DNA of 44,058 bases, taken from positions 1 to 44,058 of IMG/VR virus record IMGVR_UViG_3300021962_000203, one strand, 5' to 3'. Under the pieces are notes generated by a model. It worked only from the letters and a program-made list of their open reading frames with translations, did no database searches and was not told where the DNA came from. A program made the translations under genes and the position numbers. This stretch comes from a virus. How positions within the stretch are numbered: position 1 is the stretch's first letter; every line of letters begins with the position of its first letter. This document shows, piece by piece, positions 1 to 44,058 of this stretch.

Positions 1-28
1 CCCTCCAGTGTGGATATGAGAGACGCAT
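1..28 (-). CDS. Start of a gene leaving the left edge (partial)
   Basis: A minus-strand ATG at 28-26 follows a GGGGAG Shine-Dalgarno-like stretch five bases upstream. It opens a frame beginning MRLSYPHWR before the window ends. It lies downstream of a near-consensus sigma70 promoter at 109-137, which supports a real gene. Nothing can be said about function from nine residues. Confidence 0.4.
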
Positions 29-103
29 TTATACTCCCCATAGGTCTCGGTTAGTGGGAGTTACAAAGATTAATGAACTGTTACATTCCTTAATCTTTTG
101 ATG

Positions 104-137
104 TATTTATCATAGCACGAGGTTTCAGGAGTGTCAA
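104..137 (-). promoter_or_regulatory. Sigma70-type promoter overlapping a late motif (leftward)
   Basis: On the minus strand TTGACA (137-132) is followed after exactly 17 bases by TATGAT (114-109). A T4-late-like ATAAATA (110-104) overlaps the last two bases of the -10. The transcript would run left into the partial gene at 28. The overlap could let one site serve early and late in infection; that is inference. Confidence 0.75.
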
Positions 138-141
138 CCCG

Positions 142-148
142 CTAAATA
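142..148 (+). promoter_or_regulatory. Late-type promoter CTAAATA (rightward)
   Basis: CTAAATA lies 25 bases upstream of the ATG at 173. That matches the spacing of other late-like motifs in this window. It would drive the four plus-strand genes to 925. Confidence 0.5.
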
Positions 149-172
149 AGAATAGAACCATAAGAGTCTCTA

Positions 173-274
173 ATGTCTAAGTCGCCCAACAAGAAGGGTA
201 ATAAAGGACCTTCAAAACAAAATCAAGGTAATGCGACTGCGAAAAAAGCAAAGAACGGTGGGAAGAAGAAGTGA
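173..274 (+). CDS. Very basic 33-residue protein
   Basis: ATG at 173, TGA at 272-274. The product is 33 residues with 11 lysines and many Gly/Asn/Ser, no hydrophobic core, starting MSKSPNKKG and ending GGKKK. It begins 25 bases after a late-type CTAAATA and ends 3 bases before the next gene. A small nucleic-acid-binding or packaged basic peptide would fit the composition, but no family is recognised. It is short enough that chance cannot be excluded, although promoter position and operon spacing support it. Confidence 0.5.
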   Translation: MSKSPNKKGNKGPSKQNQGNATAKKAKNGGKKK

Positions 275-277
275 TAT

Positions 278-469
278 ATGCCAAGAGAATGGAATACTCC
301 AAAGCGTGAGCCTTGGAACGCTCCCATCCATAATATATTAAAAGCAATAGACAATCACACTCAAGAGTATTTCAAGAGTGGTGATATGTGGCATCTACAA
401 AAAGCAGACCAACTCAGGCAATATTTGCACGAGTTGAAAACTTGGATACACAAACAGGAGGGAAGATAA
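278..469 (+). CDS. Small hydrophilic unknown protein (63 aa)
   Basis: The product is a charged 63-residue protein with three Trp near the ends (REWNTPKREPWN, LKTWIHKQEG) and no membrane segment. It is probably a soluble helical protein. Its TAA overlaps the next ATG by one base (TAATG at 467-471), a typical translational coupling. It is the second gene of the plus-strand run. No function is recognised. Confidence 0.6.
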   Translation: MPREWNTPKREPWNAPIHNILKAIDNHTQEYFKSGDMWHLQKADQLRQYLHELKTWIHKQEGR

Positions 470-663
470 TGGCATCTACTCTAAACAAACTTATCTTTAT
501 CATATGTTTCTCAGTGATTGCTTTTGTTGGAATTGGTTTTATAAACTGTAACTTCATAACTCCATCCTCTCCTACCTGTAAAGAATCGGAAAGAAGAGGA
601 TATGAGACCCTTCTTACTGTGCTCACTACAATCATCGCATTACGAACAAAGATAGATGATTGA
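469..663 (+). CDS. Small single-pass membrane protein, possible holin-type
   Basis: I start it at ATG 469, coupled to the previous stop and preceded by GGAGGGAAGAT, rather than at the in-frame ATG 388 deep inside the upstream gene. The 64-residue product has a hydrophobic segment at about residues 8-27 (LIFIICFSVIAFVGIGFI), then a short Cys-containing stretch and an amphipathic helix (YETLLTVLTTIIALRTK). Size, topology and closeness to lysozyme and muramidase genes fit a holin or other lysis membrane protein, but that is inference. Confidence 0.6.
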   Translation: MASTLNKLIFIICFSVIAFVGIGFINCNFITPSSPTCKESERRGYETLLTVLTTIIALRTKIDD

Positions 664-925
664 TATGAAGAACATTAGTGCATTCACAGTAGTCAGATTA
701 GTAATCCTCGCATGGTCTGCAGCATTACTGACATTTGGTTACATGGATTACCTAAAGAAAATGGATGCTACTTTCATAGCATCCATCTTTACATCTACTT
801 TAGCAACCTTTGGTGTTGATGCTGCTAATAAGAAATCACAATCCAGCCTTAATAAATCTGTAGACTGTGATAACTGCGGATCCAAGAGTAGCAAAGAGAG
901 CACCCAAACTACTGAAGAATCCTGA
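656..925 (+). CDS. Two-segment small membrane protein, holin candidate
   Basis: The 89-residue product has two hydrophobic segments (about residues 9-29 and 37-56, the second with FIASIFTSTLATFGVDAA) and a polar Ser/Thr/Lys tail holding a C-x2-C pair. Two segments plus a charged tail is a common holin layout. It overlaps the previous gene by 8 bases; an alternative ATG is at 665. Its last 90 bases overlap the 3' end of the opposing gene at 836-1615. The holin role is inferred from topology and nearby cell-wall hydrolases. Confidence 0.6.
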   Translation: MIDMKNISAFTVVRLVILAWSAALLTFGYMDYLKKMDATFIASIFTSTLATFGVDAANKKSQSSLNKSVDCDNCGSKSSKESTQTTEES

Positions 926-1615
926 TACCTTTTCTTCTAAAGGTTTTTTCTCCATGTGGAATAAATCTCTATTTTCATAGACCCACTTCCACATAGGTAC
1001 TCTCATATCTTCTGGAACTAGTGGATCAATCCAAGAACTTATTTCATTTTCCCTATCATTCACAAGTATACCTTTACTGTTGTAAGAACGAATTCTTTGA
1101 ATGTTATATTCTCCAGTATAATCTACGCGCTTATTAGCGATCTCATCAGCAACCCAGAAATCTACATCCGCTTGTATTCTTTCCCAATGAGTTTTCATAA
1201 AAGTAATATCTAACTCAACATCACCATTCTCTGCTCTATAGGGATGCGATACACCATTCACACAAACTTCTAGTTTCCCAGGATGTAGTTTACTTTTAGT
1301 GGGAAATTCTTGACACAACAATGGTTTAGGAATCATCCAAGATGTTCTTGTCATAACAAAGTAAGGGATACCAATAGCAAATGTTACTATTGTTCCTATA
1401 GTAAGTATTCTTTTTCTATGCCCATTGATTAAAGATTGGGCAGCTTCGCCAAGGTCTTTTGTTTTAGCAGCATGGATTACCAAAAGATTACGAAATGATT
1501 GTAGTCTTCTACGAAATCCAGAATCATATTCTGATTCTTCAGCAACAAGTATCATCTTATCCAGCTTCTGTAACAAGACCACATGATCTGTGTTATTACA
1601 TTGCTCGGCGGGCAT
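836..1615 (-). CDS. Unknown membrane-anchored protein (259 aa)
   Basis: The N-terminal 65 residues are soluble and charged. A clear transmembrane segment follows at about residues 69-88 (ILTIGTIVTFAIGIPYFVMT), then an exported-looking domain with two Cys, and a hydrophobic, glycine-rich C-terminal helix (FFSSLGALFATLGSAVITV). A perfect late motif TATAAATA (1647-1640) lies 25 bases upstream, so it is probably a late gene. It sits beside the lysozyme genes. No family is recognised; a virion or envelope-associated lysis factor is possible. Confidence 0.65.
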   Translation of the reverse strand: MPAEQCNNTDHVVLLQKLDKMILVAEESEYDSGFRRRLQSFRNLLVIHAAKTKDLGEAAQSLINGHRKRILTIGTIVTFAIGIPYFVMTRTSWMIPKPLLCQEFPTKSKLHPGKLEVCVNGVSHPYRAENGDVELDITFMKTHWERIQADVDFWVADEIANKRVDYTGEYNIQRIRSYNSKGILVNDRENEISSWIDPLVPEDMRVPMWKWVYENRDLFHMEKKPLEEKVSGFFSSLGALFATLGSAVITVYRFIKAGL

Positions 1616-1639
1616 TTATTTGGCGTGAGACGATAGTAC

Positions 1640-1647
1640 TATTTATA
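1640..1647 (-). promoter_or_regulatory. Late promoter TATAAATA
   Basis: A perfect T4 late-promoter octamer on the minus strand, 25 bases upstream of the start codon at 1615. Confidence 0.7.
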
Positions 1648-1659
1648 GATTGTAACAAA

Positions 1660-2274
1660 TTATGAAGACCAAAGTTTACCTTCTGCAACTCTTCTTCTTA
1701 ACAATCCCGCTTCAACTTTACTCCCAGGATTACGATATAACTTCAAGGTTTCTGGGATTGCTTTCCAATTCTTTTGACTAAGATTACTCGTAATAGTGTT
1801 GAAGCCGCTACTACCGTAGAAGCTAGCACCGAGATTATAAGCAAAAGATAAAAGTGCTCCTCGTTGATTGTCATTCATCTCACTCCAATAAGGTATTTTT
1901 TGAAGGGCAGGGAGAAACTCTCTTCTTAGTTGGAAATATAAAAGGTCATCTGCTTCATCCTGAGTGATTGTATTTCCAATCATAAAACGAGAACCATCTT
2001 TTCTACGGGTGCTTCCCCATCCAATTGTGATAGGAAGTCCACCAGTATGAGGGTCATAATATGCCTTTAACTTACAACCCTCAAACTCCTTAATCAAATC
2101 AACACCAGGTTCAGGAAGTCCCTCAAGTGTTGGTTCTATTTTTTCATCACGAAATCTTCGTGCAAACTCATCAAGAATTTCTTTATGAACTGTTGCTTGA
2201 AGAAAGTTCCAAGCATCTATTTGATGTGGAAGTCTCTTATCATATTGAACCGCATCATTAAATTTAATTGTCAT
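1660..2274 (-). CDS. GH24 phage lysozyme (endolysin)
   Basis: This is a 204-residue lysozyme of the T4/lambdoid GH24 type that cleaves the N-acetylmuramic acid/N-acetylglucosamine bond of peptidoglycan. The catalytic core starts at about residue 59 (LIKEFEGCKLKAYYD). Glu65 and Asp74 keep the E-x8-D spacing of T4 lysozyme Glu11/Asp20, and Thr83 in PITIGWGST matches Thr26. About 55 extra N-terminal residues precede the domain; there is no signal peptide, so export would need a holin. It overlaps the upstream C39-like gene by an ATGA and is probably co-transcribed with it. Confidence 0.9.
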   Translation of the reverse strand: MTIKFNDAVQYDKRLPHQIDAWNFLQATVHKEILDEFARRFRDEKIEPTLEGLPEPGVDLIKEFEGCKLKAYYDPHTGGLPITIGWGSTRRKDGSRFMIGNTITQDEADDLLYFQLRREFLPALQKIPYWSEMNDNQRGALLSFAYNLGASFYGSSGFNTITSNLSQKNWKAIPETLKLYRNPGSKVEAGLLRRRVAEGKLWSS

Positions 2275-2960
2275 GAGAATATTCTACCCCAACCATCATT
2301 ACCAGCAGGGCACCATCTACGAGCAAGTTCCCCTCTTTTATAAACTGCACCCTTACCATTATTTACGGATCCAGTATATCCATCGTTTAATGATCCATAA
2401 GGATCATTAACAACATAGTCTCCTGTTGGGGTTTTACCAATTACTACAACCATGTGCCCGCCAGTAGGAGCAGATAGAGAACCCCTGTGTAAGATACCAA
2501 TAACAACAGGTCTATTGTTGGATAACTCACGATCAAGATCAGAAAAAGTGAGGCTGTAACTAAAGTGTGACTGAATACCATAAGACGCCAGAACACGGGT
2601 TTGAACCATGTGATCAGTTGAATCACCGATTGAGAACACTTTTTGAACATAAGCGTCATCGCCCTTTGCTCCCTTTAATGTGCCTGGTTTAAAATACTCT
2701 AATACCATAGCACAAGCAGAGGAATTACAGGTACGATGAGCATCCCTATAATTATCTGTTTGTGGAAAAAATGGAACCTCAAGAATTGATGACTTTGGTT
2801 TTTCTGGTTGAGTTCTATAGATTCTTACCCAATTAGAATCATCATCTAAAAGACTAGAGACTGAACTTGAAAGATCTTTTTCAAGTTGATCTACTGCAGC
2901 AACATGTTTTGGATTTTTTTCATCATAATGCTTAAAAAAGTTATGGAGGTCGATTTTCAT
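2271..2960 (-). CDS. C39-like cysteine peptidase
   Basis: The 229-residue protein shows a papain-like C39_2 pattern: catalytic Cys78 within RTCNSSACAMVLEYF, His in GGHMVVVIG (about residue 168) and Asp in YVVNDPYG. The first 60 residues are charged and helical. It overlaps the downstream lysozyme by four bases (ATGA) and follows a terminator plus late promoter at 2982-3018. Relatives often cut peptide bonds in peptidoglycan or process proteins, so cooperation with the lysozyme is likely but inferred. A virion-associated role is the alternative. Confidence 0.75.
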   Translation of the reverse strand: MKIDLHNFFKHYDEKNPKHVAAVDQLEKDLSSSVSSLLDDDSNWVRIYRTQPEKPKSSILEVPFFPQTDNYRDAHRTCNSSACAMVLEYFKPGTLKGAKGDDAYVQKVFSIGDSTDHMVQTRVLASYGIQSHFSYSLTFSDLDRELSNNRPVVIGILHRGSLSAPTGGHMVVVIGKTPTGDYVVNDPYGSLNDGYTGSVNNGKGAVYKRGELARRWCPAGNDGWGRIFS

Positions 2961-2981
2961 ATATTTTAAAACTGCTAGGGA

Positions 2982-2989
2982 TATTTATT
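2982..2989 (-). promoter_or_regulatory. Late promoter AATAAATA
   Basis: A late-type motif 22 bases upstream of the C39-like gene and directly abutting the T-run of the porin terminator. Confidence 0.6.
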
Positions 2990-2994
2990 AAAAA

Positions 2995-3018
2995 AGACCA
3001 CCCCATTTGGAGTGGTCT
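2995..3018 (-). terminator. Rho-independent terminator of the porin gene
   Basis: In minus-strand RNA this is a 10-bp stem (AGACCACUCC pairing with GGGGUGGUCU, one G-U) with an AAAU loop, followed by T residues. It begins 23 bases after the porin stop codon. The G-U pair is only a mismatch in the plus-strand reading, so the terminator works leftward. Confidence 0.85.
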
Positions 3019-3040
3019 AACTCAACTTATGAGTGAATTA

Positions 3041-4507
3041 TCAGAACTTGAAGGTAGTCTGAATTACACCACCCCAGTTGGAGGAGTTTCCAGCAAGACG
3101 CTGGTTATCGCTACCATAGATGATAGCAGGAGTGATGCTGATGTTATCAGACACTTGGTACTTGTAGAAGACTTCAAGAAGAGTGGACTTCTCAAGGTTT
3201 TCGCCAGTAGGTGCCTGACCGATAGCAACACCAGCAGAATTACCCTTAGCAAATACATCTGCCCACTGGAGACCAGCAAACCAGGACTGACTGTTGGTAG
3301 CAGCACTTTCAGTACCACTTACAGTGTTCCAACCATAACCACCAGAGATTGAAGGTGCCCAACCAGATTGGGTGGGTTGCCAATATGCGTTGATAGCATA
3401 ACCATTAGAGGTTTGACCAGGAACCAGAGTGCCAGAAGCACCGTTCAGACCGTTGTAAGTGCGAACACGAGTGCCTTCGGTGCCATAACGATAACCGAAA
3501 GCAGCACCCCAGTTAGTGCCACGATAACCGATTTGTGCCAGAGTATTCAGAGCACCAGTCTCATCAAACTCACCACGGGTGCTATCTTGACCTGCTTGTG
3601 CAACATAATTCACACCAGCAACAAGACCTTTCTTACCATACTGGACACCGAAACCAGCACCAGTTGCTTTGTTATAAACACCAGGAGTACCAGCAACAGC
3701 AAAGAAGTCAAGAATACCAGACTTGTATGCAGAAGGCATCCAAGCAATCTCAGTGTTACGAACCAGAGCACCAGCAGTCAGAGTTGCTTTGTTATTGAAA
3801 GCAGGGAACGAATAGTAGAGACGATCAATCACTACATTGTTACCAACTTCACTGGAAGTATCATCTGCTTTATCCAGTTTGAAAATTGAAGAACTAGAAC
3901 CGAAGGGATTGCTACTAAAGTTAGCAGAACGCAGACGAGTACGAAGCAGATCCTTGCCAGTGAATGAAGTATCCAGGTTCAGACGGAGATCGTAGTTGAA
4001 TGCGGTATGAGTTACATCACCACCTTTGGTCTGGTATTCATCAACACCACCAAGAACGAAGTTTGCTTCACCACGAAGTTTTGTAGTGGTGGAAAACTGG
4101 GTTGCTTCAAGTTCACCAACTTGTGCTTCCAGTTTTCCTACACGATTACGAAGCACAGCAAGTTCTTGCTCAAACTCATTAGCAAGACGCTTGAGTTCAT
4201 CGGTAACTTCGGTCACACGATCCAGGCAAGCATTCAGAAGTGCTGCCGCTTCATAACGGGTCATTGCCTTACCACCACCAAAGGTGCCGTTAGGATAACC
4301 AGCAACGCAACCATAACGCTCTACAAGGTTGCTGAGTGCTTGATATGCCCAATCAGTAGGACGGACATCAGAAAATTGAGTGACACTTGTAACTTGCTCA
4401 GAAGAATATTGGTTGACCCCGTTCATATTAAGGTCTGCTGCCATCGCAGCAGGAGCAACCATTCCCAGAGCAACAGGTGCAAGCATCAGTTGTTGAAAGA
4501 ATTTCAT
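3041..4507 (-). CDS. Cyanobacterial outer-membrane porin with SLH domain (SOMP/OprB type)
   Basis: The 488-residue protein has a signal peptide (residues 1-23, ending AAMAA), then one SLH domain (about 46-98: FSDVRPTDWAYQAL, GYPNGTFGGGKAMTRYEAAA), a short coiled coil (about 98-135) and a C-terminal OprB-like beta-barrel ending in phenylalanine (QTTFKF), the usual outer-membrane insertion signal. This is the domain order of the major outer-membrane porins of marine Synechococcus, where SLH binds peptidoglycan and the barrel passes small solutes. It has its own sigma70-like and late promoters and a terminator. The DNA looks clearly more GC-rich than the neighbouring AT-rich genes, which suggests capture from a host. 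The gene appears intact at usual family length. Confidence 0.92.
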   Translation of the reverse strand: MKFFQQLMLAPVALGMVAPAAMAADLNMNGVNQYSSEQVTSVTQFSDVRPTDWAYQALSNLVERYGCVAGYPNGTFGGGKAMTRYEAAALLNACLDRVTEVTDELKRLANEFEQELAVLRNRVGKLEAQVGELEATQFSTTTKLRGEANFVLGGVDEYQTKGGDVTHTAFNYDLRLNLDTSFTGKDLLRTRLRSANFSSNPFGSSSSIFKLDKADDTSSEVGNNVVIDRLYYSFPAFNNKATLTAGALVRNTEIAWMPSAYKSGILDFFAVAGTPGVYNKATGAGFGVQYGKKGLVAGVNYVAQAGQDSTRGEFDETGALNTLAQIGYRGTNWGAAFGYRYGTEGTRVRTYNGLNGASGTLVPGQTSNGYAINAYWQPTQSGWAPSISGGYGWNTVSGTESAATNSQSWFAGLQWADVFAKGNSAGVAIGQAPTGENLEKSTLLEVFYKYQVSDNISITPAIIYGSDNQRLAGNSSNWGGVIQTTFKF

Positions 4508-4571
4508 AGATTTGTTTTTTGTTTGTACTATAGGACAAAGATTAAGAATTACAACAGAATTCTTAAGTACT

Positions 4572-4605
4572 TATTTAGTTTAGTAGGGGGGTTTATTTTT
4601 GTCAA
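4572..4605 (-). promoter_or_regulatory. Porin promoter: sigma70-like overlapped by late motif
   Basis: TTGACA (4605-4600), 17 bases, TAAACT (4582-4577), one mismatch from the TATACT used elsewhere here. A late-type CTAAATA (4578-4572) overlaps the end of the -10. The porin start is 65 bases further on. Both early and late expression is plausible. Confidence 0.65.
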
Positions 4606-4612
4606 GTAAGTT

Positions 4613-5011
4613 CTATTTGGTACAGTTATCCGACCAAGGAGCACATAACCTGATCTCTCCACCAAGAGATTGACATTCATCAGTATAACACACAGAGGTA
4701 TCAACTGGTTTTACCATATATCTTGGTGATGGAAGTTTAACAGTTCCATCATCGCCTGTCAAGCGTTCGTAATCTCGGATTGCTTTGTCCACTGTTCGCT
4801 TGACATCTCTATCCACTATACCATCATTTTTCTGGAGTTCTGGGATAAGAGGGGAATCTGGTTGATATGTTTGAAGATATTCGTAAATAATATCCCAGAT
4901 GTGTTTTTCTTCTATTTTTATACACGAAGAAAGTGACCCTACTATTAAAGATAAAACTACAATAGTTGTAATAGATGCTTTCTTTTTACCAAAAGAAAAA
5001 TTTAATTTCAT
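4613..5011 (-). CDS. Small lipoprotein
   Basis: The 132-residue protein has a lysine-rich N-terminus, a hydrophobic core (ITTIVVLSLIVGSL) and a lipobox-like SLSSC with the lipid-attachment Cys near residue 30. The mature part is hydrophilic with four more Cys towards the C-terminus, possibly two disulfides. It should sit in a membrane facing the periplasm. Phage lipoproteins in such positions act as outer spanins, superinfection-exclusion factors or envelope modifiers; which applies here cannot be told. A late motif at 5035-5042 lies 24 bases upstream. Confidence 0.7.
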   Translation of the reverse strand: MKLNFSFGKKKASITTIVVLSLIVGSLSSCIKIEEKHIWDIIYEYLQTYQPDSPLIPELQKNDGIVDRDVKRTVDKAIRDYERLTGDDGTVKLPSPRYMVKPVDTSVCYTDECQSLGGEIRLCAPWSDNCTK

Positions 5012-5034
5012 GGAAGGGGGAGCATCAGTCCCCC

Positions 5035-5042
5035 TATTTATT
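5035..5042 (-). promoter_or_regulatory. Late promoter AATAAATA
   Basis: A late-type octamer in the 39-base gap between the muramidase stop and the lipoprotein start, 24 bases upstream of the latter. Confidence 0.55.
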
Positions 5043-5050
5043 CTATTGTA

Positions 5051-5704
5051 TCAAACTTCTACCTTGATCAGTTTGGAAGCATAATCATGAGCATATGATG
5101 TACGAGCACCATGATGCCCCCAACCAATCCAACTATACGCATAGTCCATGTAACGATCGATAGACTTACCAGGAGTCTTCATTCTATTTTCGATTTGTTG
5201 CCACTGGACTTCATTTGTCAGATAACGAAGTTGCGTGTGAAGTGATGATGGTGAACCACCATACTTCTTAGCAAAATCACCCAATCCATAATATCTGTTG
5301 GCAGATGTCCATTGAATCAGTCCGTAACCGCCATTGCAGTTACTCCAACTGGTTCTGCTACCACCTTCACAAATGTTAGGAATAAAAGTAGATTCCTGTC
5401 GAATATTGCCCATGATGGTAGCAAGGGCGTTTCTGTCTTTAATACCACGATCCTGGAAAAATGCCAGGGTAGCATTCTCATGTTCATTACACCCTTTACA
5501 AATTAACCTTAACTCTTTTGGTTTTGGTGGTGCAACCTCGCGGATTGCTGTCGTCTCTGGTTCAAACTCTTTAATGATTGAATAAGGTTTTGTCTCCACT
5601 GGGGGAGGAGGACCTTGCAGTTTATAACTAGAGAATGGCAGTGTTGCCGTACTGGTTGTAACCGCTGCTAAAAGAGGCAGGGCTACTGTAAAGAAATTTT
5701 GCAC
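5051..5704 (-). CDS. Exported phage-tail-lysozyme-like muramidase
   Basis: The 217-residue protein starts at a GTG (5704-5702); the frame is open further upstream but has no better start. Residues 1-25 form a signal-like hydrophobic segment (FFTVALPLLAAVTTSTATL), followed by a proline-rich linker. From about residue 75 it resembles the phage tail lysozyme domain: AFFQDRGIKDRNALATIMGN, the likely catalytic Glu in NIRQES, then GGYGLIQWTSANR and a C-terminal SWIGWGHHG. It would reach peptidoglycan by Sec export without a holin, giving this phage a second wall hydrolase. It may be lytic or may help entry; the signal peptide favours an expressed, exported enzyme. Confidence 0.8.
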   Translation of the reverse strand: MQNFFTVALPLLAAVTTSTATLPFSSYKLQGPPPPVETKPYSIIKEFEPETTAIREVAPPKPKELRLICKGCNEHENATLAFFQDRGIKDRNALATIMGNIRQESTFIPNICEGGSRTSWSNCNGGYGLIQWTSANRYYGLGDFAKKYGGSPSSLHTQLRYLTNEVQWQQIENRMKTPGKSIDRYMDYAYSWIGWGHHGARTSYAHDYASKLIKVEV

Positions 5705-5810
5705 TAAATTTAATTGAACTCTACATCCGTATAGGCAAAGGAGAAGTTCCTCTTTCTCAAGAGGCAGTGCCCACGGCTCTAATTGTCACGATCAAAGTCT
5801 TATAACAAAA

Positions 5811-5832
5811 AACCCACCTTTAAAAGTGGGTT
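5811..5832 (-). terminator. Terminator-like hairpin AACCCACUUUUAAAGGUGGGUU
   Basis: A 9-bp hairpin followed by a run of T on the minus strand. It ends the operon that finishes with peroxiredoxin. A strong sigma70 promoter lies between that gene and the hairpin, so the hairpin also sits at the very start of the next transcript. Confidence 0.8.
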
Positions 5833-5838
5833 AAAAAC

Positions 5839-5867
5839 ATTATAAGTTAATATTTATTACTTGTCAA
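5839..5867 (-). promoter_or_regulatory. Consensus sigma70 promoter with late motif in its spacer
   Basis: TTGACA (5867-5862), 17 bases, TATAAT (5844-5839): perfect hexamers. AATAAATA (5858-5851) lies inside the spacer. It points to the muramidase at 5704, but the expected start (about 5832) is at the base of the hairpin at 5811-5832. Confidence 0.8.
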
Positions 5868-5875
5868 ATTACGGA

Positions 5876-6382
5876 TTACCGACCTTTTAGATAAGTTAGA
5901 ATATTTTCTGGAGTGCTTACTTCATAAGGATCTTCTTCAACATTATCATGCATTCCAAATTCTACAAAATCTTTTTCAAGTTTCATATCATTATATACTG
6001 CAGCATAACGCCAAGAACGAATACCAAATCCAAGATTTGATTTCATAACTGTCATACCAAGAGACCTAGTTAGATATGCATTTCCATCAGGAATTAATTT
6101 TACATTTTCAATTCCTTGATCTTTTGCCCAAGCATTCATTACAAATGGATCATTTACTGATACACAGTAAACTTCATCAATACCTTGACTGATAATTTCA
6201 TTATATTCTTTTTCAAATCCAGGTAATTGAAATGAACTGCATGTTGGCGTAAATGCTCCAGGCAATCCAAAGATTACTACTCGCTTTTTGGAAAATAAAT
6301 CATTTGTAGTTTTAGTTACAAACTCATTATTTTCACGAAATACAATTCGACAGGTAGAAATATATTCAGAAAGGTTAGTCAT
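5876..6382 (-). CDS. Peroxiredoxin (Prx5/redoxin type)
   Basis: Reduces hydrogen peroxide and organic peroxides using thiols. The peroxidatic motif P-x3-T-x2-C is present as PGAFTPTC with Cys48, and the fold markers FEKEYNEIISQGIDEVYCVSVND and LIPDGNAYLTRSLGM follow, as in Prx5/AhpE-like proteins. I start at ATG 6382, two bases after the hli stop and with GGAG upstream; GTG 6388 and TTG 6391 are alternatives. It is the last gene of the photosynthesis operon, consistent with coping with reactive oxygen when photosynthesis is kept running in the infected cell. Confidence 0.88.
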   Translation of the reverse strand: MTNLSEYISTCRIVFRENNEFVTKTTNDLFSKKRVVIFGLPGAFTPTCSSFQLPGFEKEYNEIISQGIDEVYCVSVNDPFVMNAWAKDQGIENVKLIPDGNAYLTRSLGMTVMKSNLGFGIRSWRYAAVYNDMKLEKDFVEFGMHDNVEEDPYEVSTPENILTYLKGR

Positions 6383-6384
6383 AT

Positions 6385-6504
6385 TCACCAAACTCCAGGA
6401 ATAATTTGACCAGTAGTAAGATAAGTGCCAACAGCGATAATGAAACCAAGCATCGCTAGACGACCGTTGAGGATCTCTGCCTCAGGTGTAAATCCAAATT
6501 TCAT
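6385..6504 (-). CDS. hli: High-light-inducible protein (39 aa)
   Basis: A single-helix chlorophyll-binding protein with the Hli signature E-x2-NGR-x-AM-x-G (AEILNGRLAMLGFIIAVGTY). The helix spans about residues 12-32, with Glu, Asn and Arg available for chlorophyll binding and helix pairing. It is short but intact, starts with MKFGFTPEAE after a strong AAAGGAGAA site, and overlaps nothing. Cyanophage Hli proteins are known to associate with photoprotection of photosystem II. One of two hli genes in this operon. Confidence 0.92.
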   Translation of the reverse strand: MKFGFTPEAEILNGRLAMLGFIIAVGTYLTTGQIIPGVW

Positions 6505-6516
6505 TTCGTTTCTCCT

Positions 6517-6702
6517 TTATTTTACTTTGGAATAGATAGATGTTTCACCATAATCACGGTGAATTTTGTAACCAACAACTGCTCCCTTAGTGTTCATAAG
6601 TGCAGGCATAAAGACAATTGTAAAAAATACTGCTGGTGCTCCAATAAACAGAGCAGCAACGATTACATAGTAAGTCAGCAGTTCAACTAGAGAGTGTTCC
6701 AT
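6517..6702 (-). CDS. Small one-helix membrane protein in the photosynthesis operon
   Basis: Starting at ATG 6702, the 61-residue protein has a long hydrophobic segment at about residues 9-36 (YYVIVAALFIGAPAVFFTIV) and a polar tail ending ETSIYSKVK. A longer frame from 6750 lies inside the upstream gene and lacks support. Its place between ferredoxin and hli suggests a thylakoid role, but it matches no photosystem subunit I can name with confidence. Confidence 0.65.
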   Translation of the reverse strand: MEHSLVELLTYYVIVAALFIGAPAVFFTIVFMPALMNTKGAVVGYKIHRDYGETSIYSKVK

Positions 6703-6964
6703 TATAAGGGTGTTGTTGTTTGAGTTCAGGATTTGGTTGTGAAGGAACAACTGGGTTCCTTGATTTGTTTTTAATTACGATGAATGCATCGTTTTGATAA
6801 GTGACTGTTCCAAAAGGTTTTGCCCATTTTGGATTTGCGTTTGGACTAGTAGCAGTTCCTGTTACTGCTACTCCACCGATCTCAACAGAAAGTTCGTCAT
6901 TGGCATCCCATCCAAGTTCTTGGAGGGCAATAGCAAATTGTCCTAACATTCCAGGAGTGCCCAT
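6683..6964 (-). CDS. Unknown soluble protein downstream of ferredoxin (93 aa)
   Basis: I choose ATG 6964 because GAGGAG sits six bases upstream; a GTG at 6997 overlapping the ferredoxin stop would give 104 residues. The sequence (GMLGQFAIALQELGWDANDE, then GGVAVTGTATSPN and a proline-rich tail) predicts a helix followed by beta structure. There is no membrane segment. It overlaps the next gene by 20 bases. Function unknown; the operon suggests a redox or photosynthesis link. Confidence 0.6.
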   Translation of the reverse strand: MGTPGMLGQFAIALQELGWDANDELSVEIGGVAVTGTATSPNANPKWAKPFGTVTYQNDAFIVIKNKSRNPVVPSQPNPELKQQHPYNGTLSS

Positions 6965-6993
6965 AACGCGCTCCTCTGGTTCAAGGTTGCCAA

Positions 6994-7287
6994 TCACAGA
7001 TTTTCTTCCTGTTCAGTAAGGATAACACAATCGCTGGTAGGATAAGCAACGCAAGTAAGAATCCAACCTTCCGCTTGTTGCTCATCATCAAGGAACGATT
7101 GTTCTTCATTGTCAACTGTACCAGAAACTAGTTTACCAGCACATGCAGAACAAGCTCCAGCACGACAGGATGAAGGAAGGTCAATACCTGCTTCTTCTGC
7201 TGCTTCAAGAATGTACTGATCATCAGCACATTGAATTGTAGCTTCAGTACCACCAGGAGATTGGAGAGTAATGTTAAAAACTGTCAT
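6994..7287 (-). CDS. petF: Plant-type 2Fe-2S ferredoxin
   Basis: The 97-residue protein has the four cluster cysteines in photosynthetic ferredoxin spacing: Cys41, Cys46, Cys49 ([18 protein letters not shown]) and Cys79 ([12 protein letters not shown]). It carries electrons from photosystem I to reductases. ATG 7287 overlaps the previous tiny gene's stop (TAATG); a TTG 15 bases upstream is unlikely. In cyanophages such a ferredoxin could redirect electrons to phage reactions such as ribonucleotide reduction; this is inference. Confidence 0.95.
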
Positions 7288-7373
7288 TAGTAGGTTTCGC
7301 AAATTTTTTCAACAGATGCTGCCAATAAAACTAAAAAGGCAACTGATGTCAGTGTAAATAAAAATGATGTCAT
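7287..7373 (-). CDS. Tiny membrane protein before ferredoxin (28 aa)
   Basis: ATG 7373 follows AGGA seven bases upstream; the stop overlaps the petF start by one base. The 28 residues are nearly one hydrophobic helix ([16 protein letters not shown]) with a short polar end VEKICETY. Size and topology resemble small subunits of photosynthetic complexes, yet the sequence matches none that I recognise. Coupling to petF supports real translation. Confidence 0.65.
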
Positions 7374-7387
7374 TGTCAAGTCCTATG

Positions 7388-7582
7388 TCAGAAAATTCCA
7401 AAAAATAGTTTTCCAGTAAATGCGTAAGAAATAGCACCAGCAATGATTCCCATCATTGCCCAGCGACCATTGTACTTTTCCTTTACTTGATTGGGAGTAT
7501 CCATACCGTAGTTTTCATAATACATTGCAGGTTCTTTAGCAAACATATTCATTTGCCCGAACTCGTTTTTTGTTACCGTCAT
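7388..7582 (-). CDS. hli: High-light-inducible protein (64 aa)
   Basis: The C-terminal half carries the Hli motif KYNGRWAMMGIIAGAISYAF (E-K-Y-NGR-x-AMMG), a single chlorophyll-binding helix, preceded by a longer soluble N-terminus with YYENYGMDTPNQVKEKYNG. It is the first gene of the operon, 27 bases downstream of the -10 of the strong promoter at 7609-7637. Expected in thylakoid membranes protecting photosystems. Confidence 0.93.
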   Translation of the reverse strand: MTVTKNEFGQMNMFAKEPAMYYENYGMDTPNQVKEKYNGRWAMMGIIAGAISYAFTGKLFFGIF

Positions 7583-7608
7583 TATCTTTTGTAAAGATTT
7601 ACAACAAC

Positions 7609-7637
7609 AGTATATATAACACTTTTAGATTTGTCAA
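7609..7637 (-). promoter_or_regulatory. Strong sigma70 promoter for the photosynthesis operon
   Basis: TTGACA (7637-7632), 17 bases, TATACT (7614-7609). The -35 overlaps the stop codon of the upstream GT25 gene (TCT TGA CA). It drives hli through peroxiredoxin, ending at the hairpin 5811-5832. Confidence 0.85.
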
Positions 7638-8437
7638 GAGGTTTCTTGAGTTTGATTTGACGGATTTGTGATTCTACCTAGATAAGGATCATAATCCATT
7701 AAGAAACTAATATCGAATTTTGATCCTTGAGTTTCCCAAAAACCAAACTGCGCTTCATAATTTTTCTTATGAAATACATCTACATGTTCCGGATGAATAG
7801 ATGATCCTAGTTCTGTTCTATAGAGAAGAAGTGGAATAGAATAAGTATTTCCAGAATTATACAAAAGATCATCTGCAACTGGACGAGGTTTCATTCCATT
7901 ATCAAGTCTATACTTATCAACACCTTTAATGTGATGTTTGATAAGTTTTTCAGCATGATGTCGATTAATCAAATAACATGCTGTAGAGAAGTCATTTACA
8001 AACCTCTTATGAAGTCTAACATGGATATCTCCAGTACAAATAATAGCAATCTGAACAACATCCCAATCGTAAGGAATTCTTGAATAAAAATCATTCCAAG
8101 TAAAGTTCCAATATCTTACCAGATCCAAACTACAATCATCTTCCATAATGATTGCATAAGGACTATCAGATGTATCGTACCAGTGTTTGATTGCTTTTAA
8201 GTGTGATGTAATACATCCAATTTCACCAGAAGTAACGCTTGGAGGATATGTGCCTTTTAAGATGCTACCAAGGTCATCTTCTCTACCATCATATGCAGAG
8301 ATACGAGTATAGTTTTGAATCTCCCAATATTTAAATTGATCTTCCATATATTGTTTTCTTTCCGGTTGACCGTCAAGATTTATATAATAGATTGGACCAA
8401 TATTTCTTAGTTTGTAAGTAGATTTATTTTTATCCAT
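7634..8437 (-). CDS. GT25-family glycosyltransferase
   Basis: Resembles GT25 transferases of LPS or LOS synthesis: IYYINLDGQPERKQYM near the N-terminus, then EIGCITSHLKAIKHW and the acidic metal-binding PYAIIMEDDCSL. It is 267 residues, normal for the family. GT25 enzymes usually add galactose, but the sugar here cannot be read from sequence. Last gene of the glycan cluster; overlaps its upstream neighbour by 8 bases and its stop codon overlaps the next promoter. Confidence 0.85.
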   Translation of the reverse strand: MDKNKSTYKLRNIGPIYYINLDGQPERKQYMEDQFKYWEIQNYTRISAYDGREDDLGSILKGTYPPSVTSGEIGCITSHLKAIKHWYDTSDSPYAIIMEDDCSLDLVRYWNFTWNDFYSRIPYDWDVVQIAIICTGDIHVRLHKRFVNDFSTACYLINRHHAEKLIKHHIKGVDKYRLDNGMKPRPVADDLLYNSGNTYSIPLLLYRTELGSSIHPEHVDVFHKKNYEAQFGFWETQGSKFDISFLMDYDPYLGRITNPSNQTQETS

Positions 8438-9224
8438 TAATCTTTTTTAGTAATAAAGAAGTTTTAAGAAATGAACTAGGTGAATTGATAATAATATTCG
8501 TTCTTGATAAAATTGTCAAATCAATTAAAGAGTCAATAACACTTTCTTTAGTTCTTTCAACATTATCACACCAAGAAGAATTTTCATTTACTTTCTCAAC
8601 ATAATGATCTTTTTCTCTGATAATAACATTATCAAGTTGATTGAATTTTTGTTCGGTTGATTTGTCATCAGACAAGACAAAGAATTTATTTTCTTGTTGA
8701 TTCTGAATCCATTTATATTCTCTATCAAATTTAGGAACAACTGTATCAAAATCAGTTGCTCTTAGATGAACTCCAATAGTAAATTCATCAATTTCATTTT
8801 CAACAATAAACTCATTTGACTTATCCAAATACAGAGACTTGAAAGGTATAGTTTTACCAGATTCGATTACCAAACTCTCATCCATCCAATCTGGAATCCA
8901 GTTATTATTATAAACATAATTTCCATCGTCCAATATAGGAAGACTTTCAATTCCAGAAAATGAATTAATATTATAATTCTTTTTTCCGACTACAAAATCT
9001 TGATGCATAATAAGGATGCAATCAGTAAAATTTTGTAGAGGTTCATCTATAACTGCGATTTCTTTATTGTCAAAGATTTCATCAAAAGATAACCTACATG
9101 CAGATGTATCTCTCCAATTTACAACTGGAATAAGATTGTAGTGATTAGATACTGCAAGACCACCTAGAAGAGTTCCATACCTATTTCCAAACCCACCATC
9201 ACAATAAATGAATAGTTTGTTCAT
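8430..9224 (-). CDS. Fucosyltransferase-like glycan enzyme
   Basis: The 264-residue protein begins with an FGNR nucleotide-binding-type motif (YCDGGFGNRYGTLLGG), contains GVHLRATDFD, the H-x-R-x-T-D motif of GT11/O-fucosyltransferase-like enzymes, and ends with a conserved-type INSPSSFLKTS segment. This fits a GDP-fucose-using transferase. Substrate is unknown, and it could be a distant family member with another donor. Start and stop overlap both neighbours. Confidence 0.6.
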   Translation of the reverse strand: MNKLFIYCDGGFGNRYGTLLGGLAVSNHYNLIPVVNWRDTSACRLSFDEIFDNKEIAVIDEPLQNFTDCILIMHQDFVVGKKNYNINSFSGIESLPILDDGNYVYNNNWIPDWMDESLVIESGKTIPFKSLYLDKSNEFIVENEIDEFTIGVHLRATDFDTVVPKFDREYKWIQNQQENKFFVLSDDKSTEQKFNQLDNVIIREKDHYVEKVNENSSWCDNVERTKESVIDSLIDLTILSRTNIIINSPSSFLKTSLLLKKING

Positions 9225-9808
9225 GTTACAGCAATTAATCTATCATCAGTTTTTTTGTGTAGATCTAGTTCAACAATATGCACTTCTCTATCAGGATAAA
9301 GACCTAGAATAAAATCACGAAGATCTGTAGCATTCTCTGCAGTTTGAACATCTTCACAAATATAAATTCCACCCTCATTTAGATATGGAAAATAATTCTC
9401 AAAGTTCTTCATTTGCTGAGTAAGTTGATGATTCGCATCATCAATAATAATATCAAAACTTAGATCTTGAAAATGCCCTTCAATAAGAGTTGGACTTTCG
9501 CAGTCAAAATTGAATAGAGTAATTCTTTGATGACTGTTTACATCTGCCATTACAGCATCACCATCAACAGGTTCAAACTGGTAATGCCACTGACCATCTT
9601 TCTGTGAGAAATCTTCTACTCCATAAATCTGAGAATTTTCAAAATACTTTTCCCACATCTTTAGAGAACCACCGAATAGAACTCCAATCTCAAGAACATT
9701 AAGTTCTTCAGTTCTACGATCAGAAAAAGTTTGCTCATACCAATCAATATATGAGTGTGCAGTTCCTTTATCAGTTTTAAACTGGGTATGAATATCAGTT
9801 AATTTCAT
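9221..9808 (-). CDS. SAM-dependent methyltransferase (class I)
   Basis: I use ATG 9808, preceded by GGAGAG, giving 195 residues (MKLTDIHTQF); a start at 9841 lies inside the upstream gene. Motif I is LNVLEIGVLFGGSLKMW and an acidic motif IIIDDANHQ follows, as in methyltransferases acting on sugars in glycan and antibiotic pathways. It probably methylates a sugar of the cluster's product. ATGA overlap with the next gene. Confidence 0.75.
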   Translation of the reverse strand: MKLTDIHTQFKTDKGTAHSYIDWYEQTFSDRRTEELNVLEIGVLFGGSLKMWEKYFENSQIYGVEDFSQKDGQWHYQFEPVDGDAVMADVNSHQRITLFNFDCESPTLIEGHFQDLSFDIIIDDANHQLTQQMKNFENYFPYLNEGGIYICEDVQTAENATDLRDFILGLYPDREVHIVELDLHKKTDDRLIAVT

Positions 9809-10595
9809 ATGATTCTCTCCATTGATCATAAAGTTCTTCATTTAAATATTGATCTACTTCTAGATCCATTGATGATTGATTTTGAACAGACATTACTCTT
9901 CGTTCAAAATTAGTCACAGGATCATCTTTAGTAGACCCATTACTCTTAAAGTGAACAGTGTAAGTTTCATCTGTCAATTCAGAATCAGCACATACTTCAA
10001 GTTCATTCAAATATCCAATATTAAGATCAGAACTTTCTCTAAGAATAGTGTTCATTGCTGGTGTTTCGTGAGGGAATGGTGTTCCATTCTCACCAAATTC
10101 TTTCATTTTATTAATCCACTTCTGAACAAAAATCTTTGACTTTTGTGGATTATTAAAGACTACAAAACTAGCAATCTCACTAATAAAGATTCCATCAGCA
10201 CGAGTATGTCCACCAGTTTTCATAGTGGTTACTTGAATATCATACTCAGTATTAATGAGAGATTCAATATCTTTCATAACACAAACATCACTATCAATCA
10301 TCACAACAGGATGATCAAAGTCAATCATATGAAATAGTTTATTCAAAGTTTGAGTTTTCATTTGAGTTGCTTTTACCCAACCTTCAGAATGAACTCCACT
10401 ATATTCATCAGAACAGTCTGTATCTAAAATACTAATTTTATTTTTACTAGCAATAGATTTGCGATATTCACCGAGTCCACTATCTGCAACATAAATCCTA
10501 TCAATATTTTTACAGTTTTTTAGAACTGAACTTGTGAAAATATCAAGGAAGGGATAATAAGACTTATTCGCTGTTGTAAAAATACTATACTTCAT
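9795..10595 (-). CDS. Glycosyltransferase, GT-A fold (GT8-like)
   Basis: The 266-residue protein reads MKYSIFTTANKSYYPFLDIF at the start and has a DxD metal site in HPVVMIDSDVCVMKD, with IASFVVFNNPQ and a late His/Glu-rich region. This fits a retaining nucleotide-sugar transferase of the GT8 or similar group; donor and acceptor are unknown. Overlaps the neighbouring genes at both ends (ATGA upstream). Confidence 0.65.
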   Translation of the reverse strand: MKYSIFTTANKSYYPFLDIFTSSVLKNCKNIDRIYVADSGLGEYRKSIASKNKISILDTDCSDEYSGVHSEGWVKATQMKTQTLNKLFHMIDFDHPVVMIDSDVCVMKDIESLINTEYDIQVTTMKTGGHTRADGIFISEIASFVVFNNPQKSKIFVQKWINKMKEFGENGTPFPHETPAMNTILRESSDLNIGYLNELEVCADSELTDETYTVHFKSNGSTKDDPVTNFERRVMSVQNQSSMDLEVDQYLNEELYDQWRESYEIN

Positions 10596-11134
10596 TTAAC
10601 CACTTGAGCAACGATAATGTCATTAGGTACATGACCATTTTCATATGATACCTCATACTTATTATTAATGGCAAATACCCTTTCAACAATCTCTTCTTCA
10701 GAAATTTCCCATCCCCAGGTGCTCCCTTTATCACCAAAAAGACGACGATCATCAATTAGAAGAGTATTAGTTTTAGTTTTTAATTTAGAAATTTCTTCTA
10801 GTTCAAAAGGCAGAGGACATTTATATTGACCCTCTACATCTCCATCCCAGTGAGCATCTAACCAGAATGTAGTCTTACCACTAATCTTTTTTAGAACATC
10901 ACCAAAAACCTCAAAGGTATCACCTTCAATAATAGTAACTCTACCTTCTTCGATTTCATTGGCAAATTTTTCTCTATTAAATTGCGCCTTTTCAGGATCA
11001 ATCTCAATAGAATAGATCTTTTCAAATCCACACTCTAGTGCAACTTCAACTGCTTCTCCCCAGAGTGTACCAGTTTCCACAAAATTTTTGTTCTTATATT
11101 TACTAAGAACTTCTTTTGACAATGTAGTGCTCAT
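10592..11134 (-). CDS. SAM-methyltransferase-like protein (180 aa)
   Basis: A short Rossmann-type protein: FVETGTLWGEAVEVAL is motif I-like, then YSIEIDPEKA (acidic residue for ribose binding) and TTFWLDAHWDGD. It looks like class I methyltransferases found in polysaccharide loci. Tight overlaps with both neighbours show operon expression. It differs from the other methyltransferase in this cluster, so the two are probably not recent duplicates. Confidence 0.65.
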   Translation of the reverse strand: MSTTLSKEVLSKYKNKNFVETGTLWGEAVEVALECGFEKIYSIEIDPEKAQFNREKFANEIEEGRVTIIEGDTFEVFGDVLKKISGKTTFWLDAHWDGDVEGQYKCPLPFELEEISKLKTKTNTLLIDDRRLFGDKGSTWGWEISEEEIVERVFAINNKYEVSYENGHVPNDIIVAQVVK

Positions 11135-12456
11135 TAAAATCCTCGCTTAATATCAGGTTCAAATGGATAGTTTGATGTAGTCAGGTATTCATGAAGAACT
11201 GACTTATATTTTGAATTCTTAAGTGTATGGTCTAACCATAAAAATTCTTGTACCACATATTTATCCAGATATGGGTAACGGGTTTCGATGCCATAAGATC
11301 CAGCAACATACTCTTCTTTTGCTAAGTATGAAACCATCGTGCTTCCATAGAAGGACGCCCAAGGGAAAATGGTAGACAAGTCTTCTGGAAATAATCCTCC
11401 AAAGTTACTATGAAGAAATTTCTTTTCTCCATTAAATCCATAATCAGAAAAGATTTCATCGGATCCAGAACCAGAAAGATAAACTTTTTTACCTTCTTTT
11501 CTAGCAGTATCACAGATCATAGACAATCCACAAGAACCATTATCATCCTGAAGTCGTCTATCAAACTCATTATAATCGCTACTTGAAGAATAGATACGAT
11601 ATTTAAATTCTTCTACATTACGGTTGATGTAATCACGATATTGCCAACGATTATCCTGCAAGTATTGTCCAGAAGAATTGTCATTAAACATGGAGAATCT
11701 TTTGTCCAAGACTTCTTGATTCTCATGTCCAACTACGGCATATGCTTTATAAGGAACATTCTGTTTGTTCAATTCACATGCAATCCCACCGCTATCATAT
11801 CCACTTGAAAGTCCAATAAAAATACTTTCACGAAGATTCCTAGTGCGCTTACTAACAGAGTTTTCAAATGCAGCAATCCAATCAGAGAAATCTGTTTTGT
11901 GCTGAGTTAAATCAAAGTCATATACATTAAACTGATCAACCTGTTCTCTTGTTTGGAGATTATAAACCTGAGCAATATTTGCATCTAGTTTAGTTACATT
12001 AGTAAACCCAAGAGACTTTACTGCAGACTCATAACTAGCAACTGCTAGTTTCTCTCCGATAGAAAACCATAAAGGTTTGGTTGCAAATACATCCGTAGAA
12101 ATAATAAACTTTTCATTTTTAAAATCTACAAGAGCAATAGCAAACTCTCCATCAAGTTTTTTTACAAACTTATCACCATACTTTTTGTATAGTGGAATCA
12201 AACATTCACCATCAGATTTATAATCTCCAAAATCTTGATAATTATAAATCTGCCCATTATAAACACAGACGATTTGATCGTCATAATCCACGAATGGTTG
12301 TTCAGTAAACTCTCCAGTAATTGATAGAATATTATGAACGAAAGTATATCCATTCACATCAATACTATTCGTAGAGTCTGGTCCACGAAACTTCATGAAA
12401 TGATTTGTATATTCCAAATCATCTACTTCTTTATCGGTAAAAAGAAAACTACACAT
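11134..12456 (-). CDS. Asparagine-synthase-like amidotransferase
   Basis: At 440 residues it has both AsnB-type domains. The N-terminal class II glutaminase begins with Met-Cys2 (MCSFLFTDK), the expected nucleophile, with FRGPDS, VYNGQIYNY and DGEFAIALVD. The synthetase part has the PP-loop SIFIGLSSGYDSGG at about 205-218 and YLSGSGSDEIFSDYG. Such enzymes make asparagine or, in glycan clusters, amidate sugar acids. The location favours the second role here, but free asparagine synthesis cannot be excluded. Shorter than bacterial AsnB (about 550-630) but with both active sites. Confidence 0.85.
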   Translation of the reverse strand: MCSFLFTDKEVDDLEYTNHFMKFRGPDSTNSIDVNGYTFVHNILSITGEFTEQPFVDYDDQIVCVYNGQIYNYQDFGDYKSDGECLIPLYKKYGDKFVKKLDGEFAIALVDFKNEKFIISTDVFATKPLWFSIGEKLAVASYESAVKSLGFTNVTKLDANIAQVYNLQTREQVDQFNVYDFDLTQHKTDFSDWIAAFENSVSKRTRNLRESIFIGLSSGYDSGGIACELNKQNVPYKAYAVVGHENQEVLDKRFSMFNDNSSGQYLQDNRWQYRDYINRNVEEFKYRIYSSSSDYNEFDRRLQDDNGSCGLSMICDTARKEGKKVYLSGSGSDEIFSDYGFNGEKKFLHSNFGGLFPEDLSTIFPWASFYGSTMVSYLAKEEYVAGSYGIETRYPYLDKYVVQEFLWLDHTLKNSKYKSVLHEYLTTSNYPFEPDIKRGF

Positions 12457-13130
12457 TATCCCCTTCTATTATGATTGGATGTTACTATTTGTGGCATTAT
12501 AGAATTACCTCTAATTGTGTTTGCTCTGCCTGGCATAATGGAAGGTTTAATACCAAGTTGATGACAAACGAAAGGAAAACTAATTTGATCTCTTGATGAG
12601 AACATACAGATTTGTTCCCACCACATCATACCCATTCTTTGGGTCAATTCAGTATTCCTTTGCACTCTTACTGGAAGTTCATATAAACCATTGTCCTCAG
12701 GATAACACATATCCCTATAGAAATCAAGTTGATCTTCAATTAGATTGGGATAATCAAATCCAATCTGTTTGACCAACTCTCCTTCTTTATATACACAATT
12801 CCTTTCTGGGTGTTTGAAAACTGCAACATCACTATCATTTAAATAAGTATCAATTACAGTTTTTGGATCTGCTTCCAAAACATGAGTAGAATCTATCCAG
12901 AAATAATAATCATATCCTGGAGCAAATAAAAAAGGAAGCACCTTATAGATTTTGGCGTTCCTTCTATTTTTATATTTTGGATCTGAAGAAAACTCTGCTG
13001 CCTTCTTTACAGACCATCCAGATACATTTGTTTGTCTATCAGAAAAGGCAAAATAATCTACTCCATCATGAGGTTTGATTGGGAGTAAATTATTTGTACC
13101 AATTGATGCTGTTAATACTGCTATCCTCAT
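12456..13130 (-). CDS. DUF616/TOD1-like glycosyltransferase
   Basis: The 224-residue protein starts MRIAVLTASIGTNNLLP and carries the DUF616-like signals DYYFWIDSTHVL (DxD-like), VFKHPERNCVYKE and WWEQICMFSSRDQISFPFV. DUF616 proteins are glycosyltransferase-like. Donor and acceptor are unknown. It overlaps both neighbours by a few bases. Confidence 0.7.
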   Translation of the reverse strand: MRIAVLTASIGTNNLLPIKPHDGVDYFAFSDRQTNVSGWSVKKAAEFSSDPKYKNRRNAKIYKVLPFLFAPGYDYYFWIDSTHVLEADPKTVIDTYLNDSDVAVFKHPERNCVYKEGELVKQIGFDYPNLIEDQLDFYRDMCYPEDNGLYELPVRVQRNTELTQRMGMMWWEQICMFSSRDQISFPFVCHQLGIKPSIMPGRANTIRGNSIMPQIVTSNHNRRG

Positions 13131-13945
13131 ACACGAACTCTAGTCAAATAATATTCCTGACTTTTAATATATCTAGACAATTCATCAGAAGACATTTGTT
13201 GCACCCTTTCCCACTCTCTGTTATTACTTTCCATGTGAGGATTATTGAACCAAGAGTTTTCAGATCTAACATGTTCTAGATGATAGACAGTATCATTGAC
13301 TCTATGAACTGCATATCCAAGTGTCACAAATCTAAAGTATCTCTCAACATCTTCTGGAGCATATGCTACAAAGTTTTCATTTTCTAAACCACCTTCGATG
13401 TAAACATCTCGATTAAAAAATTGACAGAAACCATACTTAGAATAATAATCTTTGGATTTAGATTCTAAAACTTTTAAATCAAAGTCATTATTCAAAAAGT
13501 CTGATACCAATTCATCAGTAGCAAATACTTGTTTTTGATATTCACCATCACCATAAGGATATACTACATCAGAATTTCCATTCAGGATATTATTATAAGC
13601 AAACACATATGATTTAATAGGAAGAATAATATCACAATCATAATTTACTACAACTTTTGTAGTAGAGTCCATGATCATATCATTAAGAACTCTTTGACGA
13701 TGAAATGCAGGTGAGTCTGATTGTTCAAATATATGCTTAATACATGAAACATCTTCACAAAATTCAGTGATCTGTGGAAGAGCATCTCTAGCAAAAACAG
13801 ATTCTTTATCAACTTCCTTTACAATAATATTAGTATCAAAGTTGGAAATGATATAACAAAGACTAGTGATAATATTTCTTAGTCTATCAGAACTTTCAAT
13901 CCTAATAGGAACAATGAAAGTTGCTTCTTTTAAATCAATTTTCAT
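13127..13945 (-). CDS. GT2/GT27-like glycosyltransferase
   Basis: A 272-residue GT-A protein: N-terminal ATFIVPIRIESSDRL, central nucleotide-sugar site VVVNYDCDIILP, and galactosyltransferase-like C-terminal YAPEDVERYFRFVTLGY with a late His (YHLEHVRSENS). The APEDVE segment resembles beta-galactosyltransferase and GalNAc-transferase catalytic regions. Sugar specificity is not known. Confidence 0.7.
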   Translation of the reverse strand: MKIDLKEATFIVPIRIESSDRLRNIITSLCYIISNFDTNIIVKEVDKESVFARDALPQITEFCEDVSCIKHIFEQSDSPAFHRQRVLNDMIMDSTTKVVVNYDCDIILPIKSYVFAYNNILNGNSDVVYPYGDGEYQKQVFATDELVSDFLNNDFDLKVLESKSKDYYSKYGFCQFFNRDVYIEGGLENENFVAYAPEDVERYFRFVTLGYAVHRVNDTVYHLEHVRSENSWFNNPHMESNNREWERVQQMSSDELSRYIKSQEYYLTRVRV

Positions 13946-14687
13946 CAGGATACCTCCGCGTGTCTTTATGTTTTTCAGTTATATACATTAGTTCGTCTCT
14001 ATTGACTAACCAAGAACCTTCTGGATGTTCAACTCTCATATCATATTGTACACCAGAACTACTCATTCGATCTGGGTGTTCACGATTTGCAACTAAAATG
14101 TCTTCCAAAATAATTGGCATACCATGAGCGTATCTCATCCGATGATATAAATCAGTATCAATTAGAAGTTTAATGCTTTCATCCATGTGTATTTTTGCCT
14201 CATTAAGACAGGCGAAGCATGTTGGACTACCTAAAAGATTTCTTCCTTCAAGCATCATATCAGTCCAACGAGGAACCATAGGACGATTAGTAGATTTACC
14301 ATCTACAGTATGAGCAAATCCATGCATCATCCACTTACCATCATTCTCCTCAAACCCTTTATGAATTATTTCTAATGCTTGATCATTTACAAATACATCA
14401 TCCTGATAGATTAATTTAATAATTCTACCTTCGGCATTATCAAAAGCACAATTTGTATTCGGCGCTTGCAATCCTCTACCGTTAGGATTTTTTGTATATG
14501 TAATTTCAAACTCTTCACTTGCATCTTTAGCGAAGTTGAAGATCTCATCATCAACACTATGATCAGAAATTACAATATCAAAGTCTTGAAATGTTTGAGT
14601 TCTTAGAGAATCAAAGATCTGACTTAGATAAAATACTCCTTTACCTTTAAATTCATAAGTGGGAATACATACTGAGATTTCACTCAT
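13935..14687 (-). CDS. GT2-family glycosyltransferase
   Basis: Classic GT2 start ISVCIPTYEFKGKGVFYLSQ, then FDIVISDHSVDDEI and the acidic motif LIYQDDVFVNDQA, followed by acceptor-domain residues including CFACLNEAKIHMDES. It is 250 residues, an inverting transferase acting in the cytoplasm. Overlaps the following gene by 11 bases. Confidence 0.82.
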   Translation of the reverse strand: MSEISVCIPTYEFKGKGVFYLSQIFDSLRTQTFQDFDIVISDHSVDDEIFNFAKDASEEFEITYTKNPNGRGLQAPNTNCAFDNAEGRIIKLIYQDDVFVNDQALEIIHKGFEENDGKWMMHGFAHTVDGKSTNRPMVPRWTDMMLEGRNLLGSPTCFACLNEAKIHMDESIKLLIDTDLYHRMRYAHGMPIILEDILVANREHPDRMSSSGVQYDMRVEHPEGSWLVNRDELMYITEKHKDTRRYPDEN

Positions 14688-15484
14688 AGTTTAACCCACC
14701 TTTCAGGAATGATATCCTTAGTGTCATTATTAGCAGTATATCCACTATCGCCAAACCATCTGGATGGAGCAATAACAGTTCCACGATTCGCTAGCCATGC
14801 TCCCCACCAACTGAAAGAACTATTTGCAATAATGAAATCATTACACATAGACATCAAACACATATCATAACGATTATCATTTCCTTCTGCAATCAAGAAA
14901 CGATCATCAGAAAATAGATCTTGTTGTTTACACCATTCAGGATCATCAGAGAAAATAATTACTTCTCGATTAGAATCAAAATTACTTAAAGCATTCTGAT
15001 AATAATCTACACTACATGGAGGATGATCTTGAGACTTTTGAACATAGTCAGTTCTTCTAACATGTAGAGAAATTGGATTGCTTACTTGAGAAACAAACTC
15101 TTCACAGGTTTTTACTATCTCGGATTTAAATGAAAAATCTTCACGAATACTATCTGAAACATTTTCAAAGTATTTTTCAGTTTGAAAATATCCAAAAATG
15201 GAAACACAATCGGGACAGTTTTTCACATAGTTCTCATCATATGCAAAAGTCTTTTCTTGATAAACTCCCAATAGATTACCATGACATTCTACATGCCCAA
15301 TATGTTCAACTCCAGGAAGTTCAAATGTTTCAAATAATTGATGATCTTTCCATTCATCTTTAAAATCTGAGTGTGGGATACAAAAATTATAATTGTGATA
15401 TGCTGCAATTCCTCTCAGTGCAGCATACTGAAACATTTGATTTCCAAGTCTTCCATGAAGACCTAAATGATTAAACCCAATCAT
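14684..15484 (-). CDS. GT11 alpha-1,2-fucosyltransferase
   Basis: The 266-residue protein shows the GT11 pattern clearly: GLHGRLGNQMFQYAALRG at the N-terminus, ISLHVRRTDYVQ (the H-x-R-R-x-D GDP-fucose site), VIIFSDDPEWCKQ, and the C-terminal FIIANSSFSWWGAWLA. It transfers fucose from GDP-fucose, usually in alpha-1,2 linkage. The two upstream genes gmd and fcl make that donor, so the cluster can both make and use GDP-fucose. Confidence 0.92.
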   Translation of the reverse strand: MIGFNHLGLHGRLGNQMFQYAALRGIAAYHNYNFCIPHSDFKDEWKDHQLFETFELPGVEHIGHVECHGNLLGVYQEKTFAYDENYVKNCPDCVSIFGYFQTEKYFENVSDSIREDFSFKSEIVKTCEEFVSQVSNPISLHVRRTDYVQKSQDHPPCSVDYYQNALSNFDSNREVIIFSDDPEWCKQQDLFSDDRFLIAEGNDNRYDMCLMSMCNDFIIANSSFSWWGAWLANRGTVIAPSRWFGDSGYTANNDTKDIIPERWVKL

Positions 15485-16350
15485 AAGAATTTTAAAATAG
15501 TATTGACTCGATTGATATATGTATGATTTTCTTTTACGAAGATCATCGCCGCTTTCATATCAACTTTACTTTTCTTATCTGCTTCTAGAAGATTTGTATA
15601 CAGAGTTTCTGGTGTTCCTCCGTAAACAACATGATCTCCAAATGCTCTTTTTACAAAAGGAGAGTTGGTTCCAGTAATCCTACCATAACTAATATTTTTA
15701 AATATTCTACAAGGAATATATCCACATTGCAAGTGCCAGTCACTTCTAAAATCTGGACATAAGAATGAAGATCTAATTAGTTTTTTATTTTCCTCATCAG
15801 AAGCATTTTGAGTAAATACAGTAAATTCGACCTTGTGATTTTGTTCAAGAATATTAGCAAATGATTGTGCCCACCAAGGACCTTGTTCATAGAGCATTCC
15901 AATATAATTCAAGGTCTTATTTGAAGAATTAAACTTTACTGGATTATTTTCATCAATCTCGTGAGGAAGTAAGTCTGTTCCCCAAGTTTGATAAAGAGTT
16001 CTAGTTGATTGATCCCAATATGCAAGATCTTCAACTTTTTCATGTACTTCTAAACTGGGAAGATAGTTTCCAAGTTTTAATACATTTTCATAAGGAACTC
16101 CAGCATCAGTAAAATACTTAGTGTCAATATGATGAGTAATATACTTACAATCTTTACGCAAAGGCATTCCTCTCTTTACAGAATCTTCTGTGAAGAAAAC
16201 AGAATCTGCAAAATCATACTGATTTAAATCATCTCTATTATCAATCCAATACACCTCGTATCCAAGATATTGAAATGCTTTATAGTATGAACTATGAATA
16301 TATCCATGAGTGTGTTCATGGAGTTTGTGTCCCCAGATAAAAATTTTCAT
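15481..16350 (-). CDS. Probable GT-B-type glycosyltransferase
   Basis: I start at ATG 16350 (MKIFIWGHKLHEHTHG), just after the upstream stop; ATG 16368 is inside the previous gene. The 289 residues have a GT-B-like N-terminal strand, a central TLNYIGMLYEQGPW that could open the second domain, and a nucleotide-sugar-type region GYIPCRIFKNISYGRITGTN with late acidic residues. No exact family is recognised. Confidence 0.5.
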   Translation of the reverse strand: MKIFIWGHKLHEHTHGYIHSSYYKAFQYLGYEVYWIDNRDDLNQYDFADSVFFTEDSVKRGMPLRKDCKYITHHIDTKYFTDAGVPYENVLKLGNYLPSLEVHEKVEDLAYWDQSTRTLYQTWGTDLLPHEIDENNPVKFNSSNKTLNYIGMLYEQGPWWAQSFANILEQNHKVEFTVFTQNASDEENKKLIRSSFLCPDFRSDWHLQCGYIPCRIFKNISYGRITGTNSPFVKRAFGDHVVYGGTPETLYTNLLEADKKSKVDMKAAMIFVKENHTYINRVNTILKFL

Positions 16351-16351
16351 T

Positions 16352-17164
16352 TTAATAATTGATAACATCTAAAACCTGACCTTCTCCCTTTAGAAAAATT
16401 TTATCCTGAAGGTCCCATGATTTATTATAAACCATAATCTTTCCATCTCCAAATTCTGTATTTCTTTTACTTGAAAATGGAGAAAGTCCCACATAATAAT
16501 TATTTTCTGTAGATGATATTCCACGAATCCATCCACCAATTGTAATATAATCTCCAGAATTGCTAACTACAGATCCATATCTAGAACTTAATGTATAAAT
16601 TTTTCCACTTTCTTTCCAAATGCTATGAGACTGATATCCCATATTTCTAATTATATTTGTTGGTTGAGAATATAATGAATCAAACTCAAGAATAAAACTA
16701 CCTTCATTCCAATTATGTGCCAATATGTATAACTTATCATCACCATAAACGGAATTAAAATGATAGCAATCTCTGTATTTTACTTGGTCTTTTCTTTCCA
16801 AAGGAACCCATCTATTCCAATTCTTTCCATTGTAAATTGCTAACGCATCACCATAACTACAAGTACAGACTAAATTATTTTTCCAAAATCCAATTCCATG
16901 AAGATCTTGCAATTTAAAACATTTTGGTTTTATTTCTTTTACAAAATTTAAAGATTTATCAAAAATTAATATCTTTCCATCTTCTTTATCTGGAGTAATT
17001 AATTCATTGTTACTATTAATATCACTATTTCTGGAAGCAACATAAAAATTCCCATCGGGACTTTTTGCTATTCCAAAATATAAACCTTGTCCTCTATGAA
17101 TTACTTTTATTTCTCCAGATGGATTTACTAAAAGAATAGATTTTGTTGTTGTGACTAAAAGCAT
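16352..17164 (-). CDS. Beta-propeller-like protein in glycan cluster
   Basis: The 270-residue protein has repeated short beta motifs with aromatic/Gly turns: GLYFGIAKSPDGNFYVASRN, DGKILIFDKSLNFVKEIKP, LHGIGFWKNNLVCTC, YILAHNWNEGSFILEF, DGKIMVYNKSWDLQ. This looks like a five- or six-blade propeller (NHL or DUF4915-like). No catalytic residues are evident. It may bind glycan or act as an unrecognised glycan enzyme. Between fcl and a glycosyltransferase, all leftward. Confidence 0.55.
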   Translation of the reverse strand: MLLVTTTKSILLVNPSGEIKVIHRGQGLYFGIAKSPDGNFYVASRNSDINSNNELITPDKEDGKILIFDKSLNFVKEIKPKCFKLQDLHGIGFWKNNLVCTCSYGDALAIYNGKNWNRWVPLERKDQVKYRDCYHFNSVYGDDKLYILAHNWNEGSFILEFDSLYSQPTNIIRNMGYQSHSIWKESGKIYTLSSRYGSVVSNSGDYITIGGWIRGISSTENNYYVGLSPFSSKRNTEFGDGKIMVYNKSWDLQDKIFLKGEGQVLDVINY

Positions 17165-17171
17165 TTTTCTA

Positions 17172-18122
17172 TTAATAATTTTCTTTAAACCATTCGTATG
17201 TCATTTTCAGTCCCTCAACAATATTAATTTTGGGACTCCATCCAAGACTCTTAATTTTATCTACATTCATAACTTTTCTCATAGTACCGTTGGGTTTACT
17301 TGTGTCCCATATAATTTCACCATTAAATCCAACAATGTTAGAAATTGTATTCGCCAATTCTTTAATTGTAATATCAATACCAGTACCAACATTAACTATT
17401 TCTGGATCATTATAATTCAACATCAGAAATAAACATGCATCTGCAAGATCATCAACATGAAGAAACTCTCTCATAGGAGATCCATCTCCCCAGAGGGTTA
17501 CTGGGTATTGATAAGATCCGCCAAGATCATGTCCAATATTATCTTTACCATCATGAAATTTGCGAATTAATGCAGGCAAAACATGAGAACTATTTAAATC
17601 AAAATTATCATTTGGACCATATAAATTAGTTGGCATTAATGAAATTGCATTAAACCCATATTGTTCATGATAAGATTGACACATTTTAATTCCAGCAATC
17701 TTGGCAATCGCATATGCATCATTAGTTGGTTCCAATGGACCAGTCATTAACTGATCTTCAGTAATTGGAATGTTAGCGTGTTTGGGATAAATGCATGATG
17801 ATCCTAGGAAAAGAAGTTTCTTAACACCATGTAAATGAGAAGATTTAATAACATTTGTTTGAATTAAAATATTATCAGTAATAAAATCTGCTTTATATTG
17901 ACTGTTTGCCATAATGCCGCCAACTTTTGCAGCAGCAAGAAACACATATTCTGGTTTATGAATAGTGAAAAGATTTTCTACTGCCTCTTGATTTGTTAGA
18001 TCACACTCACTACTAGGAATGAGAAGTAAATTATTATATCCCTCTTCTCTTAATTTTCTTACAATTGCAGATCCAACAAGTCCATTGTGACCTGCTACGA
18101 AAATTTTAGAATTACTGTCCAT
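17172..18122 (-). CDS. fcl: GDP-L-fucose synthase
   Basis: Converts GDP-4-keto-6-deoxymannose to GDP-L-fucose (epimerase and reductase). The SDR Rossmann site is [17 protein letters not shown], followed by [11 protein letters not shown], the catalytic Ser region GSSCIYPK, and the Y-x3-K pair in [11 protein letters not shown]. It is 316 residues, family length. The ATG at 18122 is preferred over TTG 18140. Directly after gmd, sharing 11 bases. Confidence 0.95.
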
Positions 18123-19113
18123 AAATGCACATGTCCTCAACTAATTGTTCAAATGAAATTTTAGGTTCCCATCCAAGATTTTGTTTTGCTTTTGTAGGAT
18201 CTCCTAGAAGAGTTTCTACTTCTGCAGGTCTAAAATATTTTGGATCTACAGCAATAACTTGATTACCACTATTTGTATCATATCCAACCTCTTTTAAACC
18301 TTCACCCTTCCACGCAATTTTCATACCAAAATAAGGTGCTGCTTTTTCAACAAATTCTCTAACAGAATATTGTTCTCCAGTAGCAATAACATAATCTTCT
18401 GGAGTTTCTTGTTGAAGCATTAACCACATTGCTTCAACATAATCTTTTGCATGGCCCCAATCACGCTTAGCATTAAGATTACCTAAGTATAAAATATCCT
18501 GAAGACCGCAAGAAATCTTAGATAAACCCTGCGTAATCTTACGAGTTACAAAAGTTTCTCCACGACGAGGAGATTCGTGATTAAATAGAATTCCCGTACA
18601 TGCATACATTCCATAAGATTCACGGTAGTTTTTAGTCAACCAGTATGCATAAACCTTTGCACATCCATAAGGAGAACGAGGATAAAATGGAGTGGTTTCT
18701 GTTTGAGGAATTTCCTGAACAAGACCATACATCTCTGATGTAGATGCTTGATAAATTTTACAAGTTTTTTCCATCCCTAGAATTCTAACTGCTTCAAGAA
18801 TTCTAAGTGTTCCTAATCCATCCACATTTCCAGTATATTCAGGAAGTTCAAAAGAAACTTTTACATGACTTTGTGCAGCAAGATTATAAATCTCATCTGG
18901 TTTTACTTTCTGAAGTACATGAAGTACATTTCCAGAATCTGTCAAATCTCCGTAATGGAGATTAATTTTTTTGTAGATATGATCAATACGATGAGTATTG
19001 ATCAGAGATGCTCTGCGAACAATTCCGTGAACTTCATAACCTTGTTCTAGTAAAAGTTCTGCTAAGTATGATCCATCCTGCCCTGTAACACCAGTAATTA
19101 ATGCTCTTTTCAT
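18112..19113 (-). CDS. gmd: GDP-mannose 4,6-dehydratase
   Basis: First step of GDP-fucose synthesis. The NADP site is [18 protein letters not shown], then [13 protein letters not shown], the catalytic ASTSEMYG and Y-x3-K in [14 protein letters not shown], and the family marker [17 protein letters not shown]. It is 333 residues when started at ATG 19113 (a TTG 12 bases upstream is unlikely). With fcl it makes GDP-fucose from GDP-mannose taken from the host. Confidence 0.97.
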
Positions 19114-19126
19114 ATTTAATAACAAC

Positions 19127-19741
19127 TTATTTTCCAGTATACTCTATGTTAAAAGAAAATGTCAATCTCATATTATCTCTACATTCACTACCGGTATCTA
19201 CACCATGATCTAACCATGGCGGAAATAATATAATATCTCCGGGTTCAATATTTGGTTCAAAAAAATCACAAAAATATTTAAACATACTAGAATCTGGAGA
19301 ATTAAATTCTTGATGTCTATTTATTTTATGATAATTATATGGTTTGATAAATGTAGTTGGTATATTTCCCTTATTATAATATACTCCACACCAGTAAGGA
19401 GGTTTAGAAATAATTCCCGGTATATGATCATGCTTTTCTTGTCCCTGATTATCATGATAAATGTTATACCAAAGTTGATTTAATTCAAACTCTGAAGGAA
19501 TATTTAATACTTTAAATACTTCATGAAGATCTTCAGTTAAGTGAGAATACATTCCAAATCTTATTTCATCACTAAAAAAATCATCTCCACAAGAAGATCC
19601 AAAAGAAGTATTTAAAGGTTTAACCCATTCGTCAGGTTTTCTAACACTTTTTTTAACTTCTGGAAACTTGTAAAGATGATGTTTAGTAAATTTAAACTTT
19701 ATAAAAGGTACAGGAAACAAAGATTTCAATTCAACTTTCAT
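19127..19741 (-). CDS. 2OG-Fe(II) oxygenase-like protein
   Basis: A 204-residue double-stranded-beta-helix protein. The iron site reads KHDHIPG (H-x-D/H type), with [24 protein letters not shown] and the 2-oxoglutarate-binding Arg in NMRLTFSFN. This pattern is common in cyanophage dioxygenases of unknown substrate. It precedes gmd, so action on the glycan or its sugar donor is possible. One of five such proteins in the window. Confidence 0.75.
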
Positions 19742-19745
19742 AAAT

Positions 19746-19988
19746 TCACTTACTCAATTGTGCAATAAGTGCTTCTAATCTATTCTCAAGTGCAGTAATT
19801 CTATCATTAATAGTAGATTCTTTTCTAGGAGGTAGATCAGGAAGTTCTTCATTATTTAACTTTGAAGATCCTCCTCCACATGGAACATGAGATCTTGATT
19901 CTAAAGCAGCAAGTCTTCTTTCAACTTCCAAGTCAATTTTAGGAGAGTAAGATGAAATATCTGAAATGATCGGTTTTCTTGTTGCCAT
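19746..19988 (-). CDS. Small coiled-coil protein (80 aa)
   Basis: Two heptad-type helices (VERRLAALESR and INDRITALENRLEALIAQLS) flank a Cys/Gly/Pro linker. It is probably an oligomeric coiled coil. It is the first gene after the late promoter at 20016 and so leads the glycan cluster transcript. Function is unknown. Confidence 0.6.
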   Translation of the reverse strand: MATRKPIISDISSYSPKIDLEVERRLAALESRSHVPCGGGSSKLNNEELPDLPPRKESTINDRITALENRLEALIAQLSK

Positions 19989-20015
19989 TTTAATTTAAAA
20001 ATTTTGAACTAATAT

Positions 20016-20022
20016 TATTTAG
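20016..20022 (-). promoter_or_regulatory. Late promoter CTAAATA heading the glycan cluster
   Basis: CTAAATA, 28 bases upstream of the start at 19988 and just past the terminator at 20029-20050. No other clear promoter was noticed before the 12-kb glycan cluster. Confidence 0.6.
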
Positions 20023-20028
20023 AAAATA

Positions 20029-20050
20029 AAAGGGACTTTAAAGTCCCTTT
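20029..20050 (-). terminator. Terminator: perfect 22-base palindrome
   Basis: AAAGGGACUUUAAAGUCCCUUU followed by UAUUUUC on the minus strand. It closes the short early operon that starts at promoter 20740-20768. Confidence 0.85.
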
Positions 20051-20078
20051 ACTCAGTTGCAGGCTCGCCACCAATTCT

Positions 20079-20150
20079 TTAACTGGAAATTGGAAACCAG
20101 GCGGGAGTAACCTCCACATCCGCACCACTTGCCTTTTTAAGGAATGGCAA
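20079..20150 (-). CDS. Possible tiny ORF or -1 extension of the upstream gene
   Basis: This stretch is more GC-rich than its surroundings and one frame reads like protein: (TTG)PFLKKASGADVEVTPAWFPISS, then TAA. There is no ATG; TTG 20150 is the only nearby start. The frame is open backwards into the 70-aa gene, in the -1 frame. After the TAA the same frame continues RIGGEPATE to a second stop just at the terminator. It may be a TTG-started micro-gene, a frameshift product, or a gene broken by one stop codon. Low certainty. Confidence 0.35.
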   Translation of the reverse strand: MPFLKKASGADVEVTPAWFPISS

Positions 20151-20155
20151 GAAAC

Positions 20156-20368
20156 CTATTTTGTTGCAGAAACAAAATTATTAATAGTCTCCGCTTGTTC
20201 TAGAACTTGATTAAGTGTTGGAAACTCTGGATAATCCATTGATACTTCTTTTTTCTCATTTTCATTCCAACAACGAGCAGTATCATACTCTATACTAAAC
20301 TGATCGTTTAGCATATTATATGCTTGTTTAAAAATTTCAAAACGAAGTTCATAAGGTGTTTTGGACAT
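20156..20368 (-). CDS. Small unknown early protein (70 aa)
   Basis: Starts MSKTPYELRFEIFKQAYNML after a good GGAG site that overlaps the previous ORF's end. An acidic, helical protein with one Cys and no membrane segment. Third gene of the sigma70-driven micro-operon. No function recognised; early location makes a host-takeover role possible, but that is conjecture. Confidence 0.7.
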   Translation of the reverse strand: MSKTPYELRFEIFKQAYNMLNDQFSIEYDTARCWNENEKKEVSMDYPEFPTLNQVLEQAETINNFVSATK

Positions 20369-20370
20369 AA

Positions 20371-20493
20371 TTAATCTCCATGTGTGTAATGTGTGTGAAT
20401 AGGGTCATTTGACTCCACCAGTACTTTTAAAGTCTCTCCGTGACTATGAGGGTTGCTCTCGACCAGGGCGCTTTTAATGTCATCCCGAGACAA
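20371..20493 (-). CDS. 40-residue protein with TTG start
   Basis: A frame of 40 residues, (TTG)SRDDIKSALVESNPHSHGE then TLKVLVESND and a His/Thr-rich end (PIHTHYTHGD). A stop codon lies immediately before the TTG and no ATG or GTG fits, so TTG is the only plausible start; it is 4 bases after the previous gene's stop, suggesting coupling. The stretch has higher GC than its surroundings. The stop comes just before the next gene's ATG. The histidine-rich tail could bind metal. Confidence 0.6.
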   Translation of the reverse strand: MSRDDIKSALVESNPHSHGETLKVLVESNDPIHTHYTHGD

Positions 20494-20497
20494 TTAC

Positions 20498-20716
20498 TCA
20501 AGCACTTACTTGTTCATTTTCAAAATCATAAAGAAGATTATCAATTAGAATCTCATAATCATCCATAGGATCATTTGTAAATTCTACCCCAATGGATTCA
20601 TAATAACGCTTTACCTTTTTATAAAGTTTTGGGTTTTTTACATCCAGATAAAAGTCTCCATTTGCAGCACCACGAAGAGTACTTAGGTCTTTTTTAAATT
20701 TAGAAGAAAGTGTCAT
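20498..20716 (-). CDS. Small unknown early protein (72 aa)
   Basis: A 72-residue charged protein (MTLSSKFKKDLSTLRGAANG... YYESIGVEFTNDPMDDYEIL) with a mixed alpha/beta look and an acidic C-terminus. First gene after the consensus sigma70 promoter at 20740-20768, 24 bases past its -10. No family recognised. Confidence 0.7.
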   Translation of the reverse strand: MTLSSKFKKDLSTLRGAANGDFYLDVKNPKLYKKVKRYYESIGVEFTNDPMDDYEILIDNLLYDFENEQVSA

Positions 20717-20739
20717 TGGTAATGTTTGTTGACTTTTTA

Positions 20740-20768
20740 AGTATAGGAAAAAATATCCAGTTTGTCAA
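20740..20768 (-). promoter_or_regulatory. Consensus sigma70 promoter of the micro-operon
   Basis: TTGACA (20768-20763), 17 bases, TATACT (20745-20740). Hexamers and spacing match the photosynthesis operon promoter exactly. Confidence 0.88.
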
Positions 20769-20782
20769 GTCTTGTGGACAGT

Positions 20783-21445
20783 TTAAGATTTGACCACTGG
20801 ATAAAAATTTTTCAGATGATTTCCATTTAAAAAATCTGTCTTCATATTGTTATAGGGTGTTGGATCCCATTCTTTTGGTTTCCAATGCACATACATGTTT
20901 CTGTAGTATTCCCCATTAAAAGGAGTTTCTCTACCATGAACACAAAGACTTTCATAAAGCAACATATCACCATCTTCAAAATATACTTGATGATGATTAT
21001 TATCATGATCGTAAAAATCTAAAGGCCAATTTTGATTTGATTTTTGATCAATATAAATTATACAACTTATAATATGAGTATCAATACGATCTCTATGAAG
21101 ATGAAGCACAGAATTTTTTATGTAACTTCTAATTCCATATCCCCAAGATCTTTCTAATTTTACTTTAGACCATTCTTCTACAATTGGAGTTATTTCATCA
21201 TAACATAAATCAAATAAATCTTGAGAAATTTCATTTCTATAATAATAAGGTTTAATACTATTTTTTACAGATATACCACCACAAACTACAGTTTTATATT
21301 CTTTTGAATACTCATTTTCATTTACTTTTTCGGAAAATTTTGCAGTTGAATATACTTTTTTTATTTCAGAATATAAATTTTCAGGTATTTTTACTTTCAA
21401 AAAAGGAACTTCATTGAATTTAGGTGGTTTTGTTTTATCGTTCAT
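20783..21445 (-). CDS. 2OG-Fe(II) oxygenase, prolyl-hydroxylase-like
   Basis: A 220-residue protein with the HxD...H iron triad: LHLHRDRIDTH, then a distal His in LLYESLCVHGRETPF and an Arg in YYRNMYVHWKP for 2-oxoglutarate. The double-stranded beta-helix region spans about residues 100-200. Substrate unknown; could hydroxylate a protein or a sugar. Overlaps the upstream fucosyltransferase-like gene by 11 bases. Confidence 0.78.
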   Translation of the reverse strand: MNDKTKPPKFNEVPFLKVKIPENLYSEIKKVYSTAKFSEKVNENEYSKEYKTVVCGGISVKNSIKPYYYRNEISQDLFDLCYDEITPIVEEWSKVKLERSWGYGIRSYIKNSVLHLHRDRIDTHIISCIIYIDQKSNQNWPLDFYDHDNNHHQVYFEDGDMLLYESLCVHGRETPFNGEYYRNMYVHWKPKEWDPTPYNNMKTDFLNGNHLKNFYPVVKS

Positions 21446-22577
21446 CTACATAAACTCCATTTTTTTCATATTTCCAATGAGGGTGTTGTGATAAAGCCCA
21501 ATTTAATTTTTCTCCTCTACCATCATAATACCAATGAATAGACTTATTAATATTAATAAAATTATTTTTATCTATGTCTATCTTTAGATGGTCTTCTACT
21601 TTCTTTCCGTTTATTCCTCTAATAATATTTATTCTAGAACTAAAAGTTGAAAGGTATGTTCCATAAAATAATTCAGATTCTGCACAAATTAATTGTTCTA
21701 CTATTGCCTTTTCTAATTCATTTAATTCATAATTAAAATCATCATAAAAATAAATTTTATATTCCTTTGATACTTCTTCAAAATATTCCCTATCAGTTTC
21801 ATCAGTGCAAATGTATAAAGGTATATCTTTATCAAAAAATAATTTTATTCTTTCAAGTAGTTTATGTTTATCTCCAATACAAGATTGATATTCTGGAGCG
21901 AAATCTAAGAAATCTGTTCTCCTTACATGAACAGAATTATAATTTCCAATTTTATTTTTTACATTATCTGCCATTTTATAATACTTAGTATTATATCTTA
22001 GACAACCATTAATAATTTTTTTAATCTCATTTCTTTTAGATTCCTCTCCAGCATATACAGAATACCAGTGTTGAGAAAATAAATTTTGTTCAAAGTGTAT
22101 AAACTTTTGAGTTATATTTGAAATATTTAATATCTTTCTTTCATTGGAAAATTTTTTAAAGTCTTTTCCAAATGCATTATTAGAACAAATTACCCAATCT
22201 ACATCAATTAAACATGTTTCAGAATCAGTTTCTTTTTTGTATGGACCAAATTTAATTTCTGCTACATTTGGAATTACATCTTTAATATTTTTTGTGTAAG
22301 ATTTAGGTCCTTCTAGTTTATCATAATTACCTTTAAATTCTGGAACATCTAAAAAATCTATACAATCAATATTATTGTAGATAAATTCTTTATCAAATAT
22401 ATCCATTATATCAATATAATCTTCTTTATCTTGAGATTTACAAACAGAATATAACCAAACTTTATGAGGTAATATTAATGTTCGTTTAGAAATTATGGAT
22501 ATTGCTATTGCCAATTCATAAGAAAGAAGTACATTACATAATCCTGCGTAATATGGAGAGAAAGAAATATATTTCAT
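21435..22577 (-). CDS. O-fucosyltransferase-like protein
   Basis: The 380-residue protein begins ISFSPYYAGLCNVLLSYELA and contains SVHVRRTDFLDF, the H-x-R-R-x-D donor site of fucosyltransferases, plus IPLYICTDETDREYF and the late YLSTFSSRINIIRG, both typical of the O-FucT/FUT superfamily. It probably uses GDP-fucose made by the gmd-fcl genes, although it lies outside that cluster. Exact linkage unknown. The DNA is very AT-rich. Confidence 0.65.
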   Translation of the reverse strand: MKYISFSPYYAGLCNVLLSYELAIAISIISKRTLILPHKVWLYSVCKSQDKEDYIDIMDIFDKEFIYNNIDCIDFLDVPEFKGNYDKLEGPKSYTKNIKDVIPNVAEIKFGPYKKETDSETCLIDVDWVICSNNAFGKDFKKFSNERKILNISNITQKFIHFEQNLFSQHWYSVYAGEESKRNEIKKIINGCLRYNTKYYKMADNVKNKIGNYNSVHVRRTDFLDFAPEYQSCIGDKHKLLERIKLFFDKDIPLYICTDETDREYFEEVSKEYKIYFYDDFNYELNELEKAIVEQLICAESELFYGTYLSTFSSRINIIRGINGKKVEDHLKIDIDKNNFININKSIHWYYDGRGEKLNWALSQHPHWKYEKNGVYVDER

Positions 22578-22594
22578 TTTTAAATAAAAAATAA

Positions 22595-22687
22595 TAGGAG
22601 TGGAGGGAGTCGAACCCCCAACCGCGCACTAATCTGGTGCATACAGAAGGTATAAGCTTCTCGCTCTGCCAATTGAGCTACACTCCC
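22595..22687 (-). tRNA. Unusual 93-nt tRNA, best read as tRNA-Ile(UAU)
   Basis: Acceptor GGGAGTG pairs with CACTCCT, the D-arm is GCTC-AATTGGCA-GAGC, and the T-arm is GGGGG-TTCGACT-CCCTC. The best anticodon arm is AGAAG-CTTATAC-CTTCT with U33 and anticodon TAT. About 20 extra bases between the variable loop and T-stem form a second hairpin (GCAC-CAGATTA-GTGC). The D-arm is class I, so a long variable arm is unexpected. It could be an insertion-bearing or non-functional tRNA. An intrinsic-terminator-like hairpin directly precedes it. Confidence 0.65.
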
Positions 22688-22695
22688 AAAAAAAG

Positions 22696-22721
22696 CATAA
22701 CGATTATGGTGCTTCGTTATG
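22696..22721 (-). terminator. Terminator between the 36-aa gene and the tRNA
   Basis: On the minus strand CATAACGA pairs with TCGTTATG (8 bp, 10-base loop), followed by CTTTTTTT. The stop codon of the 22704-22814 gene lies in the loop. The T-run abuts the tRNA 5' end, so the tRNA must be reached by readthrough or lie on a short processed transcript. Confidence 0.75.
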
Positions 22722-22814
22722 TTGTGTATAAAGATTAATTAACCAAATATCATCTTCAGTTAATTCCTTTTTTTCTTCAGTTTTTTCTAAATTTTCAACT
22801 TCCACCTGTTCCAT
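22704..22814 (-). CDS. Acidic 36-residue protein
   Basis: ATG 22814 to TAA 22704-22706. The peptide is Glu-rich (VEVENLEKTEEKKELTEDD) with an aromatic C-terminus (WLINLYTQHNEAP). It starts 7 bases after the upstream oxygenase stop, so it is probably co-expressed with it. No family recognised. Confidence 0.5.
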   Translation of the reverse strand: MEQVEVENLEKTEEKKELTEDDIWLINLYTQHNEAP

Positions 22815-22820
22815 TTTTTA

Positions 22821-23513
22821 TTAACGAAGTTTAGGTCCTAACATCCAAGATACCAGGGATATTCTTTTACCACTTTTTATTTTAGTAACTCTATGGGGAA
22901 CTCTTGAATCAAAGATAATCATTGTTCCTTTCTTTTGTGGTGGCATAACAACTCTACCGTGATAATCCATTATTTGGAATTTTCCACCTTCATATTCTTC
23001 TGGATCACTTAATAAAAGAGATGCACTTAACTTTCTGGTATATTTTCTATCTGTGGTTGTTCCATAGTCAGAGTGCCATGTATAATGACCTTTTTGATCA
23101 TATGTAGTAACTTGAATTCCATTCAAATAGTTTAAATCATATTCCCACAATTCTCTATTTGCAATATTAAAATAATGAGAGAATATTGATGAAATCCAAT
23201 GCTGTTCATACCACCATGATACTCTAGAATCTCTAAGTTTTACTATTGTTTGTCCTTCCATTGCATTAGGACCAACTTCAGAATCTTGAAATTGATCTTT
23301 TGGAATATTATCATATTCTTTAATAATAAGATCTACAAGATCACTTGGAATTGCTTGTTCAAAAAATGCAACTGGACTATTTACAATTAAATGCTCTTCT
23401 GCTCTTGGTGGAGGAGGAAGTTCTTGACCCATTTTATTAAATGCATCCAAAATAATTTCTCTTGGATCAATAATTTGTTCATCCTCATTTAGTAGTAAAA
23501 CTTCTCTTGCCAT
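22821..23513 (-). CDS. 2OG-Fe(II) oxygenase, PKHD/P4H type
   Basis: The 230-residue protein has a complete iron and co-substrate site: HYTWHSDYGTT (H-x-D), SASLLLSDPEEYEGGKFQI, then FDSRVPHRVTKIKSGKRISLV with the distal His and 2-oxoglutarate Arg. It resembles PiuC-like PKHD hydroxylases. The first 75 residues form a separate extension (EIILDAFNKMGQELPPPPRAE). Substrate unknown. Lies between two tRNA genes. Confidence 0.85.
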   Translation of the reverse strand: MAREVLLLNEDEQIIDPREIILDAFNKMGQELPPPPRAEEHLIVNSPVAFFEQAIPSDLVDLIIKEYDNIPKDQFQDSEVGPNAMEGQTIVKLRDSRVSWWYEQHWISSIFSHYFNIANRELWEYDLNYLNGIQVTTYDQKGHYTWHSDYGTTTDRKYTRKLSASLLLSDPEEYEGGKFQIMDYHGRVVMPPQKKGTMIIFDSRVPHRVTKIKSGKRISLVSWMLGPKLR

Positions 23514-23532
23514 ATTAATTTAGTTAAACGAA

Positions 23533-23606
23533 TCGGAGTGATAGGATTTGAACCTACGGCATCCCGCTCCCAAAGCGGGTGCTCTACCAAACTGAGCTAC
23601 ACTCCG
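23533..23606 (-). tRNA. tRNA-Pro(UGG)
   Basis: A full cloverleaf: acceptor CGGAGTG/CACTCCG, D-arm GCTC...GAGC, anticodon arm CCCGC-TTTGGGA-GCGGG, T-arm TAGGTTCAAATCCTA. No encoded CCA. The start follows a consensus promoter at 23621-23649. Confidence 0.95.
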
Positions 23607-23620
23607 TTTGGTTGTATTTA

Positions 23621-23649
23621 AATATATCATATAATTATTTTTTTGTCAA
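23621..23649 (-). promoter_or_regulatory. Sigma70 promoter before tRNA-Pro
   Basis: TTGACA (23649-23644), 17 bases, TATATT (23626-23621). The -35 overlaps the stop codon of the gene at 23646-23795. Confidence 0.82.
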
Positions 23650-23795
23650 CTATTCCATCCCAAATATTTTTCTATGGGATCTTTTCTTGTTTTAACAATT
23701 TCAACTGCTCTTTTATAAAACATATTATCAGTATTACCAGATTTTTCAAAGGTCTCTTTAATTTTGACCCAGTTTTCGTAAGTGTGTTGATCCAT
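23646..23795 (-). CDS. Small unknown protein (49 aa)
   Basis: ATG 23795 (MDQHTYENWVKIKETFEKSG) to TGA 23646-23648 (KYLGWNS). A charged helical protein with two Trp. It sits between tRNA-Ser and tRNA-Pro, and its stop is part of the next promoter. Length and codon pattern support a real gene, though the ribosome site is weak. Confidence 0.65.
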   Translation of the reverse strand: MDQHTYENWVKIKETFEKSGNTDNMFYKRAVEIVKTRKDPIEKYLGWNS

Positions 23796-23890
23796 CTTAA
23801 AATGAAGATAGTACAACTATATACTATTAAAAGAACTTTCAGTGTCAACAATTGTGTTCATATTGTAACACTGTTTAAGAAATTGTTAAG

Positions 23891-23973
23891 CGGAAAGAAC
23901 AGGAATCGAACCTGCGAAGGTGTTACCCCCAGCCGCTTTCAAGGCGGTGTCCTCGACCAACCGGACTCTTTCC
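23891..23973 (-). tRNA. tRNA-Ser(UGA)
   Basis: Acceptor GGAAAGA/TCTTTCC, anticodon loop CTTGAAA between CCGC and GCGG, a long class II variable arm, T-arm CAGGTTCGATTCCTG. Discriminator G, no CCA encoded. Confidence 0.93.
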
Positions 23974-23977
23974 AATA

Positions 23978-24235
23978 CTAACGAATTTCAAAGTCTAGTT
24001 TACGAACTTTTCTTTGTCTTCTTGCTTCTTGCCAAGCAATATCTTCTGAAGTTAAAAACTCTTTTCTATTTGTTTCTTTATAAGAGTTTAACATAACAAC
24101 ATTGGATAAATCAACCGCAGTTATTTTGTTTCCTCTGACAGTTGCCATATTTGGACAACCACAAGAAACTGTTTTATTTTCTATTGCTTGCATTTCTTTA
24201 TTACAAGACTTACATCTTATCTTAATAGGTTCCAT
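23978..24235 (-). CDS. Small zinc-ribbon-like protein (85 aa)
   Basis: Begins MEPIKIRCKSCNKEMQ and has a second pair CGCPN: C-x2-C and C-x-C within the first 30 residues, a likely zinc site. The remainder is basic (WQEARRQRKVRKLDFEIR). It may bind nucleic acid. A late motif at 24258-24264 lies 23 bases upstream. It is inserted in the tRNA cluster. Confidence 0.7.
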   Translation of the reverse strand: MEPIKIRCKSCNKEMQAIENKTVSCGCPNMATVRGNKITAVDLSNVVMLNSYKETNRKEFLTSEDIAWQEARRQRKVRKLDFEIR

Positions 24236-24257
24236 AATATACTCATAAGAGATATTT

Positions 24258-24264
24258 TATTTAT
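24258..24264 (-). promoter_or_regulatory. Late promoter ATAAATA
   Basis: Late-type motif 23 bases upstream of the zinc-ribbon-like gene, in the gap after tRNA-Ala. Confidence 0.55.
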
Positions 24265-24274
24265 CACTTTAAAA

Positions 24275-24347
24275 TGGAGAATAGGGGACTTGAACCCCTG
24301 ACATCCTGCTTGCAAAGCAGGCACTCTACCAACTGAGTTAATTCCCC
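24275..24347 (-). tRNA. tRNA-Ala(UGC)
   Basis: Acceptor GGGGAAT with ATTCTCC (one G-U), anticodon arm CCTGC-TTTGCAA-GCAGG, T-arm AGGGGTTCAAGTCCCCT. No encoded CCA. Confidence 0.94.
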
Positions 24348-24349
24348 AA

Positions 24350-24421
24350 CTCCACAACCTGGGATCGAACCAGGGACCAGTCGATTAACAGTCGAATGCT
24401 CTACCGCTGAGCTATTGTGGA
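24350..24421 (-). tRNA. tRNA-Asn(GUU)
   Basis: Acceptor TCCACAA/TTGTGGA, D-arm GCTC...GAGC, anticodon loop CTGTTAA, T-arm CTGGTTCGATCCCAG. Two bases separate it from tRNA-Ala. Confidence 0.93.
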
Positions 24422-24426
24422 ATAAA

Positions 24427-24495
24427 GGAAGTTACTGGACTTACACCAGTTCAAAAGGCATTGTCTGCTTGTCTCGATTCTTTGACTTAACTTCC
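24427..24495 (-). ncRNA. tRNA-like RNA fold without a proper anticodon arm
   Basis: On the minus strand GGAAGTT (24495-24489) pairs with AACTTCC (24433-24427). A 5-bp, 7-loop hairpin ACTGG-TGTAAGT-CCAGT is stacked directly against it, exactly as a T-arm stacks on an acceptor. A GTC...GAC D-like arm is present. The 20 bases left for an anticodon arm give no canonical loop and no U33. It is tightly spaced from tRNA-Asn (5 bases). A degenerate tRNA or a phage-specific stable RNA. Confidence 0.55.
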
Positions 24496-24500
24496 GTGAT

Positions 24501-24547
24501 GGAGTAAGTGTGATATACCTCATAAGGATATAACAGAGACTTACTCT
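24501..24547 (-). ncRNA. Structured RNA element B
   Basis: A 47-base unit closed by a 9-bp stem (plus strand GGAGTAAGT with ACTTACTCT, the outermost pair G-U type). Inside is a second hairpin with ATAT/ATAT and CCT/AGG around a four-base loop. It lies 5 bases from each neighbouring element. No reading frame of interest. Confidence 0.5.
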
Positions 24548-24552
24548 CTATC

Positions 24553-24599
24553 TTAGAAAAGGAGATCTCTTGGGCGAACCCGCAGGATCACTTCTCTAA
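24553..24599 (-). ncRNA. Structured RNA element C
   Basis: Minus-strand TTAGAGAAG pairs with CTTTTCTAA (9 bp with one U-G that would be an A-C mismatch on the plus strand, so it is probably transcribed leftward). Inside are GATC/GATC and a GGG-TTCG-CCC cap. It is one of four packed elements between tRNA-Gly and tRNA-Asn. Confidence 0.55.
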
Positions 24600-24601
24600 A
24601 T

Positions 24602-24643
24602 TTGCTACGGCATTCTGGTTTATCTTTCCAGTGCAAGTAGCAA
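24602..24643 (-). ncRNA. Structured RNA element D
   Basis: TTGCTAC pairs with GTAGCAA (7 bp); inside, GCA/TGC and CTGG/CCAG enclose a 9-base AT-rich loop, with a two-base bulge. One base separates it from the 3' end of tRNA-Gly, so it probably comes off the same transcript by tRNA-type processing. Confidence 0.55.
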
Positions 24644-24644
24644 G

Positions 24645-24715
24645 AGCGAGCAACGAGGATCGAACTCGTGATTCCAACTTGGAAGGATGGCGTGTTACCG
24701 CTACACTATGCTCGC
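24645..24715 (-). tRNA. tRNA-Gly(UCC)
   Basis: Acceptor GCGAGCA/TGCTCGC, anticodon loop CTTCCAA, T-arm ACGAGTTCGATCCTCGT. One mismatch in the anticodon stem. Promoter at 24725-24753 would start transcription about three bases before it. Confidence 0.92.
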
Positions 24716-24724
24716 AATAAGACA

Positions 24725-24753
24725 ATTATAAAGTAATTGAGTATAATTGTCAA
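24725..24753 (-). promoter_or_regulatory. Perfect sigma70 promoter before tRNA-Gly
   Basis: TTGACA (24753-24748), 17 bases, TATAAT (24730-24725). It would transcribe tRNA-Gly, the four RNA elements, tRNA-Asn and tRNA-Ala. Confidence 0.9.
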
Positions 24754-24826
24754 CAGGCAAGGTAGGACTCGAACCTACAATCGACATCTTAGAAGGATGC
24801 TGCATTATCCATTATGCTACTTGCCC
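24754..24826 (-). tRNA. tRNA-Arg(UCU)
   Basis: Acceptor GGGCAAG/CTTGCCT, anticodon arm GCATC-CTTCTAA-GATGT, T-arm GTAGGTTCGAGTCCTAC. Its 3' end touches the next promoter's -35. Confidence 0.94.
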
Positions 24827-24840
24827 ATGGATACTTGACA

Positions 24841-24869
24841 ATCATACCAGATTAGTGGTGAGTTGTCAA
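24841..24869 (-). promoter_or_regulatory. Sigma70 promoter before tRNA-Arg
   Basis: TTGACA (24869-24864), 17 bases, TATGAT (24846-24841). The start would be roughly eight bases before the tRNA. Confidence 0.88.
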
Positions 24870-24925
24870 GAGTGGGAGGTGTCTTTCTGTGCTGTCTGCA
24901 TAGCGACTGCCCCGACCACTTATTA

Positions 24926-24954
24926 ATAATACCAGACCTCTCTTCTCCTGTCAA
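24926..24954 (-). promoter_or_regulatory. Sigma70 promoter upstream of the tRNA cluster
   Basis: TTGACA (24954-24949), 17 bases, TATTAT (24931-24926). Between it and the next promoter lies only a GC-richer 55-base stretch with a possible 11-residue ORF (24866-24901, MQTAQKDTSHS). Confidence 0.8.
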
Positions 24955-25190
24955 CCCCTATCTTCAAACTCTTTCTGAAGATCCTTAGCGAGTTGATCAT
25001 ATTTTCTTTTCATCATAAAGTTTGTTATAGGATTCTTAGGATGTAATCTAATCATCCAATAAACTCTTTCAAAATTTATTTTAATTAATTTTCCTATAAG
25101 GTCAATTAATCTTGGTCCATTTGGATCTACAATAATTACATAAGAAATTATTACAAATATTGTTATCCAAATGTAGTAAGAATAAATCAT
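24951..25190 (-). CDS. Small membrane protein (79 aa)
   Basis: An N-terminal hydrophobic helix (YYIWITIFVIISYVIIV, residues 5-21) is followed by a basic, amphipathic region (RLIDLIGKLIKINFERVYWM) and a charged tail. Stop codon overlaps the promoter at 24949-24954. A TATAAATA motif at 25202-25209 is close upstream. Function unknown. Confidence 0.6.
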   Translation of the reverse strand: MIYSYYIWITIFVIISYVIIVDPNGPRLIDLIGKLIKINFERVYWMIRLHPKNPITNFMMKRKYDQLAKDLQKEFEDRG

Positions 25191-25201
25191 CTAAAAAAAG
25201 A

Positions 25202-25209
25202 TATTTATA
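25202..25209 (-). promoter_or_regulatory. Late motif TATAAATA
   Basis: A perfect late octamer, but only 12 bases from the start codon at 25190, so the leader would be very short. It also overlaps the end of the upstream gene. It could be accidental. Confidence 0.4.
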
Positions 25210-25540
25210 GTCTCAAAGAATTAAATTCTTCTTCTACTGATTCTTTATCTAAACCTTGTTGACCAAATCCATAATTATTTTCTCTAATAGATTCAACTTT
25301 ATCTTCTCTTAGTTCTAGAACTGTATTATTCCATGCCCTTGAGAATTTTCTGTCATATTCCTGAATATATTGTTCTAGATAATCTGATGCTAATAGAGAT
25401 AGTTTTTCTACACGATCATTATCTTTTTCGGAAGAAGCGTCGTAGATAACATCTAGTAACTCCTTAATATAGATTAGTTTTGTAGACTCTTGTTCTAGGT
25501 CGTTCATTACTTCCCAAACTTTATCGTAATTAATTGCCAT
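25205..25540 (-). CDS. Unknown helical protein (111 aa)
   Basis: A charged, all-helical-looking protein (NDLEQESTKLIYIKELLDVI, DRVEKLSLLASDYLEQYIQE). No Cys, no membrane segment. Overlaps the upstream gene by 11 bases. It belongs to a tight run of four small genes (25205-26154) that are probably co-transcribed. No family recognised. Confidence 0.65.
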   Translation of the reverse strand: MAINYDKVWEVMNDLEQESTKLIYIKELLDVIYDASSEKDNDRVEKLSLLASDYLEQYIQEYDRKFSRAWNNTVLELREDKVESIRENNYGFGQQGLDKESVEEEFNSLRL

Positions 25541-25724
25541 AATCCTTTTCCCAATTTTCTTTTTCTTGTTTACGAAGTTTTTTAAGTTCTTTCATCATTT
25601 CTTTAATTTCCTGATATGCAGTTTCTGGACTAATTTTATCAGAAATTTCAAGACCGACAACATATTGCACCTTATCACCAAAACGGGCAAGTGCTCTTTC
25701 AAACTCAGTTAGCGTTTCATACAT
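25530..25724 (-). CDS. Unknown small helical protein (64 aa)
   Basis: MYETLTEFERALARFGDKVQ followed by a Lys/Glu-rich helix ending EKENWEKDYGN. Probably coiled coil. Its start overlaps the stop of the upstream gene by one base (TAATG). Confidence 0.6.
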   Translation of the reverse strand: MYETLTEFERALARFGDKVQYVVGLEISDKISPETAYQEIKEMMKELKKLRKQEKENWEKDYGN

Positions 25725-25960
25725 TAAGGATCTCCTAGTGAAAAATTATTTAAATCATAGACCTGAGGATGATACTTATCAATTTGAGATTGTATCCTAT
25801 TTTCACATTCATAAAGAGAGTTTGTAAGTTCTATGTACTTTTTTTCTAAATCATTTACTTTATTTTTTAAATCAATAATTTCATCATAGATGGAATTATT
25901 CATTCTATTTTCTCTATCAAAAAAATAATAAGAATTTAATCCAAGAATTTTTTTAAACAT
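25724..25960 (-). CDS. Unknown coiled-coil protein (78 aa)
   Basis: The central part is a clear heptad helix (IIDLKNKVNDLEKKYIEL). A basic N-terminus (MFKKILGLNSYYFF) and a polar C-terminus follow. It could be a small oligomerising factor. No function recognised. Confidence 0.6.
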   Translation of the reverse strand: MFKKILGLNSYYFFDRENRMNNSIYDEIIDLKNKVNDLEKKYIELTNSLYECENRIQSQIDKYHPQVYDLNNFSLGDP

Positions 25961-25962
25961 TT

Positions 25963-26154
25963 TTACCCCAGTGGTTCTAAACTTAGGATTTCAATTTGTT
26001 CTTCTCTAACATCAATCCACTCTTCAAATTCAGAATAAATTGCATTTGCATTTAAAGATTCTGGATCAATATCATAAATTCTATCAATAGACCACTCTCT
26101 AATATAAGAAACAATTTCTTCTGTTGATAGTTCGTTGTTAATCATCACATTCAT
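25963..26154 (-). CDS. Unknown acidic protein (63 aa)
   Basis: I use ATG 26154 (MNVMINNELSTEEIVSYIRE); the frame also has TTG 26160 upstream and ATG 26145 inside. Strongly acidic, helical, with WSIDRIYDIDPES. It overlaps the end of the oxygenase gene upstream by 17 bases. Function unknown. Confidence 0.55.
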   Translation of the reverse strand: MNVMINNELSTEEIVSYIREWSIDRIYDIDPESLNANAIYSEFEEWIDVREEQIEILSLEPLG

Positions 26155-26836
26155 TAGCAAGGTTATAGCAATATCTAAGAAGTATTCTGGGAGTTTCTCT
26201 TGTATAGAAAGTATCTATGATTGGTTGATGAAACCTACTTGCAGGATACATTATTGCTTCATTAAAATGATACTCAATATCAAACTCTTTGTCAAGTTTT
26301 CCATTATTCGTCATTATGTCAATATTATCTTCATTAATTCCTTCACTATATTTGTAATACATACTTTCTTTAGGAGATAATGTTTCGTATCTTGTTCCAT
26401 TAAATTTCCAAAATCCAGTTTTTATTGGTCTATGATTTAAATTAACTAAAAATATTAAACTTTCCATAGATCTATTATCATCAGTATGAGGTAAAAGACA
26501 ATTATTAGATCTTAAATCATCTGGTGAAGAATCTCTTGCACTATTATTCCAATAAAAATATATAAATTCAGTTTGACTACTTCTCCATTTACATTCAAAA
26601 TCAAATAATTGTCTTAGAACATAATTTGCTGTCCAATAAGGAAGTTGCAAAGACATTATACCAGGTTTTGCACTGTTGCAAGATTCCCACTTACTTAATA
26701 AATTTTGAAAATTTATTATTAAATTTGGATTTTTAAATAAATTTTTAATTACTAATAACCCATCATCGTGTTCATCAACTGAAACATCATCACTAACTAC
26801 AAAACATTTTTTATATAAGTCATCAAGAGTATTCAT
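26138..26836 (-). CDS. 2OG-Fe(II) oxygenase-like protein (232 aa)
   Basis: The iron site appears as LLPHTDDNRSMESLIFLVNL (H-x-D) with a later His in MYPASRFHQPI and an Arg in TPRILLRYCYN. The beta-helix core covers about residues 105-225. Resembles small cyanophage dioxygenases with unknown targets. Overlaps the GIY-YIG-like gene by 14 bases. Confidence 0.72.
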   Translation of the reverse strand: MNTLDDLYKKCFVVSDDVSVDEHDDGLLVIKNLFKNPNLIINFQNLLSKWESCNSAKPGIMSLQLPYWTANYVLRQLFDFECKWRSSQTEFIYFYWNNSARDSSPDDLRSNNCLLPHTDDNRSMESLIFLVNLNHRPIKTGFWKFNGTRYETLSPKESMYYKYSEGINEDNIDIMTNNGKLDKEFDIEYHFNEAIMYPASRFHQPIIDTFYTRETPRILLRYCYNLANECDD

Positions 26837-27281
26837 AATAATCTTTTCTAAAATATCTGTTTAGTATATTTGAATTATAAAAAGCAGGTTCTCCAGTATT
26901 GAGGGATTCTGTAAGTACATTGTATTGAAAAAGGAGTCTTGTTTCTTCAAAATTTGTTTTTCCTTTTGTTTTATGTAAGGAAAGAATGACTCGGATAAAA
27001 TTTTCCTTGCCATATTTCTCAATATCTTCTTTGAGTTCTGGGCAAGATCCATAATAGTCTTTCCAATTAGATTCAGACTTTACTTTTCTTTTTTTGCCTT
27101 TAGGTGTTCTAAACTGCCAGAAATATTTTCTTCCTATGTACTGCCTTGAATTTATTTTGTTAGTAATAAGATAAACAAATCCAAAATTATCTTCTATGTC
27201 TTCTGATTCAAAACATTCACCCTGTGGTTTTTTGTACTTCCATCCATTAGGATAACTACAATTAATATCTGTACTCATCAA
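26823..27281 (-). CDS. GIY-YIG-like endonuclease
   Basis: The 152-residue protein has a GIY-YIG variant: FGFVYLITNKINSRQYIGRK, with the conserved Arg and Tyr and a basic helix (TPKGKKRKVKSESNWKDYYG), and a Glu in NFEETRLLFQYNVL in the catalytic-Glu position. Such proteins cut DNA, either as homing endonucleases or as repair or degradation nucleases. It is next to the nrd genes, a common homing site in T4-like phages. No intron is visible nearby. Start ATG 27281 overlaps the upstream 53-aa gene by 20 bases. Confidence 0.75.
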   Translation of the reverse strand: MMSTDINCSYPNGWKYKKPQGECFESEDIEDNFGFVYLITNKINSRQYIGRKYFWQFRTPKGKKRKVKSESNWKDYYGSCPELKEDIEKYGKENFIRVILSLHKTKGKTNFEETRLLFQYNVLTESLNTGEPAFYNSNILNRYFRKDYYEYS

Positions 27282-27423
27282 TTATATCAAGAACTTCATT
27301 TAGATATTTATGGGCAAGTCCTTTCATATCCATTTCGGGTCTAATGTGATCTTTGTAAAGATTATCTTTTAACTTCAATACACGAACTTTAATTTCATCT
27401 TTAGTCAGTTGATTTTTAGGCAT
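27262..27423 (-). CDS. Small helical protein (53 aa)
   Basis: ATG 27423 is immediately downstream of a terminator T-run. The product is MPKNQLTKDEIKVRVLKLKD... ending LNEVLDIIDEYRY, a charged helical protein. It overlaps the nuclease start. A late motif (27305-27311) inside it would serve the nuclease. No strong ribosome site is seen unless the hairpin's AGGAGG acts at a distance. Confidence 0.6.
   Translation of the reverse strand: MPKNQLTKDEIKVRVLKLKDNLYKDHIRPEMDMKGLAHKYLNEVLDIIDEYRY
27305..27311 (-). promoter_or_regulatory. Late motif ATAAATA within the 53-aa gene
   Basis: Late-type motif 24 bases upstream of the GIY-YIG-like gene. Confidence 0.5.
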
Positions 27424-27430
27424 AAAAAAA

Positions 27431-27448
27431 GAGGAGTGTTACCTCCTC
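27431..27448 (-). terminator. Terminator after the nrdB operon
   Basis: GAGGAG-GUAACA-CUCCUC followed by seven T residues on the minus strand, directly before the ATG at 27423. It separates the nucleotide genes from the small genes. Confidence 0.85.
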
Positions 27449-27451
27449 TAT

Positions 27452-27610
27452 CTATACATCTGAAGTAGTAATACCTACCCATTCTTTACAATAGTCATAA
27501 TCCCCAAACAAATATTCATCACATTCAGCAGCATCTTTATAAGCATTTAAAATTGCTTCTTCACACCAATCGTCATAGTTGGAATCCTGCAAAAGTATCT
27601 TTGGTAACAT
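27452..27610 (-). CDS. Acidic small protein overlapping nrdB (52 aa)
   Basis: ATG 27610 lies inside the nrdB 3' end (38-base overlap, different frame). The product reads MLPKILLQDSNYDDWCEEAI then NAYKDAAECDEYLFGDYDYC..., very acidic with three Cys and many Tyr. The stop is followed at once by the terminator. Frame, composition and position support a gene. It is not a recognisable glutaredoxin. Unknown function, possibly linked to ribonucleotide reductase. Confidence 0.55.
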   Translation of the reverse strand: MLPKILLQDSNYDDWCEEAILNAYKDAAECDEYLFGDYDYCKEWVGITTSDV

Positions 27611-28757
27611 CTTGTTTAATTCCTCCAACTACATAACTTTCTACTTCAGTTTCCTGTGGAGCAACTTGAAGACCTTTAGAGGAAATCCAATGTTGTGTCC
27701 ATGGTAAGGGATTATTATTTGCTGAAATATCATAAACTGGTTTAAGTCCAATTGCCTTAAGTCTTCTATTTGCTATCCATTCTACATATTGCTGAAGAAG
27801 TTTATCATTAAGTCCAATCATGCTTCCATCTTTGAACAGATAATCTGCCCAACGCTTTTCTTCATTTACTGCACGATCAAACATTGCATAAACCCATTCT
27901 TCTTCTTCCTTTGCAATCTGACGCATTTCTGGATCATCACCTTCTTTCCACTTATTCAGAATATTTTGAGTGATTGCTAAATGTTGATTTTCGTCTCTTG
28001 CGATAAGAGAGATGATCTTAGCGGATCCTTCCATAAGCTTAAGTTCACCGAATGCGAAACTACAAGCAAAACTAACGTAGAACCTAATACCTTCAAGAAT
28101 GTTAACGTTTGCGACTGCTCTATAGAGTTTTCTTTTGACATCGTTTAATGACTGTTTTGCGTATGAAACTCCTTCAAGATTATGTTTCCATTGATCAGAA
28201 ACTCCATAATATTGAGCGGAGTTAATAAAGTCATTATATGCTTCCGTAACGCTTTCAGCGCGTTCTAGAATACGCTCATCCCCAACGATAGTATCAAATA
28301 CCTCTGAAGGATCTGAATATACATTTTTAATAATGTAAGTATATGAGCGACTATGAATCATTTCCATAAATCCCCAAACTTCCATACATGCTTCCAATTC
28401 AGGAAGCGAACAATAAGGAATAAACGCCATACCAGGACCACGACCCTGAATAGAGTCAAGCATGATCTGATATTTTAAATTAGAAGTATAGATATGTTTT
28501 TGTTCTGGGCGAAGTGTTTGATAGTCACCACGATCTTTTTGAAGGGATACTTCTTCTGGTCTCCAAAAATATCCTAATTGTTGAGTTGTTAATTTATCAA
28601 ATACTGGATATTTGTAAGAATCATATCTTTGGACCCCAAGAGGTTTTCCAAAAAACATTGGTTGTTTTTTGGTATTTACTTGTTCCGTATTAAATACGGT
28701 CATTCCTTTGATTGAGGGACTAACATCTTCTTCTCTTGCCAAAAACTCTAACTTCAT
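27573..28757 (-). CDS. nrdB: Ribonucleotide reductase class Ia, small subunit
   Basis: Holds the diiron-tyrosyl radical that starts reduction of ribonucleotides. The 394-residue protein shows PEQKHIYTSNLKYQ, the iron-ligand and radical region MEVWGFMEMIHSRSYTYII (E-x2-H, Tyr), GIRFYVSFACSFAFGE, and the second ligand set IARDENQHLAIT. A strong AAAGGAGATC precedes the ATG. Directly follows nrdA. Confidence 0.97.
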   Translation of the reverse strand: MKLEFLAREEDVSPSIKGMTVFNTEQVNTKKQPMFFGKPLGVQRYDSYKYPVFDKLTTQQLGYFWRPEEVSLQKDRGDYQTLRPEQKHIYTSNLKYQIMLDSIQGRGPGMAFIPYCSLPELEACMEVWGFMEMIHSRSYTYIIKNVYSDPSEVFDTIVGDERILERAESVTEAYNDFINSAQYYGVSDQWKHNLEGVSYAKQSLNDVKRKLYRAVANVNILEGIRFYVSFACSFAFGELKLMEGSAKIISLIARDENQHLAITQNILNKWKEGDDPEMRQIAKEEEEWVYAMFDRAVNEEKRWADYLFKDGSMIGLNDKLLQQYVEWIANRRLKAIGLKPVYDISANNNPLPWTQHWISSKGLQVAPQETEVESYVVGGIKQDVTKDTFAGFQL

Positions 28758-28823
28758 TTGATCTCCTTTGTAATTTTATTCACTCTCACATAAACTATTT
28801 AAATTTTTTATTTGTTTTAAAAA

Positions 28824-31118
28824 TCAAATTTTACATGATTCACAATCATCTTCATCCGAACTCATAATATCATTTAGTAAATTTTTTAGTTCTACTTTTT
28901 CTTCCACAACTTCATCAGTTTTAATATCATAAGTATTCTGATAATAAGATGTCTTCCAACCATACTTATATGTCGTTAAGAAATCTTGAGCCATTACTGA
29001 CACAGGAACTTCATTATCGGCATAATTTTCTGGATTATACGACCAGTTTCCAGATATCGCTTGATCAAAGAACTTTTGCATAACAGCAACAATATTGATA
29101 TAACCACGATTACTAGGCATATCCCAAAGAAGCGTATAATTATTCTTAAGATGAGAATAACCTGGAACAATTTGTTTAAGTGGTCCTTTCTTTGATTTTT
29201 TAATGGAAAGGTATCCTCTAGGTGGTTCGATACCATTGGTTGCATTAGAAACGACTGAGGACGATTCTGAAGGCATCTGGGCGCTTAGTGTACTATGGCG
29301 TAAACCATACTCAAGGATACTATTTCTTAAAGTTTCCCAATCATGTTGAAGAGAAATTGATGAGATTTCATCTACTTCTTTTTTATATGTATCAATTGGT
29401 AAGATGCCATCAGAATATTTTGTGCGATTAAAATATCCACACGCACCCTTTTCCTTTGCAATTTGATTTGAAGATTTTAGAAGATAGTATTGGAAAGATT
29501 CTGAAAGACCATGAACTGCATTCCATGCCTCTTGAGAATCATACTTAAATCCAAGTTTAGCAAGGTAATGTGCAAGTCCAATAAATCCTACTCCAAGAGA
29601 ACGACGATTCTTTGTTGCAATTTCTGCAGCAATAATAGGATACTTTTGATAATCAATAAGTTCTTCAAGACCACGAACAGAAAGATCGCAAAGTTCTTCA
29701 AGTTCTTCATCAGACTTTACTTTTCCTACATTAATAGCAGAAAGAATACAGAGTGCAATCTCGCCTTCACCATCAATATGTTGAAGAGGATCTGTAGGAA
29801 GAGTGATCTCCTGACAGAGATTGCTCATGTTTACTTTATCCTTGAAGGAAGAGTGTGAGTTACAGTGGTCAATATTCATAATGTAAATACGACCAGTTTC
29901 TGCTCTCTCTTTTAGAAGATCCAGAATGAGTTTTTGAGCGCCGATAGTTTTTCTTGGAATAGATGTATCTCGTTCATAAGATACATATAACTCGTCAAAT
30001 CGATCAGTGCCAAAAGCATCATACAGACCAGGAACATCGTGCGGAGAGAAGAGTGTGATATCTCCGTTTTGAATGAATCGTTCATAGAAAAGTTTAGAAA
30101 TTTGAATACTGTAGTCTAATTTACGAACTCGGTTATCTTCGGTTCCTTTATTATTTTTTAGTACTAGGATATCTTCGATTTCTTGGTGCCAGATTGGGAA
30201 GTGGACCGTCGCGCTTCCTCCTCGTATACCATTTTGCGTGCAGCAACGGACAGTTGCTTCAAACTTTTTGAGAAACGGTATAATGCCAGTGTGCTGGACT
30301 TCCCCACCTCTAATTTTACTGTTGATACCACGGATTCTACCTGCGTTGATACCGATTCCCGCCCTTTGTGCAACATAACGGCCAATTGCCATATCACTAG
30401 TAAAGATACTATCGAGGGTGTCATCAACATCAACAAGAACACAACTAGCGAATTGTCTAAGTGGCGTCCTAACGCCTGCCATAATGGGGGTAGGGATGTT
30501 GATTTTGTGTTTTGAGATTGCGTCATAATACCTCTTCACATAAGAGAGTCTTGTTTCTTTTGGATACTCTGCAAAGATAGTCAGAGCAATCATCATGTAC
30601 ATAAATTGTGGTGTTTCATAAACACCTCCATTGCTTCTATCCTGCACGAGATACTTATCAACGACCTGGCGTAAACCTGCATAAGTGAATAAGAAGTCAC
30701 GATCATGATCAATATAACTATCAATTTTGGTAAGTTCTCCTTCAGTGTACTTTTCAAGGATTTCTGCATCGTATACACCTTTACTCACACAATTTTTTAT
30801 ATGCTCGATTAAATTTGGATAATCCCTTATTCCACCATAAACAGATTTACGAATAGAAAATAATAGTAGTCTTGCTGCAACATATTGATAGTTTGGATGA
30901 TCTAAATTAATTAAATCACTTGCGCTACGAATAAGAATTTCTTGAATTTGTCCAGTAGTAATTCCATCATAAAACTGAATTCCAGATTGCATTTCAACCT
31001 GACTTCCAGAAACTCCAGAAAGTCCTTTACATGCTTCTTCAACCATTACATGCATTTTGTCGAGGTCAAGTGCTTCAACCCTTCCGTCTCTTTTCTTTAC
31101 TTTAGTTCCGTTGCTCAT
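28824..31118 (-). CDS. nrdA: Ribonucleotide reductase class Ia, large subunit
   Basis: The catalytic subunit (764 residues). The N-terminus looks like an ATP-cone (VKKRDGRVEALDLDKMHVMV). Active-site cysteines are visible in LRQFASCVLVDVDD and NLCQEITLP, the loop AQMPSESSSVVSNATNGIEP matches the family, and the C-terminal pair CESC near the end would shuttle electrons. It supplies dNTPs for phage DNA and probably works with nrdB and a host or phage thiol donor. Overlaps primase by 17 bases. Confidence 0.97.
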   Translation of the reverse strand: MSNGTKVKKRDGRVEALDLDKMHVMVEEACKGLSGVSGSQVEMQSGIQFYDGITTGQIQEILIRSASDLINLDHPNYQYVAARLLLFSIRKSVYGGIRDYPNLIEHIKNCVSKGVYDAEILEKYTEGELTKIDSYIDHDRDFLFTYAGLRQVVDKYLVQDRSNGGVYETPQFMYMMIALTIFAEYPKETRLSYVKRYYDAISKHKINIPTPIMAGVRTPLRQFASCVLVDVDDTLDSIFTSDMAIGRYVAQRAGIGINAGRIRGINSKIRGGEVQHTGIIPFLKKFEATVRCCTQNGIRGGSATVHFPIWHQEIEDILVLKNNKGTEDNRVRKLDYSIQISKLFYERFIQNGDITLFSPHDVPGLYDAFGTDRFDELYVSYERDTSIPRKTIGAQKLILDLLKERAETGRIYIMNIDHCNSHSSFKDKVNMSNLCQEITLPTDPLQHIDGEGEIALCILSAINVGKVKSDEELEELCDLSVRGLEELIDYQKYPIIAAEIATKNRRSLGVGFIGLAHYLAKLGFKYDSQEAWNAVHGLSESFQYYLLKSSNQIAKEKGACGYFNRTKYSDGILPIDTYKKEVDEISSISLQHDWETLRNSILEYGLRHSTLSAQMPSESSSVVSNATNGIEPPRGYLSIKKSKKGPLKQIVPGYSHLKNNYTLLWDMPSNRGYINIVAVMQKFFDQAISGNWSYNPENYADNEVPVSVMAQDFLTTYKYGWKTSYYQNTYDIKTDEVVEEKVELKNLLNDIMSSDEDDCESCKI

Positions 31119-32082
31119 ATTTTTTCCAGGTAGTAAATTTTAGTTTCGCTTCTAATCCTAAGTAGATGTTTGATTCTATCACAGATTGTACATCAAGTCC
31201 AGACATTACCATATCATTTATATCCTTTTGATTGATATAGTTTGGCCAAATTACAACTTTTTCACCTCGCTCAATTTGTTTGGAGATTCGTTTTGTAATT
31301 TCAACATTTCTTGGTTCGTTATCATAGATCCACACAGGATCGCTAATACCCCACTTACTAACATCACCATCAGCTCCACAAAGAGCAATTGAGTTGCGAA
31401 TGAAAGTTGAGTCAAACGGTCCTTCTGTAACATAAACTGTTTCATCTTTTTTTACCTCATCTAATCCATAAATTTTAGGTGCTTCTTCCAGAAGCATGAT
31501 TGTAATATATTTAATAGAGTTTGAATTTAGAGATCTTCCTTGAAATCCAATTAATTCTTTATCTTTATAAAGAGGTATGATAATCCTAGACTCTTTGCGT
31601 AAATTTTTATATTCTGGTTTTCTAAAAGATTTGACAAATTCGCTAAAGTCTTCTGCATAATAAAATTTTCTTGGATCAATTTTACGATTAAGAAGATATG
31701 TTGAAGCAGTTTCTACCTCAGAACATAAGGGAAGAACTATATTAGATTTAAATTTAGGTTTTTCAAAAACAAATTTAGGTTCATCTACAGTAGATCCTCT
31801 ACCAGAATGTCCAATCTTAAATTTTTCAAATGTATATTCTTTATAAAGAACTGGATCTATTTCTTTAATAAAATTATTAAATGTCGTACTAAGTCCACAG
31901 TTATGACATTTATAATTAGTGTTATTCTTTACAGAATAAATGTATCCTCTAGTTCTATTTTTATTCTTTTGAGAATCTCCACAAATTGGGCATCTGAAAT
32001 TGTAGAGATCATTCTTTACTTTTTTAAATTTTAAAAGTCTAGATGAAAGAATATTGATGTACTTCACATCAACAAAATCCAT
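31102..32082 (-). CDS. DNA primase (T4 gp61 type)
   Basis: The 326-residue protein opens with a zinc ribbon (CPICGDSQKNKNRTRGYIY... CHNCG, residues about 34-64), then a TOPRIM-like catalytic part: IIPLYKDKELIGFQGRSL, VTEGPFDSTFIRNSIALCGA with acidic Glu, and PVWIYDNEPRNVEI. It makes RNA primers for lagging-strand synthesis together with gp41 helicase. Unlike T4, it sits next to nrdA here. Confidence 0.92.
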   Translation of the reverse strand: MDFVDVKYINILSSRLLKFKKVKNDLYNFRCPICGDSQKNKNRTRGYIYSVKNNTNYKCHNCGLSTTFNNFIKEIDPVLYKEYTFEKFKIGHSGRGSTVDEPKFVFEKPKFKSNIVLPLCSEVETASTYLLNRKIDPRKFYYAEDFSEFVKSFRKPEYKNLRKESRIIIPLYKDKELIGFQGRSLNSNSIKYITIMLLEEAPKIYGLDEVKKDETVYVTEGPFDSTFIRNSIALCGADGDVSKWGISDPVWIYDNEPRNVEITKRISKQIERGEKVVIWPNYINQKDINDMVMSGLDVQSVIESNIYLGLEAKLKFTTWKKYEQRN

Positions 32083-32092
32083 AATAAAAAAT

Positions 32093-32482
32093 TCACTTGC
32101 TAGTTCTTTCTACTGTACCACTAGGTTGGTTTGGTGTCAACATACCAATTACTACTTCGCTAGATTGAATAATGACTATCGCTGCCATGGTAATTCCAAC
32201 TGCCATCCATCTAAACTTTGCAAATCCATCAAGTCTTTTTTCTACTTCACCTATTCTATCCTCTATTTTTTCTATCAATTTAAGTATCGCTTGATCATTT
32301 CTTTCAGTCTGTTCTAATCTTGCTTCATGTCTTTCCAAAATCAGAGAAATCCTATTACTGTTTTCTGAAATGGTAGCAACTGCTCTTTCAAGTTTGTCTA
32401 ACATTTCTTTAGATAACTCTTCGTATATCTGAAATTTAGATTCTAAAACAGCAAGTTCTTTTCCGTTATTATTGAATGGCAT
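32093..32482 (-). CDS. Coiled-coil protein with C-terminal membrane helix (129 aa)
   Basis: Residues 10-90 form a long heptad coiled coil (ESKFQIYEELSKEMLDKLER... ILKLIEKIEDRIGEVEKRLD). One transmembrane segment follows at about 92-112 (WMAVGITMAAIVIIQSSEVV). The layout is like hemolysin-XhlA-type phage membrane proteins. It could be a holin-related or membrane-tethered factor. No catalytic signs. Confidence 0.65.
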   Translation of the reverse strand: MPFNNNGKELAVLESKFQIYEELSKEMLDKLERAVATISENSNRISLILERHEARLEQTERNDQAILKLIEKIEDRIGEVEKRLDGFAKFRWMAVGITMAAIVIIQSSEVVIGMLTPNQPSGTVERTSK

Positions 32483-32489
32483 AGTTCTA

Positions 32490-32603
32490 CTAAGAATACA
32501 ACCTTAAATTACAAAAATATGTAATAATGCCAGTCCACTTTATAACATCGTTTGTTCTTTTTATAAGAACATATAAAGAATTTTGTTTACTTTTATTTTT
32601 CAT
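32490..32603 (-). CDS. Small basic protein (37 aa)
   Basis: ATG 32603 with AGGTG six bases upstream, TAG at 32490-32492. Product MKNKSKQNSLYVLIKRTNDV then IKWTGIITYFCNLRLYS; basic first half, aromatic hydrophobic end that could touch a membrane. It starts 30 bases after a late motif (32633-32640). Not recognised. Confidence 0.5.
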   Translation of the reverse strand: MKNKSKQNSLYVLIKRTNDVIKWTGIITYFCNLRLYS

Positions 32604-32631
32604 TATGGCACCTAAATGCCTTTAATTATTA

Positions 32632-32826
32632 TTATTTATTTTTTTCTGTCATTTGTCTCCACCACTTTCTCAAACCCTTCAAATAAATTCTTCTACTTCC
32701 CACTCTAACTGGAGGATCATCACCTGCTTCTTTTGTTCCAGCAATTTGTCCTCCACCAACATTATTAGTTGGTGCTTCTTCATGAAGCTTCCTAAAAGCA
32801 GAAATTACTCTATCAATCTTTTCCAT
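32632..32826 (-). CDS. Small unknown protein (64 aa)
   Basis: MEKIDRVISAFRKLHEEAPT, then a glycine-rich stretch NNVGGGQIAGTKEAGDDPP and a basic aromatic C-terminus (LKGLRKWWRQMTEKNK). Probably soluble. Overlaps the upstream gene by 14 bases. Its stop codon is part of a late motif. Likely a virion or assembly accessory by location. Confidence 0.65.
   Translation of the reverse strand: MEKIDRVISAFRKLHEEAPTNNVGGGQIAGTKEAGDDPPVRVGSRRIYLKGLRKWWRQMTEKNK
32633..32640 (-). promoter_or_regulatory. Late motif AATAAATA
   Basis: Late-type motif overlapping the stop of the 64-aa gene and 30 bases upstream of the 37-aa gene. Confidence 0.45.
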
Positions 32827-33205
32827 CTTGCTTATAAATTTTTTGAAGTTCTTTCCAACAGTTTAAATCAACTTTTATATCATGTAAATAACATTTTGGA
32901 TAATCTGGAAGTCTATTTAAAAATAAAATAAATGTTTTCATTACAGACCACAATTCTTCTTCTATTTTAAAAAATAACATCGGAGTAGCAGCATCATCAA
33001 AAATATTATATAAAATTATAAAATGATTTAATAAGAGGTGAGTTCTTAATTCACCTCCATTTTTATACTTTTTAAGCAACCTTTTTATGTACTTAAAATG
33101 ATTAAGATCTTTATCAAAATCTTCTTTAGTTACTGCTTGAGGATTTTCATAATTTTTTATTGCAAATAGTAAAAAATTATCCTCATTCAATTCATCAAAT
33201 AACAT
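32813..33205 (-). CDS. Unknown helical protein (130 aa)
   Basis: A hydrophilic-to-amphipathic helical protein (NLFLLFAIKNYENPQ-like start, TKEDFDKDLNHFKYIKRLLK, RTHLLLNHFIILYNIF) with two Cys near the end. No membrane helix or catalytic motif. It shares 14 bases with the gene downstream and follows the putative structural gene. Its family is not recognised. Confidence 0.65.
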   Translation of the reverse strand: MLFDELNEDNFLLFAIKNYENPQAVTKEDFDKDLNHFKYIKRLLKKYKNGGELRTHLLLNHFIILYNIFDDAATPMLFFKIEEELWSVMKTFILFLNRLPDYPKCYLHDIKVDLNCWKELQKIYKQDGKD

Positions 33206-33211
33206 ATATTA

Positions 33212-33988
33212 TCAAACTAATGGATTGCCATCATATAGTGGAGTATTGCCAGTAGTAATACCAGACATTGCAACAAGAATTTCTTTCTTAACTCTCAGAT
33301 TTCCTTGATTATCATTATAGGTAGTTACTCCAACCCAACCTACACCTGCTTCATACTGAGTACCTGATGCTGCTTCAATGCCTTGCTTGTCTACACCGTA
33401 AACATAAGCATCATATGCTCCCCTAGTTCCACTAACAGTGACTTGAGCGCCACTAGCAACTGCAACAGCAATAGTACTTCCAATTGTAACAGCAGTAGGT
33501 GAAAGTGCAGTTACAGTGAATGTTGCTGTTGTAGCAGCATAAGAAACAGTATCACCTGCCTTAATAGCAGTAGGAAGACTTGTTAAATCGCTTGATACTG
33601 GAATAATATTAGTTCCAACTCCAGCAGTTGAACTTGCAGTAGTGACTGCTAAAGTTACTGAAGTTCCGCCACCGTTTGCTTTACTGTAATGAGAATCTAA
33701 AGTAGTAAACTTAGGCAGTTGACTTACATTGAATTGTGCTCCAGAAATAGCAGCGCCACTAAGTCCTGCAGTAGATCCAATGGTTAAAGATGTGGTTGAT
33801 GCAATACTTACAATTACAGCATCGCCATAATAAGTACTAGCACGATCACCAAATCTAATTACATCTCCAACTTGAGCGGATCCTGTTTGACCAAAACTAG
33901 TTCCACTTCCAGTTACAGTTAATGTGTTGTAAGCTAAGGACACTGTTCCAACTGAACTTACAGCATCACTATTTCCCCAGAGTGCCAT
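33212..33988 (-). CDS. Probable virion structural protein, beta-rich (258 aa)
   Basis: Starts MALWGNSDAVSSVGTVSLAY and is dominated by Ser/Thr/Gly/Val/Ala with alternating beta patterns and two similar beta units (TVTGSGTSFGQTGSAQVGDV; TTASSTAGVGTNIIPVSSDL). No Cys. Such sequences are typical of phage capsid decoration, neck or tail proteins. A perfect late promoter TATAAATA and a terminator precede it. DNA is richer in GC than the flanks, as for highly expressed genes. Confidence 0.75.
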   Translation of the reverse strand: MALWGNSDAVSSVGTVSLAYNTLTVTGSGTSFGQTGSAQVGDVIRFGDRASTYYGDAVIVSIASTTSLTIGSTAGLSGAAISGAQFNVSQLPKFTTLDSHYSKANGGGTSVTLAVTTASSTAGVGTNIIPVSSDLTSLPTAIKAGDTVSYAATTATFTVTALSPTAVTIGSTIAVAVASGAQVTVSGTRGAYDAYVYGVDKQGIEAASGTQYEAGVGWVGVTTYNDNQGNLRVKKEILVAMSGITTGNTPLYDGNPLV

Positions 33989-34019
33989 GTCTTTTCCCGT
34001 AAAAAATATTTGCTAATAA

Positions 34020-34027
34020 TATTTATA
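34020..34027 (-). promoter_or_regulatory. Late promoter TATAAATA
   Basis: A perfect late octamer 32 bases upstream of the structural gene, touching the T-run of the terminator at 34034-34049. Confidence 0.7.
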
Positions 34028-34033
34028 AAAAAA

Positions 34034-34049
34034 GGAGAGTTACCTCTCC
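34034..34049 (-). terminator. Terminator after the 56-aa gene
   Basis: GGAGAG-GUAA-CUCUCC followed by seven T residues on the minus strand, then immediately TATAAATA. Confidence 0.85.
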
Positions 34050-34072
34050 AAGAAGTTTATTTGAAATTAAAT

Positions 34073-34243
34073 TCAGCAGTTCTTTAGAAGTGCTGCCCTT
34101 ACAGTTCCTGCAATTACATCATCAATATCATTATCAGTAGTTTTTACATAACGATCAACTAATTCACATACAAGTTTTTTAGTTTGGCATGAGTTTAATG
34201 CCGCAAATAAAATTGGTTTTACTAACTCTACTAATGCTCCCAT
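34073..34243 (-). CDS. Small unknown protein (56 aa)
   Basis: ATG 34243 with GGAG seven bases upstream; TGA 34073-34075. Product MGALVELVKPILFAALNSCQ, then TKKLVCELVDRYVKTTDNDI and a C-terminus ending AALLKNC; three Cys, helical. The gene is bounded by its own late promoter (34273-34279) and terminator, so it is a one-gene late unit. Function unknown. Confidence 0.7.
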   Translation of the reverse strand: MGALVELVKPILFAALNSCQTKKLVCELVDRYVKTTDNDIDDVIAGTVRAALLKNC

Positions 34244-34272
34244 GATAATCTCCGTGCGAATGGATTCAAAAC

Positions 34273-34279
34273 TATTTAG
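34273..34279 (-). promoter_or_regulatory. Late promoter CTAAATA
   Basis: Late-type motif 30 bases upstream of the 56-aa gene. Confidence 0.6.
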
Positions 34280-34284
34280 ATAAT

Positions 34285-36117
34285 TCAGTCTCCAGAACGA
34301 TATCCCCTAATACCACCTAAACCATCCTTACTGTAAACATCATCCTTATATCTTTCTTTAGAAGAAGGTTTTGGTTGTGTTTTTGCTTTTGCTGCCGCTG
34401 CTTTTCTTGCTGCCTCATTTTCGGGAGTTCCCATTAGTGAAGCAGCACCATGCTTAGCAATTACTTGCTGCTTTACAATATCGAGAGCAGATGGTTTTTT
34501 CGTTTCCTCTTTTGCCATCTTAGTTGCAGTTGCATACATTACACTCTTCCAACGATCACCATAACGCTGTTCAAATCCTTTTTTAGATTTTTTCATTCCT
34601 TTCACATAATCCTCTTTTTCAGATTTCTCATCTTTTGTAAGAGTTCTTTCACCTAAATGATCAGCAGATTTATACCTTTTGTCACCTGCTTTAAAATTTT
34701 TGTATGCCTGAGTATTACCTTTTTTATCAGCAGCAGTAACAGTCATTCTAGTATCTACTGGTGCTGCTGGTTTTTTTGGTTCACCACCATAAACTGCTTC
34801 ATCAATCTCAACTTCTTCTTTTTTTAAAGATTTAATATCCTTCTTTGCTTTTTCAACTCCCGCCTTAATAACAGCACCACCTACTTTTTTAATTGCTTGT
34901 CCTGCAGCAGATTGACCAGCACGACGACCTGCTTCATGAGTTACTGCTGCTGCCTTTGCAATAGTCTTACCAGTTTCTTTTGCAGCACTCATTGCTGCTC
35001 TATGGCGCTTCATTCCTTGCTGATATGCTCTAACTGCTCCAAATACACCTCTCGCAATCGCATCTCTAACTGGTTTCTTAGTTGGTTGAGTTTCCTTCGC
35101 TTTCTCAACCGCTTTTGCAGCAGGACGATTTTTCTTCACTACTCCAGATGTTGAAGATGATTTAAATCTTCTTGTAGTTCCATACTTAGCAACTGCTGCT
35201 TTAGTTGCTTGAGTTGGAGCAGTTCCCTTAGGAAGTTTTTGTGGATTCTTTTTCTTTCCAAGTAAAGTTCTTGCTTCGGTAAGAACTTCATTACCTACTT
35301 CAAAAACAAAACTTACAAACTCATCAAGACCGAGTTCTTCAATAAGAATCTCCACTCCCTCATCATTAAGACCTTCTGCCATAAAGTAATCAACAGCACC
35401 ATATACAGTTTCGTTGATATACTCTTCAGATAGTTCTACAGATTCTAAAATTTGGACTTGTTCTTTTATTTCCGGATTAATAGTAACTTTGTTGCTGACT
35501 TTTTTTTCTTTAATTGGTTTTTGAGATTCTTCAGTATCAATTATCTCACGCAAATCTTGCCTCCAATTAGAGAATGATTCTTTTGCAGTTTTAGTCCTAG
35601 TAGTAGCATACAGTCTTTTATTATTTACACCAGGAATAAACTCACCAAGTTCTCCTTTTGCTTTATCATTATTATCAGTATCACCATCAACATCAGTATC
35701 AATTCTTTTTACTGCCTTTGCAACCATACCCTTCAAATCTTTAGAAGGAACTTCATGAGGAGAATGCATTTTTTTAGCAGTAGCATGAACTGCTTCTTGC
35801 ATCTTTTTTTTAGCAATTGCTCTTGCTACTGCCTTTCTTCTTTTAGAAATGTACTTATCATTCTTGTCATTTGAAACTCCATCATTATCAATATCAGCAT
35901 CTTCTCGACCTACTGGATCTAGAGATTCATCAACTCCCATTGCCTTTCTGGCAGATTTTACCATTGACTTATGCGCTTCAGTATTCTTCATATCTTCAAT
36001 TGCTTTTTCATTATTCTTACGGCGCTTGTTCATATCAGTCTCAAGATATGAATCATCATTTTTCTCAGCAACTTGCTGTAGATAAACCTTTGAAAGATCG
36101 TTTAAATGAACTGACAT
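34285..36117 (-). CDS. Large basic Lys/Ala-rich protein, likely head-internal (610 aa)
   Basis: A low-complexity, highly charged protein. Residues about 72-92 (DADIDNDGVSNDKNDKYISK) and 138-152 (RIDTDVDGDTDNNDK) look like single EF-hand/dockerin-type calcium loops. The middle is acidic (EYINETVYGAVDYFMAEGLN), and the rest is Lys/Ala-rich with helix repeats. Several L/I-x-E-A sites (VLTEA, EIDEA) fit the T4 gp21 prohead protease rule. It has a late promoter (36149-36155). I infer a scaffold-like or packaged protein; its exact role is unknown. Confidence 0.65.
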   Translation of the reverse strand: MSVHLNDLSKVYLQQVAEKNDDSYLETDMNKRRKNNEKAIEDMKNTEAHKSMVKSARKAMGVDESLDPVGREDADIDNDGVSNDKNDKYISKRRKAVARAIAKKKMQEAVHATAKKMHSPHEVPSKDLKGMVAKAVKRIDTDVDGDTDNNDKAKGELGEFIPGVNNKRLYATTRTKTAKESFSNWRQDLREIIDTEESQKPIKEKKVSNKVTINPEIKEQVQILESVELSEEYINETVYGAVDYFMAEGLNDEGVEILIEELGLDEFVSFVFEVGNEVLTEARTLLGKKKNPQKLPKGTAPTQATKAAVAKYGTTRRFKSSSTSGVVKKNRPAAKAVEKAKETQPTKKPVRDAIARGVFGAVRAYQQGMKRHRAAMSAAKETGKTIAKAAAVTHEAGRRAGQSAAGQAIKKVGGAVIKAGVEKAKKDIKSLKKEEVEIDEAVYGGEPKKPAAPVDTRMTVTAADKKGNTQAYKNFKAGDKRYKSADHLGERTLTKDEKSEKEDYVKGMKKSKKGFEQRYGDRWKSVMYATATKMAKEETKKPSALDIVKQQVIAKHGAASLMGTPENEAARKAAAAKAKTQPKPSSKERYKDDVYSKDGLGGIRGYRSGD

Positions 36118-36125
36118 TTTACAAA

Positions 36126-37325
36126 TTACTTAATTTTTTTCTTATACTTATTTATGAAATTCTTGATATTGGTTGTATCGCTCATCTTCATAGTATATTT
36201 TCTAAGAGCATCTGTTCCGACTTCTCTTTGATCTGCAGGAACTCCAGATACTTCTGTCCATTCATTTACATCATAAATCCAAGACTTAAACATAATATCA
36301 TCTTCAGTTACACAAATAAGATAATTAGTACCTCTTCTAATTATCTTACCAACAAATCCGGTATTTTGGTTCTCTACAATATCATTTAATTTAAAAATTT
36401 TATTGGAAATATAATTTTCTCTTAATTGTTTAGAATAAATTCTAGGAAATAGTTGCCAATTTTCTTTAACACCACCGATAGATTTTTTTAAGGTTGAGAA
36501 TAATGTTTTTGTTTCTTTATCAGTTAATGCTTTAGGTATTCCAGATCTGAATGTTGGAAAATCATTTTTAGTTACTGCTTGCAGCATAGCAGCAGGAGAT
36601 TTTGCTGTCATGTCTTCACCTGCTTCAATATCTTTTCCTACAGAAACAACATTAATAGTATTAAAATTATAAAGATCACCATTATATTTGTTGGCAAGAT
36701 TTTTAAATTCTCCCAACCTAGATGATCCAACAACAAGTGTTACATCAGTATATCCATCTTCTTCAAGACCAGCAAAAACATCAAATAATGTTTTCATACT
36801 CTCATTATTGATAATATTTTCTTCATACTTTGGATACATTTTTTTCATATATTTAATTTTAGTATCTGGATCTAAAGGATTTTGTTTAGAGTCCTGAGAT
36901 CTTGAAGGATAAATCCTAAAGTCTCCATGAGAAGACATTTTTTGTGCAGCATTTAAAAGTCTTTCATGTGCTGAGGTTGGAGGATTAAACCTAGCAAATA
37001 CGATTGTAATTGCATCAGATACTACTTGATTAGAATCCTTATTTTCCGAATCTGATACTTTCTTTGGTTTTTGGTTTGGAGTTTGTGCTACTTTTTGCTG
37101 CACTACTTGTACTGGTTTTAGAGCAGCAGAGTTGGGAGAATCCCTTTCACCAACCTTCTGACCTTTAGTATAAAACTTCAATTCACCACCAACAGTTTTA
37201 GCAATAAATTCTCCTTGAGTGTTATACCACCCGCCGTGACCATCTCCTTTCAATCCAAGTCTTCTCGCTTGAACTGATGCTTGAGATTCTTTTGCTTCTA
37301 TTAAAAAGTTGGAAAAATTTTTCAT
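36126..37325 (-). CDS. Nucleotidyltransferase-like protein with capsid-targeting N-terminus (399 aa)
   Basis: The first 11 residues, MKNFSNFLIEA, resemble the T4 internal-protein capsid-targeting peptide (MKTYQEFIAEA) and end at a gp21-type cleavage site. A small beta module follows (LGLKGDGHGGWYNTQGEFIA). From about residue 103 there is a nucleotidyltransferase fold: ITIVFARFNPPTSAHERLLN (T-x-x-H signature with Ala in place of the usual Gly), DVTLVVGSSRLGEF, and FRSGIPKAL where the family has its S-x-x-x-R/K motif. The C-terminal part (NTGFVGKIIRRGTNYLICV) looks like a small beta-barrel. It may be packaged and injected. Substrate unknown; NMN or other nucleotide adenylyl/cytidylyl transfer is possible. 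Confidence 0.7.
   Translation of the reverse strand: MKNFSNFLIEAKESQASVQARRLGLKGDGHGGWYNTQGEFIAKTVGGELKFYTKGQKVGERDSPNSAALKPVQVVQQKVAQTPNQKPKKVSDSENKDSNQVVSDAITIVFARFNPPTSAHERLLNAAQKMSSHGDFRIYPSRSQDSKQNPLDPDTKIKYMKKMYPKYEENIINNESMKTLFDVFAGLEEDGYTDVTLVVGSSRLGEFKNLANKYNGDLYNFNTINVVSVGKDIEAGEDMTAKSPAAMLQAVTKNDFPTFRSGIPKALTDKETKTLFSTLKKSIGGVKENWQLFPRIYSKQLRENYISNKIFKLNDIVENQNTGFVGKIIRRGTNYLICVTEDDIMFKSWIYDVNEWTEVSGVPADQREVGTDALRKYTMKMSDTTNIKNFINKYKKKIK
36149..36155 (-). promoter_or_regulatory. Late promoter ATAAATA
   Basis: Late-type motif 32 bases upstream of the 610-aa gene, inside the 3' end of the nucleotidyltransferase-like gene. Confidence 0.5.
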
Positions 37326-37342
37326 GTTTTTTTGATATAGAC

Positions 37343-37858
37343 CTATTTATTAACTCTGTATTTTATTGGTTTCATGTACTCAATTGTTTTCATATAATTC
37401 ATTTCGTTAGGTTCTATTACATGTAAAGCCCCTGCAACTTCTTCCCATGTATATCTTCTAATTTTTTTCCAATGATAATTTAATCCTTCAAATCCCCACT
37501 TGTATATTCTAAAGACCGCAACTAAAGGATGTTGATCATAATAGACTTTATCTAAATCAAGAACACCATCATAGTCTCTATTTAAAACAGTTTTTGCATT
37601 GTATATAAAAGTATAATATTTTCCTTCAGTTGGTATCCATTCAATTTCATCAAAAACATCAAGTATTTCTATCATTTTATCTTCAGCATCACTTAAATTG
37701 TTTATGCGAGACTTTAATTCAATAATTCTTTTTTGAGGATCAATTTTTTCAAATTCTTTTACTTGTTCTTCAAGTCTTCTTTTCGCTTCAAGTTTTTCTC
37801 TTTGAGAAGATAGTAAAGGTTTTACTTTACCTTTAGGAATTTTACTCCTTTTAGGCAT
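37343..37858 (-). CDS. Unknown late protein (171 aa)
   Basis: A very basic N-terminus (MPKRSKIPKGKVKPLLSSQR) leads into a coiled coil (EKLEAKRRLEEQVKEFEKID... IELKSRINNL). An aromatic-rich C-terminal domain follows (VFRIYKWGFEGLNYHWKKIR, YTWEEVAGALHVIEP). Probably DNA- or scaffold-binding. Late promoter at 37883-37890; the gene stop overlaps the next late promoter. Family not recognised. Confidence 0.65.
   Translation of the reverse strand: MPKRSKIPKGKVKPLLSSQREKLEAKRRLEEQVKEFEKIDPQKRIIELKSRINNLSDAEDKMIEILDVFDEIEWIPTEGKYYTFIYNAKTVLNRDYDGVLDLDKVYYDQHPLVAVFRIYKWGFEGLNYHWKKIRRYTWEEVAGALHVIEPNEMNYMKTIEYMKPIKYRVNK
37344..37351 (-). promoter_or_regulatory. Late promoter AATAAATA
   Basis: Late-type motif 19 bases upstream of the nucleotidyltransferase-like gene, overlapping the stop codon of the 171-aa gene. 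Confidence 0.55.
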
Positions 37859-37882
37859 GATAAATTCCTATTAATATATTAT

Positions 37883-37890
37883 TATTTATT
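37883..37890 (-). promoter_or_regulatory. Late promoter AATAAATA
   Basis: Late-type motif 25 bases upstream of the 171-aa gene, after a terminator. Confidence 0.6.
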
Positions 37891-37911
37891 TTTTAAATAA
37901 GTACCAATAAA

Positions 37912-37938
37912 AAATCCCCATTCAGTAAATGGGGATTT
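37912..37938 (-). terminator. Terminator after the 283-aa gene
   Basis: An 11-bp stem (AAATCCCCATT/AATGGGGATTT) with a 5-base loop and a T-run on the minus strand, 23 bases after the stop codon at 37961. Confidence 0.87.
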
Positions 37939-37960
37939 GAGAAAACTATGGATTTAAATA

Positions 37961-38812
37961 TCAGTTTTGAGTATTATTTTCAATAATCTCATTTCTCCAC
38001 TCTTCACTCATATTTGCCATGATTGCGATTGCTTGGTCTTTAGTACTAGCGTAACCTTCATCTAGAAGATGACCAAGAACAATATCATATGTATCTTCTT
38101 TCATTCTTCTTGCAACTCCAAGAGCTGCTTTACGAATTCCTTTTTTAGCAGCGGACTTGACTGCTTTTGGAGCAGACATTACAGCACTTGCAACTCCTGC
38201 AGCCATAGTTTTTGCCTTTTCAATTCCTCTACCTAGTTTTGCTTTTGCTCTTGTAGCAATATCCTTTGCTACAATACCACGAACTTCTCTTCTTCCTGTT
38301 GATGTTCTTTGCTTTGCTTGAATAGCAGGACTTGTTAATGTAGTTTTACCGCTTCTGCTAGGAACTAGTTTTCTCTTTGCAGCATATTCTCTAGCAGGTT
38401 CATCAACTGCACTTCTTACTTTTGAAATACCACTTTTAATTGCAGACTTTACCTTTTCCTTTCTTCTTTCAATTTTAGACTTTTTCATTCTTTCAAGTCT
38501 AGATGCCGCAGCAATTCTAGATCCAGAACCCTTAGTTACTGTTGATCCACCACTTCCAGATGTACGATCATCACTAGAAGTTACTTTTGCTTCAGAAAGA
38601 ATTTCTTCACAAATTTCTTCTTCAAAAATTTCTTCAATATCTCCAATAGTATAACCCTCATCTAAAAGATTTAAAATTACTTCTTCAACAATTTCTTCTA
38701 AATCTTCATAAGATACTTCATCAATAACACTAAGATCTTCTTGAAGATCATTTTCGTCTTGATAAACTGCACTGTAACTTTCCATCAGTGCCTTTAAGTC
38801 TTTTGAATCCAT
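37961..38812 (-). CDS. Probable scaffold/internal head protein (283 aa)
   Basis: An acidic N-terminal third (LEEIVEEVILNLLDEGYTIG DIEEIF) is followed by a very basic Ala/Lys/Arg-rich C-terminal two-thirds with helix repeats. Potential gp21 cleavage sites: LMES near residue 10 and ILSEA at about 72-76. The acidic/basic split and start (MDSKDLKALMESYSAVY) resemble cyanophage head-core proteins. A perfect late promoter lies 28 bases upstream. Exact role unknown. Confidence 0.65.
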   Translation of the reverse strand: MDSKDLKALMESYSAVYQDENDLQEDLSVIDEVSYEDLEEIVEEVILNLLDEGYTIGDIEEIFEEEICEEILSEAKVTSSDDRTSGSGGSTVTKGSGSRIAAASRLERMKKSKIERRKEKVKSAIKSGISKVRSAVDEPAREYAAKRKLVPSRSGKTTLTSPAIQAKQRTSTGRREVRGIVAKDIATRAKAKLGRGIEKAKTMAAGVASAVMSAPKAVKSAAKKGIRKAALGVARRMKEDTYDIVLGHLLDEGYASTKDQAIAIMANMSEEWRNEIIENNTQN

Positions 38813-38839
38813 GTTACAACTTAAGAATTTCCTATAATT

Positions 38840-38847
38840 TATTTATA
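38840..38847 (-). promoter_or_regulatory. Late promoter TATAAATA
   Basis: A perfect late octamer, 28 bases upstream of the 283-aa gene. Confidence 0.7.
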
Positions 38848-38851
38848 TATT

Positions 38852-39319
38852 TTAGGTATTGCCTCTAGTACCATATGTTCTACCAGTTCTTGAAATATTA
38901 GTTCCTCTTCCTCCAGAAGTTCCTTTTTTAGCATATCTATTCTGAGTTATAGTGTCTCTTTCTGATGGAAGATCTGTTCTCTGAACATCAGATGTAGTTC
39001 CAGCTTTACTCACTACATCTCTAGGTTTTGATGCGTATCCACTTATCTTAGTATTTGTTCTTCCAGCATCTTTATTTTCTGGACGAGGATCTTTTATTTT
39101 TGCTCTTTCATTTTCACCAGAAACTACAGATCTCAATCTCTTAACTCTTTGAGCAATCTGCACCATTCTCTCTGGTGTAGTACCTCTTGCAGTTGTTTGT
39201 CTAGAAACTTGAGATATTTTTTGTGTTGCTGTATCTGCAGGACTTTTTCCACTTCCCTTAAGTCTACCAGTATTCCATGCAATTTCTGCTTCTAAAATAA
39301 ACTCAGAGAAAGTTTTCAT
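38852..39319 (-). CDS. Basic internal head protein with T4-type capsid-targeting peptide (155 aa)
   Basis: The N-terminus MKTFSEFILEA matches the T4 internal protein targeting peptide MKTYQEFIAEA at eight of eleven positions plus one conservative Tyr/Phe change, and ends in a gp21-type site (I-L-E then A). The mature part is basic and low-complexity (Arg/Thr/Ser/Gly; ending GRGTNISRTGRTYGTRGNT). That is the profile of proteins packed with DNA in the head and injected. The gene has its own late promoter and a terminator upstream. Function after injection unknown. Confidence 0.75.
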   Translation of the reverse strand: MKTFSEFILEAEIAWNTGRLKGSGKSPADTATQKISQVSRQTTARGTTPERMVQIAQRVKRLRSVVSGENERAKIKDPRPENKDAGRTNTKISGYASKPRDVVSKAGTTSDVQRTDLPSERDTITQNRYAKKGTSGGRGTNISRTGRTYGTRGNT

Positions 39320-39339
39320 CTACCTAAAAGTCTTTTAGA

Positions 39340-39346
39340 TATTTAT
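39340..39346 (-). promoter_or_regulatory. Late promoter ATAAATA
   Basis: Late-type motif 21 bases upstream of the internal head protein gene. Confidence 0.6.
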
Positions 39347-39351
39347 GAAAA

Positions 39352-39369
39352 AACCTCCCGAAGGAGGTT
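39352..39369 (-). terminator. Terminator with UUCG tetraloop
   Basis: AACCUCC-UUCG-GGAGGUU followed by UUUU on the minus strand, directly after the 61-aa gene's stop at 39374. The C(UUCG)G loop is very stable. Confidence 0.92.
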
Positions 39370-39373
39370 TAAG

Positions 39374-39559
39374 TCAGACGCCTAGAACAGCACCAATATT
39401 ATCATCAATATCTCGAATTACTTCACGAATATTAATTACTCGGGGAGGAACACTTACTTCATCATAAGTATATCCTTTTTGAGCATCAAATAAAACTTGA
39501 CGAATTACTGCTGCTGTATGAGCATCCATTTTGATTGTTACTTGTTTTTGTTTAGTCAC
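39374..39559 (-). CDS. Small unknown protein, GTG start (61 aa)
   Basis: Starts at GTG 39559 with GGGAGACCT upstream and a GTGA overlap with the mazG stop. Product (V/M)TKQKQVTIKMDAHTAAVIRQ... VSVPPRVINIREVIRDIDDN, a ribbon-helix-helix-like length and pattern (beta start then two helices), which would suggest DNA binding; that is only a guess. Last gene of the replication operon before the terminator. Confidence 0.65.
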   Translation of the reverse strand: MTKQKQVTIKMDAHTAAVIRQVLFDAQKGYTYDEVSVPPRVINIREVIRDIDDNIGAVLGV

Positions 39560-39960
39560 AGGTCTCCCTCCACGCGATTTTCAGAACGCTCAATACTAAA
39601 TGCACCTTCAGGATAACGAGCACTCAGTTTTTCAAAGTTCATTTGAATTACTTCTTCAAGAGAAATATCAAGTCCAAGACACGCCTGAGAAACATACCAC
39701 ATAATATCTCCAAGTTCACGCTTCAGGTGAAACAGGTTTTCTTGATTGACTGGTTTACCTTGAAATACAATCTTTTTTACAATCTCAGTAAACTCACCTG
39801 CCTCAGCAGACATTCCTACAGCAGCAGTAAGCAGTCGCTCGGTAGGAAATCCTTGGATTTTGAGATCATTAAGACGATCGGCAAACTCAGGAAATTCTTT
39901 GCTAGGTTTGGATGTGGTTGTATCGACGAACTCAACATACTTATTAAGATCAATAGTCAT
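39556..39960 (-). CDS. mazG: MazG-type nucleotide pyrophosphohydrolase
   Basis: Started at ATG 39960 (MTIDLNKYVEFVDTTTS), just past the gp41 stop, it has 134 residues, the usual cyanophage MazG size. The metal-binding helices are GMSAEAGEFTEIVKKIVF (E-x2-E type) and LKRELGDIMWYVSQACLGLD (E-x2-D). These enzymes hydrolyse nucleoside triphosphates, and in cyanophages effects on (p)ppGpp or dNTP pools have been proposed. Fits with nearby replication genes. Confidence 0.9.
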   Translation of the reverse strand: MTIDLNKYVEFVDTTTSKPSKEFPEFADRLNDLKIQGFPTERLLTAAVGMSAEAGEFTEIVKKIVFQGKPVNQENLFHLKRELGDIMWYVSQACLGLDISLEEVIQMNFEKLSARYPEGAFSIERSENRVEGDL

Positions 39961-39961
39961 A

Positions 39962-41341
39962 TTAGAATTTAAATCCCTCAAACGATTTTTTAGGTTTTGA
40001 TTGCTCATGATAATCATACTCTTCATCTTTCCCATTGTCAACAATTCCATCTTGAGCAGATTGTTCACAATCATAAAGACGCATTTTAGCGCGGTCAATA
40101 CCAATCACAAATCTCTTATGAATTGTTGGATCATTATATCGGTTTTTAAGTTGCTTCACCAGAATTTGTCCAAGTCCCTCCAACTCTTCAGTACTAATAA
40201 GGGCAAACATAAGATCAGCAGTAGCAGGGAGACCAAAGGATTCAGAAGTATCGGTAAGTTCAACATCAGAACTACCATAACCTGAACGGGTAGTCTGAGT
40301 AGCGGAGACAATTGGGACATTAAACTCAACGGCGAGTCCTCTAAGTTCCTCAGCAATTGCTTTAACAAATGTATATGAATTGATATTGCTGTTTCCTTTA
40401 TACCTGCTGGAAGCGCAAATATTAAGGTAATCAATGAAAATAATATCAGGTCTAAATGACTTCTTAAGTGCAAGTTCATTAAGAAGCGACTTGAAATGTC
40501 CAGCATGAGCAGATGCTGTAGGATACTCTTTAATTATAAGAGTACCTTGAGTTTTCTTAGCAAGATTTGTAACCTTACTATCAAATATTTGTTTAGGAAG
40601 ATCTACAATATCTTGAATAGGAACATTCAAGAGGTTTGCGTCAATTCTTTCAGCAATGCGTTCTTCTGCCATTTCCAGCGTAATGTACAGAACGTTCCTC
40701 CCTTGGAGCAAGACGGAGCTAGCCACATGGCACATGAATAAACTTTTGCCGACACCCGTACCAGCAAGAGCGACATTAAGAGTTTTGTTAGGGAGACCAC
40801 CTTTGGTAATTTTGTTAAAGTATTCAAGATCAAATTCAATTTTTTCCTCCTTTCTATGATAAGATTCATACCTTTGTTCATAATCTTCTAGATAGTCATG
40901 TCCAATATGATTGTCAAAACTTACAGAAAGTGCATCTGAAAGAATTGATGGAATACTATCTCTATTCTTTTTTTCATCTTTGCCATCAGCAATATGGATT
41001 GATTCCATAAGGGCAAGATAAATTGCTCTATCTCTACACCACTTTTCTGTGGTGTCAATTAACCATTCAAAATCAATTGAATCTTCATTTAGATTTGATA
41101 TTAGTTGAATAATCTCTTTAAAAGAACTTTCATTAATATCAGATCTTTTTTCAATCTCAATACAAAGTATTTCTTTTGTTAGTGGATTATTATACTGCTG
41201 AACAAAAGTTGATATTTCATCAAATATAATTTTTTGAGACTGATCTTGGAAATAATCTTTTTTTATAAATGGAATAACTTTTCTTAAATATTCTCCATTA
41301 TAAATTAAATTTTTTAAGATTAAAATTTCAATTTGTTCCAT
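39962..41341 (-). CDS. Replicative DNA helicase (T4 gp41 type)
   Basis: A DnaB/gp41-family hexameric helicase of 459 residues. Walker A is VALAGTGVGKSLFMCH at about 190-205, then VLYITLEMAEERIAERIDAN, Walker B PDIIFIDYLNICASSR, and the C-terminal TQTTRSGYGSSDVELTDTSE with the sensor and Arg-finger region. It unwinds DNA ahead of the polymerase and binds primase gp61. Encoded right after uvsX. Confidence 0.95.
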   Translation of the reverse strand: MEQIEILILKNLIYNGEYLRKVIPFIKKDYFQDQSQKIIFDEISTFVQQYNNPLTKEILCIEIEKRSDINESSFKEIIQLISNLNEDSIDFEWLIDTTEKWCRDRAIYLALMESIHIADGKDEKKNRDSIPSILSDALSVSFDNHIGHDYLEDYEQRYESYHRKEEKIEFDLEYFNKITKGGLPNKTLNVALAGTGVGKSLFMCHVASSVLLQGRNVLYITLEMAEERIAERIDANLLNVPIQDIVDLPKQIFDSKVTNLAKKTQGTLIIKEYPTASAHAGHFKSLLNELALKKSFRPDIIFIDYLNICASSRYKGNSNINSYTFVKAIAEELRGLAVEFNVPIVSATQTTRSGYGSSDVELTDTSESFGLPATADLMFALISTEELEGLGQILVKQLKNRYNDPTIHKRFVIGIDRAKMRLYDCEQSAQDGIVDNGKDEEYDYHEQSKPKKSFEGFKF

Positions 41342-41359
41342 TAATTACTTCCATTATTT

Positions 41360-42376
41360 TTAAGAACCATAACTAAATTCTTTTTTGGCAATTTCATCTA
41401 ATTGATTCATTACCTCATCAGTAAAATATGTTTCTGGTTCTTTGAGGATTGCTTTAGCATAAACTTTTTTTGTCTCACCGTCAACATTCATTTCATAACG
41501 ACCTGCGACATTCTTCCATAGACCTCCAATCTCACCGAGTTCAAGTAGTCCGTAATATCGATCTAGACCGCGTTCATCATAAAACAAACGAATCTCAACA
41601 TCTTTATTTTCCTTACTCAAACGCGACTTGTGAGTCTTAGCTTTGATAATATTTCCGATAACTTCTGTTCCATCCTTTTCTTTCTTTTTACTGAGATAGA
41701 TGATTGTAGACGCTGCGTATTTAAGTCCAGAACCTCCGCCCATTTCTTTCGTTGGTACATAAGCTCCGATGACATCGTATGTGTGATTTGTGACAAGAAG
41801 TGGAACATTTGCTTGACCTAGTTTAAGTGTGAGCATTCGGAAAGCACCTTTCACAAGTTGTGATTTAGTCATATCACGAACTTGCTTGTCGTTGAGTGCG
41901 TCAGTGATTTCTTTCTCTGTAGAAAGCATTCCAAGAGAGTCTAACACAAACATACAAGGTTTGCGTTCTTCTACAGGTTTTTTTAAGTATAGATCTACTG
42001 CCTTGAGTGCCTTACCACGAAACTCTTCAATTGTAACAACATTAACTACAACAAGACGAGAAGTATCAATTCCACGAGACTCTACAAGGGATTTGGTAAT
42101 AGCAGCCTCAGTATCAAAGTAGAGACAATAACCATCGGGATTGGAATCAAGAAAATTCTTAACAACGGCGAGGCTGAAGAAAGTTTTTCCAGTAGAAGAC
42201 TCTCCAGCAATAGCAGTAATCTTGTTCCCAGATACACCACCAAATATGCTACCTGAAACCAGTGCATTAAAAATGTATGAACCCGTGTCAACATAAGTCT
42301 CTGTTTCGTCAATGTCTGATGCTAGTTTAGTGAAGTCGTCACCAATTTCTTTTACAATATCTTTTAAAAAATCCAT
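41360..42376 (-). CDS. uvsX: Recombinase UvsX (RecA family)
   Basis: Starting at ATG 42376 with AAGGAG upstream, it is 338 residues. Walker A is GESSTGKT (58-65), Walker B PCMFVLDSLGML; LVTNHTYDVIGAYVPTKEMG and GGGSGLKYAASTIIYLSKKK follow as in T4 UvsX. It coats single-stranded DNA and drives recombination-dependent replication and repair. A longer start at 42409 would lie inside the upstream gene. Confidence 0.96.
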   Translation of the reverse strand: MDFLKDIVKEIGDDFTKLASDIDETETYVDTGSYIFNALVSGSIFGGVSGNKITAIAGESSTGKTFFSLAVVKNFLDSNPDGYCLYFDTEAAITKSLVESRGIDTSRLVVVNVVTIEEFRGKALKAVDLYLKKPVEERKPCMFVLDSLGMLSTEKEITDALNDKQVRDMTKSQLVKGAFRMLTLKLGQANVPLLVTNHTYDVIGAYVPTKEMGGGSGLKYAASTIIYLSKKKEKDGTEVIGNIIKAKTHKSRLSKENKDVEIRLFYDERGLDRYYGLLELGEIGGLWKNVAGRYEMNVDGETKKVYAKAILKEPETYFTDEVMNQLDEIAKKEFSYGS

Positions 42377-42377
42377 T

Positions 42378-43127
42378 TTAATCTCCTTGATAATCTCCAT
42401 AATAATCAATCATTCTCTCATAATAACAATTTTCTTGAATAATGTTAAAACTTAAAGTTCTCCTTTCTTTATTTGTTTTTTGAGGATAAACCAAATGATT
42501 TAACCAAGAAGGAAATATCAATATATCTCCAATGGTTTGATCTGGTCTCCATATATTATCACAAAAAGTTTGATTTGATCCGTAAATAAAAAGTAGTCTT
42601 CCAGATTCTCTTGTTTCATATTCATTATAAATTTTTCCTTGAGATTCTATATTTTTTATAGATTCTTCATATAGTTCTTTTTCAGGAATATCTAAAAATA
42701 TTACTCCGGATAGATCAGAACCATGTGTATGTATGGGAGTATAATCTCCAGAATAATATCTATTAACCCAAACATCAGCATATAAAACTTTTTCAAGTTT
42801 TTTAAATGAATCATCTCCAGATGTAGCATTTCCTATTAATGATAATTTATATTCACCATCAGTTTCAGTATAATTATCAACTAATTTTTCAAGTAATTCT
42901 TTTAAACCAATCTCTCTACAAAAATCATAAGACAAATATATATTTTCAATATCTCTTAAAAGAAGATTTGGTATATTTCCAGAAACAGAACTATACAATT
43001 CTTTATACTCTTCATTTTTTTCTACATCATCAACAAAAGAATTAATTTTATCCAAAATATTTTTTGGACATTTTGTTTTTAAAATAGTTGGTCCAAAAGG
43101 ATTTATTTTTTCTACTGAAATTTTCAT
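42378..43127 (-). CDS. 2OG-Fe(II) oxygenase between uvsX and gp43
   Basis: ATG 43127 overlaps the polymerase stop (TAATG), giving 249 residues. The core is YYSGDYTPIHTHGSDLSGVI with the iron-binding His region, then GDILIFPSWLNHLVYPQKTN with the distal His and the 2-oxoglutarate Arg in ERRTLSFN. This resembles the 2OG-Fe(II)_5 family. It is coupled with DNA-replication genes; a DNA-base or protein substrate is possible but unknown. Confidence 0.82.
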   Translation of the reverse strand: MKISVEKINPFGPTILKTKCPKNILDKINSFVDDVEKNEEYKELYSSVSGNIPNLLLRDIENIYLSYDFCREIGLKELLEKLVDNYTETDGEYKLSLIGNATSGDDSFKKLEKVLYADVWVNRYYSGDYTPIHTHGSDLSGVIFLDIPEKELYEESIKNIESQGKIYNEYETRESGRLLFIYGSNQTFCDNIWRPDQTIGDILIFPSWLNHLVYPQKTNKERRTLSFNIIQENCYYERMIDYYGDYQGD

Positions 43128-44058
43128 TATGAAAAAAATGATTCTAGTGTACTGGTTTTTTCTATAGACCATCCAATTGAATCTAGAATAGTCTTAATTG
43201 GTTCTAAAAATGCTTTTTCAAATTGCAAATCATGATCAATATATTTGTTCAGATTAAGTTCTTTTGGGAATTCTTGAATAAAAGAAATTACATTTTCTTG
43301 AATTATATTTGGTTTTTTAAGATAAATAAACTTAATTTTTTCTCCATTTTGGATTGAAGAATATTTATTGAGTAAATTATTCTTCTTAATATAGTGATTA
43401 AATAATAATGCTCCTCTAACATGTATGGGAGTTCCTTTGGTATAAATTGTAGAACTTGATTTATATTTTTCAACATCAGATGCTGTCCTTGGGAAAGCAA
43501 TAGATTCTGGAGGAAGAGTTCTAAATTCGCGGCGACATTTATCAATAAACTCAATCACATCATCTTCAGTTCCACTCATCATCAACTTAAGAGCATCCTT
43601 AATCATTTTACGACAAGGTGCTGGAGTAGATGATTTAACTGCTTCGATACCCATGATTTTAAGTTTTGGTTGTTCATATCGAACACCTTCACTATCCCAA
43701 ACATTAAGAATATATCGTTTCTTGGCAGTCCAGATTCCACGGTCAGCAATATTCTCTCGTTTCATTTGCATCTTTTGATCGTATGCATTTACATAGGTCG
43801 CCAATTCTTCGTAAGAACTTTCAATATATTTTTCAAGTTCCATCGAAGCGACCTTATCAAGGAACGAAACAATGCTTTCAGTAGTTTTCTCTCTTCCTTT
43901 GTATACAGTTTCAACCAGAGGACCCATATTAAGATAAATGGAATCAGTATCTGAAGCAATAACATAATCAACATCTTTAGTCTTAAGAACCTTATTCATG
44001 TAAGAGTTCATTTTACCTTCGATCCACCGAATGGATACCTGTCCAGAAAGGGTAATCG
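43127..44058 (-). CDS. DNA polymerase gp43 (C-terminal part, runs off right edge)
   Basis: A family B polymerase. The frame is open to the last base: TLSGQVSIRWIEGKMNSYM, then motif C as VIASDTDSIYLNMG (catalytic D-T-D), IWTAKKRYILNVWDSEG (K-K-R-Y motif), YEQPKLKIMGIEAVKSSTPA and thumb residues. About 309 residues are present. The C-terminus TLESFFS could be a sliding-clamp-binding peptide. The N-terminal exonuclease part is beyond the window. Confidence 0.96.
   Translation of the reverse strand, partial: ITLSGQVSIRWIEGKMNSYMNKVLKTKDVDYVIASDTDSIYLNMGPLVETVYKGREKTTESIVSFLDKVASMELEKYIESSYEELATYVNAYDQKMQMKRENIADRGIWTAKKRYILNVWDSEGVRYEQPKLKIMGIEAVKSSTPAPCRKMIKDALKLMMSGTEDDVIEFIDKCRREFRTLPPESIAFPRTASDVEKYKSSSTIYTKGTPIHVRGALLFNHYIKKNNLLNKYSSIQNGEKIKFIYLKKPNIIQENVISFIQEFPKELNLNKYIDHDLQFEKAFLEPIKTILDSIGWSIEKTSTLESFFS

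Follow-up and report, generated by a model that had tools for sequence, protein, structure and literature searches.

The gene at 38852-39319 on the minus strand of the window (the whole 44,058-nucleotide stretch of viral DNA analyzed here) very probably codes for a head-internal protein of the T4 internal-protein (IP) type that is targeted to the prohead and packaged. Its targeting by an N-terminal capsid-targeting sequence (CTS) is well supported; its cleavage, ejection, and function are inferred. The gene, its tag, and the late genes that follow it are listed here in the direction of transcription:

39348-39367, minus strand: terminator-like hairpin CCTCC-TTCG-GGAGG with a T-run, separating the mazG-side genes from the gene under study.
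39340-39347, minus strand: late promoter CATAAATA, 21 bp upstream of the start codon.
38852-39319, minus strand: gene for the putative internal-protein-type head protein of 155 amino acids (CTS, middle module, basic tail).
39287-39319, minus strand: CTS MKTFSEFILEA, codons 1-11; the predicted cut falls between codons 10 and 11 (E↓A; arrows mark cleavage positions throughout).
38855-39289, minus strand: predicted mature protein from A11 (145 amino acids, pI 11.1, net charge +17).
37961-38812, minus strand: second protein of the run; late promoter at 38840-38847.
37343-37858, minus strand: gp2-like DNA end protector (phrog_429, E 2.7e-13); late promoter at 37883-37890.
36126-37325, minus strand: NMNAT/cytidylyltransferase-like enzyme with the CTS MKNFSNFLIEA (phrog_395, E 8.8e-84); late promoter at 37344-37351.
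34285-36117, minus strand: basic modular protein, orthologue of S-SCSM1 ORF92 (detected in virions by mass spectrometry); late promoter at 36149-36156.
33212-33988, minus strand: phrog_3086 protein, orthologue of S-SCSM1 ORF95 (detected in virions by mass spectrometry); late promoter at 34020-34027.

As read from the minus strand of the window, the open reading frame starts with ATG, and its product has the N-terminus MKTFSEFILEAEIAWNTG. The original prediction had likened MKTFSEFILEA to the T4 targeting peptide MKTYQEFIAEA, with which both ipII and ipIII begin in NC_000866; the two peptides are identical at 8 of 11 positions (P ~2e-7, given the composition of the window), an agreement reached by none of 200,000 random N-termini. 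The resemblance is real and far beyond chance. Mutagenesis in T4 tied residues 4 and 7 to targeting and residues 8 and 10 to processing (PMC9026906). The protein has aromatic residues at 4 and 7 (F4 and F7), followed by I8 and E10, as is characteristic of a CTS (aromatic at 4 and 7, I or L at 8, E at 10); at the sequence level, all four residues important in T4 genetics are kept in kind. When the general motif M[KR]x[FYW]xx[FY][ILVM]xE[AGS] was scored at the N-termini of 56 window genes, it was observed twice (in this gene and in 36126-37325) against an expectation of 2e-4. The protein contains a single I/L-x-E↓A/G/S site, I8-L9-E10↓A11, which ends the CTS and whose I8, E10, and A11 are invariant in relatives, so the gp21-type cleavage position claimed earlier is indeed present. 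Two mature N-termini had been suggested: the gp21 rule gives AEIAWNTG, in line with AEIAWN, and not EIAWNTG. The description of the remainder as small and basic also holds for the predicted mature protein. The AlphaFold model, of low confidence (mean pLDDT 49), has helices at about residues 27-42 and 49-75 and is disordered thereafter; for the family, modeling yields little beyond a helix at the CTS and helical structure in the middle part.

We identified 19 relatives of this protein in IMG/VR, giving a family of 20. No match was found by tblastn with this protein and a second-type relative in 50,697 phage records, so that no cultured phage record matches, and Pfam and NCBIfam gave no usable match for the protein. 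Across the family, M1, K2, T3, F4, E6, F7, I8, E10, and A11 of the CTS are invariant and positions 5 and 9 are free; the codons of seven of the nine fixed residues vary silently. Fixed residues encoded by silently varying codons indicate that selection acts on the peptide itself. Behind this constant CTS, two middle modules (WNTG...SP or NVSSQIA) and two C-terminal modules (a GTTSDVQRTDL...GRTYGTRG tail or another basic tail, as in L018 and L019) are recombined, and the mature forms are all basic (pI 10.4-11.5). The profile phrog_2667, annotated as internal head protein, matched residues 1-76 of the protein with E 0.014 and was weakly matched by 7 of the 11 family members tested, and likewise weakly by T4 ipII and ipIII; this match is below ordinary significance and is probably driven by the CTS, a stretch too short to give strong database scores. 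The mature part has no match to the T4 ipII/ipIII families beyond the CTS, which places the protein in the same class without making it an orthologue, and S-SCSM1, S-SM2, and P-SSM2 have no such gene at the equivalent place. It represents a new family of the CTS-bearing internal-protein kind.

The motif NATAAATA has been described as the cyanophage late promoter of T4 type (PMC2984593). It is found upstream of all 20 family members. In the window it takes the form CATAAATA directly after the terminator-like hairpin, which recurs upstream of several relatives; the earlier claim of late expression fits this placement, and late transcription of the gene is supported by the promoter motif. Six window genes in a row each have the motif 19-32 bp ahead of them, the first being the gene under study, followed by 37961-38812, the gp2-like gene, the NMNAT-like gene, 34285-36117, and 33212-33988. 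At that distance, it was not found before gp61, nrdA, nrdB, mazG, gp41, or uvsX in the window (the start of gp43 lies outside it). It also precedes a few other window genes, so we treat it as a marker of late timing and not of virion function; its placement, not its total number, is above chance.

The gene order gp41-mazG-small ORF-internal-protein-type gene-37961-like-(gp2)-NMNAT-like-34285-like is kept in relatives, and a 37961-like gene adjoins the gene in almost every relative whose sequence extends far enough. The 37961-38812 product, also a modular protein, has an acidic stretch (residues 1-74, net -25), a gp21-type site ILSE↓A at 74, and a basic remainder (net +25); this division at the site would suit an acidic propeptide that is removed. 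The late modular protein 34285-36117 also carries a gp21-type site, VLTE↓A. The gp2-like gene, with its own late promoter, sits amid late virion-type genes, and its product is 47% identical to the terminal DNA protecting protein of S-SCSM1; gp2 was reportedly listed in only two cyanophages in a 2010 review. The window contig is a fragment without head genes. In two long contigs that bear the family, we found a gp21 protease 78-79% identical to S-SCSM1 gp21, and in one of these contigs the gp23 sequence, which was read, contains an LME↓S site (LxE↓S type). Peptides resembling the gp23 cleavage region (EEAPTNNVGGG; SSAAEGPTAGYDPL) occur in the small proteins encoded at 32632-32826 (minus strand) and by S-SCSM1 ORF97 (L028, 43121-43306), the latter annotated as a virion protein. 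Elsewhere in this phage contig, 3041-4507 (minus strand) encodes a full-length cyanobacterial iron-uptake porin (NF033921, E 5.5e-85), and an annotated porin of phage S-SRM01 is 70% identical to it.

The other CTS-bearing gene of the window encodes the NMNAT-like enzyme. In two virion studies, its orthologues were detected by mass spectrometry in virions of S-SCSM1 (PMC9602691) and S-SZBM1 (PMC9146016), and they start with MKSFLQFLKEA (S-SCSM1 ORF91) and MRFRQFIIEA (S-SZBM1_140). For S-SCSM1, the counterparts of all three genes that close the run were detected in virions (PMC9602691), and for S-SZBM1, the NMNAT-like protein together with a neighbor (PMC9146016); the authors of the virion studies considered that the NMNAT-like enzymes could be carried over from the lysate. 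The predicted CTS argues against carry-over and may be the reason for the repeated presence of these orthologues in cyanophage virion proteomes. The NMNAT-like protein of S-PRM1 has a degenerate variant, VSFFKKVRTILEG, and the strict CTS pattern found no match in S-PM2 and S-CBWM1. Another CTS-like family, MK[ST]FK[QS]F[ML]SES, is acidic or near neutral (S-SCSM1 ORF30, S-SZBM1_191) and does not appear in the S-SCSM1 and S-SZBM1 virion lists; the motif alone is therefore no proof of packaging. Its absence may reflect either small size or the insufficiency of the motif by itself. Conserved MK[ST]FK[QS]F[ML]SESVNI proteins with this CTS-like start make up phrog_1742 and are encoded near terminase genes (S-SCSM1 44215-44535, L027, and homologues). 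A small protein detected by mass spectrometry, S-SZBM1_90, was considered as a CTS protein and rejected, its N-terminus being signal-peptide-like instead.

The tag can be followed as a class. The DNA-level pattern ATGAARNNNTWYNNNNNNTTYNTNNNNGAR gave 24 matches in nine records (none with the reversed pattern) and 6 in six further records (none with the control). A narrower CTS pattern matched at least 119 stretches in IMG/VR, and two scrambled patterns matched none. In T4, the pattern matches only at ipII, ipIII, and gp61.1. The last (NC_000866, 18966-19130, minus strand; L053) encodes 54 amino acids beginning with MKTFKEFIKED, close to the IP targeting sequence, and is possibly an unrecognized T4 head protein.

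Cargos were analyzed in a sample of 82 ORFs at 80 loci among the IMG/VR matches listed. In this sample, an upstream in-frame ATG was lacking in 81 of the 82 ORFs, NATAAATA was present within 60 bp in 31, the mature pI exceeded 9 in 56 of 68 complete ORFs, and recognizable T4 core genes were found at 61 of the 80 loci. The cargos among these matches form at least 28 clusters and include NMNAT-like, GNAT, glucosaminidase, DUF6321, DUF6267, deoxyribonucleotidase-like, and endonuclease VII-like proteins. We lean slightly toward the view that MKxFxxFIxEA serves marine T4-like viruses generally as a portable address for loading into the head and is borne by many unrelated cargos; these would range from NMNAT-like, GNAT, glucosaminidase, HNH-like, deoxyribonucleotidase-like, and possibly ADP-ribosyltransferase-like proteins to many small basic ones. 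Tandem overlapping CTS genes occur at L082 (3736-4529) and L117 (639-1591); one of each pair is weakly ADP-ribosyltransferase/RNA 2'-phosphotransferase-like, and one CTS protein at L082 is a GNAT acetyltransferase. For the L117-type cargo, matches to the ADP-ribosyltransferase fold were weak (PARP, E 0.12; RNA 2'-phosphotransferase, E 7e-4 to 0.33), and a fold search with its poor model (pLDDT 50) was empty, so this fold is a suggestion. T4 Alt, a head-internal ADP-ribosyltransferase packaged in the head and injected, is the model for enzymatic cargo; it is not homologous to the protein studied here. Among the CTS-bearing cargos of related viruses, some (L082, L117, L150, L089) look only weakly ADP-ribosyltransferase-like.

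Compared with known systems, the protein shares with T4 IPII and IPIII (and with IPI) a CTS with matching key residues, a gp21-type cleavage position, a small basic mature protein, late gene status, and little conservation behind the tag. Unlike IPII and IPIII, it belongs to a cyanophage, has a modular middle and tail, and lacks homology to them in the mature part; its gene lies in the mazG-gp61 interval near the NMNAT-like CTS enzyme and not beside e/denV as in T4. With the NMNAT/cytidylyltransferase (T4-GC 190; S-SCSM1 ORF91, S-SZBM1_140), it shares the N-terminal tag and the late gene run; however, the latter is an enzyme of about 400 amino acids, widespread in cultured cyanophages and detected in virions.

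By analogy with T4, residues 1-10/11 would fold as an amphipathic helix and attach to the prohead core while the head is being assembled, and a gp21-type protease would then cut after E10 (SEFILE↓AEIAWN). The strongly basic, largely disordered mature protein of 145 residues would stay in the head with the DNA and, if it behaves as the T4 internal proteins do, would probably be ejected with the genome into the cyanobacterium. Its later role can be guessed at as coating or condensing DNA or as acting on host defense or the nucleoid after entry; we give about even chances to a role on DNA or the host after ejection. The swapping of modules behind the tag speaks for a role shaped by selection from the host, as in the case of T4 IPI. 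The parts of this head-internal reading that sequence can address are all favorable and support it: a fixed CTS, a gp21-type site, a basic mature part, late promoters, a tagged neighbor with orthologues in virions, a gp21-type protease in contigs that bear the family, and the overwhelming link of the tag to T4-like viruses.

Several other explanations deserve consideration. The protein could be targeted and cleaved as a prohead core or assembly protein that replaces T4 gp67/gp68, serving head building and not acting as an injected effector. Cyanomyoviruses are without gp67 and gp68 (PMC2984593), T4 IPIII has a head-morphogenesis phenotype (PMC9026906), and the adjacent 37961-38812 product passes from an acidic N-terminus through an LSE↓A site into a basic remainder; yet the part behind the CTS is swapped among relatives, unlike an essential core part, and the gene is missing from the equivalent place in the three cyanophages named above, so we consider this role unlikely, at perhaps one chance in four. 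Less likely still is that it is a counter-defense protein like T4 IPI, injected to block cyanobacterial restriction or DNA-targeting defense at entry: module swapping behind a fixed tag does resemble the variability of T-even IPs, which is tied to restriction systems (PMC9026906), but the libraries searched revealed no homology to known anti-restriction proteins, and a tail that is disordered and basic would be more usual in a DNA-binding protein.

Basic composition fits any DNA-binding role, so the N-terminal helix might instead dock to another phage or host complex, with the protein acting as a late cytoplasmic DNA-binding protein. The absence of one CTS-like family from the virion lists is compatible with this. 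Nevertheless, in T4 the pattern marks ipII, ipIII, and just one other small protein, and the gene is one of six consecutive late genes, three of which have virion orthologues detected by mass spectrometry; we regard docking as improbable. A chance resemblance, conceivable because the motif is short, is refuted statistically by the P value, the conservation in the family, and the contrast between no matches with scrambled patterns and at least 119 with the CTS pattern, and its probability is negligible. The T4 IP-type internal head protein is the reading we prefer.

The CTS on T4 internal proteins has long been known, and a review already suggests that it may let T4-like phages load a variety of proteins (PMC9026906). 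In the open papers searched, neither cyanophage proteins in general nor the NMNAT-like enzyme of virions were described as carrying this tag; a search combining CTS and cyanophage gave just a T4 review, and the available parts of the virion papers (PMC9602691, PMC9146016) contain no mention of a targeting tag on the NMNAT-like enzyme. Papers on cyanophage virions leave the NMNAT-like enzymes of purified particles as either cargo or contaminant; a T4-type tag offers a mechanism for their presence that can be tested directly. Should the tag act as in T4, the injected proteins of abundant marine T4-like viruses could be read from sequence, and the modules swapped behind it would point to host-facing functions. 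If it is indeed a portable address, scanning N-termini would be enough to list what these viruses inject at the start of infection. The tag may thus mark what viruses of ocean cyanobacteria and related marine viruses inject along with their DNA.
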